From: Lutibacter sp.
GTDB lineage: Bacteria > Bacteroidota > Bacteroidia > Flavobacteriales > Flavobacteriaceae
DNA: 59,388 bases
Assembly (NCBI GenBank): GCA_018054895.1
Contig: JAGPIQ010000004.1
Span: 1-59,388 of the forward strand
Reading direction: 5' to 3'
The first letter of the stretch is position 1. Each line of letters begins with the position of its first letter. The position numbers and the translations under genes are program-made. The notes under the pieces were generated by a model. The model was given only the letters and a program-made list of their open reading frames with translations. It did not search any database and had not been told where the DNA came from. This document shows positions 1-59,388 of this stretch, piece after piece.

Positions 1-1814
1 TTTTCATTCAACCGAATTTGTTCCACAGGAACTGTAATTTTAGCATCATTACGTTCCTTTTTTGTAAATAAGCTATTCTCTTCTGAAGTCATTTCTTTTT
101 CCAATTTCAAAATAACATTTCCTTTATTGGAAACTGCGTAAAACACTTTTTGACCGTTGAACTTTTTTAAATTTTGAAGATTATCATCAGACAAAGCTGC
201 ATTTGGAATTCCTAAATTACGCGCTAACAATTGCACGTGTGAAACTAAATTCCCTTCGGAAACCGTTGCTATTCCTGCAACTGGTTTTAAATCGGACGGC
301 GGTTTTTGAAAAATATAAATTTTGTTTGATGAAACCTCCACTCCTTCTGGCGAACCATCAACCACCACCAATTCACCAAAAGCATACCCAGGATTTAAAC
401 CACGTATTGAACTTTGGTTTAAAATATCTAATACTTTATTCGTTAATGAAGATTCTGTCGCTATAAAATCTCCCAAATCACCAACAGCTTTTCCTAAATG
501 CAAGGCGATGGAACTTCTAATTTTATCATCAATAAATCCATACGCTTTTGGTTCAAAGGCTGTATAGGTATTTACAACGTCATCATACATTGCTTTTACC
601 ATTGATGAACTCCATTCCACCACACTTCGTGCACGTTCTAACTTAAACGTTAATTCAGAAAGACTCATTTTTTCGAATAACATATTCGGCTTCAAAATAG
701 ATTCAACCTCAGCCCATTCCCATAGTTCAATAGTACCTGCTCCAGCCGAAGCCATTGATAAATAGTACGTTTTGCTAAGTAATTCTTGAACACTAATTGG
801 TTGCCAAATAGAAGCGTTTTTAAAAATAATTTCCTCTAATTTTAATGACAAATCAATTAACTGAATACGTGCCGTTGCTCTTTTTTCAACTAAAACTGCT
901 TTTCTAACTTCTAACAATAACGTTGAAGATTCTATAACTAAATTGGCTGAATTAGCTTCGACTTTATTTTTTTCGATATACGAATTAATTAGGTTTCCAA
1001 TGGCTGTATTTTTTAACAATCCAATTTTATTTTGAAGCGAATTAATATCAGTTGGCTTATAAAAATGAACCATTGTTTCCACTAGCTCATCAAACTTCGT
1101 ATTTAAAACAGGTATTATTTTTATACTATTTTTAAGTTGAAATTGTTTCACTTTTTCAATATCTGAAAATTCTGGTTGTCCGTGAATTTTCACACGTAAA
1201 TCCATAAATGTCGGCAATAAATCCGACAAAACTTTAGATTGACTTCGCATTAACTGTGCTAAATTATCATCGCCTTTATGTGGAATATCTTTAAATGACT
1301 GGCGAATTAAAAAGTAATTATTCGTAATACTTACATCACCCGTTAGTAACCACTTATAAAAATCAATTCCCCAAGCTTCTTCATCCTCGGCTTGAATTGA
1401 ACCTCTATAATATTGTCCTTTTTGCAGAATCCATCCATCATCAACTGTGCGTAAATACTTATCCAGTTGATATTGTTTCAACCTAGAATTCTGATGTTGA
1501 GAATCCCAAAACTCCGTATTGGTTGTATATGCTAAAATTTGACCTAAAAACACATGGTTTTTCTTACCAATAGCTTCAACAGCGTCTTTATAACGCGCAT
1601 GTTGCATTCCAGGCCCTATTTCTTCAGGACACGGATCTTTCGGTTGGCGTACACTTCCATCTTTACAAAACCAACGAATATCCTTATAAGGCCCACGAAC
1701 ATCCGCTTTATAGATTGCTATTTGCTCTTTAATATATTGGTTGCTTAAGTTCTGTGAAAAAGCGAACATAGAAAATAGAAATACACTACAACTTAAAAGT
1801 AATTGATTTTTCAT
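1..1814 (-). CDS. Secreted PEP/pyruvate-dikinase-like protein with phosphohistidine domain (partial, C-terminus beyond window)
   Basis: The minus strand is open from an ATG at 1812-1814 to the left edge, about 604 codons with no stop. The protein starts with a signal peptide (MKNQLLLSCSVFLFSMFAFS) and has a long, mostly helical N-terminal part. Near the edge it has a block reading GNLVSHVQLLARNLGIPN, in which His526 sits where PEP synthase, PPDK and glucan water dikinase carry the phosphorylated His of the swivelling domain. The SHV..ARN form resembles glucan water dikinase. In that architecture an ATP-grasp (PPDK_N) domain follows the His domain, so it would lie outside this window. The substrate is unknown. 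Dikinases are normally cytosolic, so the export signal is odd. A TATATTTG box lies about 30 bases upstream of the start. Confidence 0.8.
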   Translation of the reverse strand, partial: MKNQLLLSCSVFLFSMFAFSQNLSNQYIKEQIAIYKADVRGPYKDIRWFCKDGSVRQPKDPCPEEIGPGMQHARYKDAVEAIGKKNHVFLGQILAYTTNTEFWDSQHQNSRLKQYQLDKYLRTVDDGWILQKGQYYRGSIQAEDEEAWGIDFYKWLLTGDVSITNNYFLIRQSFKDIPHKGDDNLAQLMRSQSKVLSDLLPTFMDLRVKIHGQPEFSDIEKVKQFQLKNSIKIIPVLNTKFDELVETMVHFYKPTDINSLQNKIGLLKNTAIGNLINSYIEKNKVEANSANLVIESSTLLLEVRKAVLVEKRATARIQLIDLSLKLEEIIFKNASIWQPISVQELLSKTYYLSMASAGAGTIELWEWAEVESILKPNMLFEKMSLSELTFKLERARSVVEWSSSMVKAMYDDVVNTYTAFEPKAYGFIDDKIRSSIALHLGKAVGDLGDFIATESSLTNKVLDILNQSSIRGLNPGYAFGELVVVDGSPEGVEVSSNKIYIFQKPPSDLKPVAGIATVSEGNLVSHVQLLARNLGIPNAALSDDNLQNLKKFNGQKVFYAVSNKGNVILKLEKEMTSEENSLFTKKERNDAKITVPVEQIRLNE

Positions 1815-1844
1815 TATGTTAATTTTAGGTAATAAATTGAAATT

Positions 1845-1852
1845 CAAATATA
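1845..1852 (-). promoter_or_regulatory. Candidate -7 box for the dikinase-like gene
   Basis: The minus strand reads TATATTTG, an exact match to the Bacteroidetes -7 form TAnnTTTG, about 30 bases before the ATG at 1814. No clear -33 TTG was found at the usual distance. Confidence 0.4.
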
Positions 1853-1931
1853 ATGCCAATATTTTTAATGACTCGCTAAACACCTGTTGTTTAGGAATAC
1901 TTAAATTTATGCATTATTTATAAAGATACTT

Positions 1932-2405
1932 TTATTCCGTTAAAACTATTGGAAGAATAAATTCTGTTGTAACCGGCATATCTCTTTTGATTGCCGGTGA
2001 AATAGTTGGTAAGCTATTTAAACTTACCTCTATTATACTATCAAAATTTGGTAATAATTGCTTAGTCCGTTCTGATATTTCAATATTTGAAAGACTAATT
2101 TTACCTAAAGAATTTACTTTTATCTTCACTAAAACAGTATCATTTACAACTTCTTTAGCATTTAAAGTATGTCCTATTAATGAAGCATAAATATGCTGTG
2201 ACATTTCAATTTGAAAACAAATTTGCTGCTTTTCTCGGGAAGCAATTTCTTGGCAATTCGGAAAAAGAGGAAAAGCATCTACCGTATTAAAATCTACAAT
2301 AGTATCCACAACTATAGTTTGGGAATTGTCCTTATTCTTTTCAAAATAAGAGCAAGACACACAAAATACCCAAATTAGTAATAGCGTTAATCTACTTTTT
2401 TTCAT
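1932..2405 (-). CDS. Small lipoprotein with TonB C-terminal-like domain
   Basis: This encodes 157 residues from the ATG at 2403-2405. A GTG at 2420 would add five residues, but it lies almost on the predicted transcription start, so the ATG is preferred. The N-terminus is a lipoprotein signal ending VSC. A segment of the form FPLFPNC...CFQIEM..HI is like the Cys-containing lead-in of flavobacterial TonB-type proteins. The C-terminal part has the beta pattern of the TonB C-terminal domain (VKIKVNSLGKIS ... TTEFILPIVL). There is no N-terminal membrane helix plus proline-rich span of a true TonB, so it is probably a lipoprotein using only this fold. Its partner and function are unknown. Confidence 0.6.
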   Translation of the reverse strand: MKKSRLTLLLIWVFCVSCSYFEKNKDNSQTIVVDTIVDFNTVDAFPLFPNCQEIASREKQQICFQIEMSQHIYASLIGHTLNAKEVVNDTVLVKIKVNSLGKISLSNIEISERTKQLLPNFDSIIEVSLNSLPTISPAIKRDMPVTTEFILPIVLTE

Positions 2406-2424
2406 TGCATTGTATTTCACCGCG

Positions 2425-2452
2425 TGAAAATACGATATTTTCGGTTAGTCAA
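2425..2452 (-). promoter_or_regulatory. Promoter of the TonB-C-like lipoprotein gene
   Basis: The minus strand has TTGAC (TTG at 2450-2452), a 17-base spacer and TATTTTCA (2425-2432). Transcription would begin near 2419, leaving a leader of about 15 bases before the ATG at 2405. This argues against the GTG start. Confidence 0.45.
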
Positions 2453-2559
2453 CAATTTCAATATAAAAAACCTTTATTTGAAAATAAATTAACATACTTC
2501 TTCTTTACCAACTTCCGTTTTAAAATTATATTTTTGATGAAGATTGATTATCTTTACGT

Positions 2560-3066
2560 ATGGATATATTTTTACTTTTACTCGGAATACTTTTTACCTT
2601 AGCGGGTGTTTTAGGAGCAATTCTACCTATTCTTCCTGGTCCAATTTTATGTTGGATTGGCTTATTACTACTACATTTAACCTCCATAATTCCAATGGAT
2701 TATGTTTTTTTAGGAATTACGTTGGCTATTTCAATTTTTGTAATAATAATTGATTATCTAATTCCCGCTATAGGAACTAAAAAATTTGGTGGTTCTAGCT
2801 ATGGAGTTGCAGGAACAACAATTGGATTAGTGTTAGGAATCGTATTCTTCCCGCCTTTTGGAATTATAATAGGTCCATTTATTGGCGCATTTATTGGTGA
2901 AATGATCTATGATAATTCCAATCCAAACCGCGCTTTAAAAGCTTCTTTTGGCTCATTTATTGGTTTTTTAACTTCAACTTTACTAAAATTTGTGGTTGCT
3001 CTCATTTTTACAGGACTTTACTTTAGCATTTTTTGGGAAAATAAAAGTCTGTTTTTCAACTTCTAA
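2560..3066 (+). CDS. DUF456 family integral membrane protein
   Basis: The 168 residues are almost wholly hydrophobic with about five membrane segments. The N-terminal part carries the DUF456 pattern, with the helix-breaking stretch LPILPGPILCWIGLLLLH, and the middle has glycine-rich helices (GTTIGLVLGIV, GPFIGAFIGE) of the glycine-zipper kind. Length is normal for the family, whose function is unknown. A frame-shifted shadow begins 16 bases upstream and was discarded because this frame carries the family motifs. The ATG lies only about 4 bases after TATCTTTA (2549-2556), so the mRNA may be nearly leaderless. The gene faces lysS across the small RNA locus. Confidence 0.85.
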   Translation: MDIFLLLLGILFTLAGVLGAILPILPGPILCWIGLLLLHLTSIIPMDYVFLGITLAISIFVIIIDYLIPAIGTKKFGGSSYGVAGTTIGLVLGIVFFPPFGIIIGPFIGAFIGEMIYDNSNPNRALKASFGSFIGFLTSTLLKFVVALIFTGLYFSIFWENKSLFFNF

Positions 3067-3087
3067 CAAACAGGAATAGTTATAAAT

Positions 3088-3186
3088 AAAAAAAGCGTCC
3101 CGGTATTCGGGAAGCTTTCCATTGGTTTACAAGACCACGACGTAATTAAACGTCAAACAACACAACTAAATCGCTTTCGAAGCGAT
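3088..3186 (-). ncRNA. Candidate small RNA with own promoter and terminator, divergent from lysS
   Basis: Read on the minus strand, about 100 nt begin just after a strong promoter (3190-3218). They contain a 5' hairpin (3171-3185, arms TCGCT/AGCGA), a middle hairpin (3139-3154, arms GACGT/ACGTC) and a terminator-like 3' hairpin (3093-3117). The last has outer arms AAGC/GCTT and inner arms TCCCG/CGGGA, and is followed by seven T residues (3088-3094). No ORF of useful length fits. It could be the Flavobacteria-enriched Flavo-1 RNA or an unnamed sRNA, since my recall of the Flavo-1 consensus is not good enough to assign it. It could also be a long leader, but transcription would end in its own terminator before any gene. 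Confidence 0.65.
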
Positions 3187-3189
3187 ACA

Positions 3190-3218
3190 CAAATATATAA
3201 ATTTTTATTTGAAAACAA
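3190..3218 (-). promoter_or_regulatory. Promoter of the small RNA
   Basis: On the minus strand TTTG (CAA on plus at 3216-3218) is followed by an 18-base spacer and TATATTTG (3190-3197). This is one of the best matches to the Bacteroidetes -33/-7 form in the window. Initiation is expected at about 3183-3187, right at the first hairpin. Confidence 0.65.
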
Positions 3219-3248
3219 ATTACAAACACTTTTTCTTTCTAAATTACC

Positions 3249-3275
3249 TTGTTTTACGAATACATCGTATCTTTG
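3249..3275 (+). promoter_or_regulatory. Promoter of lysS
   Basis: TTG (3249-3251), a 16-base spacer and TATCTTTG (3268-3275) give a good Bacteroidetes-type promoter with a leader of about 33 bases before the lysS ATG. It is back to back with the small RNA promoter, 30 bases away. Confidence 0.55.
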
Positions 3276-3313
3276 CGCTCTGTAAATAAAATACAACATA
3301 TAAAATTCGTAGT

Positions 3314-5014
3314 ATGCAATTATCACCACTTGAAATAATTAGAAGAGAATCATTACAAAAACTTCGTGATTTAGGTATTAATCCATATCCTGCTGAGGAA
3401 TTTAAAACAACCACTACCATTAAGAAAATAATGGATGATTTTGATGCTTATGAAGGCAAAGAAGTTGTGCTGGCTGGTAGGATGATGAGCCGTAGAATAA
3501 TGGGGAAAGCTTCTTTTGCTGAGTTAAAAGACGCTAGTGGAAGAATGCAAATTTACATCAATAGAGATGAGATTTCTACGGATGAAGAAGGCACTATGTA
3601 CAATACCGTATTCAAAAAATTATTGGATATGGGTGATATTATTGGTATTAGAGGTGAAGTTTTTAAAACAAAAGTAGGTGAAGAATCTGTAAATGTTAAA
3701 GAACTAACCGTTTTAGCAAAAAGTTTACGTCCGTTGCCTGTGGTAAAAACAGATGCAGACGGAAAAGTACACGATGCTTTTGCAGATAATGAGCAACGTT
3801 ATAGAAGACGATACGTTGATTTAATTGTAAACGACCACGTAAAAGAAACTTTTATTAAACGTACAAAAATCACCAATTCAATGCGTGATTTTTTCAACAA
3901 ACGTGATTATTTAGAAGTTGAAACTCCAATTTTACAACCAATTCCGGGTGGAGCGGCTGCGCGTCCGTTTATGACGCACCATAACGCATTGGACATGCCT
4001 TTGTATTTGAGAGTAGCAAACGAATTGTATTTAAAACGATTAATAGTTGGTGGTTTTGATGCCGTGTATGAGTTTGCTAAAGATTTCAGAAATGAAGGAA
4101 TGGACAGAACGCATAATCCAGAATTTACGGTGATGGAATTGTACGTGGCTTATAAAGACTACAATTGGATGATGAATATGACTGAAGAATTGTTGGAGAA
4201 AGTATGTATGGATACCAATGGAAGCAGCGAAGTTCCTATTGGTGACAATATGGTAAGCTTTAAAGCACCGTACCCAAGAGTTCCTATTTTAGAAGCCATA
4301 AAAATTCATACTGGTTATGATGTTGCTGGTTTGGGTGAAGTTGAACTTCGTGAAGTTTGTAAAAAAGTAGGCTTAGAAGTTGATGAAACAATGGGCGTTG
4401 GAAAGTTAATTGATGAATTATTTGGTGAAAAATGTGAGCACCATTACATTCAACCTACATTTATTACAGATTACCCGAAAGAAATGAGTCCTTTAACCAA
4501 AGAACACCGAACAAACCCTGCGTTAACAGAACGTTTTGAGTTGATGGTAAACGGAAAAGAATTAGCAAATGCGTATTCTGAGTTGAATGATCCTATTGAC
4601 CAAAAAGAACGCTTTGAAGATCAGCTAAAATTAACTGAAAAGGGTGATGATGAAGCGATGTTTATAGATCAAGACTTTATTCGCGCGTTGGAATATGGAA
4701 TGCCTCCAACTTCGGGAATTGGAATTGGAATTGACCGTTTGGTGATGTTTATGACAAATAATGCATCTATTCAAGAAGTATTATTTTTCCCTCAAATGAA
4801 ACCTGAGAAAAAAGCACCTTCTGTAGAATTGAATGACGATGAAAAAGTATTGTTTGAAATGCTTAAAAAAGCAGAGAAAATTTTATTGAATGATTTGAAA
4901 AACGAAAGTGGCTTCAGCAATAAAAAATGGGATAAAACCTTAAAAGGCTTAACAAAACATAATGTTGCCAAAGTAAACAATACAGACGAAGGTTTGTTTG
5001 TTGAAATAGTTTAA
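3314..5014 (+). CDS. lysS: Lysine--tRNA ligase, class II
   Basis: The 566-residue protein charges tRNA-Lys with lysine in the cytosol. The N-terminal OB-fold anticodon-binding domain spans roughly residues 50-150. The class II catalytic core has motif 2 with FRNEG at 258-262 and motif 3 with GIGIGIDR ending at Arg475. The chain continues about 90 residues past motif 3, whereas typical bacterial LysRS is near 500 residues. The extra, Lys-rich tail has helical character and matches the long form I associate with Bacteroidetes LysRS. There is no Shine-Dalgarno site; the leader is A/T-rich, as usual here. It is monocistronic, with a promoter at 3249-3275 and a terminator at 5040-5071. Confidence 0.97.
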   Translation: MQLSPLEIIRRESLQKLRDLGINPYPAEEFKTTTTIKKIMDDFDAYEGKEVVLAGRMMSRRIMGKASFAELKDASGRMQIYINRDEISTDEEGTMYNTVFKKLLDMGDIIGIRGEVFKTKVGEESVNVKELTVLAKSLRPLPVVKTDADGKVHDAFADNEQRYRRRYVDLIVNDHVKETFIKRTKITNSMRDFFNKRDYLEVETPILQPIPGGAAARPFMTHHNALDMPLYLRVANELYLKRLIVGGFDAVYEFAKDFRNEGMDRTHNPEFTVMELYVAYKDYNWMMNMTEELLEKVCMDTNGSSEVPIGDNMVSFKAPYPRVPILEAIKIHTGYDVAGLGEVELREVCKKVGLEVDETMGVGKLIDELFGEKCEHHYIQPTFITDYPKEMSPLTKEHRTNPALTERFELMVNGKELANAYSELNDPIDQKERFEDQLKLTEKGDDEAMFIDQDFIRALEYGMPPTSGIGIGIDRLVMFMTNNASIQEVLFFPQMKPEKKAPSVELNDDEKVLFEMLKKAEKILLNDLKNESGFSNKKWDKTLKGLTKHNVAKVNNTDEGLFVEIV

Positions 5015-5039
5015 AATACTTCAACATATATAAAATGAG

Positions 5040-5071
5040 AAAGGAATTACTTAAGTGTAGTTCCTTTTTTT
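5040..5071 (+). terminator. Intrinsic terminator after lysS
   Basis: AAGGAA and TTCCTT arms enclose a short loop and are followed by a run of seven T residues (5065-5071), 26 bases after the lysS stop. Confidence 0.7.
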
Positions 5072-5203
5072 GCTTGTATATAAAACCTATAAGAATAGTT
5101 CATTTTAAAATCAATAAAAAAAGTAATTTTATAATTGTCTTTTCAATTATAAAAAATTGAATTTAAAAACTCAATAATTAGAAAAAAAGCATCCGTTTAA
5201 AAA

Positions 5204-5770
5204 ATGTATACAATATTAAAAGAAAATCTTCAAAAAAGAAAAATTAACAACCATAAAATTGACTTAATTTGTACTTTTTTTAAATTTATAAAAACAAAAA
5301 GAAACGAAATTTTAGTTGATTATAATGATGTTTGTCAAAATTATTATTTTGTAAACAGAGGCTGTTTACGTCTTTTTACTATAAATAAAGAAGGCTTAGA
5401 AAACTCTCGTTATTTTGCTTTTGAAGGTAATTTCGGGACCGCATTACCAAGTTTTATTGATCAAAAACCAGCTTTAGAATTTCTTCAAACTATTGAAAAA
5501 TCAGAATTATTAGTAATAACACGAAACGATTTTTATTACTTGGTAGATACTATACCCGAATTCTCCGCAATTTATAGAGAAATTTTAGAATTAGGTTTTA
5601 TAAATGCACAACAGCGAATTTATGGTTTTCAAGGGTTAGATGCGCTTGAAAAAGTTAGTTGGACAATTAAAAATAGTCCTAAATTGTTATTACGAGTTTC
5701 AAATAAAATGGCAGCTTCTTATTTAGGAATGTCTCCTTCAACTTTAAGTAGAATGAAATCAAAATTATAA
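5204..5770 (+). CDS. Crp/Fnr-family transcription regulator
   Basis: This 188-residue protein has a cyclic-nucleotide-binding-like beta roll (about residues 25-115, with YYFVNRGCLRLF and the following FAFEGNFGTA) and a short C-terminal helix-turn-helix (MAASYLGMSPSTLSRMKSKL). This is the compact Crp-like form very common in Bacteroidetes, whose ligand is usually unknown. It lies just upstream of three same-strand genes (GlcG-like, HIUase-like, MFS) and is the obvious candidate to control them. A 10-base inverted repeat overlaps its stop codon and could be its terminator or its operator. The region before the ATG is A-rich with no Shine-Dalgarno site. Confidence 0.85.
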   Translation: MYTILKENLQKRKINNHKIDLICTFFKFIKTKRNEILVDYNDVCQNYYFVNRGCLRLFTINKEGLENSRYFAFEGNFGTALPSFIDQKPALEFLQTIEKSELLVITRNDFYYLVDTIPEFSAIYREILELGFINAQQRIYGFQGLDALEKVSWTIKNSPKLLLRVSNKMAASYLGMSPSTLSRMKSKL

Positions 5771-5796
5771 AAACGTTGACATAGCACAACGTTTTT
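5769..5796 (+). repeat. Perfect 10-base inverted repeat at the end of the Crp-like gene
   Basis: AAAAACGTTG, an 8-base loop, then CAACGTTTTT. The T run makes a plausible terminator for the regulator gene. The repeat also sits directly upstream of the next promoter, so an operator role is possible. Confidence 0.6.
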
Positions 5797-5811
5797 AGAA
5801 ATAATCGTATT

Positions 5812-5819
5812 TATTTTTG
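5812..5819 (+). promoter_or_regulatory. Candidate -7 box for the GlcG/HIUase genes
   Basis: TATTTTTG fits TAnnTTTG 20 bases before the ATG at 5839. The 5769-5796 inverted repeat covers the place where a -33 element would be. Confidence 0.45.
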
Positions 5820-5838
5820 CAAAAAAAACACACATACG

Positions 5839-6363
5839 ATGCATTTAAAAAAACTACTACTAATTTTAGTATTTCCAACTATTTTAATTGGACAATCACA
5901 AAGCACTCCTATAAATAGTATTGAAAACGAACTTATTAAACAAAAACCTACTTTAACTTTAAATGCTGCTTTTGAATTAACTAAAAGAGTTCAAAAAGTG
6001 GCAGATTCATTAAACACAAATGTAAGTTTAACGATACTTGATGCTTCAGGTGTTATTATTCTACAAATTAAAGAAGAGAATGTTGGACCTCATAATACAG
6101 AAGCTTCACGAAGAAAGGCATATACTTCATTATCAACAAAAACTCCAACCTTACAACTTTTAAGGACTATAAAAAACAGTCCCGATTCGCAAAATTTAGC
6201 TGAATTACCAGAACTTTTATTGTTAAGCGGTGGATGTCCAATTTATTGGAACGAACAAATTGTTGGAAGTATTGGAATTGCTGGAGGAGGCAGTGCCGAA
6301 AAGGATGATTTATTAGCAAAATCAGCTCAAATATTAGAAGTTGGAATTAAAACCTCAAAATAA
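5839..6363 (+). CDS. Exported GlcG/HbpS (DUF336) family protein
   Basis: The 174 residues begin with a signal peptide (MHLKKLLLILVFPTILIGQS). The rest is a GlcG/HbpS domain. Conserved blocks include LTILDASGVIILQ, EASRRKAYTSLS and a Gly-rich end (LSGGCPIYWNEQIVGSIGIA then GGGSAEKDD). Family members include HbpS-type haem-binding proteins and GlcG-like proteins, and a small-molecule binding or redox-stress role is usual. The GGGxxxxDD ending is intact. The gene lies 33 bases before the HIUase-like gene and is probably cotranscribed with it. The cognate ligand is not known. Confidence 0.8.
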   Translation: MHLKKLLLILVFPTILIGQSQSTPINSIENELIKQKPTLTLNAAFELTKRVQKVADSLNTNVSLTILDASGVIILQIKEENVGPHNTEASRRKAYTSLSTKTPTLQLLRTIKNSPDSQNLAELPELLLLSGGCPIYWNEQIVGSIGIAGGGSAEKDDLLAKSAQILEVGIKTSK

Positions 6364-6396
6364 AAAAATATTACGAATCTATAAATCAAAACAAAA

Positions 6397-6804
6397 ATGA
6401 AAAATTTAACTTTTATCCTAGTATTATCATTATTTACATTTGGCGCTTTTGCCCAAACTACTAATTATCAATTATCAAGTCATATCTTAGATATTTCTAA
6501 AGGAGCTCCTGCTGCAGGAGTTACCATTCAACTTAATAAATTAAACGTTTCAAACAATCAATGGTCAGAAATTGACAGTAAGATAACAGACCAAAATGGT
6601 AGAATAGGTTCGTTTTTAGAAGGTTCTAAAAATAATGAAGGTATTTATAAACTTACTTTTTTAGTGAGTGACTATTTTAAACAAAAAAACACGGAATCTT
6701 TTTACCCTTTTATAGATGTTGTATTTGAAATTAAAGACAATCAACATTACCATGTACCAATTACCTTATCGGAATTTGGATACGCTACTTATAGAGGGAA
6801 TTAA
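6397..6804 (+). CDS. Exported 5-hydroxyisourate hydrolase-like (transthyretin-like) protein
   Basis: This 135-residue protein has a clear signal peptide (ending AFAQ at residue 20) and a transthyretin-like fold. HIUases open the ring of 5-hydroxyisourate, the product of urate oxidation. Active-site features are His29 (SSHILD), Arg69 (QNGRIG), the HYHVP segment (117-121) and the C-terminal tetrapeptide. That tetrapeptide is YRGN here instead of the usual YRGS, so the final Ser is replaced by Asn. No urate oxidase or OHCU decarboxylase is in the window. Export plus the changed tail leave open either periplasmic purine breakdown or another substrate. It is flanked by the GlcG-like and MFS genes. 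Confidence 0.8.
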   Translation: MKNLTFILVLSLFTFGAFAQTTNYQLSSHILDISKGAPAAGVTIQLNKLNVSNNQWSEIDSKITDQNGRIGSFLEGSKNNEGIYKLTFLVSDYFKQKNTESFYPFIDVVFEIKDNQHYHVPITLSEFGYATYRGN

Positions 6805-6936
6805 AATAATAGTTTAATATAACCTTGAGCGCAATGGAGAGCTAAGATATAAGCGTTTTAAAAAGCTTTAATTACTCTCAAAATTTAACACTCCATAAAT
6901 TATTAAAACACCTTCATTTACTATATATTCGCTAAA

Positions 6937-8109
6937 ATGAAACAAGAAAAATTATCAAATTCATTATTGTATTTATTGGCGATTACTGCGGGCTTAGTCG
7001 TTGCCAATATTTATTATAGTCAACCGCTACTTTCTCTCATTGCAAATTGGTTTCATGTAAGTGAGATAGCGGTAAGCAATGTGCCTTTATTTGCTCAAAT
7101 TGGCTATGCATTTGGATTGTTATTTATGATTCCTTTAGGAGATAAATATGCTACAAAAAAAATTATAACAATAGATTTTTTTTTAATTATAGCTTCTTTA
7201 CTCGCAGCTGCTACGGCAACTACTTTAACGGTATTTGTTGTTAGTAGCTTTTTTATTGGATTTTCGTCTGCAATTCCACAATTATTGGTTCCTATGGCAG
7301 CACATTTATCGGATGAAAAGTCAAGGGGAAGAGCCATTGGTGTTGTAATGAGTGGCTTACTAATAGGTATTTTAGGAAGTAGATTTATTAGTGGATTTTT
7401 GGGTGAATATATGGGTTGGCAATTTGTGTTTTTTGCTGCTGCAATTGCAATGCTACTACTATTGATCGTTTTAATCTTTAAATTACCAAACATTGTTCCA
7501 GATTATAAAGGGACATATCTAAAATTAATGCAATCTATTTATAGTATTTTCAAAAGCGACACAACCGTTCGCATCGCTGCACTAAGAGGCGCTTTGGGTT
7601 TTGCTGGTTTAAGTGCTTTTTGGGCAACATTGGTATTTTTACTGGAAGATTCTTTTAGTTATGGAAGTGCTACAACTGGCTCTTTTGGTGTTTTAGGGAT
7701 TGTTGGTGCCATAACTGCCAACGTAATTGGAAAGAAAAACACAAAAGACAATAAGAATAAACTGATAACATTTGCAGCAATTGTTCTTATTATTTCTTGG
7801 TGTATATTCTTATTTTCTGGAGCTTCAATTGTAGGATTAATTATTGGAGTTTTATTGATTGATATGGGATTTCAATCATTACATATTACAAATCAAAGTT
7901 GTATTTTTTCAACCAATTTGGAAGCAAAAAACCGTGTAAATACTATTTATATGGTTAGTTTTTTTATTGGAGGTTCTTTAGGTACTTTTTTTGGTGCAAT
8001 TGCTTGGAGTTACTTTAAATGGATAGGAGTATCTGTAGTTGGTTTGAGCTTATCTATCCTAATATTAATAGTGCATATACTCTATTTAAAACGCTCAGTT
8101 AATTTGTAA
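6937..8109 (+). CDS. MFS transporter, 12-TM
   Basis: The 390-residue protein is a major facilitator with about 12 hydrophobic helices. The first helix contains NIYYSQPLLSLI, typical of the AraJ/YnfM-like drug or sugar efflux group. The loop 2-3 motif appears as IPLGDKYATKK, close to the family pattern G-x-x-x-D-R-x-G-R-R-x. A third-position glycine-rich helix follows (SGLLIGILGSRFISG). The substrate is not predictable. It follows the HIUase-like gene after 132 bases. It could share the same regulator and export or import a related metabolite, but separate transcription is possible. Confidence 0.85.
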   Translation: MKQEKLSNSLLYLLAITAGLVVANIYYSQPLLSLIANWFHVSEIAVSNVPLFAQIGYAFGLLFMIPLGDKYATKKIITIDFFLIIASLLAAATATTLTVFVVSSFFIGFSSAIPQLLVPMAAHLSDEKSRGRAIGVVMSGLLIGILGSRFISGFLGEYMGWQFVFFAAAIAMLLLLIVLIFKLPNIVPDYKGTYLKLMQSIYSIFKSDTTVRIAALRGALGFAGLSAFWATLVFLLEDSFSYGSATTGSFGVLGIVGAITANVIGKKNTKDNKNKLITFAAIVLIISWCIFLFSGASIVGLIIGVLLIDMGFQSLHITNQSCIFSTNLEAKNRVNTIYMVSFFIGGSLGTFFGAIAWSYFKWIGVSVVGLSLSILILIVHILYLKRSVNL

Positions 8110-8386
8110 ACACTTCGTTTTACTACACAAAAAAAGAGCTTAATTCATAAAAACAACGTAAATAACTTTGGTTAGATGTTTTTTGCTATTTTAATATTTA
8201 TTTTTTTTAAAAATTGTTTGAAGAATTTTGAAAATCGTTAGAATCAACTTGCTTCAGCATACCATACTAAACAAGAAAAGAATACTGTAGTTCCTTTTTT
8301 ATAAGCTAAATAGTATTATATGAAGTTAAATAAATTTAAAAGCAAATCAGTTAAAATTCCTATCTTCGAAACCTAAAAAATAAAAT

Positions 8387-9772
8387 ATGTTTCAAAAGTT
8401 AAAAGGATTTTCAAGAGCATTTTGGACAGCTAACATTGTTGAATTACTTGAAAGAGCTGCGTATTATGGTGTTTTTATTGTAATAACACTCTATTTATCA
8501 AGAATACTAGGTTTTACCGACATGGAAGCTGGATTAATTTCTGGTATATTTTCAGGAGGTCTATACTTACTACCAACTTTTACAGGAGCTTTAGCGGATA
8601 AAATCGGATTCAAAAATTCATTAATAATTGCTTTTTCATTACTTACATTGGGTTATTTTGGACTTGCCGTTTTACCTTCAATGTTAGAATCTATTGGTTT
8701 AGTTGACTATTCTGGTGATATTACCTATACAGGTATTATTGGATCGACTCAGCGCTGGGCAATTGTACCGATTATGTTAGTACTTATGATTGGTGGATCT
8801 TTTATAAAATCTGTAATTACAGGTACTGTAGCCAAAGAAACAACCGAAGCAAATAGAGCACAAGGTTTTTCTATTTTTTATATGATGGTAAACATTGGTG
8901 CTTTTTCTGGAAAAACCATTGTAAAACCGCTTAGAGATTCCATGGGCGAATTGGGATATGCCTATATCAACTATTTTTCTGCGGCAATGACCTTGTTGGG
9001 TTTAATAATGATTGTTGCTTTTTATAAAAGCTCTAAAAATTCAGGCAAAGGTAAAACGTTTGGCGAAATATGGAATGCCTTAATTAAGGTTTGTACAAAC
9101 GGACGCTTAATTTCTCTAATTTTAATTATTACAGGGTTTTGGATGGTGCAACATCAATTGTATGCAACTATGCCAAAGTATGTTTTAAGAATGGCTGGTG
9201 AAAATGCTTCACCATCGTGGTATGCAAACGTAAATCCGTTAACAGTAGTTTTAACTGTTGCCTTTATAACCAGAATGATGGCGAGCAAAACTCCGTTATT
9301 TTCAATGACGGTTGGTATGTTTATTATGCCGCTTTCTGCAATTGCAATGGCGTCTGGAAATTGGTTTGGACATGCCGAAATTGATTTAGGCATTGTTAGT
9401 ATGCATCCTATTGCTTTAATGATGATTGCTGGAATTGTTTTACAAGGCTTAGCTGAATCGTTTATTTCTCCTCGTTTTTTAGAATTTTTCTCATTACAAG
9501 CACCCAAAGGTGAAGAAGGAATGTACTTAGGTTTTAGCCATCTACACTCCTTTATTTCTTCCATTTTAGGTTTTGGATTATCTGGATATTTATTATCTAC
9601 TTATTGCCCTGAACCAAAATTATTTGAAACTCGCGAAGCTTGGGAAGCTGCATCTGCAAATGCGCATTATATTTGGTATTATTTTGCTGCCATTGCATTG
9701 GTTTCAGCAATTTCGTTAATTATTTATGGAAAGGTTATTAAAAAATTGGATGCAAAAGAAGCGCATTCATAA
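8387..9772 (+). CDS. MFS/POT-like transporter
   Basis: The 461-residue protein has about 12 membrane helices. The N-terminus NIVELLERAAYYGVFIVITL resembles the ExxERxxYYG signature of proton-coupled oligopeptide transporters (POT/PTR2). A motif like GALADKIGFKNS follows helix 2. The C-terminal half is hydrophobic and Gly-rich, with PKGEEGMYLGFS in a conserved loop. In Bacteroidetes such genes are generally listed as MFS or POT-type transporters. Di-/tripeptide uptake is plausible and would fit the aminopeptidase encoded convergently next door, but this is inference. A 47-base bidirectional terminator separates the two genes. Confidence 0.8.
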   Translation: MFQKLKGFSRAFWTANIVELLERAAYYGVFIVITLYLSRILGFTDMEAGLISGIFSGGLYLLPTFTGALADKIGFKNSLIIAFSLLTLGYFGLAVLPSMLESIGLVDYSGDITYTGIIGSTQRWAIVPIMLVLMIGGSFIKSVITGTVAKETTEANRAQGFSIFYMMVNIGAFSGKTIVKPLRDSMGELGYAYINYFSAAMTLLGLIMIVAFYKSSKNSGKGKTFGEIWNALIKVCTNGRLISLILIITGFWMVQHQLYATMPKYVLRMAGENASPSWYANVNPLTVVLTVAFITRMMASKTPLFSMTVGMFIMPLSAIAMASGNWFGHAEIDLGIVSMHPIALMMIAGIVLQGLAESFISPRFLEFFSLQAPKGEEGMYLGFSHLHSFISSILGFGLSGYLLSTYCPEPKLFETREAWEAASANAHYIWYYFAAIALVSAISLIIYGKVIKKLDAKEAHS

Positions 9773-9784
9773 ACTTATTAAAAC

Positions 9785-9831
9785 AAAAAAAAGGATTGTC
9801 TGAAATTTTAATTTCAGACAATCCTTTTTTT
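9785..9831. terminator. Bidirectional intrinsic terminator
   Basis: A near-perfect inverted repeat, with arms that include GGATTGTCTGAAAT and its complement, is flanked by an A run on the left and a T run on the right. It can stop both the POT-like gene (plus) and the M18 peptidase gene (minus). Confidence 0.85.
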
Positions 9832-9849
9832 CACAACAACTTTTTAATA

Positions 9850-11154
9850 TTAATTCAATTTATAAAAACTACTTAAAGCGTTGGTCATAAAAGTATGGTC
9901 ATCTACTCCACTTGTTTCACAAACAGAATGCATTGCCCACATGGCATTTCCAACATCTACAGAGCGAATGGCTAACTGACCAGCAGAAACATTTCCTAAA
10001 GTTCCGCCGCCTTGCATATCCGATCTATTTACAAATTTTTGATATGGAATATTCGCTTCTTTACAAATCATTTCAAAAACCGCACTTGAATTACTATCGG
10101 TTGTATATTTCTGATTTCCTTCAATTTTAATCACTGGCCCACCATTTATGACTGGTCGTGATACTGGATCGTGTTTATCTGGATGATTTGGATGCAACGC
10201 ATGCGCCATATCCGCACTTATCATAAACGAATTATAAATTGAACGTTGTACATCTTCGTCATTTTTACCTTGAACACTTGCTATTCTGTTTAAAATATCT
10301 TTCAAAATTGGTGAGCCCGCTCCTTGTTTGGAACGACTTCCAACTTCTTCATTATCAAAAATAGCCAACACATTGGTAGATTTACAAGTTGGAGCATCTA
10401 CAAAAGCAGACAAACCCGCATGAACCATTGCTAAATCATCTAATTTTCCTGATGAAATAAATTCATCATTTAAACCTATAATACTTCCTTTGGCAACATC
10501 ATATAAATTTAAATCGACTTCCAAAATATCGCCAACCTTAACATTTATTTCTTCTGCTATTTTGGTTGCCAACAACAATTCTTTATTCAACGTATCATTT
10601 ACAGTTGCCGTAACGGGCAGCATATCAATTTGTTTATTCAACGCAACTCCATCATTTACCGTTCTATTAAAATGAATTGGCAAATTTGGAATTACTAGTA
10701 TTGGTTTTTTAATATGCACCAAATAGGTTTTAGGCTGAAGAGGGTTTTCACTTTTAACACTCACACGACCAGCAATTGAAAGCGGTCTATCCAACCAAGT
10801 ATTTAAAATTGGACCACCGTAAGTTTCAGTATTGAATTTTATATATTTATCTTCCACAGATATTTCTGGAGAAGGTTTTATTTTAAATGTTGGAGAATCA
10901 GAATGAGCAGCTACAATTTTAAAACCACATTCTTCAATTTCACCAGTACCAACTACAAAAGCAAAAAGAGCAGTTTCATTTTGAGAAACATAGTACTTCC
11001 CTCCTTTTTCTATATTCCATTTATCTGTAAGATGTAATTCTAAAAAACCTTTCTTCTGTAATTTGTCTTTTATGTTTTTTACAACGTGATAAGGACTTGG
11101 GCTATCATAAATAAAGTCGATTAAATTTTGAGCGTGTTTTATAGTTGTATTCAT
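9850..11154 (-). CDS. M18 family aminopeptidase
   Basis: This is a 434-residue zinc aminopeptidase of the M18 (aspartyl aminopeptidase/LAP4) family and is cytosolic, with no signal peptide. Family marks include an N-terminal SPSPYHVV segment and AAHSDSPTFKIKP with a metal-binding His-x-Asp. Further on are FDNEEVGSRSKQGAGS with the catalytic and metal-binding acidic pair, and SADMAHALHPNHPDKHDP near the C-terminus. Length is normal. It removes N-terminal, often acidic, residues from peptides. It is convergent with the POT-like transporter and carries a TATATTTG box about 27 bases upstream of its ATG. Confidence 0.93.
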   Translation of the reverse strand: MNTTIKHAQNLIDFIYDSPSPYHVVKNIKDKLQKKGFLELHLTDKWNIEKGGKYYVSQNETALFAFVVGTGEIEECGFKIVAAHSDSPTFKIKPSPEISVEDKYIKFNTETYGGPILNTWLDRPLSIAGRVSVKSENPLQPKTYLVHIKKPILVIPNLPIHFNRTVNDGVALNKQIDMLPVTATVNDTLNKELLLATKIAEEINVKVGDILEVDLNLYDVAKGSIIGLNDEFISSGKLDDLAMVHAGLSAFVDAPTCKSTNVLAIFDNEEVGSRSKQGAGSPILKDILNRIASVQGKNDEDVQRSIYNSFMISADMAHALHPNHPDKHDPVSRPVINGGPVIKIEGNQKYTTDSNSSAVFEMICKEANIPYQKFVNRSDMQGGGTLGNVSAGQLAIRSVDVGNAMWAMHSVCETSGVDDHTFMTNALSSFYKLN

Positions 11155-11180
11155 ATAGTTCTATTTATTAAATTCTTCAA

Positions 11181-11188
11181 CAAATATA
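11181..11188 (-). promoter_or_regulatory. Candidate -7 box for the M18 aminopeptidase gene
   Basis: TATATTTG on the minus strand, an exact TAnnTTTG match 27 bases before the ATG. No convincing -33 was seen. Confidence 0.4.
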
Positions 11189-11259
11189 TCATTTTAAAAA
11201 ATGGTTTTAAAAATCTATAAATACAAAGCATGTAAAAATCCGCACATAGGTTGTGTACA

Positions 11260-11275
11260 AAAGTGGGACCACTTT
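11260..11275. repeat. Short inverted repeat AAAGTGG-GA-CCACTTT
   Basis: Perfect 7-base arms with a 2-base centre in the 227-base gap between the PUL end and the aminopeptidase gene. The tight loop favours a protein-binding dyad over an RNA hairpin. No gene lies in the gap. Confidence 0.5.
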
Positions 11276-11381
11276 ATACCTTATTTTTACTTATTATCAC
11301 TATTTAATCTCTTGATCCAAAAAAAAATGATTGGATATAATTATTAAGGACTAATTACACCCAACCACTTTATTACCTTTT

Positions 11382-12794
11382 TTATTTAGTTAATGCTTTT
11401 GGATTTTTCACATATGCCGCTGGACGGTGATTTTCTTTAATGTCTTTTTTGAAATCTTTAACAGCTTCCAATAGTCGTTTAGTAATATCTGGGTGTGCCT
11501 CAAGTACATTCGTAGTTTCAGAAACATCTGTATCAAGATTGTAAAGTTCTGTCGGTTTTTCACCTTTTACATGTAATTTCCATTTTCCTGAACGAACCGC
11601 TTTTATTTCTTTAAATAAATAGTAAAAGAAATACTCATGCGGACTATTCTTTCCCTTTGTTAAAACTGGCCAAATATCTTTTCCATCTATTACTCTGTCA
11701 GTTGGAATCTTTGCTCCACATAAATTAGCTATTGTTGGAAGTAAATCCATTGCTGTCATTAATTTATGATTGACTTGTCCAGATTCTATTTTTCCAGGCC
11801 ATCTCATAATTGCGGGTTCTCGCATTCCTCCTTCATAGGTGCTAGCCTTATATCCTCTTAAAGGACCTGCACTTCCTAGTCCCTTATCGGCTGGCCCATT
11901 ATCCGAAGTGAAAATTACTAACGTATTATTATCCAATCCATTTTCTTTAAGAGATTTAAAAATCTCACCTACAGACCAATCTATTTCATGGATTGCCTCT
12001 TTGTAAATTAAATCTCGTGTTTTATAATCCACAAAACCATCCTCTAATGCCAATTTATCACGTATAGAATCTGCTACATTTTCCATAAATGTTGGTGAAG
12101 CATGCAAAGGTCTATGAGGAATTGGATGCGGAACATACAGAAAAAATGGGTTTTCTTTATTTCTTGTTATAAAATCTACAGAAGCTTCCGTAATTCTTTT
12201 AGTTAAATAGTCAGCATCTGGATCTAATTCTATAACCTCATCACCCTTTAATAAAGGAAGTGGAGGAAGTGGACCAACTGGATTCCCTGGAAGAAACGGA
12301 TGAATATCATGACTGTAAGGAATTCCGAAAAACTCATCAAACCCCTGTTTAGTTGGCAAAAATTCAGGTTGATCACCAAGATGCCATTTTCCAAACATTC
12401 CTGTTTTATATCCAGCAGTTTTAAGAATTTCAGCAATCGTTATTTCTTCTGGATTAAGACCTTTTTCATCTGCTGATAGAAGAACAGGTACAAAACGAGA
12501 TCCTGTTGCCATATCAATACGTATAGGATAACTTCCTGTCATTAAGGCCGCTCTTGAAGGTGTGCATAAAGGTGCAGCTACATAGAAATCTGTAAGTAAC
12601 GCACCTTCTGCAGCCATTTTATCAAGGTTTGGTGTTTTAATGTCTGGAGATCCAAAACAGCCTAAATCACCATAACCTTGATCATCCGTAAAAATTAGGA
12701 CTATATTAGGTTTAATAGCTGCCTTTTTTTGACCAACACAGGAGTATATCCCAACTAATGAAAAGATTATTAGATAATAAATTATTTTCTTCAT
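11382..12794 (-). CDS. Lipoprotein S1-family sulfatase (PUL)
   Basis: The 470-residue product starts from the ATG at 12792-12794; an in-frame TTG at 12818 was rejected because the ATG is followed directly by the signal peptide. The lipoprotein signal ends IYSC. The type I sulfatase core follows, starting IVLIFTDDQGYGDLG with metal-binding Asp pair. The signature CTPSR has Cys77, the residue converted to formylglycine, and HLGDQ and FTSDNG are further active-site blocks. It hydrolyses sulfate esters, most likely on the PUL glycan in the periplasm or at the outer membrane. It is the last gene of the leftward PUL. No anaerobic or FGE-type maturase for it is evident here, since GldK is only a structural relative. 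Confidence 0.93.
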   Translation of the reverse strand: MKKIIYYLIIFSLVGIYSCVGQKKAAIKPNIVLIFTDDQGYGDLGCFGSPDIKTPNLDKMAAEGALLTDFYVAAPLCTPSRAALMTGSYPIRIDMATGSRFVPVLLSADEKGLNPEEITIAEILKTAGYKTGMFGKWHLGDQPEFLPTKQGFDEFFGIPYSHDIHPFLPGNPVGPLPPLPLLKGDEVIELDPDADYLTKRITEASVDFITRNKENPFFLYVPHPIPHRPLHASPTFMENVADSIRDKLALEDGFVDYKTRDLIYKEAIHEIDWSVGEIFKSLKENGLDNNTLVIFTSDNGPADKGLGSAGPLRGYKASTYEGGMREPAIMRWPGKIESGQVNHKLMTAMDLLPTIANLCGAKIPTDRVIDGKDIWPVLTKGKNSPHEYFFYYLFKEIKAVRSGKWKLHVKGEKPTELYNLDTDVSETTNVLEAHPDITKRLLEAVKDFKKDIKENHRPAAYVKNPKALTK

Positions 12795-12853
12795 GAATTT
12801 TATAATTTTAAGAACCAATTTAAATTCTTATTAAATAGTTTCCGCTTTTATAA

Positions 12854-13459
12854 TTACTCTAAACTAGTAGTGCTATTTGCAATTTTAGCTCTTAATGCTG
12901 CTTCTTTTTCTGCAGACCAATAATCACAATCTAAGTTGATAAATACAGATGTGTATGGAATGGTCATATTCGTTTTAAGTATTACAACTTTGAATAATTT
13001 AGAACCTTCATCTAATTTTTCAATAATATCAATATGCGGCATATTTGAAACTTCCTTTCCGCTGATTAATTTCTTTAATTCAACTTTATACGCATCAATT
13101 CCTGGAGCTTCTTGGTCTGTAATATATTCCAATTCTTTGTCAACCATGATGATTGGCTTTACATGCTTCGCATTTTCTATTTGACCTAAAACATAGGCCA
13201 AAACACTTGTTTGATCCTCTCCCGTTACGATGGTTGTTATACCATCTGAATTTTGCGCTGGATAGGCTGAATCTGCAATAACAATCCAATTTCGATGTCC
13301 TAATTCCTGCAATTGATTATCTAAAACAAATTGCCAGCTTTCAGATTCTGATTTTGTGATTGTTTCAGTTTTTACTTCTGCTTTTGTAGTACAGCTATTT
13401 AACAATACCATCATTATTGATAAAGACAATACCAAAGTCACTATTTTTTTTGTTTTCAT
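12854..13459 (-). CDS. RbsD/FucU-like mutarotase-fold lipoprotein (PUL)
   Basis: This 201-residue protein has a lipoprotein signal ending LLNSC. The mature part has RbsD/FucU features: LGHRNWIVIADSAYPAQ corresponds to the family's GH..-IADA.-P active-site stretch (His after Gly, then the Asp), and the C-terminal TSVFINLDCDYW fits the end of the domain. RbsD and FucU catalyse pyranose/furanose or anomer interconversion of free ribose or fucose and are normally cytosolic. An exported lipid-anchored version within a PUL suggests mutarotation of a released sugar before uptake, or a sugar-binding role. It sits 17 bases from the GH116 gene and is clearly in the same operon. I am confident of the fold but not of the activity. 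Confidence 0.65.
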   Translation of the reverse strand: MKTKKIVTLVLSLSIMMVLLNSCTTKAEVKTETITKSESESWQFVLDNQLQELGHRNWIVIADSAYPAQNSDGITTIVTGEDQTSVLAYVLGQIENAKHVKPIIMVDKELEYITDQEAPGIDAYKVELKKLISGKEVSNMPHIDIIEKLDEGSKLFKVVILKTNMTIPYTSVFINLDCDYWSAEKEAALRAKIANSTTSLE

Positions 13460-13476
13460 ATTTCTTGTTTTTTTTG

Positions 13477-16056
13477 TTATTTAGACACAATGAATTCCAC
13501 TGTGTTGTAAGTATTCATTTTTTTTCCTTTTTTAAATTTCAATTCACCAAAACCTTTTAGTTCAAATGAATTTAATGTTAATTCTCCATTATATAAAGTT
13601 AATGCAACCTTTTTATTATTCCCACTGTCACTAATAGTAACAGAACCATATTGATACCCATTCGACCAAAAATAGGTGCCGTTTTTATGAGTGAAACTCA
13701 TACTTTTTTCAACAGCTGAAAAGTTAAAATCTGATGTTGCTAAAACTCCTCCCCAAGCAACCATAGCACGTGCATAATGGCTACCATATTCAGCTTCATC
13801 ATAAGGATTTCTCTTAACACCATCGTATCTATTTCTAATATTCTCCATACATTTTAAACCATCTTCTACTTGCCCTTCATAAATCATCCCAATAGCAGCA
13901 GTATATTCAAAACCAGTCATCACCTCTGTAAAATATGGGAATGGATACATTGGTTTTTCACCAGGATAAGATGCCATTAATAAGGCTGACTCATCCGCCA
14001 TAGAATAAGTACGCATTACATTAATGTTATCTTTCAACGTTTCCCTGTAATTATATTTCATAATTGATTTCAGCGTTTTCTTTATATTTCCCTCTTCAGC
14101 TAAATACCCAAGACCTACAATATGCGACATTAATTGCCCTACTAACTGATCTACTAAAACACCTTTTCCTAGTTGATAATCTGGTTTTGTAAAATCATCT
14201 GCCCCTAAATCCATTAAAAGACTTGGCGCTACATTTTCTCTTTTCATTGGCGGTACAATATGGTGTTCATAATATTCGCCATTAAAGAGATTGCTATCCA
14301 TCCATTTTGATCCTTTGTTATAAAGAGTATTGCATTGTTTTGCAAATGCTTTATCGCCTAAATGTTCAGCCATTTCTGCACTTGCCTTTAATGCTCCTAA
14401 ATACCAGAATCCCATTTGTGGATTTGGACCAAAATATTCAACATCCATTGTGTTGTGCTGAGACCCTTCCATAACACCATCTTTATTGGCATCCCATCCA
14501 CCTTCAATCCAACTAAATTCTAACGCTTTTTTAACTTTAGGCCAAAGCTCTTTTAGAAATTCATCATCACCAGACAATTGCCATTCACGATAAAACTGCA
14601 TAATACTTCCCATTTGACCATCTGCAGCAGCCTTACCAAATACTTGCGCATTTTCCTTAAGAGGTAGATAGACTCTAAAACTCATTAATCCTTTATCATC
14701 AGTTGCATAACCAAACTCTACGGTTCTCATTGATTTTGATAATTCACCAAAAAGAAAAGCCATAGTTTGCTCATAATTCCATACGTGAGTACAAGACCCG
14801 AAACAAGCTCCAGTCTGTTCAAAATTACCTTCCCAACCAAATGTAAAACCGTCTTTATCTCTAAATACAAGTTGGGTGCGCAAACTTGATAGGTTGAAAA
14901 GTGCAGATTCCTTAACAATCTCTGGAATATCACTTTCAAGGAAACTATTGACAAAATTAACAGACTCACTTTCCAATTTTTCTAACTTCGGAACAGATTT
15001 AGTAACCACATCCCATGCGTCTGTATATTGCGTAGTGTAATAATTTCCAATGGGTTTATTGAAACATTCTCCCCATTCTCCACACCAATCTTGTCTGTTT
15101 GGAAAATGCCAGCTTATTAAAAAGCGAAACGTTTTTGTTTCTCCAGCTGCTAATTTTTCTTTATTGGCAATGGAAGCAATTGGCATATCTTGATCTTCAT
15201 CAGTACGGTCTTCAAGAACGCCATCTTCAAAATCGTTTAAAAAATCAACAGTTGAACTTCCCCAACGGTTTCTATTCCAAGTGGTACGATAACTTTTGGT
15301 CCCTTCTCCCAAAGACACTAAAGCCATAGTTCCCCATTGCTCGCTTTTTTCCTTCACCCCTTTTGATTTAAGGAGTAAACCTTCAAAATTACCACCTTTT
15401 TTAAATTCATTTTTATTCTTAATGGCTCTACCTTTAAAACCATCAAAACCAATAAAATTAGGTATATTTCCACTAATACTAACCTCAATATCCTTATTGC
15501 TTGTATTTTTAACGGTATAAGTTAGCACCATCATAGGAATACTACTATCATTTACATTACCAGGAATAATAGGGTTGAATACTTCCATACCTACTTCCAC
15601 TGGTAAATCTGAATCTATTAAGTTTACTCTTCCAAAAGGGTAGCTGGTTTCAAAATTAGAACTTGAAAAACGAGGAAAACCTGCATTTAACATTCTTGAA
15701 CCATTATTACCTTCAAAATCCTGTTTACGTGTTGGACCTTCTAAAAGACGAAATTGAGACTTGCCTTCTGACTGGATATTTATAGCAAAAAAAGGAGATC
15801 TTTCATTAAATTTCCCAACAGCTGGGTTGTAACCTCTAGCAGGACGATTCATAATTTCCCAGTCTTGGAGTCCACCACGCCCATTTAACGAAATTGTACC
15901 TGTACCAATACCTCCAATTGGCATTGAAATGAGTTGAGTATGCTCGTTATCATACGTTTTAAGTACTTTCCAGCTTTTTTTTTGGGCTTGATTTGTTACG
16001 GAAAATAACAATGATAAAAACAAGCAAGTTAAGCCTATATAGTGTTTATGTTTCAT
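13477..16056 (-). CDS. GH116-type glycoside hydrolase (GBA2/DUF608 family), secreted
   Basis: The 859-residue protein has a signal peptide (to about residue 24, TNQAQ). The N-terminal GBA2_N-like beta domain (about 30-330) begins with ISMPIGGIGTGTISLNGRGG. An alpha/alpha barrel of the DUF608/GH116 type follows from about 390, with CTHVWNYEQ (His424) and EGSQHNTMDVEYFGPNP. By eye against human GBA2, Glu413 (NFEQTG) and Asp538 (NTMD) fall near the nucleophile and acid/base. GH116 enzymes cleave beta-glucosides, beta-xylosides or beta-GlcNAc from non-reducing ends. Here it probably trims PUL oligosaccharides in the periplasm. There are 18-base gaps on either side, so it is in the operon. Confidence 0.85.
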   Translation of the reverse strand: MKHKHYIGLTCLFLSLLFSVTNQAQKKSWKVLKTYDNEHTQLISMPIGGIGTGTISLNGRGGLQDWEIMNRPARGYNPAVGKFNERSPFFAINIQSEGKSQFRLLEGPTRKQDFEGNNGSRMLNAGFPRFSSSNFETSYPFGRVNLIDSDLPVEVGMEVFNPIIPGNVNDSSIPMMVLTYTVKNTSNKDIEVSISGNIPNFIGFDGFKGRAIKNKNEFKKGGNFEGLLLKSKGVKEKSEQWGTMALVSLGEGTKSYRTTWNRNRWGSSTVDFLNDFEDGVLEDRTDEDQDMPIASIANKEKLAAGETKTFRFLISWHFPNRQDWCGEWGECFNKPIGNYYTTQYTDAWDVVTKSVPKLEKLESESVNFVNSFLESDIPEIVKESALFNLSSLRTQLVFRDKDGFTFGWEGNFEQTGACFGSCTHVWNYEQTMAFLFGELSKSMRTVEFGYATDDKGLMSFRVYLPLKENAQVFGKAAADGQMGSIMQFYREWQLSGDDEFLKELWPKVKKALEFSWIEGGWDANKDGVMEGSQHNTMDVEYFGPNPQMGFWYLGALKASAEMAEHLGDKAFAKQCNTLYNKGSKWMDSNLFNGEYYEHHIVPPMKRENVAPSLLMDLGADDFTKPDYQLGKGVLVDQLVGQLMSHIVGLGYLAEEGNIKKTLKSIMKYNYRETLKDNINVMRTYSMADESALLMASYPGEKPMYPFPYFTEVMTGFEYTAAIGMIYEGQVEDGLKCMENIRNRYDGVKRNPYDEAEYGSHYARAMVAWGGVLATSDFNFSAVEKSMSFTHKNGTYFWSNGYQYGSVTISDSGNNKKVALTLYNGELTLNSFELKGFGELKFKKGKKMNTYNTVEFIVSK

Positions 16057-16074
16057 AAGTATAGATTTTTAATA

Positions 16075-17943
16075 TTAATTCAATGTTTTTTTAATTTTTA
16101 TGGCTATATCTTTTTTAAAGTCTGGTATTTGTATTTCTAATTTTCCAGATTTGCAAATTATTGTTTTGGTTGTTATTATTACCCCTGTAAAAGTATTTAA
16201 AAGCTCAACAGTATACTTACCATCATCTAAAGGAAAATTTAAAATTTGCCCTTTAATTGTATTTATGGGTAATTCTCTATTTATGTAGGTGTGATTTATA
16301 TCTTGAACCCACACATAAGCTTTGTTATTATTTTTCAGACCATAACTTCGTACAATACCATTCTCTGTTTTATGCACCGTTAGATTTCTCAAATCTTCAT
16401 CTTTAAGAAAAATGCTTAATGGTTTATAATGGTAATAAAGATCGAAATGATCAATGTATTTCCCCCAATACCAATGCATTGAAGTCCCTAAAGCCTTTTG
16501 CATAATAGAAGCCCAAAGCATATTATGAAAGCCTAAGTCTCCATTTTGATCATTTTCCATTTGAGCTTCACCAACGGCTGACAGTGCTTGCTCACCAATA
16601 ATGGTGGGTTTATTATACTTTTTACGTGACTCTATTAGATACCCAATAAAGTTTTCAGTTTCAAACTGAGGAAAATTACCTGGTAACCATTGATTGTAAA
16701 ACGTATAACGATGAGCGGTTGTTAAATCGATAGTGGGAAGTTTCCAAATATCAGCACCATAATCTGTATTCGCAAAACTAGTTGTTACCAAATGGTTTGG
16801 ATCCAGTTGTTTTAAATAGTTGGACATTTCACTGTGCCATGCTGTTATATTTTTTTGATTGGATTTGAATGAATTCCCTTCTCCCCAAAGTATATCATGT
16901 CCGTCTGCTTCATTCCACAATTCATAAGTAAGGATATTTTTGGAGTATCCCCATCTTGCCACAACGTACCTAGCGTATTGTTTAAAATAGTCCTTTGCCG
17001 AATTATCCGTAAAAAAATCAGATACATTAGCTACAGGGCCACCATTTATCAAATTATAAGGATTACGGTTCCAACCATAGTGAGGGTACGATTTGGTTTC
17101 CTTATCAAAATCTTCCCAATGCAATAAACTCAATCGAAAGAAAACACCTAATTGCTCAGCTTTTTCAAATCGATAATCCATCTTCCAACTATTTTGCTGG
17201 TTGTATTTCCCTATTCCTTTCCAGGCATTTGAAAAAGGAAGCTCATCTTTATGAAATGTCCACTCTAACTGGTCTGTTTCACAAAAATCAAACTGAGCCA
17301 TATTTGCTCCGTTAGCTGCCATTTTCCCTAACCAATCATCATAATCATAGGTGCCTCGGCTATTTGTAGTTCCATTCCATTCCCACCCTACTAAGTTATG
17401 CCCCAAACCAATATATGGTGTATTATCTTCGTAATCAAGATATGCCCAATCCGATTCACTAACCTTTAAGAAACCTTTTTCTAACGAATTATTGGAAGTA
17501 AAAATTAGAAAACCATTACTTGGATATCGTATAATTTTATTACTTTTCGTACGGTCTATAATTTCAATATAACACTTATAATCTCCTAAAAGTTTCGGAG
17601 AATACCGAATCATCCAACTATTATTTCCATTCGATGTAAGATGCTCATCTTTACCTATCAAATTTCTACCAAAACCTTCATACCAAAACCCTGGAATTTT
17701 TTCAATAATTCCATTCGGTAATGCAAAATAGGCATTAACTTCAACCTCATTCACATTATCATACGGGTTATCCCAAGATTTATCAAGATTAAAAGTTGCT
17801 TCATACTTCCCAAGTCTAGGAATTTCATCACTATTATGAATATAAGAAATCACTTGAAAATCTTTATCCGTAGTTTTTGAACTAAAACAACTACTAAATA
17901 AAATTACAATAGCCAATAAAAAATAGTTAGAATACATGTGCAT
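16075..17943 (-). CDS. DUF5060/TIM-barrel glycosidase, lipoprotein paralogue (PUL)
   Basis: The 622 residues start with a lipoprotein signal (VILFSSC). Residues about 30-150 form a DUF5060 Ig-like domain (IPRLGKYEATFNL, GFWYEGFGR). A TIM-barrel follows with GLGHNLVGWEW, YELWNEADG (Glu345, likely acid/base) and TIIGEQAL (Glu451, likely nucleophile), the clan GH-A layout with Glu on strands 4 and 7. The C-terminal beta domain (about 520-622) is of the kind that ends many clan-A enzymes (AYVWVQD, YTVELLNTFTG). It is a close paralogue of the next gene upstream but lacks the CBM and the type IX tail. It probably acts on the PUL glycan at the cell envelope. The exact linkage is unknown. Confidence 0.8.
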   Translation of the reverse strand: MHMYSNYFLLAIVILFSSCFSSKTTDKDFQVISYIHNSDEIPRLGKYEATFNLDKSWDNPYDNVNEVEVNAYFALPNGIIEKIPGFWYEGFGRNLIGKDEHLTSNGNNSWMIRYSPKLLGDYKCYIEIIDRTKSNKIIRYPSNGFLIFTSNNSLEKGFLKVSESDWAYLDYEDNTPYIGLGHNLVGWEWNGTTNSRGTYDYDDWLGKMAANGANMAQFDFCETDQLEWTFHKDELPFSNAWKGIGKYNQQNSWKMDYRFEKAEQLGVFFRLSLLHWEDFDKETKSYPHYGWNRNPYNLINGGPVANVSDFFTDNSAKDYFKQYARYVVARWGYSKNILTYELWNEADGHDILWGEGNSFKSNQKNITAWHSEMSNYLKQLDPNHLVTTSFANTDYGADIWKLPTIDLTTAHRYTFYNQWLPGNFPQFETENFIGYLIESRKKYNKPTIIGEQALSAVGEAQMENDQNGDLGFHNMLWASIMQKALGTSMHWYWGKYIDHFDLYYHYKPLSIFLKDEDLRNLTVHKTENGIVRSYGLKNNNKAYVWVQDINHTYINRELPINTIKGQILNFPLDDGKYTVELLNTFTGVIITTKTIICKSGKLEIQIPDFKKDIAIKIKKTLN

Positions 17944-17952
17944 TTTATTATT

Positions 17953-20565
17953 TTATTTCTTTATAAAAAGCTTTTGAAACAGTCCACCTTTTTTTAAATT
18001 ACTATTTAAAATATAGATCCCTGATTTAAATTGACTCATGTCAATTTTTCCGTTTTTTAAGTCTATTTCATTAATATCCAATAACAACATTCCTTGTACA
18101 TTGTAAATTTTCACTCCATCTTTTAAAAGTTCGAAATTTCCTATATGCAGTAGGTTCTCAACTGGCATAGGATAAAGTGCAACAGTATCATTATTTTCTA
18201 TATTTATCTTTGATTCGTTAACACCTAAACTTGAGCCTGCTTCCTTAGTAAATTCGATATCATCATAACCCAACCAGTTTCCCGCATTAGCATTTGAGTA
18301 AAGCCCTATGGTACATTGACCATTCGCCACAAGAATATCAGGAATTTCTATTTGCGTCCAAGTAGCAGTCGCTGGAATATTTGCTGAAAGCTTTACAGTA
18401 CTACCATAATCTTTAGCTTCAATAAATGAAACATTTTGTCCTCCGCTGGATATCACCCAAAATTTAAGATTATAAACCCCGTTTTCTAATCCTGTAATGG
18501 TCTGACTTGTATAAATTTCATAAGCCGAGGCTTTATAATGAGTAGCTCTATAATTTCCAGATTTTGGGGTTAAATTTTGCGTAAAATCGGCATCTGCGTT
18601 TAACCCTGAAAAACCAGGCCATGTATCCCATGCGTTTGGTGTTTGAGTTCCTGCATTATCCTCAAATCCTGGATTAATTGCATAGTTTGTACTTGTACTT
18701 GCTCCAGTTATTTTTTTGATTTTAATGGCAATATCCTTTGTGAAATCTGGTATTGAAATTTCCAATTTACCGGCACTACTAGTTAATGTAGTTGTAGAAA
18801 CTATCACCCCAGTATATGTATTTAAAAATTCAACTGAATAGGTTCCATTATCAAAAACAGACATCGTAAGAGTCTCTCCACTAATCACGTTTTGTGGCAA
18901 ATTACGATTGATGAATGTATGGTTTAAATCTTGTACCCATACAAAAGCTTTCTCCCAGTTTTTTAATCCGTAAGTTCTTACTATGCCATTATTGCTCTTA
19001 TAAATCTGCAGATTCCTTAAATCTTCATTTTGAAGAAAAATACCAAGAGGTTTGTAGTGATCATAAAGATCAAAATCATCAATATATTTGTCCCACTGCC
19101 AATGCATAGAAGTACCCAAAGCACGTTGCATAATTGAAGACCAAAGTTGATTATGAAAACCATATTCACCTGTAGTATCGTTGGTCATTTGATCCCAACC
19201 ATTTGGAGATAAAGCAAACTCTCCAAAAATTATTGGCTTAAAAAATGAATTGCGAGATTGCACTACATAACCCGTCATACCCTCAGTTTCCCAATGATCA
19301 AAACCTCCTGGATAACTGGTATTAAAATAGGTGTATCTATGAACAGTAGTAAGATCTATATTTGGTAGTGACCATATATTTGGTTCTCGCTCAGAACTTG
19401 CGAAACTTGTAGTAATTAAATGGTTTGGATCTATCTGTTTTAAATATGTTGACATTTCACTATGCCAGGCTGTAATATTATTTTTATTCTTGTTATAATT
19501 ACCATTATTTGCCCAAACTATTTCATTAGAATCCACTTCATTCCACAATTCATATGTAAGGATATTTTTGCTATATCCCCATCTCGCAACAACATATCGT
19601 AAATATTGTTTATAATATGCTTTTGCCGTAGCATCCGTAAAAAATAAAGACACATTAGCTACAGGACCACCATTGGCTGAATTGTATGGATTTCTATTCC
19701 AACCATAATCTGGATATACCAAAGCTTCCTTATCAAACTCTTCCCAATGAGACAATGTTAGACGGAAAAAAATATCTAAATCGGCAGCCTTATCAAAACG
19801 GTAATCCATCTTCCAACTATTTTGTGGATTGTACTTACCGATACCTTCCCAAGCATTGGAAAAAGGAAGTTCGTCTGCATCAAATGTCCATTCTATTTGA
19901 TCTGTTTCACAAAAATCAAATTGAGCCATATTGGCTCCATTAGTAGCCATTTTAGCTAACCAATCATCATAATCATAAGTACCTCTACTATTTGTATTTC
20001 CTTCCCATTCCCATCCTAACAAATTATGACCCAAACCTACATAAGGTGTATTGTCTTCGTAATCAAGATAAGCTTTGTCTGTATCACTAACCTTTAAGAA
20101 TCCTTTTCCAGTAGTACTAATAGATGTAAAACTGACAGAACCTGTACTCGGATATCTAGTTACCTGATTAGAGTTCGTACGATCAATGATTTCAATATAA
20201 TAACTGTAGTTTCCAAGGAATTTTGGTGCATATCTAAGTTTCCATCCATTATTTCCATTCGGTGAAAGCTGTTCATCATTACCTACTAAACTTCTGCTAA
20301 AACCTTCATACCAAAACCCTGCAATTTGTTCAATTGTTCCATTAGGCAAGGTAAAATAAGCATTGATTTCTACTTCATTGCTGTTGTCATAAGGGTTGCT
20401 CCATACCTTGTCTAGATTGAAAGTTACTTCATACTTCCCTAATCTAGGAATCTCAACACTATTTTGAGTAAATGAAGTAAGGATCACTGTCTGGGCATTG
20501 CAAGTATTTTGAGATGCAAAAAAGATTATAAGGACAAAATAAATAATTTTATTGAAATTTTTCAT
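17953..20565 (-). CDS. DUF5060/TIM-barrel glycosidase with CBM and type IX sorting domain (PUL)
   Basis: The 870-residue protein has a signal peptide and the same DUF5060, TIM-barrel and beta-domain order as its neighbour, with YELWNEVDS (Glu343) and IIFGEFALS (Glu449) as likely catalytic acids. Residues about 625-776 form a galactose-binding-like CBM (NPGFED start, AYEIYTSQTITGL, AGNWLGYDDIEF) that most resembles CBM61 of galactanases. Residues about 795-870 are a type IX secretion C-terminal sorting domain (YPMPVENLLHIGN ... KSGIYIL ... FIKK). The enzyme is therefore exported across the outer membrane and probably bound to the surface or released, using the GldKLMN system encoded in this window. 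It is the first CAZyme after the SusD terminator. Confidence 0.85.
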   Translation of the reverse strand: MKNFNKIIYFVLIIFFASQNTCNAQTVILTSFTQNSVEIPRLGKYEVTFNLDKVWSNPYDNSNEVEINAYFTLPNGTIEQIAGFWYEGFSRSLVGNDEQLSPNGNNGWKLRYAPKFLGNYSYYIEIIDRTNSNQVTRYPSTGSVSFTSISTTGKGFLKVSDTDKAYLDYEDNTPYVGLGHNLLGWEWEGNTNSRGTYDYDDWLAKMATNGANMAQFDFCETDQIEWTFDADELPFSNAWEGIGKYNPQNSWKMDYRFDKAADLDIFFRLTLSHWEEFDKEALVYPDYGWNRNPYNSANGGPVANVSLFFTDATAKAYYKQYLRYVVARWGYSKNILTYELWNEVDSNEIVWANNGNYNKNKNNITAWHSEMSTYLKQIDPNHLITTSFASSEREPNIWSLPNIDLTTVHRYTYFNTSYPGGFDHWETEGMTGYVVQSRNSFFKPIIFGEFALSPNGWDQMTNDTTGEYGFHNQLWSSIMQRALGTSMHWQWDKYIDDFDLYDHYKPLGIFLQNEDLRNLQIYKSNNGIVRTYGLKNWEKAFVWVQDLNHTFINRNLPQNVISGETLTMSVFDNGTYSVEFLNTYTGVIVSTTTLTSSAGKLEISIPDFTKDIAIKIKKITGASTSTNYAINPGFEDNAGTQTPNAWDTWPGFSGLNADADFTQNLTPKSGNYRATHYKASAYEIYTSQTITGLENGVYNLKFWVISSGGQNVSFIEAKDYGSTVKLSANIPATATWTQIEIPDILVANGQCTIGLYSNANAGNWLGYDDIEFTKEAGSSLGVNESKINIENNDTVALYPMPVENLLHIGNFELLKDGVKIYNVQGMLLLDINEIDLKNGKIDMSQFKSGIYILNSNLKKGGLFQKLFIKK

Positions 20566-20906
20566 TTGTTGATTTTTTCATTATGAAATTTCTGTTTTAA
20601 GTACCTTTTTAACTATATAAATACAGCTAAAATCGCTCCCATATTTTAATTGAAGTAGACTAAAATTGAAGTGTTTATCACTAAAATATAGATAATCTAC
20701 TAAATTTTGAATACCATCTGATTTTCTAAAAATTAAGTTTTTAAAAATAGTTTCAAAGCATATTTATCTGACACAATAGCAAAACTTAATTAACTATCGT
20801 GTTTCTAATATTTGATAAAAAATTAGAAAAACTCCGAGGCCATAGCCTCGGAGAATTAACTCAACTAAACATTTCTCTATTGAGAACCAAACTATACTTT
20901 ATATTC
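20566..20906. other. 341-base gap between susD-like and first glycosidase gene
   Basis: AT-rich, no ORF. It holds the strong leftward terminator at 20832-20853 and, between that and the glycosidase ATG, about 265 bases of leader or promoter space. No exact TAnnTTTG box was found on the minus strand here, so glycosidase genes may be read by partial terminator read-through or by a non-housekeeping sigma factor. Confidence 0.5.
20832..20853 (-). terminator. Intrinsic terminator after the SusCD genes
   Basis: Perfect 9-base arms CTCCGAGGC/GCCTCGGAG with a 4-base loop, the most GC-rich hairpin in this AT-rich region. On the minus strand it is followed by TTTTTC and further T runs. It lies about 54 bases after the susD-like stop and splits the PUL into a transport part and an enzyme part. 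Confidence 0.8.
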
Positions 20907-22376
20907 TTACTTCCAACTAGGATTTTGTTCAAGTGACCCATCAGATTTATCAATTTCTGATTGAGGTATTGGTAAAAACAAATCTCTAGGATATGAAAAA
21001 TTTGTATATCCTTTGTTATGGAAATAATTCACTAATTCACTTTGACTTAACAATCTTCTTAAATCAAATCCACTTTTTCCTTCTAAGCAAAGTTCCACTC
21101 TTCTTTCATGAATAATAGCTTCCAAAACTTTTTCTGGAGAAAGCCCTAAGTCTAAAGCTGGCATACTAACAGAAGCTCTTGCTCTAACTTTATTTATATA
21201 TCCAACAGCGTCAGAAGATGCACTTGTTTTATTTAATGCTTCTGCATATAACAACAATACATCTGCATATCTCATCAATGATTGATTAACTGGTGAGTAC
21301 CAAGGATAAGCTGCCTCTCTACCTAAACCTGTAATCCATTTTCGGTTACCATGAGGCGATTCTATTCCTTTAAATACTTTACCCTCATATACTTCTCCTA
21401 CATTTAATATAGATGCTGCTCTTCTTGGATCTTCTTTGGGTGTTATTTCAAACTCACTAACTAAATCAGCAGTAGGGCGCGTAAATCCCCATCCAAATTC
21501 TCCTCCAGCTCCATAGCCTTGCGGTGTAAAACTACCAACATTATCACCTGTATTAGATGCAAACTGAATCTCAAAAACAGATTCACTGGAATTTTCATTG
21601 GTTCCATTAAATAAACTCTCATAATTATCAACAAGTGCATATTTATTGGAATCAACAACTCTTTTTAAGATTATTACGGCATCTCCTGGATTGTCCATAA
21701 GTAAGTATAAATACCCTAAATATGATTGCGCAGCTCCTTTTGTAGCTCTTCCTACATTATTACTATCATATTCTGATACCAAAGGTAATCTGTCCTCAGC
21801 TTCCAAAAGATCGTTTTTTATTTGGATAAAAAATTCACTTTGAGGTGAAGAAGGTATATAAAAATTATCTAATGATAAAGTTTGAACTACTAGTGGCGCA
21901 TCACCCCACAGTTGTGTAATTCTTAAATTGTACCAAGCACGTAAAAAATAACATTCTCCCAAAAGTCTACTTTTCATACCATCGCTAAAAACATCTTCTG
22001 GCATTTCATTTATTCTTTCAATCCCTTGGTTTGCTAAATAAACTCCATTATATAGATTCACCCACAAACTTGCTACTTCAGGATTTTCTGGAGTATTCGT
22101 ATACTCATGAGTTTGTTTTAATCCTGCAAAGCCTGGGTGGCTCTCAGCATCAGGACTCATAATATCTGGTATATAATCTAAGCCTTTCCATTCATTTGTA
22201 AAAAGAATGCGCTGCAATCTAGAATATGTTGCTGTTACTGCGCTAATAGCATCACCTTCTGTTTGATAATAAAGGTCTTCTGAAATTACACCGTAAGGTT
22301 GTTGGTCTAGTATATCTTCACAACTAACTAGCGAAAGCATTGTGAATACATAAAAAATAATTTTATATTTTTTCAT
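20907..22376 (-). CDS. SusD/RagB-family nutrient-binding lipoprotein (PUL)
   Basis: This is a 489-residue outer-surface lipoprotein with signal MKKYKIIFYVFTMLSLVSC and lipobox LVSC. The SusD features are the mature start EDILDQQPYGVISEDLYY, TPR-like helices (LLGECYFLRAWYNLRITQLWGDAPLV) and a C-terminal block (IIHERRVELCLEGKSGFDLRRL ... FLPIPQSEI). SusD proteins form the lid of the SusC transporter and bind glycans. It lies 44 bases downstream of the susC-like gene in the same operon. Ligand specificity cannot be inferred. Confidence 0.96.
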   Translation of the reverse strand: MKKYKIIFYVFTMLSLVSCEDILDQQPYGVISEDLYYQTEGDAISAVTATYSRLQRILFTNEWKGLDYIPDIMSPDAESHPGFAGLKQTHEYTNTPENPEVASLWVNLYNGVYLANQGIERINEMPEDVFSDGMKSRLLGECYFLRAWYNLRITQLWGDAPLVVQTLSLDNFYIPSSPQSEFFIQIKNDLLEAEDRLPLVSEYDSNNVGRATKGAAQSYLGYLYLLMDNPGDAVIILKRVVDSNKYALVDNYESLFNGTNENSSESVFEIQFASNTGDNVGSFTPQGYGAGGEFGWGFTRPTADLVSEFEITPKEDPRRAASILNVGEVYEGKVFKGIESPHGNRKWITGLGREAAYPWYSPVNQSLMRYADVLLLYAEALNKTSASSDAVGYINKVRARASVSMPALDLGLSPEKVLEAIIHERRVELCLEGKSGFDLRRLLSQSELVNYFHNKGYTNFSYPRDLFLPIPQSEIDKSDGSLEQNPSWK

Positions 22377-22420
22377 AATCTTATATATTAAGTATTATAA
22401 TTTGTTGTTGTTATTTTGAT

Positions 22421-25400
22421 TTATAAACTGAAGTTTAAACCCATATAAATAGTTCTTGTAAGTGGGAATGTATCTGTTACTGATCCTAATTGCGGATCAA
22501 AACCAGGCCAATCGGTACTTGTAAAAAGATTTTGTCCTGCAACATATATTCTAAGTTTACTTTTATCTTTCAAAGGAACATTGTATCCTATCTGAAGATT
22601 TTTCAATCTTATATAATCGCGGCTTGCTAAATAAAATGTAGATACCCTTTTGTTATTATTTGGATCTCCTGATACCAATCTCGGGAAATTATTACTTGTT
22701 CCTTCTCCGTTCCAACTATCTATAAATCTAGCTGAGTTAAACTCACCACTTCTATTAATATCAAATCCTGGGCCTTGTGTATAACCATCTTTACCAAACT
22801 CACCAACAAATGAAAAACTTAAATCTAAATTTTTGTATTCAAACTGACCGTTAAACCCAACTATTTTCTCTACAAGATTAGACCCAATAAATGTTCTATC
22901 TGCATCATTAATCACTTTATCATCATTAAGGTCTGCAAATCTTATATCACCAGGCGCTGCATTTGGTTGTGTTGGAGCAGCAGCAATCTCTGCTTGATTT
23001 TGAAAAATACCAACCATTTTATATCCATAAAAAGAATTGATAGCCTGACCTTCTGTAGTTCTAGTATTTGTATAAATAAGGCTAGCCTCATTATTAAGTG
23101 CAGTTACTTCATTATCATTGTCTGAAAAATTTAATGATAAGTTATATTTAAAATCTTTAGGTTCATCAAAATTACCATAACTTACAGTAACCTCATATCC
23201 CTTATTTTTTGCTTCACCAGCATTTTGAAATGCAGGTGTAAGACTATTTCCTGTAATTGCAGGAATTGGCACTTGCAATAAAATGTCTGAAGTGTGTCTT
23301 TGATAGTAATCTAAAATAACTTTTAACTTATCGTCCAAAAAGTTAATATCAGCACCTATTCCTAATGTTGAAGTAGATTCCCAACTAATATCGCTATTAA
23401 CTAAGGAGCTAGGAGCTCTTCCGATATAAGAATTTTGATCTGTTCCAAAAACATAATTGGATCCGGCACCAATTATTGCTTGGTAAGGATAAACACCTAT
23501 ATCTTGGTTTCCTAATACACCATACCCTCCACGTAATTTAAAATAAGATAATTTATCATATTTTTCCATAAATGCTTCTTTGGAAACAATCCAACCAGCA
23601 GAAAAAGATGGAAAATAACCAACTCTATTTCCCTTAGCAAATCTTGATGACTCATCAACTCTTAAAACAGCCTTTAACAAATACTTATTGTTGTAGGTGT
23701 AATTTAGCCTTCCCAAATAAGATTGAATAGCCCATTTAGTTATACCTCCACGTGCTAAGTCATTAGTAGTTCCACCATTTAAAACTTGATTATTATCGTC
23801 TTCTCTGGCAAAATCTTGGCGCTGGCCTCTTAAATATTCAAATCTTGATGATTGTATTGTATAACCCGCCAACGCATCAAAAGCATGATTTCCAATTTTT
23901 TTATCATAGGTAAGTAAACCATTAAATTGTAAATCCAAATTGTAATTAATTTCTCTATTTAAAAGAGCAACATCAACAACGTTTACAAAACCAAAGTCGT
24001 AAGAAGGTGTAAATTCCGTATTATTATTCTGAACATATTCTAGTGCTCCTTCAACTTTCGCTGTTAAACCAGGAATAATTTCATATTCAACAGAAAGCTT
24101 TTCTAGCGTTCTAATTAATGCATACGTATTATCTAAAATTGTTGCACGAAGTACTGGGTTAGGTATATCTGTAGATTCTCCAGGTTGTGAAGCAATACCT
24201 AAACTACCATCTGCATTTGTAGCAGGAACTGTTGGAGAATATCTTAAACCTGTTTGTACTGCTGCCTGTGGATCTCCTTCTTTTTCAACACTATAGCTTG
24301 AAATAAATGTATTACTAATTTTTAATCCTTTTATAGGTGTAAAATCTAAAGAGTTTGAAAGATTAAAACGATCATTTTCAGTATTTAAAATGACACCTTT
24401 AATTTTTTGATACCCAATAGAAAGTGAATATTGACTTTTTTCATTCCCTCCTGAAAAACTAAGGCCTATTTTATTTTTATAACCTGTTCTAAATATTTCA
24501 TCTTGCCAATTAGTTCCTTGTCCATAACTTTGAGGATCTGCAAATACTGGAGCTGCTCCAGCGTTTTCATAAAATTGATTGTTTAGAATTGCAAATTCAG
24601 TTGCATTTACAACATCCAATTTTTTACTTACTTCATCCATTCCTGTATAAAATGAAAGGTTTATTTGCGATTTACCTTCACGACCTCTTTTTGAGGTAAC
24701 TAATACAACACCATTTGCACCACGTGAACCATAAATAGCTGCAGATGATGCATCTTTTAATACAGTGATATTTGCAATATTATTTGGATCTAGATCTCTT
24801 AATCCTTGACTAGTAATGATTCCATCTACAACAATTAAAGGGTTAGGATTTGCACCAAAAGTTCCAAGTCCTCTTATGGTTATATTTACATCAGATCTCG
24901 GATTTCCACTTGACTGTGATACTAAAACCCCTGCTAATGCACCTTGTAACGCTTCACCAGCATTTGCGGATGCTTGATTCTTTAACAAGCGTTCATTTAC
25001 AACACCAATGGCATCTGACACATTGCCTTTTCGCTGTTGCCCATAACCTACTAATACTATTTCTTCTAGGTTAGAAACATTATCTTGCAAAACAATGTTA
25101 AAATTCGTTTGTTTAAGTACAGGTATTTCTTTACTAATGAAACCTATGTATGAAACTTGTAAAATTGCATTAGTGCCTGATACTGTTAAAGAAAAATTTC
25201 CGTCAAAATCTGTTTGTGTACCATTACTGGTTCCCTTTTCAATAATAGTAGCACCAGCTAAAGGAATACCTCTTTCGTCTTTTAGCGTTCCTTTTAGTTG
25301 TATACCTTGAGTTTGTACTACGCTAGACAAAGCTGTATTTCCAGCTACTTTTTTTATTTTTACAGTCTTATCATTTGAAAGCTCATATTCTATATTGTTT

Positions 25401-25705
25401 CCTGAGAACCCTAAATTCAATAATTGTGATATTTTAATACCTCCTTTTTTTAGTTGAACTTTAGGTGTACCCAAAAACAAATCTTGAGGATACATAAAAT
25501 GATAATCTGTTTGTTTTTCAATGATATTAAAAATATCATCAACCGTGACTATCATATCCTTATCAATAATAATTTGGTCTTGAGAAAATGAATTCTCAGG
25601 ATTGAGACCGAAGATAGTTAAACTAAATAAGAATATAAATGTTCTCATAATTGTTAGCATTGTTCTCTTGCCTGCAAGAGAGCACATAATTAATTTAATT
25701 TTCAT
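22421..25705 (-). CDS. SusC/RagA TonB-dependent transporter with STN signalling domain (PUL)
   Basis: The 1094-residue outer-membrane receptor has, after the signal peptide, an STN domain (about 45-110, DQIIIDKDMIVTVDDIFNII), a carboxypeptidase-D regulatory-like beta domain (IQLKGTLKDERGIPLAGATI), a TonB-box-like stretch, the plug (VLVGYGQQRKGNVSDAIGVV, RGLGTFGANPNPLIVVDG) and the 22-strand barrel to the terminal Phe-containing strand (MGLNFSL). The STN domain marks it as a transducer that signals to FecR and the ECF sigma factor encoded just upstream. It imports oligosaccharides with SusD. It starts at the ATG at 25705; the segment MKIKLIMCSLAGKR precedes the hydrophobic signal. Confidence 0.96.
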   Translation of the reverse strand: MKIKLIMCSLAGKRTMLTIMRTFIFLFSLTIFGLNPENSFSQDQIIIDKDMIVTVDDIFNIIEKQTDYHFMYPQDLFLGTPKVQLKKGGIKISQLLNLGFSGNNIEYELSNDKTVKIKKVAGNTALSSVVQTQGIQLKGTLKDERGIPLAGATIIEKGTSNGTQTDFDGNFSLTVSGTNAILQVSYIGFISKEIPVLKQTNFNIVLQDNVSNLEEIVLVGYGQQRKGNVSDAIGVVNERLLKNQASANAGEALQGALAGVLVSQSSGNPRSDVNITIRGLGTFGANPNPLIVVDGIITSQGLRDLDPNNIANITVLKDASSAAIYGSRGANGVVLVTSKRGREGKSQINLSFYTGMDEVSKKLDVVNATEFAILNNQFYENAGAAPVFADPQSYGQGTNWQDEIFRTGYKNKIGLSFSGGNEKSQYSLSIGYQKIKGVILNTENDRFNLSNSLDFTPIKGLKISNTFISSYSVEKEGDPQAAVQTGLRYSPTVPATNADGSLGIASQPGESTDIPNPVLRATILDNTYALIRTLEKLSVEYEIIPGLTAKVEGALEYVQNNNTEFTPSYDFGFVNVVDVALLNREINYNLDLQFNGLLTYDKKIGNHAFDALAGYTIQSSRFEYLRGQRQDFAREDDNNQVLNGGTTNDLARGGITKWAIQSYLGRLNYTYNNKYLLKAVLRVDESSRFAKGNRVGYFPSFSAGWIVSKEAFMEKYDKLSYFKLRGGYGVLGNQDIGVYPYQAIIGAGSNYVFGTDQNSYIGRAPSSLVNSDISWESTSTLGIGADINFLDDKLKVILDYYQRHTSDILLQVPIPAITGNSLTPAFQNAGEAKNKGYEVTVSYGNFDEPKDFKYNLSLNFSDNDNEVTALNNEASLIYTNTRTTEGQAINSFYGYKMVGIFQNQAEIAAAPTQPNAAPGDIRFADLNDDKVINDADRTFIGSNLVEKIVGFNGQFEYKNLDLSFSFVGEFGKDGYTQGPGFDINRSGEFNSARFIDSWNGEGTSNNFPRLVSGDPNNNKRVSTFYLASRDYIRLKNLQIGYNVPLKDKSKLRIYVAGQNLFTSTDWPGFDPQLGSVTDTFPLTRTIYMGLNFSL

Positions 25706-25753
25706 AAATTTGCATGATTTTAATTAGACATCGTTTAGTTAATTCACTGTAGA

Positions 25754-25795
25754 GGGACGAAGTTGATTCACCGCAAAATGTTTGGCTTCGCTCCC
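25754..25795 (-). repeat. Inverted repeat in the fecR-susC gap
   Basis: GGGA-CGAAG at 25754-25762 pairs with CTTCG-C-TCCC at 25786-25795 within the 106-base gap. In the leftward mRNA it would form a stem between the regulatory genes and susC. On the plus strand it is followed by T-rich sequence. Confidence 0.45.
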
Positions 25796-25811
25796 TTTTT
25801 CTTTTATTTTT

Positions 25812-26978
25812 TTATTTCAAAATCACTGTTTCATTTTTTATTTCATAATTTTTTATAATTCCGAACGATTTTATCGTTTTTAATATATCCTCTATTTCCT
25901 GATCTTTACCTAAAACCCCATTAAATCCTACATTTTTAATTTCTGGGTTAGCATATTCAACATCAATATCATACCATCGCGATAAAACAGTCATAATTTC
26001 AACAAGCGGTTTTTTTCTAAAACTAAAAACGCCATCTTTCCATGATATTTCATTATAAACATCTACCGTGTTTACTGCCATAGTATGGTCTTTAAGATTA
26101 AGGTTTACTTGTTGACTAGGTTTTAATACTTTATTTTTTCCTGATGAACTCAAAGAAACCTTTCCTTCAACTAAAGTTGTATAAATATTAGATTCTCCTT
26201 TATATGCTTTAATATTAAATTCTGTACCTAACACTTCTACTTTTTGAGATTGGTTAATTACCATAAATTTGGAACCATTGTTGGCTGTACTTGGAGACAC
26301 ATCAAAGTAGGCTTCACCATATAATAATGCTACTTCGCGAGTTTCACCTTTTATAAAATTTACAGGATATTTTAGTTGAGATTCAGAATTTAACCATACT
26401 TGGGTTCCATCAGCAAGTTTAATAAAAAACTGTCCACCTCTAGGAATGGTTAAATAATTATAAACAACTTCATTTGTATTGCTTTCATCAGTTTTATAAA
26501 TAATTTCCGCTCCATTGCTAGTAGCATTTTGTGTACGTACCGTTTTTCCTTTTTCTAAGGCTATTTGAGAACCATTTTCCAAAGTAAGTGTTGCTTTATC
26601 AGTTCCTGTCTCTATTATTTCAACAATTATTGATTTTTTTAATTGCTTATCATTATTTTTATTGAAAAAGAAGCTTATTGAAATTAAAAGAGCTACAGAT
26701 GCTGCAACTGCATACTTCCATAGCTGTGATTTTCTTTTGAACGCTAAATTTTCATCTATTCTAACACTACTCATTATAGCATTATAAATACGATTTGCTT
26801 CTACTTCTGTTAAAACTGGTTTTTCTTCTAAGAGTGCCAACACCTCCTCTACAGAAGGTAGTTGATTTGATGCTGTTATTTTTTGGAAATATAAAATAAC
26901 TTCATCAACCTCTGCTTTAGAGCATTTGTTAAGAACAAATTTTTCTAATAAATTTTTTATATGGTTATTTACCTGCAT
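25812..26978 (-). CDS. FecR-family anti-sigma factor (PUL)
   Basis: The 388-residue protein has an N-terminal cytoplasmic sigma-binding region (about 1-85), one membrane helix (about 87-104, YAVAASVALLISISFFF), a periplasmic FecR beta domain (about 180-290, TIPRGGQFFIKLADGTQVWLN, EVLGTEFNIKAY) and the C-terminal domain seen in Bacteroidetes FecR proteins (DUF4974-like, FSFRKKPLVEIMTVLSRWYDI). It should hold the ECF sigma factor until the STN domain of the SusC-like receptor signals ligand. It lies 90 bases downstream of the sigma gene. Confidence 0.95.
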   Translation of the reverse strand: MQVNNHIKNLLEKFVLNKCSKAEVDEVILYFQKITASNQLPSVEEVLALLEEKPVLTEVEANRIYNAIMSSVRIDENLAFKRKSQLWKYAVAASVALLISISFFFNKNNDKQLKKSIIVEIIETGTDKATLTLENGSQIALEKGKTVRTQNATSNGAEIIYKTDESNTNEVVYNYLTIPRGGQFFIKLADGTQVWLNSESQLKYPVNFIKGETREVALLYGEAYFDVSPSTANNGSKFMVINQSQKVEVLGTEFNIKAYKGESNIYTTLVEGKVSLSSSGKNKVLKPSQQVNLNLKDHTMAVNTVDVYNEISWKDGVFSFRKKPLVEIMTVLSRWYDIDVEYANPEIKNVGFNGVLGKDQEIEDILKTIKSFGIIKNYEIKNETVILK

Positions 26979-27068
26979 TATGTGCTATATTGTCTATATA
27001 ATACAGATGAAGTTACCTTGAGTACTACTCGTTATCTAATTATTTTTGAAAAAAATTATAAAACTCTG

Positions 27069-27668
27069 TTATTCAAGCCATCGAGATGATAGCAATGTAA
27101 TTAAAAGTGTAACATCACCATGTTTTTGTAGAAAATCTCTCATGGTTGATAACGCTTTATTCATTTGGCATTTTACTGTACTTATTGAAATATTCAATTC
27201 TTTACTTATTTCTTCGTAACTTTTATCCTCATTACGAGACATTTCAAAAATAATTTTGCGTTTTGGTGGCAATGTATCTATGGCCTTTTTTTTAATATTT
27301 TCGTAATCAATATCTGCTAATTCATCTTCAATAGGACTGTATGACTTCTGGCTTTCGTAAAACACCTCATCTATAAGTTTCCTGTTGTTTGCTACTTTGC
27401 TAATAAGATTAAACGTAAGATTACGCGTAATGGTAAACACATACGATTTGAAAGATAAATCTGGGTTAAGCCTATCTCTATGCTGCCATATATTTAGAAA
27501 AACATCTTGAACAATTTCTTCAGCAAGCTCTTTAGATTTTAACATGCTCATACTAAAAGCATAAACATCATTTTTATAAGTATTAAATAATTTACGAAAA
27601 GCTTTAGCTTCACCAAACATTAGTCCTTTAACTAATAACTTTTCATTAAAAATATCCGTTTCTGACAT
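27069..27668 (-). CDS. ECF RNA polymerase sigma factor (PUL, FecI-like)
   Basis: The 199-residue protein has sigma region 2 (about 25-90, FRKLFNTYKNDVYAFSMSM, EEIVQDVFLNIWQHRD) and region 4 (about 130-185, LPPKRKIIFEMSRNEDKSYE then a helix-turn-helix ISISTVKCQMNKAL). It belongs to the Bacteroidetes FecI-like ECF group. The C-terminus carries an extra hydrophobic tail (VTLLITLLSSRW) after region 4. It heads the PUL and is expected to direct transcription of the susC-susD genes when released by FecR. Confidence 0.95.
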   Translation of the reverse strand: MSETDIFNEKLLVKGLMFGEAKAFRKLFNTYKNDVYAFSMSMLKSKELAEEIVQDVFLNIWQHRDRLNPDLSFKSYVFTITRNLTFNLISKVANNRKLIDEVFYESQKSYSPIEDELADIDYENIKKKAIDTLPPKRKIIFEMSRNEDKSYEEISKELNISISTVKCQMNKALSTMRDFLQKHGDVTLLITLLSSRWLE

Positions 27669-27981
27669 TTAAATACTTAGAGTGTGTTTTTTAAATTAAA
27701 AAAATAACCGCTTTGTTATTGCGAATATAACAATATAAATACGAGTTCTGCTGCATCCAGAAAAAAAAGCATTAATTTTTTTAACTCATTAATTTTCTAA
27801 GATATGAATGCTATAGATGAGTTTTTTTAACAAAAAATAATAAAGTCTATTGATTATTTAACATTTCGTTAACATATTAAACCTTTGAATTTTATTGAAA
27901 CAAGGGGGTTTCTAACCCTAAATAGTTAATTTTGAAGCATTAAATCCATCATATTAGTTAATAGCTATAAATAAAACAACT
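27669..27981. other. 313-base divergent intergenic region between ECF sigma and M3 peptidase genes
   Basis: Very AT-rich with no ORF. It must hold the leftward PUL regulator promoter and the rightward peptidase promoter. Leftward, TATATTCG near 27720 is a weak -7-like match. Rightward elements are listed separately. Confidence 0.4.
27906..27934 (+). promoter_or_regulatory. Candidate promoter/operator of the M3 peptidase gene
   Basis: TAATTTTG (27927-27934) fits TAnnTTTG 48 bases before the ATG. Just upstream is the dyad GGGTT-TCT-AACCC (27906-27918), placed where an operator would overlap the -33 region. Confidence 0.4.
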
Positions 27982-30132
27982 ATGAATTACTACATTAAAT
28001 CTAAAAAACTTCAACTTATAACAGTTTTAAGTTTTATTATTACTACCGCAATTTGCCAACAAAAAAAAGAATCTTCAGAAAACAATTCTATTTTAGTTGC
28101 TGAATGGGCAGGTTCTTATGGTGGAACTCCCGCTTTTGATAAAATGAATATTGAAGACATTAAACCTGCACTTGAAAAAGGAATGGCTGAAAAATTAGGT
28201 GAAATTGATGCAATTATAAATAATTCAGAAGCTCCAACTTTTAAAAATACGATTGTCCCTCTTGAAAAATCTGGCGAAACTTTAGATAGAGTTTTTAAGT
28301 ATTATGGTATTTGGAGTAGTAATATGTCATCTCCTGAATTTAGAAAAATTGAAGGTGAAATGGCACCTATTTTATCTGATTTCAATTCAAAAATATCACA
28401 AAATTTAGCGTTATTTCAACGAATTAAAGCAGTGTACGACAATTCATTAAAAACGCCTCTTGAAGCTGATCAACAAAGAGTTACACAATTAATTTATGAA
28501 GGTTTTGCTATGAATGGTGCTGAATTAGATGCTCCTAAAAAAGCACGCTATGCTGAAATAAACAAAGAACTTTCTACTTTATACACCAATTTTTCTAACA
28601 ACGTTTTGGCTGATGAAGAAAACTACGTGGCCTATTTAACAAAAGAACAAATTGGTGGTTTACCTGAATCTTTAGTAAAAGCTGCTGCAAACACTGCAAA
28701 GGAAAAAGAAAAAGAAGGAATGTATGCGATTACAAATACACGTTCTTCTATGGATCCTTTTTTAACCTATTCTACAGAAAGAGCATTGAGAGAAAAAGTT
28801 TGGAAAACTTACTATTCGCGCGGTGATAATGGCGATAAATATGATAATAATGAGAATGTTGCTAAAATTTTAAAATTGCGTAAAGAGCGTGTTAGCTTAT
28901 TGGGTTACAATAATTATGCGGATTGGCGCTTGCAAAACAGAATGGCAAAAACTTCAGAAAATGCCATGGCTTTAATGAATGCAGTTTGGCCAGCATCCAT
29001 TGCAAGGGTAAAAGAAGAAGTGGCAGATATGCAAGCTGTTGCCACTAAAAATGGAGATAAAATTACCATTGAACCTTGGGATTACAGATATTACGCTGAA
29101 AAAGTTAGAAAAGTAAAATACGATTTAGATTCTGACGAGGTAAAACAATATTTACAATTAGATAAATTAACGCAAGCTTTATTTTTTGTAGCTGATGAAC
29201 TTTTTAATTTTAAATTTACGCCAGTTCCAGAAGGTTCTGTAGCTGTTTTTCAAGAAGATGTAAAAGTTTGGGAAGTAACCAATAAAACAACGGGAGAACA
29301 TATTGGTCTATGGTATTTAGATCCGTTTGCGCGTCAAGGAAAAAGATCGGGCGCTTGGGCAACAACGTACAGAAGTCATACTACTTTTAATGGTAAAAAA
29401 ACTGTTTTAGGATCAAACAATTCAAACTTTGTAAAACCAGCCCCAGGAGAACCTGTATTAGTTTCTTGGGATGATGCTACTACTTTTTTACATGAATTTG
29501 GCCATGCATTGCATTTCTTTTCTTCAAATGTAAAATACCCAACTTTAAATGGTGGCGTAAGAGATTATACGGAATTTCAAAGTCAAGTTTTAGAACGTTG
29601 GTTAGCTACAGATAAAATTATCAATCAATTTTTAGTGCATTACAAAACCGGAAAACCGATGCCTGCTTCACTAATTGCTAAAATTAAAAAATCTTCAACC
29701 TTCAACCAAGGTTTTTCAACAACTGAATACTTAGCTTCTGCAATTATGGATATGAAATTTCATATGACTGACCCAACAAACATTGATGTTGATGCGTTTG
29801 AAAGAGAAACGTTGGCTGAATTAAATATGCCAAAAGAATTGGTAATGCGCCACAGAACACCTCAATTTAGTCATGTATTTTCTGGTGAAGGTTACGCAAC
29901 GGCATATTATGGTTATATGTGGGCAGATGTTTTAACCGCTGATGCTGCTGAAGCTTTTGCTGAAGCTCCAAATGGATTTTATGATAAAGAATTGGCTGCA
30001 AAAATGGTAAAATATTTATTTGCTCCAAGAAACTCTGTAGATCCAGCAGAAGCATATCGAAATTTTAGAGGTCGTGATGCTAACATTGAAGCTTTAATGA
30101 GAGATAGAGGATTTCCTATTCCTAAAAAATAA
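27982..30132 (+). CDS. M3-family zinc metallopeptidase (peptidyl-dipeptidase Dcp-like), exported
   Basis: The 716-residue protein is an oligopeptidase of the thimet/Dcp family. An N-terminal hydrophobic export signal ends TTAICQ, so it is periplasmic or lipid-attached. The catalytic motif HEFGH is at residues 504-508 within FLHEFGHALHFFSS. The C-terminal substrate-closing part has FSGEGYATAYYGYMWADVL, and the protein ends PRNSVDPAEAYRNFRGRD, as in Dcp-type enzymes. It releases dipeptides from peptide C-termini. Size is normal. It is monocistronic, with a strong terminator at 30152. Confidence 0.93.
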   Translation: MNYYIKSKKLQLITVLSFIITTAICQQKKESSENNSILVAEWAGSYGGTPAFDKMNIEDIKPALEKGMAEKLGEIDAIINNSEAPTFKNTIVPLEKSGETLDRVFKYYGIWSSNMSSPEFRKIEGEMAPILSDFNSKISQNLALFQRIKAVYDNSLKTPLEADQQRVTQLIYEGFAMNGAELDAPKKARYAEINKELSTLYTNFSNNVLADEENYVAYLTKEQIGGLPESLVKAAANTAKEKEKEGMYAITNTRSSMDPFLTYSTERALREKVWKTYYSRGDNGDKYDNNENVAKILKLRKERVSLLGYNNYADWRLQNRMAKTSENAMALMNAVWPASIARVKEEVADMQAVATKNGDKITIEPWDYRYYAEKVRKVKYDLDSDEVKQYLQLDKLTQALFFVADELFNFKFTPVPEGSVAVFQEDVKVWEVTNKTTGEHIGLWYLDPFARQGKRSGAWATTYRSHTTFNGKKTVLGSNNSNFVKPAPGEPVLVSWDDATTFLHEFGHALHFFSSNVKYPTLNGGVRDYTEFQSQVLERWLATDKIINQFLVHYKTGKPMPASLIAKIKKSSTFNQGFSTTEYLASAIMDMKFHMTDPTNIDVDAFERETLAELNMPKELVMRHRTPQFSHVFSGEGYATAYYGYMWADVLTADAAEAFAEAPNGFYDKELAAKMVKYLFAPRNSVDPAEAYRNFRGRDANIEALMRDRGFPIPKK

Positions 30133-30151
30133 AAAATTTTAATTAGTTTTC

Positions 30152-30185
30152 AAAAAGGAAGTTCAGAAATGGCTTCCTTTTTTTT
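30152..30185 (+). terminator. Intrinsic terminator after the M3 peptidase gene
   Basis: AAAAAGGAAG and CTTCCTTTTT arms with an 11-base loop and a T run of eight, 20 bases past the stop. Confidence 0.8.
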
Positions 30186-30250
30186 GATAGTACCCTATAA
30201 ATTAGTAACTTGTAGCGTACTAAAATGTTTCTTTTAAACCGTGTAAAATT

Positions 30251-31552
30251 ATGAAACAAAGTGCTCTTCAACTTACATCAAAAAAAATAGCCAATACACT
30301 CTATGTGTTTTTTGCAGTTATTTTTTTTATCCAAACAAATAGTTTTGCTACGACCTTTATAAAAAATGACTCCCTCACTTTTAAACAATTTAAAGGGGTG
30401 GTTATTGATGCTAAATCAAAAAAAGAATTGGTTTTCGCTACAATTACCGTAAATGAAACTAACATAAGTACCATTACAAATACTAATGGCGAGTTTTTAT
30501 TAAAAATTCCAAAAATAAATTTATATCATAAAATTACGGTTACATTTTTAGGATATACAAGTCAAGTAATTAATATACAAGATTTAAAAGAAGAGAATAA
30601 CACTATTAAATTAGAAACCTATATCGAAGAGCTTTCTGCAATACAAATTGAAGTAAAAGACGCTAACAGTTTAGTTAAACAGGTAATGCTTAAACGTAAG
30701 GACAATTACATTTCAAATCATATGGAAATGGTCGCTTTTTATAGAGAAACCATTAAAAAAAGACGGAGTTATATATCACTTTCAGAAGCTGTTGTTGAAA
30801 TTTACAAACAACCATATACCTCATTAAGAAATGACATTTTAAAATTATATAAAGCTCGTAAAAGTACTGACTACGAAAAATTAGACACCATTACATTTAA
30901 GCTGCAAGGTGGCCCATTTAGCACTTTACACTTAGACGTTATGAAAAACCCTGAATTAGTATTCACCGATAATTTGACGGAAAACTATAATTTCAAGATG
31001 GAGCCCCCTACAAAAATTGATCATAAAAAAATATATGTAGTCAGCTTTGTACAAAAGCCACATATTAAAGAACCTTATTACTATGGCAAATTATATATTG
31101 ATGCACAATCACTTGCTTTAACAAATGCTACCTTTCAATTAAACCTTTCAGATATTGAAGAAGCTGCTCGTTTATTTATTGTTAAAAAACCTAACCGAGC
31201 TACTGTAACTCCTATTGAAGCCACCTATCACGTAGATTTTAGACAAAAAAACGGAAAATGGTATTATGGATATAGCAGAATTGAATTGGGCTTTAAAATT
31301 AATTATGATAAGAAATTATTTAATTCCATTTATCATTTAACTATGGAAATGGCTGTTACCGATTGGGAATTGAGCGAAGATGGAACTAGTATAAAATTTA
31401 AGGAACGACTAAGTTCTTCCGCTATATTGAGTGATGAAGTTTCTGGTTTTTCGGATCCTGAATTTTGGGGCGAATACAATGTTATTGAACCTGAAAAACC
31501 AATAGAATCTGCCATCAAAAAAATTCAAAAACAATTAGAAAAGGATAACTAA
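30251..31552 (+). CDS. Outer-envelope protein with carboxypeptidase-regulatory-like domain
   Basis: The 433-residue protein has an N-terminal signal/TM segment (about 14-33). A CarboxypepD_reg-like beta sandwich follows (about 48-125, FKGVVIDAKSKKELVFATIT, TNTNGEFLLKIP, VTFLGYTSQVI), then about 300 residues of beta-rich sequence with no recognised catalytic motif. It is a widespread Bacteroidetes type, usually listed only as a carboxypeptidase-like regulatory domain protein, and resembles the part of TonB-receptor relatives before a barrel but is too short for a 22-strand barrel. Function unknown. It precedes the FMN riboswitch with no obvious terminator between. Confidence 0.7.
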   Translation: MKQSALQLTSKKIANTLYVFFAVIFFIQTNSFATTFIKNDSLTFKQFKGVVIDAKSKKELVFATITVNETNISTITNTNGEFLLKIPKINLYHKITVTFLGYTSQVINIQDLKEENNTIKLETYIEELSAIQIEVKDANSLVKQVMLKRKDNYISNHMEMVAFYRETIKKRRSYISLSEAVVEIYKQPYTSLRNDILKLYKARKSTDYEKLDTITFKLQGGPFSTLHLDVMKNPELVFTDNLTENYNFKMEPPTKIDHKKIYVVSFVQKPHIKEPYYYGKLYIDAQSLALTNATFQLNLSDIEEAARLFIVKKPNRATVTPIEATYHVDFRQKNGKWYYGYSRIELGFKINYDKKLFNSIYHLTMEMAVTDWELSEDGTSIKFKERLSSSAILSDEVSGFSDPEFWGEYNVIEPEKPIESAIKKIQKQLEKDN

Positions 31553-31651
31553 CAATTATGATTTATGAAAATAAGATTATAACCATTACGTTAAAATCTA
31601 GTAACGCATAAAAAGTCTTAAAGAAATTGACAGTTATACAATAATAATTTA

Positions 31652-31659
31652 TAAATTTG
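31652..31659 (+). promoter_or_regulatory. Candidate -7 box of the FMN riboswitch/ribB unit
   Basis: TAAATTTG matches TAnnTTTG ten bases before the riboswitch. A TTGACA lies at 31627-31632, giving a 22-base spacer, which is on the long side. Confidence 0.5.
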
Positions 31660-31668
31660 AACTGATTT

Positions 31669-31779
31669 TCTTCGGGGCAGGGTGCAATTCCTTACCGGCG
31701 GTATAGTCCGCGACTCCTTGAAAAAGGATTGATTTGGTGAAACTCCAAAACCGACAGTTAAAGTCTGGATGATAGAAGA
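31669..31779 (+). promoter_or_regulatory. FMN riboswitch (RFN element)
   Basis: All hallmark blocks are present in order: closing stem TCTTC/GAAGA, GGGGCAGGGTGCAATTCC, ACCGGCGGTATAGTCCGCGA, a variable hairpin (CTCCTTGAAAAAGGAT), GGTGAAACTCC, and ACCGACAGTTAAAGTCTGGA ending with TGATAGAAGA. FMN binding should favour the terminator that starts 8 bases later, shutting off ribB when flavin is plentiful. Confidence 0.97.
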
Positions 31780-31786
31780 AAAAAAA

Positions 31787-31827
31787 GCAACTACACAATT
31801 GAAAAAACAATTGTGTAGTTGCTTTAT
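31787..31827 (+). terminator. Riboswitch-controlled terminator hairpin
   Basis: Perfect 15-base arms GCAACTACACAATTG/CAATTGTGTAGTTGC with a loop of six A residues, then GCTTTATGCTTTG. Unusually long and stable for an expression-platform terminator. Confidence 0.85.
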
Positions 31828-31862
31828 GCTTTGCTCCGAAGATTTAATTATTAATAATTTTA

Positions 31863-31868
31863 AAAGGA
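31863..31868 (+). promoter_or_regulatory. Strong Shine-Dalgarno site of ribB
   Basis: AAAGGAGT lies 7-8 bases before the ribB ATG. Most genes in this window lack a recognisable Shine-Dalgarno sequence, so this one stands out and supports the start at 31876. Confidence 0.6.
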
Positions 31869-31875
31869 GTAAAGT

Positions 31876-32547
31876 ATGAATAGTTTAAATTCATTTGGAA
31901 AAAACAGTAAAGAAAGAGTTGAAAATGCGGTTGAAAAATTAAAACAAGGTTTTGGAATTCTACTTGTTGATGATGAAAATCGAGAAAATGAAGGCGATAT
32001 TATTTTTTCTGCTGAAAAAATGACAGAAAAAGATATGGCCTTAATGATTAGAGAATGTAGTGGTATTGTTTGTATTTGTTTAACCGAAAAAAAATGTAAC
32101 AGTTTAGGTTTGAGACAAATGGTAGAGACAAATACAAGTAAAAATAAAACTGCTTTTACTATCTCTATTGAAGCTAAAAGCGGTGTTACTACGGGCGTTT
32201 CTGCTAAAGATAGATTAACAACAATAAAAACAGCCATACAAGAAAATGCAACACCTAAAGATTTATCAAGTCCTGGGCACGTATTTCCTTTATTAGCTCA
32301 AGAAAATGGAGTTTTTGCAAGGCGAGGTCATACAGAAGGAAGTGTGGACTTAATGAAAATAGCTAATTTAGGTGAGTATGCCGTTTTATGCGAATTAACA
32401 AATGAAGATGGAACAATGTCTAGGCTTCCAGAAGTTTGCCTTTTTGCAAAAAAACACAATATGACAGTTGTATCAATTGATGATATTTGCCAATATAGAG
32501 AAATGACTGAAAAAAAAGAAATAGCAATTGAAATGACTAATTCATAA
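31876..32547 (+). CDS. ribB: 3,4-dihydroxy-2-butanone 4-phosphate synthase
   Basis: The 223-residue enzyme converts ribulose 5-phosphate to 3,4-dihydroxy-2-butanone 4-phosphate and formate, one branch of riboflavin synthesis. The acidic Mg-binding loop [10 protein letters not shown] is at residues 32-41, and [11 protein letters not shown] carries the conserved His and Glu. Length fits a stand-alone RibB; there is no C-terminal GTP cyclohydrolase II domain, although many Bacteroidetes have fused RibBA proteins. Transcription is governed by the FMN riboswitch upstream, which fits a dedicated flavin-responsive copy. Confidence 0.97.
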
Positions 32548-32866
32548 AACACTTAGGGTAAAACACCATACCGTAAAGTGTATAAAAGTATTTTTAGGGT
32601 TCAACTTTCAAAAATTGAACCCTATTTTCCAAAAATAAAAATATTATTTATAGGTTCTAATTATACATTTTTTGACAACTAACCCTGACTCTAAAATATA
32701 CTAATTTCTTCACAGCTGTAACCCTTGGAAATTAGAGTTTTTTTTAAATATTTCGATTCATATTTTCAGTAAGATCCGTTAGTTTAGCTTGTTAATTTAA
32801 TTAACATTCTAACATTATTCCTTTATCACACACTTCAAAAGTATGCTACGGATATATTACTTTCAA
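32548..32866. other. 319-base gap between convergent ribB and M49-like genes
   Basis: No ORF. It contains an imperfect stem ACACTT..GGTA/TACC..AAGTGT at 32549-32581 and a stronger hairpin at 32596-32623. The remainder (32640-32866) is AT-rich and shows no recognisable feature. Confidence 0.5.
32596..32623. terminator. Likely bidirectional terminator downstream of ribB
   Basis: Perfect 9-base arms AGGGTTCAA/TTGAACCCT with a 10-base loop, flanked by T-rich sequence on both strands. Confidence 0.6.
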
Positions 32867-34519
32867 TTAATTAAGTCCTAGTACTTCAATACCTTGCTCA
32901 AAAATAACATCAACAGGAATAGATGCTTTGGATAATTTATCTAAATCAGCTTGTAAATCTTCTGAAATAACACCTTTTTCATTTACTAAATTCAGCACAC
33001 CATTATAATCTCCGTTTCCTTGTAAGGTTAAAATTACTTCTGAAAGCTCTTTCATGGCACTTTCCATTTTGGCATAATTAACTCTATATGTTCCTTTTAT
33101 AGTTTTTGTAAAAGCTCCTTTTTCCTTGAAAAAATTAAAACGAATCATATTTGCTTTTCCGTGTGCACTGGAAGCTCCAAAACGTACAGATCTAAAAATA
33201 CCAGCCATAAAAGTGGTCATATAATCTTTTATATCACCATCTATCTCTCCTTTTTTATGTAGCTGTAAAACCATGTACAATCCTAATATATCTGCTTTTC
33301 CTTCTTCTAAAGCAGACGCTAATTCTTTTAGTGAAGCACGAACAGTTCCTTTATTATTTATAGTGTTTTTTATTCCAAGACCATGAGCAACTTCATGAAA
33401 CATGGTATTTGCAAAAAAAGCATCAAAAGTTACATTTTTACGTTGTGACTCTTCAATTAACACTTCAGAAATTGGCAACATTATATGGTCAAATTTTGCT
33501 TTCATGGCATTTTTCAACTGCAAACGTCTTGTTCCTTTTTCCAATTGCACTTCTTCGTCATTTGGTAAATTAATAGCGATAGTTTTACTACCTGCATTAC
33601 AATCACCTGCGTAAAAAACAACATCATATGCATTTAAATCGGAATCCGTTCCAGGAATTTCAGCTTTATAAATTGAATCTACAGGCAGTCCTTTTTGAAG
33701 TTGTGGTAAAAATGTTGCGTACCGAGCTAGTTTTGCACTCCACTTTTTATCTTTAATTAGCACATACGCTTCATGCGCTGCTTTGTACCCAAACAATTGA
33801 TCTTCATAAGTTTCAATAGGACCAATTACAATATCTAACGTATTGTTTTTCATTTCCATCCAAGCCAAATCACTAGCTTTATAATTATCATCTAAAAAAG
33901 CTAAAGACCGCAATTCTAAATATTTTTTTAACCCAGGATCTTGAGCTAACAGTGAAGCTTCCATTAATAAAACAGACACTTTTTTAATCTGACTTTCAAA
34001 TTGTTTATAATAAGGAACTGTAATTAATTGCCCTTCTTCATTTCTTCTAATAAAAGTATATTGGCTTGTTTTTTCAGCATCCGAAAAAGTCTCAAATTCA
34101 GCTTTTGTCATATCTTTTGGATAAAAATTAGCACCCAACGGTTTTGCTTTAACTCCTTCAACAAACGGATTATTACCATCTAACCTGTCCCAAGGTCCAT
34201 AGTTTATTTCTATAAATTTTTTCGTAAAATCCTCTTGAACACTATCTAACAATATTTTTTTATCACCATATGCATCGTACCAAAATAATTCATTCATTAT
34301 ATTAGCTGCTTTTATTAATAACGGCAACATTTTTTGTTCACTTTCAGAAAGCACACTTAAATCAGACGTTAATTTAAATGAAATATATGTGTTCACTTTT
34401 CTCTCTAACGTTGACGATTTATCTTCTGTTGTAACTTGTTTAATTGGTTTACGAGCATCCTCTTTTTCTTTACAAGAAATTATTAAAACTAGCGTAACTA
34501 AAAACAGTATATTTTTCAT
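32867..34519 (-). CDS. M49-like (dipeptidyl-peptidase III-related) zinc peptidase lipoprotein
   Basis: The 550 residues start with a lipoprotein signal (LVLIISC). The zinc site is HEVAH at residues 375-379 followed by EEGKAD at 405-410, which matches the third-ligand block EEC(R/K)A(E/D) of M49 peptidases. Classical M49 enzymes have the six-residue HExxGH, so the shorter HExxH here is a real variant. It is expected to act on peptides in the periplasm. Such proteins are often mislabelled in databases, and I saw nothing of dihydrofolate reductase in it. It is 7 bases downstream of the mscS-like gene, so cotranscribed. Confidence 0.75.
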   Translation of the reverse strand: MKNILFLVTLVLIISCKEKEDARKPIKQVTTEDKSSTLERKVNTYISFKLTSDLSVLSESEQKMLPLLIKAANIMNELFWYDAYGDKKILLDSVQEDFTKKFIEINYGPWDRLDGNNPFVEGVKAKPLGANFYPKDMTKAEFETFSDAEKTSQYTFIRRNEEGQLITVPYYKQFESQIKKVSVLLMEASLLAQDPGLKKYLELRSLAFLDDNYKASDLAWMEMKNNTLDIVIGPIETYEDQLFGYKAAHEAYVLIKDKKWSAKLARYATFLPQLQKGLPVDSIYKAEIPGTDSDLNAYDVVFYAGDCNAGSKTIAINLPNDEEVQLEKGTRRLQLKNAMKAKFDHIMLPISEVLIEESQRKNVTFDAFFANTMFHEVAHGLGIKNTINNKGTVRASLKELASALEEGKADILGLYMVLQLHKKGEIDGDIKDYMTTFMAGIFRSVRFGASSAHGKANMIRFNFFKEKGAFTKTIKGTYRVNYAKMESAMKELSEVILTLQGNGDYNGVLNLVNEKGVISEDLQADLDKLSKASIPVDVIFEQGIEVLGLN

Positions 34520-34526
34520 AAAAAAA

Positions 34527-36119
34527 TTATTTTATATTACTAATAATCGTAGCTAAACGGTCTTTATCAACATTATAGGGCATAGAAATTGCATTTTTAT
34601 CTGGAAATTGCTCTATCATTAATGTTGATGATGGGAATGCAAAATCAACACCTAATTCTTTCGCTAATTTTAGTATTGCCAAATGCATTTTATGTTTAGA
34701 CGATTGTTCCGAATCCCAACTTAGCTCCGTGAAATAAAGATTCACCATAATTAATAAGGCAGAATCTCCAAAACCACTAAATTCCACATTAAAAACATCA
34801 TTTCTGGTTGTTGAATCTACCTCAATTATTTTACGAATTCCAATTACAAACGCTTCAATAAGTTCTGGGGGAGTATCATAACGTACCCCTAAATTAGTTT
34901 GATATCGTCTATAAGCACGTAATCCTTTGTTGTTTACAACCATTTCAGACAAAGCGCTATTTGGAATTTGAAATATTGAAGTATCAAACGCACGAATTCT
35001 AGTAGATCTAAACCCCACTTTCTCAACTGTACCTGCGGCCGATCCAGCTTCAATCCAATCACCAATATGAAAGGGTTTGTCAATAAAAATCATTAAAGTT
35101 CCTATCAAATTTTTCACTGTATCTTGTGAAGCCAAAGCTAAAGCCAAGCCACCTATGGAAGCTCCAGCAACCACCGTAACAGGATCTACACCAAATAAAG
35201 TTAATAATTTCAACAATCCTAAAAATATAACCAATCCTGTTAAAAAATTATCTACAATTGGTACTAATTGATCGTCTAATTTACTGTGAGTTGATTCTGC
35301 ATAGTCTGCATAAATACTCATAACAACTTGTACCAGCTTTAAGAATACATATATCCAAAAAACTGTAACCATAATATTTAAAACTAAAAATAAAAACGTA
35401 TTTACTTCTAAATGAAGCATCAAAACTGGTAATATCTTTTTTATAAATAAAATTAAAAAAAGAAAAACTATGGGTCTTGTCAATTTTTTTAATGATAAAT
35501 TAATAGTGTCATTCGATTTTCTAACAATTAAGTATTGAAGTCTTTTCAGAATTACGTATACTAACTTTTTTAGAATAAAAGAAATAATAAAACTTAACAA
35601 ACCTATTATTAGCAGCCCAAAAAATTGCCATAATTCAATATTCAATAGGCTTCTATGCCCAAATTCAGGGATAATTTGTTGTAGTTTTTCAGTATACCAA
35701 GGGTACACACTTGCATAAATAGCATCAATTTTACTAACCGTTTCTTCAGAATAATACCAATTTTCACCTTTTTTTTCAACGTAAATCTCTGGCATTCGAG
35801 ATGGAAATGGCACATATTTAAATCCAATGTTAAACTCAGTAGTATCCGAATACATATTATCTGTCGGTACTTTCGTAAAATCAACTTTTAGACCATTACC
35901 GTCTAATATTTTTTTAAGCTTCAACGCTATTTCTTCTGCCTTTTCTCCTTTAAAACCATAAATAGTTTTTGCTGATTTAGAAGGCTCATAATGGTCGTCT
36001 TGTAAAAAATATAAATGAGAGTAAATAGTTGCATTTGGATTGCTTAAATCAACCTTAACTTTAGTTTGACCTACTAAAATTGAAGAAAGCAATAAAAAAA
36101 ATAGTGTTATTTTTTTCAT
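34527..36119 (-). CDS. MscS-family mechanosensitive channel
   Basis: The 530-residue protein has a signal peptide, a periplasmic domain of about 150 residues, then several membrane helices (from about 165) and the MscS pore helix (VVAGASIGGLALALASQDTV). The cytoplasmic beta domain has FHIGDWIEAGSAAGTVEKVG, the MscS hallmark following the pore helix. It releases solutes on hypo-osmotic shock. The N-terminal extracytoplasmic region is an addition to the minimal E. coli MscS plan. Cotranscribed with the M49-like gene downstream. Confidence 0.93.
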   Translation of the reverse strand: MKKITLFFLLLSSILVGQTKVKVDLSNPNATIYSHLYFLQDDHYEPSKSAKTIYGFKGEKAEEIALKLKKILDGNGLKVDFTKVPTDNMYSDTTEFNIGFKYVPFPSRMPEIYVEKKGENWYYSEETVSKIDAIYASVYPWYTEKLQQIIPEFGHRSLLNIELWQFFGLLIIGLLSFIISFILKKLVYVILKRLQYLIVRKSNDTINLSLKKLTRPIVFLFLILFIKKILPVLMLHLEVNTFLFLVLNIMVTVFWIYVFLKLVQVVMSIYADYAESTHSKLDDQLVPIVDNFLTGLVIFLGLLKLLTLFGVDPVTVVAGASIGGLALALASQDTVKNLIGTLMIFIDKPFHIGDWIEAGSAAGTVEKVGFRSTRIRAFDTSIFQIPNSALSEMVVNNKGLRAYRRYQTNLGVRYDTPPELIEAFVIGIRKIIEVDSTTRNDVFNVEFSGFGDSALLIMVNLYFTELSWDSEQSSKHKMHLAILKLAKELGVDFAFPSSTLMIEQFPDKNAISMPYNVDKDRLATIISNIK

Positions 36120-36193
36120 TTTAAGGTGTGTTTTATCATGACTTCAAATTTAAAAACATTATTTGAAAGCCTTTGAGGTAAAGCTAGATTTCT

Positions 36194-38128
36194 TTACCTC
36201 TTTTTAAATTTATTAAATTTCTTATTCTTTTTTGAAGAAAATGGAACAGTCTCGTCAAACGTATCTTTCGCCTTCACTTCTTTCTTTTTTCGCCAATTAG
36301 AATCTGGCAATAATTTTTGAAGCAAATCAGACCGACCTACATTTGTAAGTGTATTACGAATCCATTGTTGATTTTCTTTTTTATACCAAAAAAAGAATTT
36401 ATGCTGATCTTCACGCTCCGCTTTTGTACGAGGCGTTTTCATTGGTTTCATCGTATAAGGATGATAACCACTGTAATAAATTACCGTTGCAACCGTCATA
36501 GGTGTTGGCGTAAACCCTTGTACCTGTTCTAATTGAAAGCCCATATCTTTTGTTTCAGCTGCTAAATTTGCCATATCTTCCAACTCACAAGCAGGGTGAC
36601 TTGAAATAAAATATGGTATTAATTGAAGATTCAATCTTTTTTTAATATTTATTTTATCGAAACGTTCTTTAAATTTATGAAAATATTTAAATGATGGTTT
36701 TCGCATCAACTTCAACACATTATCCGAAGTATGCTCTGGCGCCACTTTTAAACGACCAGAAACGTGATTCGTCATCACTTCTTCCGTATATGCATCCAAT
36801 TCTTTTGGATCTGCCAATTTATTAAACTCTGGAACCAACAAATCGTGTCGTATCCCACTTCCAATAAACGATTTTTTAATTTTCGGATGACTATCAACTG
36901 CCTTGTACAGCTCCGTTAATGGTTTATGTGAAGTATCTAAATTATGACAAATAACAGGCGAAATACACGATGGAGACACACATCTATCGCAAATTTCCTG
37001 CACTTTACCTTTCATTTTATACATATTTGCAGAAGGTCCACCAATATCTGACAAATAGCCTTTAAAATCGGGCATATTTGCTACTTTATCTACTTCCTTC
37101 AAAATAGATTCCTGACTTCTACTGGCTATAAACTTTCCTTGATGTGCAGAAATTGTACAAAAACTACAACCTCCAAAACATCCACGGTGAATATTTATAG
37201 AAAACTTAATCATTTCAAACGCTGGAATTGGTCCACGCTTGTTATATTTTGGATGTGGTAATCGTGTAAAAGGTAAATCGAAAGAAGCATCTATTTCCCC
37301 TTCCGTCATTGTTTCATAAGGCGGATTAATTACCAAACGTGAATTTCCAATTTCCTGAGAAATTCTATCTGCAAATAATTTATTCGACTCTTGCTCAATA
37401 ACCTTGAAGTTAGACGCATACATTTTTTTATCCTTCAAACAAAGTTCGTGAGAATTGATAGTAACATCTTTCCAGTTTTTATTTTTTGGAAGTTCATCTT
37501 CTTTAGGCAACAAAAAAGCCGTTTGCTTTACTGTTGTTAAACTTGAAAACGGAACCCCTTTTTGTAATAAATTCACTATTTCACGCAATGGCTGCTCTCC
37601 CATTCCATATACCAACAAATCGGCTTTGGAATCTTTTAAAATGGAAGGTTTTAAGGTGTCACTCCAATAATCATAGTGAGTAACTCTACGCAATGATGCT
37701 TCAATTCCACCAATTAAAACTGGAACATCCGGAAATTTATCTTTTAAAATATTGGTATAAACGGTGGTTGCATAATCGGGTCTAAAGCCTTTATCTCCAT
37801 TCGGCGTATAGGCGTCGTGGTCTCTACGTTTTTTACTCGCTGTATAATTGCTAACCATTGGATCCATACATCCTCCTGTAACTGCAAAAAATAATTTAGG
37901 AATTCCCATTTTAGAAAAATCCTGTAAGTTATCGTTTACAGATGGCTGTGGTACAATAGCCACACGCAATCCGTAACTTTCTAATATCCTACCTATTACA
38001 GCCGGGCCAAATGCCGGATGATCTACATAAGCATCTCCACTGAAAAGAATTACATCTAATTCTTCCCACCCACGTAATTTTACCTCCTTGTTTGTAGTAG
38101 GTAACCAATCTGAAAGTTTATTCATCAT
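36194..38128 (-). CDS. YgiQ-family radical SAM protein
   Basis: The 644-residue protein has the radical SAM cluster motif CFGGCSFC with Cys317, Cys321 and Cys324, a cobalamin-binding-like N-terminal part (VILFSGDAYVDHPAFG) and the family-specific C-terminal region ending in a Lys-rich tail. The substrate of YgiQ proteins is unknown. I place the start at the ATG at 38126-38128 (or the adjacent ATG at 38125). The longer TTG at 38137 lies inside the TACTTTTG box, so it would not be transcribed. The mRNA probably has almost no leader. Confidence 0.92.
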   Translation of the reverse strand: MMNKLSDWLPTTNKEVKLRGWEELDVILFSGDAYVDHPAFGPAVIGRILESYGLRVAIVPQPSVNDNLQDFSKMGIPKLFFAVTGGCMDPMVSNYTASKKRRDHDAYTPNGDKGFRPDYATTVYTNILKDKFPDVPVLIGGIEASLRRVTHYDYWSDTLKPSILKDSKADLLVYGMGEQPLREIVNLLQKGVPFSSLTTVKQTAFLLPKEDELPKNKNWKDVTINSHELCLKDKKMYASNFKVIEQESNKLFADRISQEIGNSRLVINPPYETMTEGEIDASFDLPFTRLPHPKYNKRGPIPAFEMIKFSINIHRGCFGGCSFCTISAHQGKFIASRSQESILKEVDKVANMPDFKGYLSDIGGPSANMYKMKGKVQEICDRCVSPSCISPVICHNLDTSHKPLTELYKAVDSHPKIKKSFIGSGIRHDLLVPEFNKLADPKELDAYTEEVMTNHVSGRLKVAPEHTSDNVLKLMRKPSFKYFHKFKERFDKINIKKRLNLQLIPYFISSHPACELEDMANLAAETKDMGFQLEQVQGFTPTPMTVATVIYYSGYHPYTMKPMKTPRTKAEREDQHKFFFWYKKENQQWIRNTLTNVGRSDLLQKLLPDSNWRKKKEVKAKDTFDETVPFSSKKNKKFNKFKKR

Positions 38129-38134
38129 ACGGTG

Positions 38135-38142
38135 CAAAAGTA
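38135..38142 (-). promoter_or_regulatory. -7 box abutting the ygiQ start codon
   Basis: TACTTTTG on the minus strand fits TAnnTTTG and ends only 6 bases before the ATG at 38128, implying a leaderless or nearly leaderless message and fixing the start choice. Confidence 0.5.
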
Positions 38143-38238
38143 CATTAAAATATTTAACTGTTGAAATTCAAATTTCTTGAAACTTTTGAAGATTCCATAA
38201 CTGTTTTAAATAATTTAAGTGGATTCTTTATTTATGTG

Positions 38239-38306
38239 AATCAAGTTATACAAGTGTTAATGTTTGTTAAATCAAGTTATTCCATTAAACCTTTTATTTT
38301 AAAAGG
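38239..38306 (+). promoter_or_regulatory. Direct repeats and dyad upstream of the Spy-like gene
   Basis: AATCAAGTTAT occurs at 38239-38249 and again at 38270-38280, 31 bases apart start to start, about three helical turns. A palindrome CCTTTTA-TTT-TAAAAGG follows at 38290-38306, 38 bases before the ATG at 38345. Confidence 0.4.
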
Positions 38307-38344
38307 AGTCTTACAATAAAATAAACACCTAAATATATTTTATT

Positions 38345-38833
38345 ATGAAAAAATTGATTATTCTATCTGTAATTGCAATGATTTTTACAATTACTATTTC
38401 TGCACAACAAAAAAACAGCAAAAAGCAAAAAGGGCCTAATTATTCATCTGAACAAATGGCGACAATTCAAACAAAAAAAATGGCTTTAGCCTTAGATTTG
38501 GATGCCAATCAACAAAAATCGATTCTTAAATTAATGACAACTGCGGCAAAGGAAAGAAACGAAGCAATGGCTAAATTTAAAGAAAAACGTACTTCAGGAG
38601 TAAAACCAACCGAGGAAGAAAGATTTGCCATGCAGAACAATCGTTTAGATAAACAAATGGCGCATAAAGCTGAAATGAAAAAAATATTGAACGCCACTCA
38701 ATATGAAAAATGGGAAAAACAAGTAGGTAAGAAAGGTAAAAGAAGTGCTCAAAACAGTAAAAAAGGATCACAAAACTCATCTCAAAACTGTTCAGGGAAC
38801 AAGCAACCGATGAACAGACAACAAAGAGGTTAG
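38345..38833 (+). CDS. Small secreted Spy/LTxxQ-like helical protein
   Basis: The 162 residues begin with a signal peptide ending TISAQ. The mature part is helical and highly charged, with repeated patterns such as MALALDLDANQQKSILKLM and MKKILNATQYEKWEKQ, which look like the LTxxQ-type repeats of Spy/CpxP-type periplasmic chaperones and metal-stress sensors. The C-terminus is Lys/Ser/Gln/Asn-rich and low-complexity. It probably handles envelope stress, but that is inferred from pattern only. It ends at a strong bidirectional terminator shared with the glucosaminidase gene. Confidence 0.6.
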   Translation: MKKLIILSVIAMIFTITISAQQKNSKKQKGPNYSSEQMATIQTKKMALALDLDANQQKSILKLMTTAAKERNEAMAKFKEKRTSGVKPTEEERFAMQNNRLDKQMAHKAEMKKILNATQYEKWEKQVGKKGKRSAQNSKKGSQNSSQNCSGNKQPMNRQQRG

Positions 38834-38876
38834 AAAATATTCATTAGTTTGGTTAGCTAATAAATTTAGTTTGGTT

Positions 38877-38908
38877 AAAAAAACGCTGCAAATTGCAGCG
38901 TTTTTTTT
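38877..38908. terminator. Bidirectional intrinsic terminator
   Basis: CGCTGCAA/TTGCAGCG arms flanked by a run of seven A on the left and nine T on the right, between convergent genes. The right arm touches the stop codon of the glucosaminidase gene. Confidence 0.85.
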
Positions 38909-39705
38909 TATTTTTTTGTAATTAAGGATTGACCAATACTAATATCATTAGATCTTAATCCGTTCAATTTTTTCAATTCATCAACGGTTAATCCGTAACG
39001 CTTAGAAATATTATATAATGTGTCTCCTTTAGTAACCATATGCTCTTCTTTAGCTACAAATTTTTTAACTTGGTATGATCTCCCTAACACCTCCGCATCA
39101 TATTTATGTAGTTCAAATTTTTCAATTAAACCAATTAGTTTTGCTGGATATCTTCTATCCGTAGCATAACCTGCTGCACTTAATCCTTCTGCCCAACCAA
39201 CATAATCACCAGGTTCTAATTCAAACAACTTTGAATAACGACTACGTGTAGTTAAAAAAAGTGAGTGATCTCTGTAAGAACCATTAGGATCTTCATACAC
39301 GCGAAAGCACTCGGCAAGTTCATCATCATCATGCAGCGTATGTGGACCTGTCCATTCTTTATGACATTTAATTCCAAAGTGATTATTTGAGCGTTTTGTT
39401 AACTCACTGCTTCCACTTGACGATTCTAAAATACCCTGAGCTAAAGTTATACTTGCAGGAATTTTATAAATTTTCATTTCATCAATAGCAGCCCCTTTAA
39501 AATGTGCAACATAATCCTCCGTAGATTTAAAAATAACCGATTTAACTTCCTTGCTTACCTCAATTTCTTTTTTATCCTCTTTTTTATCTATTTTCTTTGA
39601 ATACTCTTTCTTTGGATAACTTTTAGCAACTGTCTTTTGTTTGGATTTACAACTAACCAAAAAACTAACAATCACCAAAACAATAAAATAATTCTGTAAT
39701 TTCAT
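38908..39705 (-). CDS. Lipoprotein glucosaminidase (GH73-like) with LysM domain
   Basis: The 265-residue protein has a lipoprotein signal (VSFLVSC), a Lys-rich spacer (about 20-50), a Flg/GH73-type N-acetylglucosaminidase domain (about 60-205, ITLAQGILESSSGSSELT with the catalytic Glu; NNHFGIKCHKEW) and one C-terminal LysM repeat (about 219-262, VTKGDTLYNISKRYGLTVDE). It binds and cleaves peptidoglycan at the outer-membrane inner face or in the periplasm. Its start lies 3 bases from the next gene's stop, so it is cotranscribed behind the deaminase-like and ABC-F genes. Confidence 0.92.
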   Translation of the reverse strand: MKLQNYFIVLVIVSFLVSCKSKQKTVAKSYPKKEYSKKIDKKEDKKEIEVSKEVKSVIFKSTEDYVAHFKGAAIDEMKIYKIPASITLAQGILESSSGSSELTKRSNNHFGIKCHKEWTGPHTLHDDDELAECFRVYEDPNGSYRDHSLFLTTRSRYSKLFELEPGDYVGWAEGLSAAGYATDRRYPAKLIGLIEKFELHKYDAEVLGRSYQVKKFVAKEEHMVTKGDTLYNISKRYGLTVDELKKLNGLRSNDISIGQSLITKK

Positions 39706-39708
39706 AAC

Positions 39709-40641
39709 CTAATAAATTTGCTCTAAATTTTTCTTTTTTAATAATACGTTCATCCCTTCAATTCCTTGTAAACCACCAGTATGAATTGCAAGTATTTTTG
39801 TTCCTTCGACAAAATACCCTTTTTTAATTAAATCTACCAATCCAAACAACATTTTCCCTGTATAAACAGGATCTAACGGAATGGATGTCTCTTTTTTAAA
39901 TTTGTTGATAAAAGTAATTAATTCCGTTGAAATTTTTGCATATCCTCCAAAATGATAATCGGTATTTATAGTCCAATTATTTTTACTACCGACATACTTT
40001 TCAACCTCCAACTTCAAAAAATTACCTTTCAAAGCAGGAAAACCAATTACTTTTTGATGCGCTTTTGTTGAATTTATGATTCCAGAAATAGTTCCTCCCG
40101 TTCCCATTGCCGAACAAATAACATCAAATTCAACATCTTCATCATTCAAAATTTCTTCACAACCTTTAATTGCAAACTCATTGGTTCCACCTTCAGGCAC
40201 TAAATAAAAATCACCAAATTGCGCCTTTAATTCTTCAACAAATTTTGAACTTGTTTTCTCTCTATACGCTGCTCTTGTCACAAAATGAAATTTCATGTTA
40301 TGCTTTGAAGCAAAATTCAAAGTTGGATTTGTCGCTATAACTTCCTCTAATTGTAACGCTAATTCATCACCTCTTATTACACCTATCGTTTCTAAATTAA
40401 ATTCAAACCCAGCCGCAGCCGCAGCTGCAATATGGTTAGAATATGCGCCACCAAAAGTTACTATTTTAGTTTTACCCAACCGTTGAGCTTCTATAATATT
40501 ATACTTTAGCTTACGGAATTTATTACCCGAAATAAAAGGGTGTAATTCGTCCTCCCTTTTTATAAATAAGGATACATTTTTATGCTGAATTTCAGAAAAA
40601 TGAATTTCCTGAATGCGACTATTTTTATTTTCTAAGAACAA
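39709..40641 (-). CDS. PLP-dependent D-cysteine desulfhydrase/ACC deaminase homologue
   Basis: The 310-residue cytosolic enzyme is of the beta-family of PLP proteins. KREDELHPFISGNKFRKLKY contains the PLP-binding Lys (SGNKFRK). FGGAYSNHIAAAAA is the substrate/phosphate loop, and SAMGTGGTISG is the PLP-phosphate loop. ACC deaminase and D-cysteine desulfhydrase cannot be told apart here. The only possible start is a TTG at 40641, because an in-frame TGA lies 15 bases upstream and no ATG is near. That TTG is 7 bases before the ABC-F stop codon ends, suggesting translational coupling. Confidence 0.85.
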   Translation of the reverse strand: MFLENKNSRIQEIHFSEIQHKNVSLFIKREDELHPFISGNKFRKLKYNIIEAQRLGKTKIVTFGGAYSNHIAAAAAAGFEFNLETIGVIRGDELALQLEEVIATNPTLNFASKHNMKFHFVTRAAYREKTSSKFVEELKAQFGDFYLVPEGGTNEFAIKGCEEILNDEDVEFDVICSAMGTGGTISGIINSTKAHQKVIGFPALKGNFLKLEVEKYVGSKNNWTINTDYHFGGYAKISTELITFINKFKKETSIPLDPVYTGKMLFGLVDLIKKGYFVEGTKILAIHTGGLQGIEGMNVLLKKKNLEQIY

Positions 40642-42551
40642 TTGGCTACTTTTTCTTCAACTTCACTCCACTCTTCCATCAAACTTTCAATTTTTTTCTT
40701 TTTAGATTCGTATAATTCAAAAAAGTTGGCATTTGAAGTTGTTTTCTCATAATCTTTCGCCAATGCTGTATCCATTTCTAAAACCTCCTTTTCCAAACTA
40801 TCAATTTGAGTTTCAATTTTAGATAATTGATTTTTCATTTTCTTTATCTCTTTGTCATCTTCCTTAGAAAGTTGAATCGATACTTTTTTAACTGGATCCA
40901 CTTTTTTCTCAACAACGGTACGTTTTTCAGCTTCACGCAAGTTTTCAATTTTATGCTGCTCCAAGAAAAAATCAATATCTCCCAAATATTCTTTAATTAC
41001 CTTGTCTTTAAAACCATAAACAGTTGAAGCCAAACCTTGTAAAAAATCTCTATCATGCGAAACTAAAATAAGCGTTCCATCATACTTTTTTAACGCCTGT
41101 TTCAACACATTTTTCGAAGCAATATCTAAGTGGTTTGTTGGCTCATCCATTATTAACACGTTAAATGGTAACAATAATAATTTACACAAAGCCAATCTGT
41201 TTCTTTCTCCTCCTGAAAGCATTTTAGCCTTTTTATCAACAGCATCTCCACCAAATAAAAACGACCCCAACATATCTCTAACTCTGGCTCTATTTCCATC
41301 TGTTGCAGCATCTTCCATTATTTCAAGTACTGTTTTTTCTGGATCTAAATATTCCGATTGGTTTTGAGCGAAATACCCAATTTCTACATTATGTCCTAAT
41401 TTTAAATGACCACCATGCGCAATTTCACCCACCATTATTTTAGCCAAGGTTGATTTCCCTTGACCATTTTGCCCAACAAAAGCAATTTTACTATTACGTT
41501 CTATTAATAAATTTACGTTTTCTAAAACGTGCTTATCTCCATAACTTTTAGATAAATCCTCAGCTTCAACTACCACTTTACCGGGCTCTTTTGAAGCTTG
41601 AAATCGAATATTCATTACCGCATTATCATCATCATCAACTTCAATAAGTTCAACCTTATCTAACCGTTTAATTAATGACTGCGCCATAGAAGCTTTATTC
41701 GCTTTCGCTCTAAACTTATCAATTAATAACTGAGTCGCCTTTATTTCTTTCTCCTGATTTTTTTGTGCTTGCAGTTGCTTCTCCTTAATTTCATCTCTCA
41801 ATAGTAAAAATTCAGAATAAGGTTTTTTGTAATCGTAAATTTTACCTAGCGAAATTTCAATAGTTCTGTTAGTTACGTTATCTAAAAACATTTTATCATG
41901 CGATACCAAAACAATGGCACCAACATACGATTTTAAGAAGTTTTCTAACCAAATAATAGATTCTATATCTAAATGGTTTGTTGGCTCATCCAGTAGTAAA
42001 ATATCATTGTCTTGCAATAATAATTTCGCTAATTCAATACGCATTCTCCAACCACCTGAAAAAGTATTCGTCAGTTTATCAAAATCTTCCCGTTGAAATC
42101 CTAAACCTTGTAAGATTTTCTCAGTATTTCCTTGGTAATTATAACCTCCAAGTAACTCATACCTGTGTGAAAACTCATTTAAATTCACCATTAAATCATG
42201 GTAGTACTCACTTTCATAATCGGTTCTTTCAGCTAACTCAATATTTATTTGATCTAACTTAGCTTCTAATTGTTTAATTTCTTCAAAAGCTTGATATGCT
42301 TCTTCTAAAATTGTTCGTCCTTCAACAAAATCAATATCTTGACGTAAAAACCCAATTCGAACATCTTTATCAAAAGCCATTGTTCCTCCTGAACTTTCAA
42401 TATCTTTTGAAATCACTTTTAATAAAGTTGATTTTCCAGCTCCATTTTTACCAATTAATCCAATTCTATCTCCTTTATTCAGTTTAAAAGTTATTCCTGA
42501 AAACAAATCAGAACCAGCAAATGTAACCGTTAAATTATGTACGTTAAGCAT
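40632..42551 (-). CDS. ABC-F family ATPase (Uup/YheS-like)
   Basis: The 639 residues carry two ATPase domains and no membrane segment. Walker A is GKNGAGKST (34-42) and GQNGQGKST in the second. Signatures are FSGGWRMR and LSGGERNR, each with a LLLDEPTNHLD or LIMDEPTNHLD Walker B. A Lys/Glu-rich linker joins the domains and a C-terminal coiled coil (about 560-635) resembles Uup-type tails. ABC-F proteins act on ribosomes or translation factors. It heads a leftward operon with the desulfhydrase-like and glucosaminidase genes, driven from the palindromic box at 42610-42621. Confidence 0.93.
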   Translation of the reverse strand: MLNVHNLTVTFAGSDLFSGITFKLNKGDRIGLIGKNGAGKSTLLKVISKDIESSGGTMAFDKDVRIGFLRQDIDFVEGRTILEEAYQAFEEIKQLEAKLDQINIELAERTDYESEYYHDLMVNLNEFSHRYELLGGYNYQGNTEKILQGLGFQREDFDKLTNTFSGGWRMRIELAKLLLQDNDILLLDEPTNHLDIESIIWLENFLKSYVGAIVLVSHDKMFLDNVTNRTIEISLGKIYDYKKPYSEFLLLRDEIKEKQLQAQKNQEKEIKATQLLIDKFRAKANKASMAQSLIKRLDKVELIEVDDDDNAVMNIRFQASKEPGKVVVEAEDLSKSYGDKHVLENVNLLIERNSKIAFVGQNGQGKSTLAKIMVGEIAHGGHLKLGHNVEIGYFAQNQSEYLDPEKTVLEIMEDAATDGNRARVRDMLGSFLFGGDAVDKKAKMLSGGERNRLALCKLLLLPFNVLIMDEPTNHLDIASKNVLKQALKKYDGTLILVSHDRDFLQGLASTVYGFKDKVIKEYLGDIDFFLEQHKIENLREAEKRTVVEKKVDPVKKVSIQLSKEDDKEIKKMKNQLSKIETQIDSLEKEVLEMDTALAKDYEKTTSNANFFELYESKKKKIESLMEEWSEVEEKVANCS

Positions 42552-42609
42552 TTATATATTTTATTTAGTGTAATTTTGTGAGTGCTTTTAAAGCGGTACA
42601 AATTTAGCA

Positions 42610-42621
42610 CAAATATATTTG
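42610..42621. promoter_or_regulatory. Palindromic double -7 box between divergent genes
   Basis: CAAATATATTTG is a perfect 12-base palindrome that supplies TATATTTG on both strands: plus 42614-42621 for the DUF983 gene and minus 42610-42617 for the ABC-F operon. A second minus TAAATTTG lies at 42599-42606. Confidence 0.5.
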
Positions 42622-42660
42622 GCACTCAATTAAAGTTTTCAGTATAAATAAACCGAAAAA

Positions 42661-43059
42661 ATGTTTAAAAAAGGAAGTAAACTATACAGCGTATTACACA
42701 ACAAATGCCCAAAATGTCATGAAGGTGATTTTATGGCCGAAAAAAACATTTTTAAATTGAATAAAGCCTTCGAAATGAAGGAAAACTGTTCCAATTGCGG
42801 ACTGAAATATTCTATGGAACCTTCATTTTTTTATGGTGCAATGTATGTAAATTACACCCTAACCGTTGGTTTAGCAATTGTTACTTTTGTTATTGGTACT
42901 TTAGTTTTTAATTTAAAAATGATAGAAAATTTCATTCCAATTGTTGTTGTCCTACTTTTAACAGCTCCTTTAACCATTCGATTATCACGAATTATTTGGA
43001 TAAATATTTTTGTCCACTACGACAAAACTACGGAACAAATTAAGAAAACCGATCTATAG
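42661..43059 (+). CDS. DUF983 membrane protein with two Cys pairs
   Basis: The 132-residue protein has a Cys-rich N-terminal part, CPKC at 16-19 and CSNC at 43-46 (a likely zinc-ribbon pair), followed by two membrane helices (about 60-80 and 88-106). This is the DUF983 plan, function unknown. It starts divergently from the ABC-F operon about 40 bases after its -7 box. Its last 20 bases overlap the end of the convergent FAD oxidoreductase gene. Confidence 0.88.
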   Translation: MFKKGSKLYSVLHNKCPKCHEGDFMAEKNIFKLNKAFEMKENCSNCGLKYSMEPSFFYGAMYVNYTLTVGLAIVTFVIGTLVFNLKMIENFIPIVVVLLLTAPLTIRLSRIIWINIFVHYDKTTEQIKKTDL

Positions 43060-44080
43060 CGTATTCCGGATTTAAAGGTTCTTTATTCTCTAAAAAATTA
43101 TATAATTGTTTCGCCGCACTTGGAGCAATCATAACACCACGCGTACCTAAACCATTTAAAATAGCAACATTTTTATGATTTGGATGACAACCAACCAAAG
43201 GACGTCTATCCTTCACTGTAGGTCTTATTCCTGCAAATTGTTCCATTACAGTATAAGGAACTGTAATAAATAAATCGAGTTTTTCAAGCAATTCCTTTTT
43301 TCCTTCTTCCGTCGGTTCTAATGTTTTATCTTTCCAATTAAAAGTTGCCCCAACTTTGTACGTATTATCCCCTAAAGGAAGCACAAAAACAGCTGCTTTA
43401 ATCAAAAAATCAACATTTAAATTTGGAGCATGTATGGTTAACAGTTCTCCTTTTGCTTCTTGCATAGGTAAATAATTAAAGTATGGATTCGATTTCATAC
43501 CATAACCTTCACAAAAAACAATTTTAGAAGCAACTATATCTTTGTATTCTATATTATTGTCGTTAATTTCTAAACCGTCATAATTAAAACTCTCAAATCG
43601 AATAGCATCCATTTTTTGCAAGTATACTCTATAATCTTCTAGCAACTTTTTGGTATCTATTCTTCCTGTATTTACCAACTTTCCAAAACCAAAATCAGAA
43701 GTCACACCCTCATATTTCGATTTATCAACAGCAGATACCATATAATTTGATAATTGTGGATGATCACAAGCTATAAACCAATTGTTTTGTTCTTCAATAG
43801 ATTTGAAAATACGCTGAACCTCAAATTTAAAATCGTATTGATTATTCAGTAGTTTCTCCAATTGTTCGTAAAAAGGAATCGCTATTTTCAATTGATTTTC
43901 AGCTTCCCAAACAGGTGTAAATCGTTTTAGAATAACAGGGTTATAAACTCCACCAGCCACTATAGAAGAATTTTGAGAATTGTCTTCAAAAACAACAAAC
44001 GACTTTTTATGACATAGCAATTCATTCGTAAAAGCCAATCCAGCCAATCCTAATCCAACTATAATGTAATCTACCTTCAT
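43040..44080 (-). CDS. FAD-dependent oxidoreductase (DAO superfamily)
   Basis: The 346-residue protein starts with the FAD-binding motif DYIIVGLGLAGLAFTNELL (residues 4-22), continues with SIVAGGVYNPVILKR and ends with an FAD-binding C-terminal part (GIRPTVKDRRPLVG, NGLGTRGVMIAPSAA), which fits glycine/D-amino-acid oxidase-type enzymes. The ATG at 44078-44080 directly precedes the Rossmann fold; an upstream TTG at 44107 lies inside the gldN terminator hairpin and was rejected. Substrate unknown. Related proteins include the oxidase half of MnmC, but no methyltransferase half is present. Confidence 0.85.
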   Translation of the reverse strand: MKVDYIIVGLGLAGLAFTNELLCHKKSFVVFEDNSQNSSIVAGGVYNPVILKRFTPVWEAENQLKIAIPFYEQLEKLLNNQYDFKFEVQRIFKSIEEQNNWFIACDHPQLSNYMVSAVDKSKYEGVTSDFGFGKLVNTGRIDTKKLLEDYRVYLQKMDAIRFESFNYDGLEINDNNIEYKDIVASKIVFCEGYGMKSNPYFNYLPMQEAKGELLTIHAPNLNVDFLIKAAVFVLPLGDNTYKVGATFNWKDKTLEPTEEGKKELLEKLDLFITVPYTVMEQFAGIRPTVKDRRPLVGCHPNHKNVAILNGLGTRGVMIAPSAAKQLYNFLENKEPLNPEYAIDRFS

Positions 44081-44105
44081 AATTTTATGTACTATATTTA
44101 GAAAC

Positions 44106-44135
44106 AAAAAACTCCTACGTTTGTAGGAGTTTTTT
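44106..44135 (-). terminator. Intrinsic terminator after gldN
   Basis: ACTCCTAC/GTAGGAGT arms with a 4-base loop, flanked by A and T runs. It lies 19 bases past the gldN stop on the minus strand and closes the gldKLMN operon. Confidence 0.8.
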
Positions 44136-44153
44136 GCTATTGATATATGAAAT

Positions 44154-45056
44154 TTAATAATTCCACATATCTAGTTCTTTATTTCTAATTTCCTCTTTAA
44201 TTTTATTTGATTCCATTACCTGGAACAAAGCATTTCCTTTAACGTATTCAGAAACATCCCTGTCACCATAAATATTTTCTTCACGATAAATAATAGAACT
44301 GAATCTACGTGCATTTAATAAATGATCATACGAAATAGGATATGCTGAATTTTTTTCATTAAACACCTTCATTTCATGTAATAAATTCCGTGCACTTGGA
44401 AACCACACCCAAAATAGAGGTAATAATTCATCAATATCTAAGTCCTCACGACCCATTGTTTGAACATCTGGAGCAATTGGAGCAATGGCAAGTAATCTGT
44501 ATTTTAACTCCCCTTGACGTTTATCAAAATACCATAAACCTTTAATTTTAAAACCTTCAATATCTTGAGAAGTTAAATTAATTCTATCAATATACTCACT
44601 AATATCTCTATTACCTTCATTTAATTGCGTTATCCCTGCGTCAGTAGTATCAACTCTTGCTAATTTACTTTTTATTTCACCTGCAGTTAATTTCGTAGTA
44701 AAATAAGAATCGTCATAAACCTCAGTAATTTCTCCACTGTTAATACCGCGCAATAACGTATCAAACAATGATCTTCTATCACTTGAAACGGAAGTAGTAT
44801 CCACAGGATAATACATTGGTAAATTGATTTTTTCATTTAAATCAATATACTCCCAAACAACTTTCGACCATAAAATATCACGATCATCAACGTATCCATA
44901 CGCCAATGGTTTATCATAATCTATTTTCTTCTGTTCTGCATTTTTAACACCAATATCAGAAGGTCTTTTTGCATTCAACAAATTAGATTGTGAATACATA
45001 AAACTTGATAGCAATAGTGCTAAAACAAAAACCCCAATATTTTTCTTATTCATCAT
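44154..45056 (-). CDS. gldN: Gliding motility/type IX secretion protein GldN
   Basis: The 300-residue periplasmic protein has a signal peptide (ending SSFMYSQ). The GldN core includes YVDDRDILWSKVVWEYIDLNE and INLPMYYPVDT near the start, and FDKRQGELKYRLLAIAPI with a FWVWFPSARNLLHE segment in the middle. GldN, with GldK, forms the ring associated with the outer membrane of the type IX secretion and gliding complex. It is the last gene of gldK-L-M-N, 9 bases after gldM. Confidence 0.97.
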   Translation of the reverse strand: MMNKKNIGVFVLALLLSSFMYSQSNLLNAKRPSDIGVKNAEQKKIDYDKPLAYGYVDDRDILWSKVVWEYIDLNEKINLPMYYPVDTTSVSSDRRSLFDTLLRGINSGEITEVYDDSYFTTKLTAGEIKSKLARVDTTDAGITQLNEGNRDISEYIDRINLTSQDIEGFKIKGLWYFDKRQGELKYRLLAIAPIAPDVQTMGREDLDIDELLPLFWVWFPSARNLLHEMKVFNEKNSAYPISYDHLLNARRFSSIIYREENIYGDRDVSEYVKGNALFQVMESNKIKEEIRNKELDMWNY

Positions 45057-45065
45057 AAAAATTAA

Positions 45066-46598
45066 TTATTGTATCTCTATGCTCACCGCTGAAGCATCTT
45101 TAATTCTAATACTACTACCTGAAAGCGATGATTTAATATCAAATATTACAATTACATCACCTCTTTTTGCTTTAGAAATAGCCTTTTGAGCGGAACTATC
45201 CATTCTATTTCCTCTTACCACAACAGCGCCTTGACCTGGAACCTTAATTGTAAACCCTGTTGTACTAAGGTTTAAATCGAAGTCAAAATCAGCTAATTCA
45301 GCACTTACCGTTGAATTTTCTAAACTGCTTGATGGCATTTTTACATAACCAGACTCTTTTCTAACCGCACCGCTTGGTGAAGGAATATCTTTAATCCTAA
45401 AATTTTGAGACGAACTTACACTTGTACCATCTGGCAATTTACCATTTACGCTAATTTTCACTTCTGAACCTGAACCAGGAGTCATTGTATATTTCCCTGC
45501 ACCACTACTTCTATTCAATCCATTTCCCGTAGCTGTAACTAAATTATCAGGAACACCAGGAATTGAAATCGTCATAGGGTTTGAAACACCTCTATAAACA
45601 ACATTCATTTTATCTGCTGAAATAACAGCACTATTAGGCTTTGGTATTACAGCGTAACTACTTCTTATAGGAATCACAACATCTTTACCTTTTTCAGTAA
45701 AAACAAACTCCCCTACAATATCTCTTTCTCCAACAGCACCTGCTCCAAAACTTAATAAAACTTGACCAGCTTGTAAGCTTGACTCTGGTAACGTAGCGCC
45801 ATTTACTTTTACACTTTTTGGTTTTAATGTTGGATCTACTTTTCCTAAAACAATTTTACCTTTAAAGGTTTCACCTTGAAAAAATGCTGTTTTTTCAGGA
45901 ATTACAATTGCTTCATATTTTGTCATAGAAACATCACTTTCTAATTGACCTCCTAATAACAAACTATAAATTTCTGATTCTGTTGTTTTAATGTCAGATT
46001 TCATTGACGTTAAATTGGTAACAGTTGTTATTAAAGGAAAACCTTCATATCTATTATTCAACCACTTTTGTTTCCCTCCTTCAACAGCTTTATCAGAAGT
46101 ATCAAATCTATTTATAATAGCTGCTGACAACATATTATCTTCACCAATCAATTCAATAATCCCATCTCTGTAACCATTAATTTGAGCTAAAAATTCTTTA
46201 CCTTCTTTAGTAAATGTATCACCCTTAAAAAAGTGATTATCAACTAAATCCGTCTTATCCATTGCTTCGTACTTTTTAGAATCTTCTTCATCCTTAAGAA
46301 AAAATGTACTTTTAGCATCTAAATAATCACTAAATTTTTTAGACATTTCATGAACCTTCAATGCTGTCGCATTTAAAGATTGATACTTTTCTGGTTGCTC
46401 TAATGCTTTTGTTGCTAGATTTTGTAATGTAGCTGAATTTCTAGCATCTGCAGTTATATTTGTTTCTGAAAATTTTTCATTCATATAACCAAATGCAGAC
46501 AAAACCTCCTTAGACATTTGCATTGCTAACATAGCAATAAATACTAAGTACATAAGGTTAATCATTTTCTGCCTTGGTGATAATTTGCCTGAAGCCAT
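45066..46598 (-). CDS. gldM: Gliding motility/type IX secretion protein GldM
   Basis: The 510-residue protein has one N-terminal membrane helix (SPRQKMINLMYLVFIAMLAM, about residues 8-28), then a long periplasmic shaft. The helical first part is followed by beta domains (about 220-510). GldM pairs with GldL as the proton-driven motor that spans the periplasm to reach GldK/GldN. Length and the MASGKLSPRQKM start are typical. It lies 46 bases downstream of gldL. Confidence 0.97.
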   Translation of the reverse strand: MASGKLSPRQKMINLMYLVFIAMLAMQMSKEVLSAFGYMNEKFSETNITADARNSATLQNLATKALEQPEKYQSLNATALKVHEMSKKFSDYLDAKSTFFLKDEEDSKKYEAMDKTDLVDNHFFKGDTFTKEGKEFLAQINGYRDGIIELIGEDNMLSAAIINRFDTSDKAVEGGKQKWLNNRYEGFPLITTVTNLTSMKSDIKTTESEIYSLLLGGQLESDVSMTKYEAIVIPEKTAFFQGETFKGKIVLGKVDPTLKPKSVKVNGATLPESSLQAGQVLLSFGAGAVGERDIVGEFVFTEKGKDVVIPIRSSYAVIPKPNSAVISADKMNVVYRGVSNPMTISIPGVPDNLVTATGNGLNRSSGAGKYTMTPGSGSEVKISVNGKLPDGTSVSSSQNFRIKDIPSPSGAVRKESGYVKMPSSSLENSTVSAELADFDFDLNLSTTGFTIKVPGQGAVVVRGNRMDSSAQKAISKAKRGDVIVIFDIKSSLSGSSIRIKDASAVSIEIQ

Positions 46599-46644
46599 TT
46601 TAATTAGTTTTTGTGGTTAATAACATTACACGACACATGTCTAA

Positions 46645-47289
46645 TTATTTTTTCATTGCAGATAACATACCTCCATAAACACCATTTAGTGAAGATAAAT
46701 TAGTTGCTAAAGACTCCATTTGCTCTTTTAATTTCCCAGCGTTTACTGCAACTTGCTCGTTAATGTCTGCTTGTCTACTTGAACTTTCTAATTGAATCTT
46801 ATATAAACTATTTAACGATTCCATTTGTGCCGCAGCTAAAGATAATTGCTCACTGTATTTTGTTGTTGCAGCAATAGAATTGATTGCTGGACCAATATTT
46901 TCAGCGGCTCCTTTAAAGTTTTTAATACTTTCTGATAAACCTTCCATTAAAGTTGCATCAAGTTTAGCATCTTTTAACATTGCATCTAACTTTTGAGATA
47001 GTAAACTTTGGGCATCTTTTACAGCAGCTGCATCTTTTTCTTTTCTAAAGGTACCTCCGCCTAATTCAGGATACACTAAAGACCAATCTAAGTCTTCTTC
47101 AACGGGTTCAAATGCTGAAATTGCAAATACTAGCGCTTCTACAGCCATACCAATTGTTAACATTACACCTCCAGTAAGAGGGCCAATTTTATAATGCATA
47201 ATTTTAAAAAGCGCTCCAATAATTACAATTGATGCACCAAGGCCATAAGCCATATTAAATAATTTCTTGATTGATTTTGATTGTGCCAT
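46645..47289 (-). CDS. gldL: Gliding motility/type IX secretion motor protein GldL
   Basis: The 214-residue inner-membrane protein has two helices (about 13-32 and 38-60). The conserved polar residues of the motor lie in the first, IIGALFKIMHYKIGPLTGG, and the Glu in the second, MAVEALVFAISAFEP. The cytoplasmic helical remainder contains QLSLAAAQMESLNSLYKI. GldL with GldM converts proton-motive force to mechanical output. Length is normal. 21 bases after gldK. Confidence 0.97.
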   Translation of the reverse strand: MAQSKSIKKLFNMAYGLGASIVIIGALFKIMHYKIGPLTGGVMLTIGMAVEALVFAISAFEPVEEDLDWSLVYPELGGGTFRKEKDAAAVKDAQSLLSQKLDAMLKDAKLDATLMEGLSESIKNFKGAAENIGPAINSIAATTKYSEQLSLAAAQMESLNSLYKIQLESSSRQADINEQVAVNAGKLKEQMESLATNLSSLNGVYGGMLSAMKK

Positions 47290-47310
47290 AATTTTAATGA
47301 AATATTTTTT

Positions 47311-48684
47311 TTATTTTGTACCTGTTAAACTTGTTCCTAAGTAGTCTTGCACTGTTCTGAATCCAATATAACTTCTTGCGGTATCGGCATACTCAAAATC
47401 ACGTGTACTTACTTCTAAAAAATAAGCAACATCTTTCCAAGAACCTCCTCGAATAACTTTTCTATGATTTTTTGAAATTTCAACATTTGGGTTCATCGTA
47501 GAACCAATGTAATAGCTGGCTTCTGCATACGCTGTATTTGTCCATTCAGACACGTTTCCTGCCATATTATACAAACCATAATCATTAGGAAAATAAGATT
47601 TTGCTTCAACGGTATACAAAGATCCATCAACTGCATAGTTCCCTCTGGTAGGCTTGAAATTTGCTAAAAAGCACCCTCTATCTGTTGTTGCATAAGGTCC
47701 TCCCCAAGGATATGTCGCATTCTCCAATCCACCCCTTGCTGCATATTCCCATTCAGCTTCAGTAGGTAACCTAAACTGCGGAACATTTATAGGATTTTTT
47801 CTTGTCTTTAAATAATCATTTTTCTTTTTGGTTCTCCATCTACAAAATGCTTTTGCTTGCATCCAAGAAACACCAACTACGGGATAATCTTCATATGCTT
47901 GATGATGAAAATAATCTTGATGCATTGGATCATTATATGAATAGCTAAAATCTCTTACCCAAACCGTGGTATCAGGATATACCTTTACAACTTCTTGCTG
48001 TATAAAATCTCTTCTATCTCCTTTTTGTCTTGCTGCATCTTCAACATCTAACCAATAATATTTGAACTCTAATTTCTTTACATCTATTATTCTTTTGCCT
48101 TCAAAACTATCTTCAATTGGCATATAAATAGAGTCAATCATTATTTCCGTATATTCTTCACTTGGAAATTCATTTACATCCCAAATGATTTTTGATTTCC
48201 AGTTCAACATTTTACCTTGGGTTGGCGAATTTAAATCACCCAAACTACCATAAGTATTCATCATATACTTTTGGTATGGAGTCATTCTATCTTCATCAAT
48301 ATTCATAAACTGATAATCTTCCAAACCTGGAACTGCTTGACCACTTCCTGGAGACATAAGTTCAGCATATAAAGCCAATTTAGTTCTAACAATTGAGTCT
48401 CTTACCCAAAAAACAAATTCTTTATATTCACTATTTGTAATTTCAGTTTCATCCATATAAATTGGACGAATTGTTACAGTTCGTGTTGGAGCACTTAGTG
48501 ATCCCGCAATATCTTCATCTTGCTTTCCCATGGTGAATGAGCCTCCTGGAATTAATGTCATACCAAATGGTAATTCTGAATTCCATTTACTAGTGGATCG
48601 GACTCCTACTAACTCTCCTTGATCACTTGATCCACAACTCCATATCGTTAAAGCTACTAAAATATACAGTGATATTTTTTTCAT
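47311..48684 (-). CDS. gldK: Gliding motility/type IX secretion lipoprotein GldK
   Basis: The 457-residue outer-membrane lipoprotein (signal LVALTIWSC) has a formylglycine-generating-enzyme-like (SUMF1) fold: MTLIPGGSFTMG at the start of the domain, LPTEAEWEYAARGG and GNVSEWTN in the middle, and RVIRGGS-like KVIRGGSWKD near the end. In GldK this fold is structural, forming the ring with GldN. First gene of the operon, with a promoter at 48710-48740. It should not be read as the maturase of the PUL sulfatase. Confidence 0.96.
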   Translation of the reverse strand: MKKISLYILVALTIWSCGSSDQGELVGVRSTSKWNSELPFGMTLIPGGSFTMGKQDEDIAGSLSAPTRTVTIRPIYMDETEITNSEYKEFVFWVRDSIVRTKLALYAELMSPGSGQAVPGLEDYQFMNIDEDRMTPYQKYMMNTYGSLGDLNSPTQGKMLNWKSKIIWDVNEFPSEEYTEIMIDSIYMPIEDSFEGKRIIDVKKLEFKYYWLDVEDAARQKGDRRDFIQQEVVKVYPDTTVWVRDFSYSYNDPMHQDYFHHQAYEDYPVVGVSWMQAKAFCRWRTKKKNDYLKTRKNPINVPQFRLPTEAEWEYAARGGLENATYPWGGPYATTDRGCFLANFKPTRGNYAVDGSLYTVEAKSYFPNDYGLYNMAGNVSEWTNTAYAEASYYIGSTMNPNVEISKNHRKVIRGGSWKDVAYFLEVSTRDFEYADTARSYIGFRTVQDYLGTSLTGTK

Positions 48685-48709
48685 ATTTTAATCTATAGTT
48701 CTTTTAGGA

Positions 48710-48740
48710 CAAACCTATTACTTATTATTTTAAAAAACAA
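48710..48740 (-). promoter_or_regulatory. Promoter of the gldKLMN operon
   Basis: On the minus strand TTG (plus 48738-48740), a 20-base spacer and TAGGTTTG (48710-48717), an exact TAnnTTTG. The leader before the gldK ATG would be about 20 bases. Confidence 0.55.
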
Positions 48741-48807
48741 TATTTTATTTATACTGATGAAGACAATAATAAAACAAAATTCATTATATCTTCTTCATCT
48801 AAAATAT

Positions 48808-49968
48808 TTATATTAACTTTCTTAATGTATTTAACCATCTGTCAGGAATTTCCTGATTTGTAGCGCTCAAATAATCTTGATATGTACATGGTATTAACGC
48901 ATGTCTTTTGTATTTATTATTTTCACTTAAATTTATTTCCATCCACCAACGTCCGCTTTTATTACTTTTGAAAAAATTGAGCACTTGATCTTCAATAGGT
49001 ACTATAAACTTTTGGTAGTTATCTATCAATCCAAATGGATAATCATTTGCTCTATAATTCACTCCTTCAATAAAATACCAAATCATTTGAGCCATAAGTT
49101 GCGCTGTTTGATTTTTAATATCGTATATAGGATTGTACTCATAAATTCCGAAAGAAGAAACCTTATCACTTATTCCTGCATATCTAGCAATCGTACAAAT
49201 ATCGGCTCCGCTAAAACCATTGGGTGTACCGTTTCCATTTGCTGGTGATTCCGAATTTCTCACGGAAGACAAATCGATACTTACAATATCGGCATCACGT
49301 AAAACTGGTTCAACTACTTGAATTGAATTTGTAATTTCACCTAATCTATGAGTTTCAAAGAATAGGCTTCCTAATAAATCTATTTCATCTTGTGAATTAA
49401 AATAAGTTTGATATCCTAAATTACTGTAATTAAATAGATTACAAGGTTGGTTCATAACAACTTTACTCAAAAAAGAAACTGAATTTAATTCTTCCTCTAT
49501 AGAACCTAAATCGAATTTATTATCAACTGTAACTAAATTTACCGTTTGTTCTAATGCATCATACGCACGGTAATTAGCGTAGGTCAAATCCTGACCGCCA
49601 CCAATAATTACGGGGATAATTTTGTTTTTAATTAATTCCGTAAGAATTTCTGAAAGCGCAAAATAAGTATCTTCAATCGTATTTCCAGGCTTAATATTTC
49701 CTAAATCAACCACACTAATTGGCCAGTTTCCAGGATATAATTTATAAAATTCTATTCTAATTTGATCTAAATTAGAGCCAGTTCCCATATTATTAACTGC
49801 CCTACGATCTTCTTGAACACCAATAATTGCAATTTTCTTATTTTCTAAATCAGGAAAATTATTTTTATCCGTATACACATCAATACACTGTCCAATTGGT
49901 TTATTGGATAGTAATTGCGCATTTATTAATAATGTCTCGTCAACGGGACTTAAATATTCAAATTTCAT
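48808..49968 (-). CDS. Arginase/formimidoylglutamase-fold protein with degenerate metal site
   Basis: The 386-residue protein has a ureohydrolase fold, but the metal ligands are only partly kept. GGGQD (123-127) replaces GGDHS, so the first ligand His is Gln126. DNKFD (149-153) replaces DAHxD, with Lys151 for His. IDLSS (231-235) keeps Asp232 but has Ser234 for the second Asp. Three of six ligands are thus changed, arguing for a pseudoenzyme or a different chemistry. The C-terminus extends about 60 residues beyond a normal formimidoylglutamase. It sits between topA and gldKLMN. A role linked to gliding or secretion is only a guess. Confidence 0.8.
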   Translation of the reverse strand: MKFEYLSPVDETLLINAQLLSNKPIGQCIDVYTDKNNFPDLENKKIAIIGVQEDRRAVNNMGTGSNLDQIRIEFYKLYPGNWPISVVDLGNIKPGNTIEDTYFALSEILTELIKNKIIPVIIGGGQDLTYANYRAYDALEQTVNLVTVDNKFDLGSIEEELNSVSFLSKVVMNQPCNLFNYSNLGYQTYFNSQDEIDLLGSLFFETHRLGEITNSIQVVEPVLRDADIVSIDLSSVRNSESPANGNGTPNGFSGADICTIARYAGISDKVSSFGIYEYNPIYDIKNQTAQLMAQMIWYFIEGVNYRANDYPFGLIDNYQKFIVPIEDQVLNFFKSNKSGRWWMEINLSENNKYKRHALIPCTYQDYLSATNQEIPDRWLNTLRKLI

Positions 49969-50016
49969 TTTCAGGGGTTGAAACTCACTTTAAGAGTACC
50001 AAGATACTTAAAAAAA

Positions 50017-52500
50017 TTATTTCTTAGTCTTTTTTGCTCTAGTAGTTTTCTTTTTAGGTGCATTTTTTTCAATAATCTCTTTCACCTCTTCTAAAGTTAG
50101 TGCTGCTGCATCAATAGTTTTAGCTAATTCAATTTTGACTTTACCTTTTAAAATATTAGATCGTCCCCAACGAGCTTTTTCAACTCTAATACCTTCTTCC
50201 TCCCAATTATGAAGTACTTTTTCAATATCTTTTCTCTTTTTATCTTCAATTAATTCTTTAATATCTGACTTTGATAAATTATCAAAATCGTACTTTTTAT
50301 TAACATTAATAAAAATATTATTCCATTTAAGAAAAGGACCAAACCTACCTACTCCTTTTTGAACAGGTAAATTTTCATACTGTGCAATTGGAGCATCAGC
50401 CTCTCGTTTCTCTAAAATTAGCTCCGTGGCTCTTTTTAAATCTAAATCCACAGGGTTTTCATCCTTTGGTATAGAAATATACAACTCGTCATATTTAACA
50501 TACGGACCAAACCTACCCACAGCAACTTCCACTTCTTTTCCTTCAAAATTACCAACAACTTTCGGTAATTTAAATAAATCCATAGCTTCTTCATAGGTTA
50601 TAGAAGTTAAATTCTGATCAACTAATAAACTTGCAAATCGTGGTTTTTCTTCATCTGTAGCTTCCCCAATTTGTACCATTGCTCCAAATCTTCCTAAACG
50701 TGCATACACATTTTTACCAGATTCCGGATCAACACCTAACAAGCGTTCTCCTTTAGCTCTATCCGCATTTTCAGCAACATCTTCAACTATTGGATGGAAT
50801 TTACTATAAAAATCTTTAATCATTTTTATCCAATCTTCCTTTCCTTCTGCAATATCATCAAATTCAGACTCAACTTTAGCTGTAAAGCCAAAATCTAGCA
50901 CTGTTGAGAAATTTTCAACTAAAAAATCATTTACAATATTTCCAATATCTGTTGGGACTAATTTTCCTTTATCAGAACCTACTTTTTCTGTCAATACTTT
51001 TGAAGAAATTTCGTTGTCATTTAACTTTAATTCTGTGTAATTTCTATCTTCACCATCAATTGTTCCTTTTTGAACGTATTCTCTTTTCTGAATTGTTGAA
51101 ATTGTTGGCGCATATGTTGATGGTCGTCCAATTCCTAATTCTTCTAAACTTTTCACAAGTGAAGCTTCCGTAAACCTATAAGGTCCTTTTGTATAACGCT
51201 CCGTTGCTGTAATTCCTTCATTAACAAGCGATTCCCCAATCACCAAATTTGGTAACATTCCTTCTTGCTCCTCATCTTCATTATCATTTCCTTCCAAATA
51301 AACAGCTAAAAAACCTTCAAAAGTGATCATTTCACCATTTGCAGTAAAAATGTTCTTATTTTTATTGTTTTCTACTCTAACATTCGTTCTTTCAACTTTA
51401 GCACTGGTCATTTGAGAAGCAATGGTACGTTTCCATATCAAATCATACAACCTATCTTGGTCATATTCTACTGAAACCGTATGCTGATCCATACTTGTAG
51501 GTCGTATCGCCTCATGAGCTTCTTGTGCTCCTTTTGATTTTGTGGTATAATTTCTTGGGTGACTAAACTCTTTTCCATACGAAGAGATAATTTCTTCACG
51601 AGCTTCCGTTTTTGCATCTTCAGATAGGTTTACGCTATCCGTTCTCATATAGGTAATTAACCCAGCCTCGTACAAACGTTGGGCAATCATCATTGTTTTT
51701 GCTACTGGAAAATATAATTTTCGAGAAGCTTCTTGTTGCAATGTTGATGTTGTAAATGGTGCTGCTGGAAATTTTTCAGCTGGTTTTTTTTGTAAATCTT
51801 CAACTTTAAATGAAGCTGCTTTTGAAGAATTTAAAAAAGCCAATGCTTCTTCTTTCGTATCGAAATTTTTAGGTAATGACGCTTTAAACTTTTTCCCTTC
51901 ATTGGTTAAAAACTCTGCAACCACTTTATAAGAAGCTTGAGGTACAAAATTAATAATATCACGTTCACGCTCCACAATTAAACGAACTGCAACAGATTGC
52001 ACACGTCCTGCGGATAATCCTCCTTTTACTTTCCTCCATAAAACTGGAGATAATTCGTACCCTACTAACCTATCTAAAACACGTCGTGCTTGTTGTGCAT
52101 TTACCAAATTGTAATCAATAGTTCTTGGGTTTTCAATAGCTTTTAAAATAGCTTTTTGAGTAATTTCGTGAAAAACAATACGTTTTGTACTTTCTTCTTT
52201 TAACTTTAATTGCTCAAATAAATGCCAAGAAATCGCTTCTCCCTCGCGATCCTCATCCGATGCTAACCAAACAGTTTCAGCCTTTTTCGATAAATCCTTT
52301 AATTTTTTAACAAGTGCCGTTTTATCCGAAGGCACTTTGTAATTTGGCATAAAATCTCCATCTACATTTATCCCTATTTCTTTTGAAGGTAGGTCTGCTA
52401 TATGCCCAAAACTAGATTCCACTTGAAAATCTTTTCCTAAAAATTTTTCAATGGTTTTTGCTTTTGCTGGTGACTCTACTATTACTAAATTTTTTGCCAT
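50017..52500 (-). CDS. topA: DNA topoisomerase I
   Basis: The 827-residue type IA topoisomerase relaxes negative supercoils. The TOPRIM domain begins NLVIVESPAKAKTIEKFLG with acidic DEDREGEA. The active-site Tyr284 lies in GLITYMRTDS. The C-terminal part has three or four repeats of the form GRFG..V..G (LGRFGAMVQIGEA, VGRFGPYVKYDE, VGRFGPFLKWNN), which replace the Cys zinc fingers of E. coli TopA, and a Lys-rich tail. This layout is usual in Bacteroidetes. A -7 box lies at 52554-52561. Confidence 0.98.
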   Translation of the reverse strand: MAKNLVIVESPAKAKTIEKFLGKDFQVESSFGHIADLPSKEIGINVDGDFMPNYKVPSDKTALVKKLKDLSKKAETVWLASDEDREGEAISWHLFEQLKLKEESTKRIVFHEITQKAILKAIENPRTIDYNLVNAQQARRVLDRLVGYELSPVLWRKVKGGLSAGRVQSVAVRLIVERERDIINFVPQASYKVVAEFLTNEGKKFKASLPKNFDTKEEALAFLNSSKAASFKVEDLQKKPAEKFPAAPFTTSTLQQEASRKLYFPVAKTMMIAQRLYEAGLITYMRTDSVNLSEDAKTEAREEIISSYGKEFSHPRNYTTKSKGAQEAHEAIRPTSMDQHTVSVEYDQDRLYDLIWKRTIASQMTSAKVERTNVRVENNKNKNIFTANGEMITFEGFLAVYLEGNDNEDEEQEGMLPNLVIGESLVNEGITATERYTKGPYRFTEASLVKSLEELGIGRPSTYAPTISTIQKREYVQKGTIDGEDRNYTELKLNDNEISSKVLTEKVGSDKGKLVPTDIGNIVNDFLVENFSTVLDFGFTAKVESEFDDIAEGKEDWIKMIKDFYSKFHPIVEDVAENADRAKGERLLGVDPESGKNVYARLGRFGAMVQIGEATDEEKPRFASLLVDQNLTSITYEEAMDLFKLPKVVGNFEGKEVEVAVGRFGPYVKYDELYISIPKDENPVDLDLKRATELILEKREADAPIAQYENLPVQKGVGRFGPFLKWNNIFINVNKKYDFDNLSKSDIKELIEDKKRKDIEKVLHNWEEEGIRVEKARWGRSNILKGKVKIELAKTIDAAALTLEEVKEIIEKNAPKKKTTRAKKTKK

Positions 52501-52553
52501 AAATAATTACTTTTTCAATATTACACCATATATATTATAGTGAATTTGGAGTG

Positions 52554-52561
52554 CAAATGTA
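52554..52561 (-). promoter_or_regulatory. Candidate -7 box for topA
   Basis: TACATTTG on the minus strand matches TAnnTTTG 53 bases before the topA ATG. No clear -33 partner. Confidence 0.35.
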
Positions 52562-52603
52562 TATAAGATTTTTAAAACTTATGAAAATATACACTGAAAA
52601 AAA

Positions 52604-52632
52604 TAAAAAAACAGGCGCAAAGGCCTGTTTTT
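52604..52632 (-). terminator. Intrinsic terminator after the LVIVD lipoprotein gene
   Basis: CAGGC/GCCTG arms extended by A/T pairs, with a T run of seven on the minus strand, 18 bases past the stop at 52650. Confidence 0.7.
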
Positions 52633-52649
52633 CACTAAAAAAAATATTT

Positions 52650-53897
52650 TCACTTCAACATATATTGGCTTAATAATGTTAAACCTGTTGATGAATAATT
52701 GTACTGGTACAGCGTTTTATCGCCAATCATTAACAAATGATTTTCCATTGGAATTACATCATAAGTATCAACATCTTTAAAATGATTTAACAATTTTAAA
52801 TTCTTAACATCGGTTTTATCGTACACTTTTAAACCAGACGCTCCATCACACACAAATAATTTATCATCTTTAATTCCTAAACCATAAGGTCCATCCATTG
52901 GGTACGCCTTTTCTAAATATGGTTTCTCAACATCTTCAATATTTACAATTTGCAAACTACTATCAAAAGCGCCGCAAAAATTACCAGCACGCAACGTTAT
53001 GTATGCATATTTATCATCAACCACCACAGGATCACAGGCTGTTCCGTGTTTAAATTCTGAAATTAAATTTGGATCTTCAGGTTTCGTAATATCATACACA
53101 TACATACCACTCATACTTCCTAAAAACAATTGAGTTCCACGGTTAAAAATAGTTTCAATATCATATCCCGCAAAAACAGTTTTCAACATTTTAGGTGAAG
53201 ACAAATTATCAATATTAAAAATATTAATACTATGACTATCAACAACATACAAATAATCATTTACTATTTTAAATCGAGCCAATGAACCTCCTTGTCCCGT
53301 AGACACTGCGGATTCTGCAGCCATCGCAAATACCATATCTCTATTTGTAAATTTTATTTGGTTAATTTCTTCTATGCTGCGTTGCTCTTGTGTAATTGTG
53401 TACCCAACAACAATATCTCCTGAATTAAAATCATTTCCACCATAATCAAACACTAAATTTTCAATTTGAGGCATAGGCACATATCCTGGAAACACATCTT
53501 TTAAGCGAGCCACTTGACGAATATCGTTCAAATTTGAAATATCAAAAACCACTAAATCCATTAAACTGTCTGCAAACAAATAATCACCTTTAATTTCCAT
53601 ATCCTTATTCGCTAAAATTTTAATAAAAGCAATAGTATGAGGGTTACTTGGGTCTGAATTATCAATAATATGAATACCTTTATCCACATCATTTACCAAC
53701 ACCAAATTGTTATACGCATATATTTTACCAGATTCAACAATTGGTTTTGAAGGAAGAATATCAACCGAAGATCGAAAGGCTACTAAAGACATCATTTCAG
53801 CTTTTGCCACGTTTACGGTTTCAAATTCTTCTGAAGATTTATCACAAGAAATAAATAACGCAACGGAAAAAGCTACTAAAAACAGCATTTTTTTCAT
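52650..53897 (-). CDS. LVIVD-repeat beta-propeller lipoprotein
   Basis: The 415-residue protein has a lipoprotein signal (SVALFISC). The rest consists of LVIVD-type repeats with patterns such as IHIIDNSDPSNPHTIA, LVVFDISNLNDIRQVA, INIFNIDNLSSPKMLK, MYVYDITKPEDPNLIS and LQIVNIEDVEKPYLEK, which fold into a beta propeller exposed outside the membrane. It may bind proteins or surfaces. Specific function unknown. It is a single gene, with its own terminator. Confidence 0.85.
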   Translation of the reverse strand: MKKMLFLVAFSVALFISCDKSSEEFETVNVAKAEMMSLVAFRSSVDILPSKPIVESGKIYAYNNLVLVNDVDKGIHIIDNSDPSNPHTIAFIKILANKDMEIKGDYLFADSLMDLVVFDISNLNDIRQVARLKDVFPGYVPMPQIENLVFDYGGNDFNSGDIVVGYTITQEQRSIEEINQIKFTNRDMVFAMAAESAVSTGQGGSLARFKIVNDYLYVVDSHSINIFNIDNLSSPKMLKTVFAGYDIETIFNRGTQLFLGSMSGMYVYDITKPEDPNLISEFKHGTACDPVVVDDKYAYITLRAGNFCGAFDSSLQIVNIEDVEKPYLEKAYPMDGPYGLGIKDDKLFVCDGASGLKVYDKTDVKNLKLLNHFKDVDTYDVIPMENHLLMIGDKTLYQYNYSSTGLTLLSQYMLK

Positions 53898-54136
53898 GAG
53901 TTCGAATTTAATTGTTTAATAGTTAGTTCATTTCAAAAAACATATAAATATAATTAATTTATAGGCTATAATTCTAAAACGTATGAATTAAAAAAAACGC
54001 TACACTTCCTTACAAATTTATTATAGTTGTTTTAATAATCCCAATTTTTAGGAGCTAATTTCATAGTTATTGTGAAGTCAATTTTTAGCAATGTTAAAAT
54101 TCTGCCAATCTGTCACTACTTTTGATTTTTTGGTTA

Positions 54137-54144
54137 TATATTTG
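54137..54144 (+). promoter_or_regulatory. Candidate -7 box for miaB
   Basis: TATATTTG matches TAnnTTTG 17 bases before the ATG at 54162. Confidence 0.45.
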
Positions 54145-54161
54145 CAATCCAAATTAAAACC

Positions 54162-55595
54162 ATGAGTAGCGAAAAAGTTATAATAGAAAAAAATCAAGGT
54201 CAAGCGCTGTTGACTAATAAAAAGGAAGGAAACCATAAAAAACTTTTTATTGAAAGTTATGGTTGCGCAATGAATTTTAATGATAGTGAAATTGTTGCCG
54301 CAATTCTTTCTGACCATGGGTACAATACCACTTATTTAATGGAAGAGGCGGATTTAGTGTTGGTTAACACATGCTCTATTCGTGAAAAAGCAGAACAAAC
54401 AGTAAGAAAACGTTTGGAAAAATACAATGCCGTAAAAAAAATAAACCCAAAAATGAAAGTGGGCGTTTTGGGTTGTATGGCGGAACGCTTAAAAGCTAAG
54501 TTTTTAGAAGAGGAAAAAATAGTTGATTTGGTAGTTGGCCCAGATGCTTACCGAGATCTTCCAAATTTATTAGAAGAAGTTAACGAAGGTCGCGATGCTG
54601 TAAACGTTCTTTTATCAAAAGAAGAAACCTATGGAGATGTTTCGCCAGTTCGGTTGAACAGCAACGGAGTTTCTGCATTTGTATCCATAACTCGTGGTTG
54701 CGATAATATGTGTACTTTTTGTGTAGTTCCTTTTACACGTGGACGCGAAAGAAGTCGTGATCCTCAAAGTATTTTGGAAGAAATTCAACAATTAGTAGAC
54801 ACAAACTATAAAGAAATTACACTGCTTGGTCAAAATGTTGATAGTTATTTATGGTATGGCGGAGGATTGAAAAAAGACTTCAAAAATGCTTCAGAAATTG
54901 CACAAGCAACCGCAGTAGATTTTTCACAATTATTAGACTTGGTTGCTTCAAAAAATCCAAAAACACGTTTTCGTTTTTCTACATCAAACCCACAAGACAT
55001 GAGTTTAGATGTTATTAAAACAATGGCAAAACACGATAATATTTGTAATTATATTCATTTACCAGTTCAATCTGGAAGTACTTCTGTACTTAAAAGAATG
55101 AATAGACAACACACGCGTGAGGAGTACATGGTAATGATTGATAATATTAAAAAAATCCTTCCTGATTGTGCTATTTCACAAGATATAATTACTGGTTTTT
55201 GTGGTGAAACCGAAGAAGAACACCAAGAAACGTTAAGTTTAATGGAATACGTAAAGTATGATTTCGGATTTATGTTTGCCTATTCTGAAAGACCTGGAAC
55301 TTTGGCTGAGAAAAAAATGGAAGACGATGTGCCTGAGGAAGTAAAAAAACGCCGATTAAATGACATTATTCAATTACAACAAGCACATAGTTTACATAAT
55401 TGTCAAAAATTTATTGGACAAACGGTTGAAGTATTAATTGAAGGCTCATCAAAAAAATCAGATGCACATTGGAAAGGAAGAAACTCTCAAAGTTCTGTGG
55501 TAATTTTCCCAAAAGGTGATGAGCAAATTGGCGACTTTGTAAACGTTTTTATTGAAACCAGCACAACAGCAACTTTGATAGGAAAAAGAGTTTAA
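54162..55595 (+). CDS. miaB: tRNA-2-methylthio-N6-isopentenyladenosine synthase
   Basis: The 477-residue radical SAM methylthiotransferase modifies A37 of tRNAs reading UNN codons. Cluster Cys of the UPF0004 domain are Cys35 (YGCAMN), Cys71 (NTCSIRE) and Cys105 (GCMAER). The radical SAM motif CDNMCTFC has Cys180, Cys184 and Cys187. A TRAM domain closes the protein (about 405-475, [23 protein letters not shown]). Size is normal. It leads a plus-strand group through secG. Confidence 0.98.
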
Positions 55596-55605
55596 AAATA
55601 ACACT

Positions 55606-56847
55606 ATGGAACAATTACAAGCAATAAAACAACGTTTTGGAATTATTGGAAATGATGCAATTCTCAATCGCGCTTTAGAAAAAGCCGTTCGGGTTGCTCC
55701 TACAGATATATCTGTATTAATTACTGGTGAAAGTGGAGTTGGAAAAGAAAGTGTTCCTAAAATTATCCATGCACTTTCCCACAGAAAACACGCCAAATAT
55801 ATTGCGGTAAACTGTGGAGCTATTCCTGAAGGAACCATTGATAGTGAATTATTTGGTCACGAAAAAGGCTCATTTACAGGCGCAACAGCCGCCAGAAAAG
55901 GATATTTTGAAGTTGCTGATGGTGGAACTATTTTTTTAGATGAAGTTGGGGAATTACCTTTAACAACCCAAGTTCGTTTATTAAGGGTATTGGAAAATGG
56001 CGAATTTATAAAAGTTGGTTCTTCTGAAATTCAAAAAACAAATGTTAGAATTGTAGCTGCTACCAACCTAAACATGCACCAGGCAATTAGTAAAGGGAAG
56101 TTTAGAGAAGATTTATATTACCGTTTAAGTACTATTGAAATTAACTTACCTCCTTTGCGTGAGCGTTCTGGAGATATTCATTTGTTATTTCGAAAATTTG
56201 CAAGCGACTTTGCTCAAAAATACAATATGCCTGTTGTTCGATTAACGGATGATGCTGTGAAAATTTTCGAAAACTACGGCTTTCCAGGAAACATTCGACA
56301 GTTAAAAAATATTGCAGAAGAAATATCTGTAGTTGAAGAAAACAGAGTAATAACTCCAAGTAGTTTACATCAATATTTACCTTCAAAAGGAACAAACCTT
56401 CCTTCTATTATTGGTACTCAAACGTCCAATAGCGATTTTGGTTCTGAACGTGAAATTATGTACAAAGTGTTGTTTGACATGCGAAATGACATTAACGACT
56501 TAAAAAAATTAACCCTTGAATTAATGGAAAGTGGCGATTCTAAAAAAGTTCAAGAAGAAAATAAAAATCTAATAAAAAAAATATATCAGGAAGCTCCTAT
56601 AGAAACTCCAAGAGAAGCATCACACGTTGAAGTTGTTCGAATTACGGATAATTATAATGAATCCGATGATGAATATGAATTTGCGGAAACGATTGATGCG
56701 GACGAAAGTTTATCTATTCAAGAAAAGGAAATTGAACTGATAAAAAAATCGTTAGAACGCAACAACGGAAAACGGAAATTAGCCGCCAAAGAATTAGGGA
56801 TTTCAGAAAGAACACTCTACCGTAAAATAAAACAATACGATTTATAG
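55606..56847 (+). CDS. Sigma-54-dependent transcription activator lacking a receiver domain
   Basis: This 413-residue AAA+ activator has Walker A GESGVGKE (41-48), the sigma-54 contact loop as GSFTGA (88-93, versus canonical GAFTGA), Walker B GGTIFLDEVGE, the arginine-finger region FREDLYYRLS and a Fis-type helix-turn-helix at the C-terminus (about 380-411, KRKLAAKELGISERTLYRKI). It begins directly with the AAA+ domain and has no receiver or GAF domain, so input must come from elsewhere. The linker of about 110 residues before the HTH is acidic. It lies 10 bases after miaB and is probably cotranscribed with the downstream lptE-like gene. Confidence 0.93.
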   Translation: MEQLQAIKQRFGIIGNDAILNRALEKAVRVAPTDISVLITGESGVGKESVPKIIHALSHRKHAKYIAVNCGAIPEGTIDSELFGHEKGSFTGATAARKGYFEVADGGTIFLDEVGELPLTTQVRLLRVLENGEFIKVGSSEIQKTNVRIVAATNLNMHQAISKGKFREDLYYRLSTIEINLPPLRERSGDIHLLFRKFASDFAQKYNMPVVRLTDDAVKIFENYGFPGNIRQLKNIAEEISVVEENRVITPSSLHQYLPSKGTNLPSIIGTQTSNSDFGSEREIMYKVLFDMRNDINDLKKLTLELMESGDSKKVQEENKNLIKKIYQEAPIETPREASHVEVVRITDNYNESDDEYEFAETIDADESLSIQEKEIELIKKSLERNNGKRKLAAKELGISERTLYRKIKQYDL

Positions 56848-56883
56848 TTATATTCCCTAACTTTGAAATATTATAAATAATAA

Positions 56884-57387
56884 ATGAAAAAAATTTTAGC
56901 CTTATTAATTTTAGTCACACTAACCACACAAAGTTGTGGAATTTATTCTTTTTCAGGAACCAATATTCAGCCTGACGTAAAAACAATTCAAATAGATTAT
57001 TTTCCTAACAATGCTATTTTAGTTGAACCTTCTTTAAGTCAAACATTTACATTGAAGTTGCAAGATTTATTTTTAACTCAAACTAATTTAAACCTCGTTA
57101 AATCAGGCGGAGACCTACAGTTTGAAGGCGAAATTACAGGATATAAAATAAACCCTATGACGGCAACTGCGGAACAAACAGCCGCTCAAAACAGGTTGAC
57201 TATTACCGTAAATGTTCGTTTTTTCAATAATAAATATGAAGAAGATAATTTAGAGCAAACATTTTCACACTATTATGATTACGATGCAAATGCCATATTA
57301 TCAGGAAGTTTGTTAGACGACGCTTTTAAGGAAATTTTAGAACGTATTTCACAAGATATTTTTAACGCTTCCGTAGCAAAATGGTAA
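56884..57387 (+). CDS. lptE: LptE-like lipopolysaccharide-assembly lipoprotein
   Basis: The 167-residue lipoprotein (signal LTTQSC) has CGIYSFSGTNIQPDVKTI, followed by an alpha/beta sequence with VKSGGDLQFEGEITGYKI and LTITVNVRFFNN. This matches the Bacteroidetes LptE family, which plugs LptD at the outer membrane for LPS delivery. The C-terminal helix is short and complete. It is 36 bases past the sigma-54 activator gene, in the same group as the TPR-like and secG genes. Confidence 0.8.
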   Translation: MKKILALLILVTLTTQSCGIYSFSGTNIQPDVKTIQIDYFPNNAILVEPSLSQTFTLKLQDLFLTQTNLNLVKSGGDLQFEGEITGYKINPMTATAEQTAAQNRLTITVNVRFFNNKYEEDNLEQTFSHYYDYDANAILSGSLLDDAFKEILERISQDIFNASVAKW

Positions 57388-57393
57388 TTTAAA

Positions 57394-58281
57394 ATGATGA
57401 ACAGTATAGAATTTAATAAAATACTTCATAATTCTGACTTAATTGAGGATTCTCAAATGAATCAATTAGAGGCTATTGTTCATGAATTTCCATTTTTTCA
57501 AGCTGCAAAGGCAGTGCATTTAAAACAATTAAAAAAAACAGCTAGTTTAAAATATAATGAATATTTAAAAAAAACAGCTGCATATACAATTGACCGTAAA
57601 GTACTTTTTGAATATATCACCTCCTTAGATTTCACTAAAAAAACCATTAAAGAATTTGAAATTTTAGAAGAAATTGAAGTTATTGATCCTGTTTTTATTG
57701 AAACATTTCATTCAAAAATGAAAGAATCATTTGCTCCAATTCAAAAAACAGTTCAACCAGAAATAGCAGAAATTGTAGCTTCTGAAATAATTGTTTCAGA
57801 CGTTGAAGTTGAACAAACAAACAACGAATTTAAAGAAGAAATTTCAACGACCGAAAACCCAGAAACGGTTTTAGAATTAGGAAAACCACTTCATTTTAGT
57901 AAAGCAGAACCTCATTCTTTTAATGAATGGATGCAATTAATTTCTAAAAAACCAATTTCAAGAGAGGAAAAACCTGTTCAAAAAGCAGAAATACCCTCAA
58001 AAATTGAAGATAAATTTAGCCTAATTGATCGGTTTATTGAAAGCAATCCAAAAATTAAACCAGTTGACAGAAGTGCTGCTATTGTTGATGTTACAGCAGA
58101 TAGCAACCAACAAGAAGAAAGCTTAATGACCGAAACTTTAGCTAAAGTTTATCTTGAACAAAAAAAATATGATAGTGCATTACAAGCATACCGCATTTTA
58201 AGTTTGAAATATCCAGAAAAAAGTAGTTTCTTTGCACACCGAATAAAAGCAATAAAAATTTTACAAAAAAATAAGTCATGA
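57394..58281 (+). CDS. Hypothetical protein with C-terminal TPR-like repeat
   Basis: The 295-residue protein is cytosolic (no signal). The N-terminal part is helical with a Lys-rich stretch (residues about 40-75). The middle is a long acidic linker (about 110-240, many Glu/Val/Ile), and the C-terminus is a single TPR-like pair (LAKVYLEQKKYDSALQAYRI). I do not recognise a named family. It lies 6 bases after the lptE-like gene, and its stop overlaps the secG ATG by ATGA, so translation is probably coupled to secG. Confidence 0.7.
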   Translation: MMNSIEFNKILHNSDLIEDSQMNQLEAIVHEFPFFQAAKAVHLKQLKKTASLKYNEYLKKTAAYTIDRKVLFEYITSLDFTKKTIKEFEILEEIEVIDPVFIETFHSKMKESFAPIQKTVQPEIAEIVASEIIVSDVEVEQTNNEFKEEISTTENPETVLELGKPLHFSKAEPHSFNEWMQLISKKPISREEKPVQKAEIPSKIEDKFSLIDRFIESNPKIKPVDRSAAIVDVTADSNQQEESLMTETLAKVYLEQKKYDSALQAYRILSLKYPEKSSFFAHRIKAIKILQKNKS

Positions 58282-58628
58282 CATACACGTTATTTTTAGT
58301 TCTAATTATGATAGTAGCGTTTTTGCTAATATTAATTATTATGGTTCAAAATCCTAAAGGAGGAGGATTATCTTCTTCATTTGGAGGTGGTGGAGCACAA
58401 TCATTAGGTGGAGTTCAAAACACCACTAGCTTTTTAGACAAAAGTACTTGGACGCTTTCTATAGTATTGTTATTGTTAATTTTATTATCAAACTTTGCTG
58501 CACCAAAAATAAATGCAGTAGATACCAGTTCTGAAATAGAAAATACGTTACAAAACAGAGAAGTTAGAGATACACCAGCAGCAACTATTCCTGCAGCAAC
58601 TGAAGAAACACAAGATACTGTACAATAA
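58278..58628 (+). CDS. secG: Protein translocase subunit SecG
   Basis: The 116-residue protein has two membrane helices (about 3-23 and 54-72) separated by the SecG loop MVQNPKGGGLSSSFGGGGAQ. A Thr/Glu-rich C-terminal tail extends to residue 116, longer than the roughly 75-110 residues of many SecG proteins. It is an accessory subunit of the SecYEG channel. The ATG overlaps the stop of the upstream gene (ATGA at 58278-58281). A terminator follows at 58651. Confidence 0.95.
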   Translation: MTYTLFLVLIMIVAFLLILIIMVQNPKGGGLSSSFGGGGAQSLGGVQNTTSFLDKSTWTLSIVLLLLILLSNFAAPKINAVDTSSEIENTLQNREVRDTPAATIPAATEETQDTVQ

Positions 58629-58650
58629 TAAGTACATTTACAATACTTAA

Positions 58651-58688
58651 AAAATGCCAACGTGTCACTTACGTTGGCATTTTTTTTT
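58651..58688 (+). terminator. Intrinsic terminator after secG
   Basis: Perfect arms AATGCCAACGT/ACGTTGGCATT with a 7-base loop, then nine T residues. Confidence 0.85.
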
Positions 58689-58726
58689 ACATCTATTTTC
58701 ATATAAAAGTACATTTGTCATATTTT

Positions 58727-58734
58727 TAGGTTTG
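58727..58734 (+). promoter_or_regulatory. Candidate -7 box for groS
   Basis: TAGGTTTG matches TAnnTTTG, 56 bases before the groS ATG. I looked for a CIRCE inverted repeat between here and the start and did not find one, so heat control here is not by visible HrcA sites. Confidence 0.45.
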
Positions 58735-58789
58735 GCATACTTTTAGACCAATTTCGTACAGATATAAATAATTTTTAAAACATATAATA

Positions 58790-59068
58790 ATGAGTAAAGT
58801 AACTATCAAACCATTATCAGATCGAGTTTTAGTAGAACCACATCCAGCTGAGAAAACAACAGCTTCAGGATTAATTATTCCCGATTCAGCAAAAGAAAAA
58901 CAACAAAAAGGAACTGTAATTGCTATTGGTAACGGAACTAAGGATGAGCCAATGACCGTAAAAGTTGGTGATACTGTTTTATATGGAAAATATGCAGGAA
59001 CTGAGCTACAATTAGACGGTACTGACTATTTAATTATGAGAGAGATCGATATTTTAGCAATTGTTTAG
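58790..59068 (+). CDS. groS: Co-chaperonin GroES
   Basis: The 92-residue GroES has the usual start ([20 protein letters not shown]), the mobile loop [20 protein letters not shown] and the C-terminal [14 protein letters not shown]. Length is normal. It caps the GroEL chaperonin. groL usually follows groS at once, but the next 320 bases here carry a different, frameshifted gene, so groL is either beyond the window or elsewhere. Confidence 0.98.
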
Positions 59069-59074
59069 AATAGC

Positions 59075-59102
59075 TTTAGGCTGTACGCTATAGGCTATAT
59101 GC
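59075..59102 (+). repeat. Two imperfect 14-base tandem units (TAGGCT type)
   Basis: TTTAGGCTGTACGC (59075-59088) and TATAGGCTATATGC (59089-59102) agree at 11 of 14 positions and precede the four-helix-bundle gene by 15 bases. Similar short G/C-containing repeats are what I recall next to other four-helix-bundle genes in Bacteroidetes. Confidence 0.55.
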
Positions 59103-59116
59103 AAAAATCCTAAGCT

Positions 59117-59388
59117 ATGAGAGATTTAAAAAAAATATGAAATTTGGCAACTTAGTCATGAACTTACGTTAGAAATTTATAATTTGACTAAAAATTTCCC
59201 AAATAATGAAAATTACGGGATAACTTCTCAAATTCGACGCGCTTGTTCTTCAGTTCCAACGAATATTTCAGAAGGATGCGGCAGAGATTCTGATGCAGAA
59301 TTTAACAGGTTTCTTACAATAGCATTGGGGTCAGCAAATGAAACAGAATATTTAATTATTCTTTCAAAAGATTTAAACTATATATCAG
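59117..59388 (+). pseudogene. Four-helix-bundle protein (S23/IVS type), frameshifted in a poly-A run and cut by the window edge
   Basis: From the ATG at 59117 the frame reads MRDLKKI then stops. The run of eight A at 59128-59135 is one base too long. Removing one A restores MRDLKKYEIWQLSHELTLEI and continues open to the window edge with SVPTNISEGCGRDSDAEFNR, the hallmark of the four-helix-bundle family (TIGR02436), which includes proteins encoded in 23S rRNA intervening sequences and relatives of the diversity-generating-retroelement accessory protein Avd. It may be a sequencing error in a homopolymer, a pseudogene or slippage expression. No signs of a diversity-generating retroelement are visible before the edge. 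Confidence 0.75.

What the first reader, a model, noticed from the sequence alone, without database searches (positions are those of the whole stretch)
3088..3218. Stand-alone small RNA candidate beside lysS with promoter, three hairpins and terminator
The minus strand carries a TTTG-18 bases-TATATTTG promoter. About 100 nt follow it, with a 5' hairpin, a middle GACGT/ACGTC hairpin and an intrinsic terminator with seven T residues. There is no ORF. Such compact design is rare by chance in AT-rich DNA. It could be the Flavo-1 RNA or a new flavobacterial sRNA family.
Basis: partly seen in the sequence, partly recalled or inferred. Interest (0 to 1): 0.72.

Follow-up and report, generated by a model that had tools for sequence, protein, structure and literature searches.

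The report
Flavobacterial small RNA linked to tRNA-Asp
The window holds a small-RNA gene from a family found in most sampled Flavobacteriaceae; elsewhere it usually sits directly behind a tRNA gene, here it has its own promoter, and what it does is not yet known.

Summary
In detail: minus strand 3219-3088 carries a TTTG-18-TATATTTG promoter, a ~100-nt RNA without a conserved frame, and an intrinsic terminator with seven T. It is not Flavo-1; no Rfam 15 family reaches its cut-off. The window is Lutibacter (contig-length matches); 36 of 38 Lutibacter genomes hold a strong copy, with compensatory changes in two hairpins. It belongs to a wider RNA family: 174 of 199 genomes of the window's family match, and all matches in order and phylum samples lie in that family (75 of 395; 30 of 296). 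Two sequence blocks hardly change; the hairpin between them keeps its fold while its sequence turns over (104 of 105). 62 of 116 rows and 57 of 80 places lie 6-105 nt behind tRNA-Asp(GTC), with 1 and 0 own promoter elements. 47 rows, among them Lutibacter, Polaribacter and Tenacibaculum, lie beside lysS, 45 with a promoter element. Best reading: a trans-acting sRNA, elsewhere made as the tRNA-Asp trailer, here autonomous. Expression and base-pairing are inferred. The F. psychrophilum member might be the published Rfp18; not proven.

The parts
3190..3219 (-). promoter: TTTG (3219-3216), 18 nt, TATATTTG (3197-3190)
   Evidence: TAnn(n)TTTG found in 45 of 47 lysS-context rows against 1 of 62 tRNA-context rows
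3088..3189 (-). small RNA gene (model R1 match, 109.8 bits; the window is in the training set)
   Evidence: 5' end inferred from the promoter, not measured
3170..3186 (-). 5' hairpin (AUCGC..GCGAU), sequence turns over within the genus
   Evidence: 5 of 6 pairs with double changes
3156..3167 (-). exposed conserved stretch AGUUGUGUUGUU (proposed seed)
   Evidence: its UUGUGUUG core predicted mostly unpaired in 115 of 116 rows
3139..3154 (-). hairpin P2 (GACGU/ACGUC)
   Evidence: 4 of 5 pairs with double changes; hairpin of 4 or more pairs in 104 of 105 distinct segments
3123..3137 (-). hairpin P3 (UGGU/ACCA here; GGUUU..ARACC in the family)
   Evidence: (101 of 105 segments; the window's own is one of the four misses)
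3088..3120 (-). intrinsic terminator; its AAAGC/GCUUU base is also strongly conserved in sequence
2560..3066 (+). DUF456 gene, convergent neighbour, also seen in part of the tRNA-context loci
   Evidence: Pfam PF04306
3314..5014 (+). lysS-like lysyl-tRNA synthetase gene, divergent neighbour
Evidence: Pfam tRNA-synt_2 (class II D, K and N) and OB-fold domain.

Best explanation
3189-3088 (-) is the gene of a ~100-nt noncoding RNA with its own flavobacterial promoter (TTTG/TAnnTTTG type, recalled) and intrinsic terminator. It belongs to an RNA family found in most sampled Flavobacteriaceae. In most of the places examined the RNA is the downstream part of a tRNA-Asp(GTC) transcription unit and would be released when the tRNA 3' end is processed. 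In Lutibacter, Polaribacter and Tenacibaculum it is uncoupled from tRNA-Asp and carries its own promoter between lysS and the DUF456 gene. Because sequence and fold are kept in both settings, it most likely acts in trans as an RNA: an exposed, nearly invariant UUGUGUUG region presents a seed for pairing with mRNAs (or a site for a protein), with P2, P3 and the terminator as stabilising scaffold. Shown by sequence: conservation, covariation, contexts, presence or lack of the promoter element, lack of a frame. Inferred: transcription, co-transcription with tRNA-Asp, trans action, pairing.
For: 36 of 38 genus genomes with a strong copy. Double changes that keep pairs (9 of 23 pairs). 174 of 199 family genomes; all matches of R2 and R3 confined to the family in order (75 of 395), class (8 of 295) and phylum (30 of 296) samples. 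P2 fold kept in 104 of 105 distinct segments, on average 1.2% of shuffles as stable. Seed core mostly unpaired in 115 of 116. tRNA-Asp 8-105 nt upstream in 62 of 116 rows, 1 of them with TAnn(n)TTTG; lysS upstream in 47 rows, 45 with it, 27 of the 47 being Lutibacter loci. Of 80 places picked, 57 have tRNA-Asp 6-80 nt upstream, none with the element; in L318, L325, L331, L334, L349, L357 and L358 the gap is 6-7 nt, too short for a promoter. DUF456 lies convergently downstream in 39 lysS rows and in 16 tRNA rows (12-6626 nt away), which suggests that both settings are one locus.
Against: No expression data were seen. No recurrent target: 87 exact complements of the 12-nt seed stretch occur in 38 Lutibacter genomes, of which by my hand count 29 are the RNA gene itself and 58 are not, against 55 for the reversed control; among the 19 non-sRNA loci examined only one pair shares a gene neighbourhood. 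Conservation of seed and terminator sequence could equally reflect protein binding. In many tRNA-context loci a terminator-like hairpin stands between tRNA and RNA, so co-transcription there needs read-through. Promoters of another type were not excluded. In the family-wide alignment A3 helix P2 pairs in only 46% of cells, because hairpin lengths differ, and the number of pairs with double changes does not exceed shuffles (285 of 500 reach it). 25 of 199 family genomes gave no match.
Confidence: 0.62

Rival explanations
1. It is a protein-binding housekeeping RNA (a scaffold or sponge for an RNA-binding protein) rather than an mRNA-pairing sRNA.
For: Found in 174 of 199 family genomes, with two primary-sequence blocks kept (both blocks in order in 75 of 80 model-found places) and no recurrent 12-nt target complement.
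Against: The most conserved stretch is predicted single-stranded, as expected of a seed; no partner protein is known to me.
Confidence: 0.25
2. It is the Lutibacter counterpart of the published F. psychrophilum sRNA Rfp18, and regulates secreted proteases.
For: Rfp18 is described as widely conserved in Flavobacterium, strongly folded, newly found outside Rfam predictions, and predicted to pair in the 107-bp fpp2-fpp1 intergenic region (PMC9723704, abstract and passages). The F. psychrophilum member found here (L175) pairs with the 106-nt gap of a tandem that I take to be fpp2-fpp1 (one reprolysin match well over the cut-off, one at it), rank 8 of 283 gene starts.
Against: The paper places the pairing in the third stem-loop, whereas the best site here is the unpaired seed. 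Rank 8 of 283 is modest and the seven better gene starts were not studied. The other reprolysin-like gene starts, fpp2 included, rank 84, 192 and 248. Rfp18 coordinates are in supplements that could not be read. Rfp11, Rfp13 and Rfp15 are also conserved.
Confidence: 0.35
3. Cis element: a regulatory leader or bidirectional terminator for lysS or DUF456.
For: It lies in their intergenic region: lysS in 30 of 30 and DUF456 in 25 of 30 Lutibacter loci.
Against: It is read away from lysS, and its terminator ends before the convergent DUF456 gene. The same RNA occurs behind tRNA-Asp in 62 of 116 rows and 57 of 80 places. The long T run is on the minus strand only.
Confidence: 0.04
4. It is a short coding gene.
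For: The conserved block contains ATG in 177 of 183 rows and GTG or TTG in the other 6 (the pattern that chose the rows asks for NTG).
Against: The distances from this NTG to the T run and from seed to block are spread over all three frames; P2 changes length freely.
Confidence: 0.02

Closest known systems
Rfp18 sRNA of Flavobacterium psychrophilum (Guerin et al. 2021, PMC9723704; abstract, outline and passages seen)
   Same: Structured sRNA conserved in Flavobacterium, outside Rfam predictions; the predicted target region fpp2-fpp1 also pairs with the member found here
   Different: Identity not shown; reported pairing region is the third stem-loop; the passages seen do not say where Rfp18 lies
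Flavo-1 RNA (Rfam RF01705)
   Same: Structured RNA of Flavobacteriaceae
   Different: Different model; its two matches in this genome are at C248 and C2, none at this locus
3' external transcribed spacer of the E. coli leuZ tRNA operon (recalled; five papers holding the terms seen as a listing only)
   Same: An RNA with a trans function released from a tRNA transcript
   Different: Here a structured RNA of about 80-110 nt with its own terminator, kept across a bacterial family, and with its own promoter in some genera
tRNA-snoRNA dicistronic genes of plants (recalled, no call)
   Same: A noncoding RNA co-transcribed downstream of a tRNA
   Different: Unrelated RNA class and organisms

Membership tests
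Flavo-1 (RF01705) | covariance-model match at or above the gathering score | tested here: not met
   genome copies elsewhere
Any Rfam 15 family | match at or above gathering score | tested here: not met
   best was Phe_leader, 23.9 bits against 55; 20 relatives gave only tRNA and one separate Flavo-1 above cut-off, Phe_leader reaching at most 33.8 bits
Autonomous bacterial sRNA gene | own promoter element, intrinsic terminator, no conserved frame | tested here: met
Autonomous bacterial sRNA gene | a discrete transcript is made | not testable with these tools
   no RNA data held
tRNA-Asp-linked RNA family described here | R3 model match with UUGUGUUG and CCRAUGRRAAGC blocks | tested here: met
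   window 74.4 bits, E 1.4e-10; the window itself is in the training alignment
tRNA-Asp-linked RNA family described here | tRNA-Asp directly upstream | tested here: not met
   no tRNA in the window; lysS context instead. This is a context, not a sequence feature
Rfp18 | same locus in F. psychrophilum | not testable with these tools
   coordinates in supplements, for which no look-ups were allowed
Rfp18 | pairs with the fpp2-fpp1 intergenic region | tested here: inconclusive
   rank 8 of 283, different pairing region from the paper

The most novel reading that the evidence does not exclude
An RNA of nearly all Flavobacteriaceae is produced as the trailer of tRNA-Asp, so that its dose follows tRNA synthesis and growth rate. 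It acts in trans on many mRNAs through one nearly invariant 12-nt seed, and in the Lutibacter-Polaribacter-Tenacibaculum line it escaped from the tRNA unit by gaining its own promoter beside lysS.
Probability: 0.4. Interest if true: 0.78.

Novelty: new variant of a known kind. Interest (0 to 1): 0.62.

Why it matters
Few sRNAs of the Bacteroidota outside Bacteroides have been characterised (recalled). An RNA found in 173 of 198 sampled genera of one family, with no Rfam 15 entry, is a strong candidate for a core regulator or housekeeping RNA. Its two settings are a natural experiment: they separate the function of the RNA from the gene it rides on, and suggest how an sRNA can pass from a tRNA unit to an independent gene. 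The models and loci make it directly testable by Northern blot and deletion in laboratory Flavobacterium johnsoniae.

Tried and rejected
Flavo-1 and the other Rfam families: rejected.

A long-range helix between the two invariant blocks, proposed by RNAalifold for R2: rejected, since its pairs exceed 0.5 probability in 0 of 116 sequences while P3 does in 114. R2 was nevertheless built with that helix.

R1 matches outside the family in the order sample: 5 of 32 matching genomes, all weak (33-39 bits). Three were viewed (L088, L093, L096) and lack the motif; two (G280, G310) were not viewed. The weak extra Lutibacter matches of 38-41 bits look like ordinary terminators but were not examined one by one.

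Target search by exact 12-mer complement across 38 Lutibacter genomes: no recurrent gene. 30 of the 87 matches had loci; 19 of those were not the sRNA itself.

Whole-sRNA duplex folding against the fpp regions gave long implausible duplexes and was replaced by accessibility-weighted windows.

Peptide-coding reading: rejected. Paper searches for flavobacterial sRNAs with lysS or tRNA-Asp gave no paper, and with Lutibacter one unrelated paper; led to PMC9723704, and a passage of PMC9331221 names no Rfp. Only the held open-access library was searched.

Rows left out of the 116-row counts: I dropped L114 and L142 (odd-host MAG records), L124 (no such context) and L168 (cut), yet kept L148, a record with a similarly odd title; L033-L062 duplicate Lutibacter places (L049, a second Lutibacter genome found only, fell out with them); identical cores were merged; some true-looking members (L019, L066, L076, L077, L095) were missed by the text pattern. 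27 of the 116 rows are Lutibacter loci. In one search I picked the 80 places, one per genome, from the listed part; 13 of them failed the pattern, and 4 of the 67 kept cores are identical to cores of the 116, so the two counts are not fully independent. The 116 and 183 rows were chosen by a pattern that asks for the two blocks, so their conservation there is partly by selection; among the 80 model-found places 77 have the first block and 75 both in order.

Full report
What is in the sequence. On the minus strand TTTG at 3219-3216 is followed after 18 nt by TATATTTG at 3197-3190, then by an RNA of about 100 nt: 5' hairpin 3186-3170, unpaired AGUUGUGUUGUU 3167-3156, hairpin P2 3154-3139, a small hairpin P3 3137-3123, and a terminator hairpin ending in seven T at 3088. 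The single-sequence fold is better than 195 of 200 shuffles. The neighbours are a DUF456 gene (2560-3066 +, convergent) and a lysyl-tRNA-synthetase-like gene (3314-5014 +, divergent). Rfam finds nothing here above cut-off.

Genus. Three contigs of same-genus genomes have the same lengths as named Lutibacter contigs (G031:C228, G013:C1, G024:C22 against L157, L115, L108), so the window is taken as Lutibacter. BLAST with 166 bases found 40 of 60 relatives: all 37 of the genus (some by the terminator part only) and three weak hits outside it. A covariance model R1 from 27 loci matches 37 of 38 Lutibacter genomes: 36 at 79 bits or more, G014 weakly (40.8 bits), G015 not at all; both are incomplete. 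A lysS match lies beside the RNA in 30 of 30 loci L003-L032 and a DUF456 match in 25 of 30. In the 27-row alignment 9 of 23 pairs have double changes that keep the pair, in the 5' hairpin (5 of 6) and P2 (4 of 5); the 12 terminator pairs never vary. TATATTTG or TATCTTTG precedes the RNA in 29 of the 30 loci; L019 has TACATTTG.

Family. R1 also finds more distant copies, many of them downstream of tRNA-Asp. Models R2 (44 rows) and R3 (54 rows) were built without the 5' hairpin. R2 matches 174 of 199 family genomes, 146 of 164 good-quality ones (E up to 0.01, so a few may be chance). In the class sample 8 of 295 match (R2), in the order sample 75 of 395 (R3) and in the phylum sample 30 of 296 (R3); all rows with a match are in f1. 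The earlier order sample with R1 had 32 of 296 matches, 5 of them outside f1 and weak; the three that I viewed lack the motif.

Structure. Over 105 distinct segments between the two blocks, P2 is a hairpin of four or more pairs in 104, although the P2 stretches are nearly all different (104 distinct); P3 has four or more pairs in 101 (single-base shuffles, 30 each). The seed core is mostly unpaired in 115 of 116 ensembles. On alignment A3 with a structure I named, 81.0% of cells pair against 76.8% in shuffles (0 of 500), cells with double changes are 89 against 52.5 (0 of 500) and the covariation score 0.261 against 0.184 (0 of 500), but the count of pairs with double changes, 8, is no more than shuffles give (285 of 500); slid versions pair in 32-61% of cells. 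P2 is poorly aligned there (46% of cells).

Two settings. Among 116 distinct cores, 47 have lysS upstream and divergent, and 45 of these have TAnn(n)TTTG within 60 nt upstream (not L063, L169). Of the 47, 27 are Lutibacter loci; the named others are Lutibacter, Polaribacter and Tenacibaculum, plus two MAG records labelled Flavobacterium sp. (L116) and Flavobacteriales (L139). 62 have tRNA-Asp 8-105 nt upstream on the same strand, and 1 of these (L119) has the element. 7 have neither by these rules; of these L112, L137, L155 and L161 show the tRNA 3' end by eye. DUF456 is convergent downstream in 39 lysS rows and, within flanks of unequal length, in 16 tRNA rows at 12-6626 nt, which suggests that both settings are one locus. 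Of 80 places that I picked, 57 have tRNA-Asp 6-80 nt upstream, none with the promoter element; 23 do not, 9 of them with the element. Seven of the 57 have a gap of 6-7 nt. I infer that the RNA is usually part of the tRNA-Asp transcript and that the Lutibacter line has its own promoter instead. The direction of change rests on how common each setting is, not on a tree.

Function. The same RNA kept in two settings argues against a cis role for either neighbour and for a function of the RNA itself. It has no conserved frame. The exposed seed suggests base-pairing, but I found no recurrent target in Lutibacter: 58 exact 12-nt complements outside the RNA gene (my hand count) against 55 for the reversed control. 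In F. psychrophilum (L175, tRNA-Asp setting) the best predicted site begins in this seed region for 199 of 283 gene starts, and the gap of the tandem that I take to be fpp2-fpp1 ranks 8 of 283. That gap is a predicted target of Rfp18, whose deletion lowers fpp1 mRNA in stationary phase (PMC9723704, passages). The paper puts the pairing in the third stem-loop, so the link to Rfp18 stays a hypothesis.

Verdict. A well-supported sRNA gene and a member of a family-wide RNA not held in Rfam 15. The tRNA-Asp linkage and its absence beside lysS are the unusual part; expression and molecular action are open.

Noticed in passing
31664-31784 (+): FMN riboswitch (RF00050, 117.5 bits) about 90 nt upstream of a 223-aa gene at 31876-32547 that looks like a ribB-type riboflavin gene (by eye, no family search).
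   Followed up: partly
L070, L071, L105: tRNA-Asp plus this RNA occurs as a tandem duplicated unit in several genomes.
   Followed up: partly
G060:C157:1885-1988 and G060:C41:717-821: One Lutibacter genome has two strong matches of the RNA (108.7 and 106.7 bits); it could be an assembly effect or a real second copy.
   Followed up: no
L236:5830-5935 (F. psychrophilum): The 106-nt gap of the supposed fpp2-fpp1 tandem holds a terminator-like hairpin with a long T run just after the possible pairing site, which could uncouple the two genes (by eye).
   Followed up: no
L114, L142, L148: Records titled Nitrotoga, Rhizobium and Chryseobacterium MAGs carry the RNA downstream of tRNA-Asp and may be contaminated or mislabelled bins.
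   Followed up: no
window 5204-5770 (+): Gene with a cyclic-nucleotide-binding domain (PF00027) downstream of lysS.
   Followed up: no
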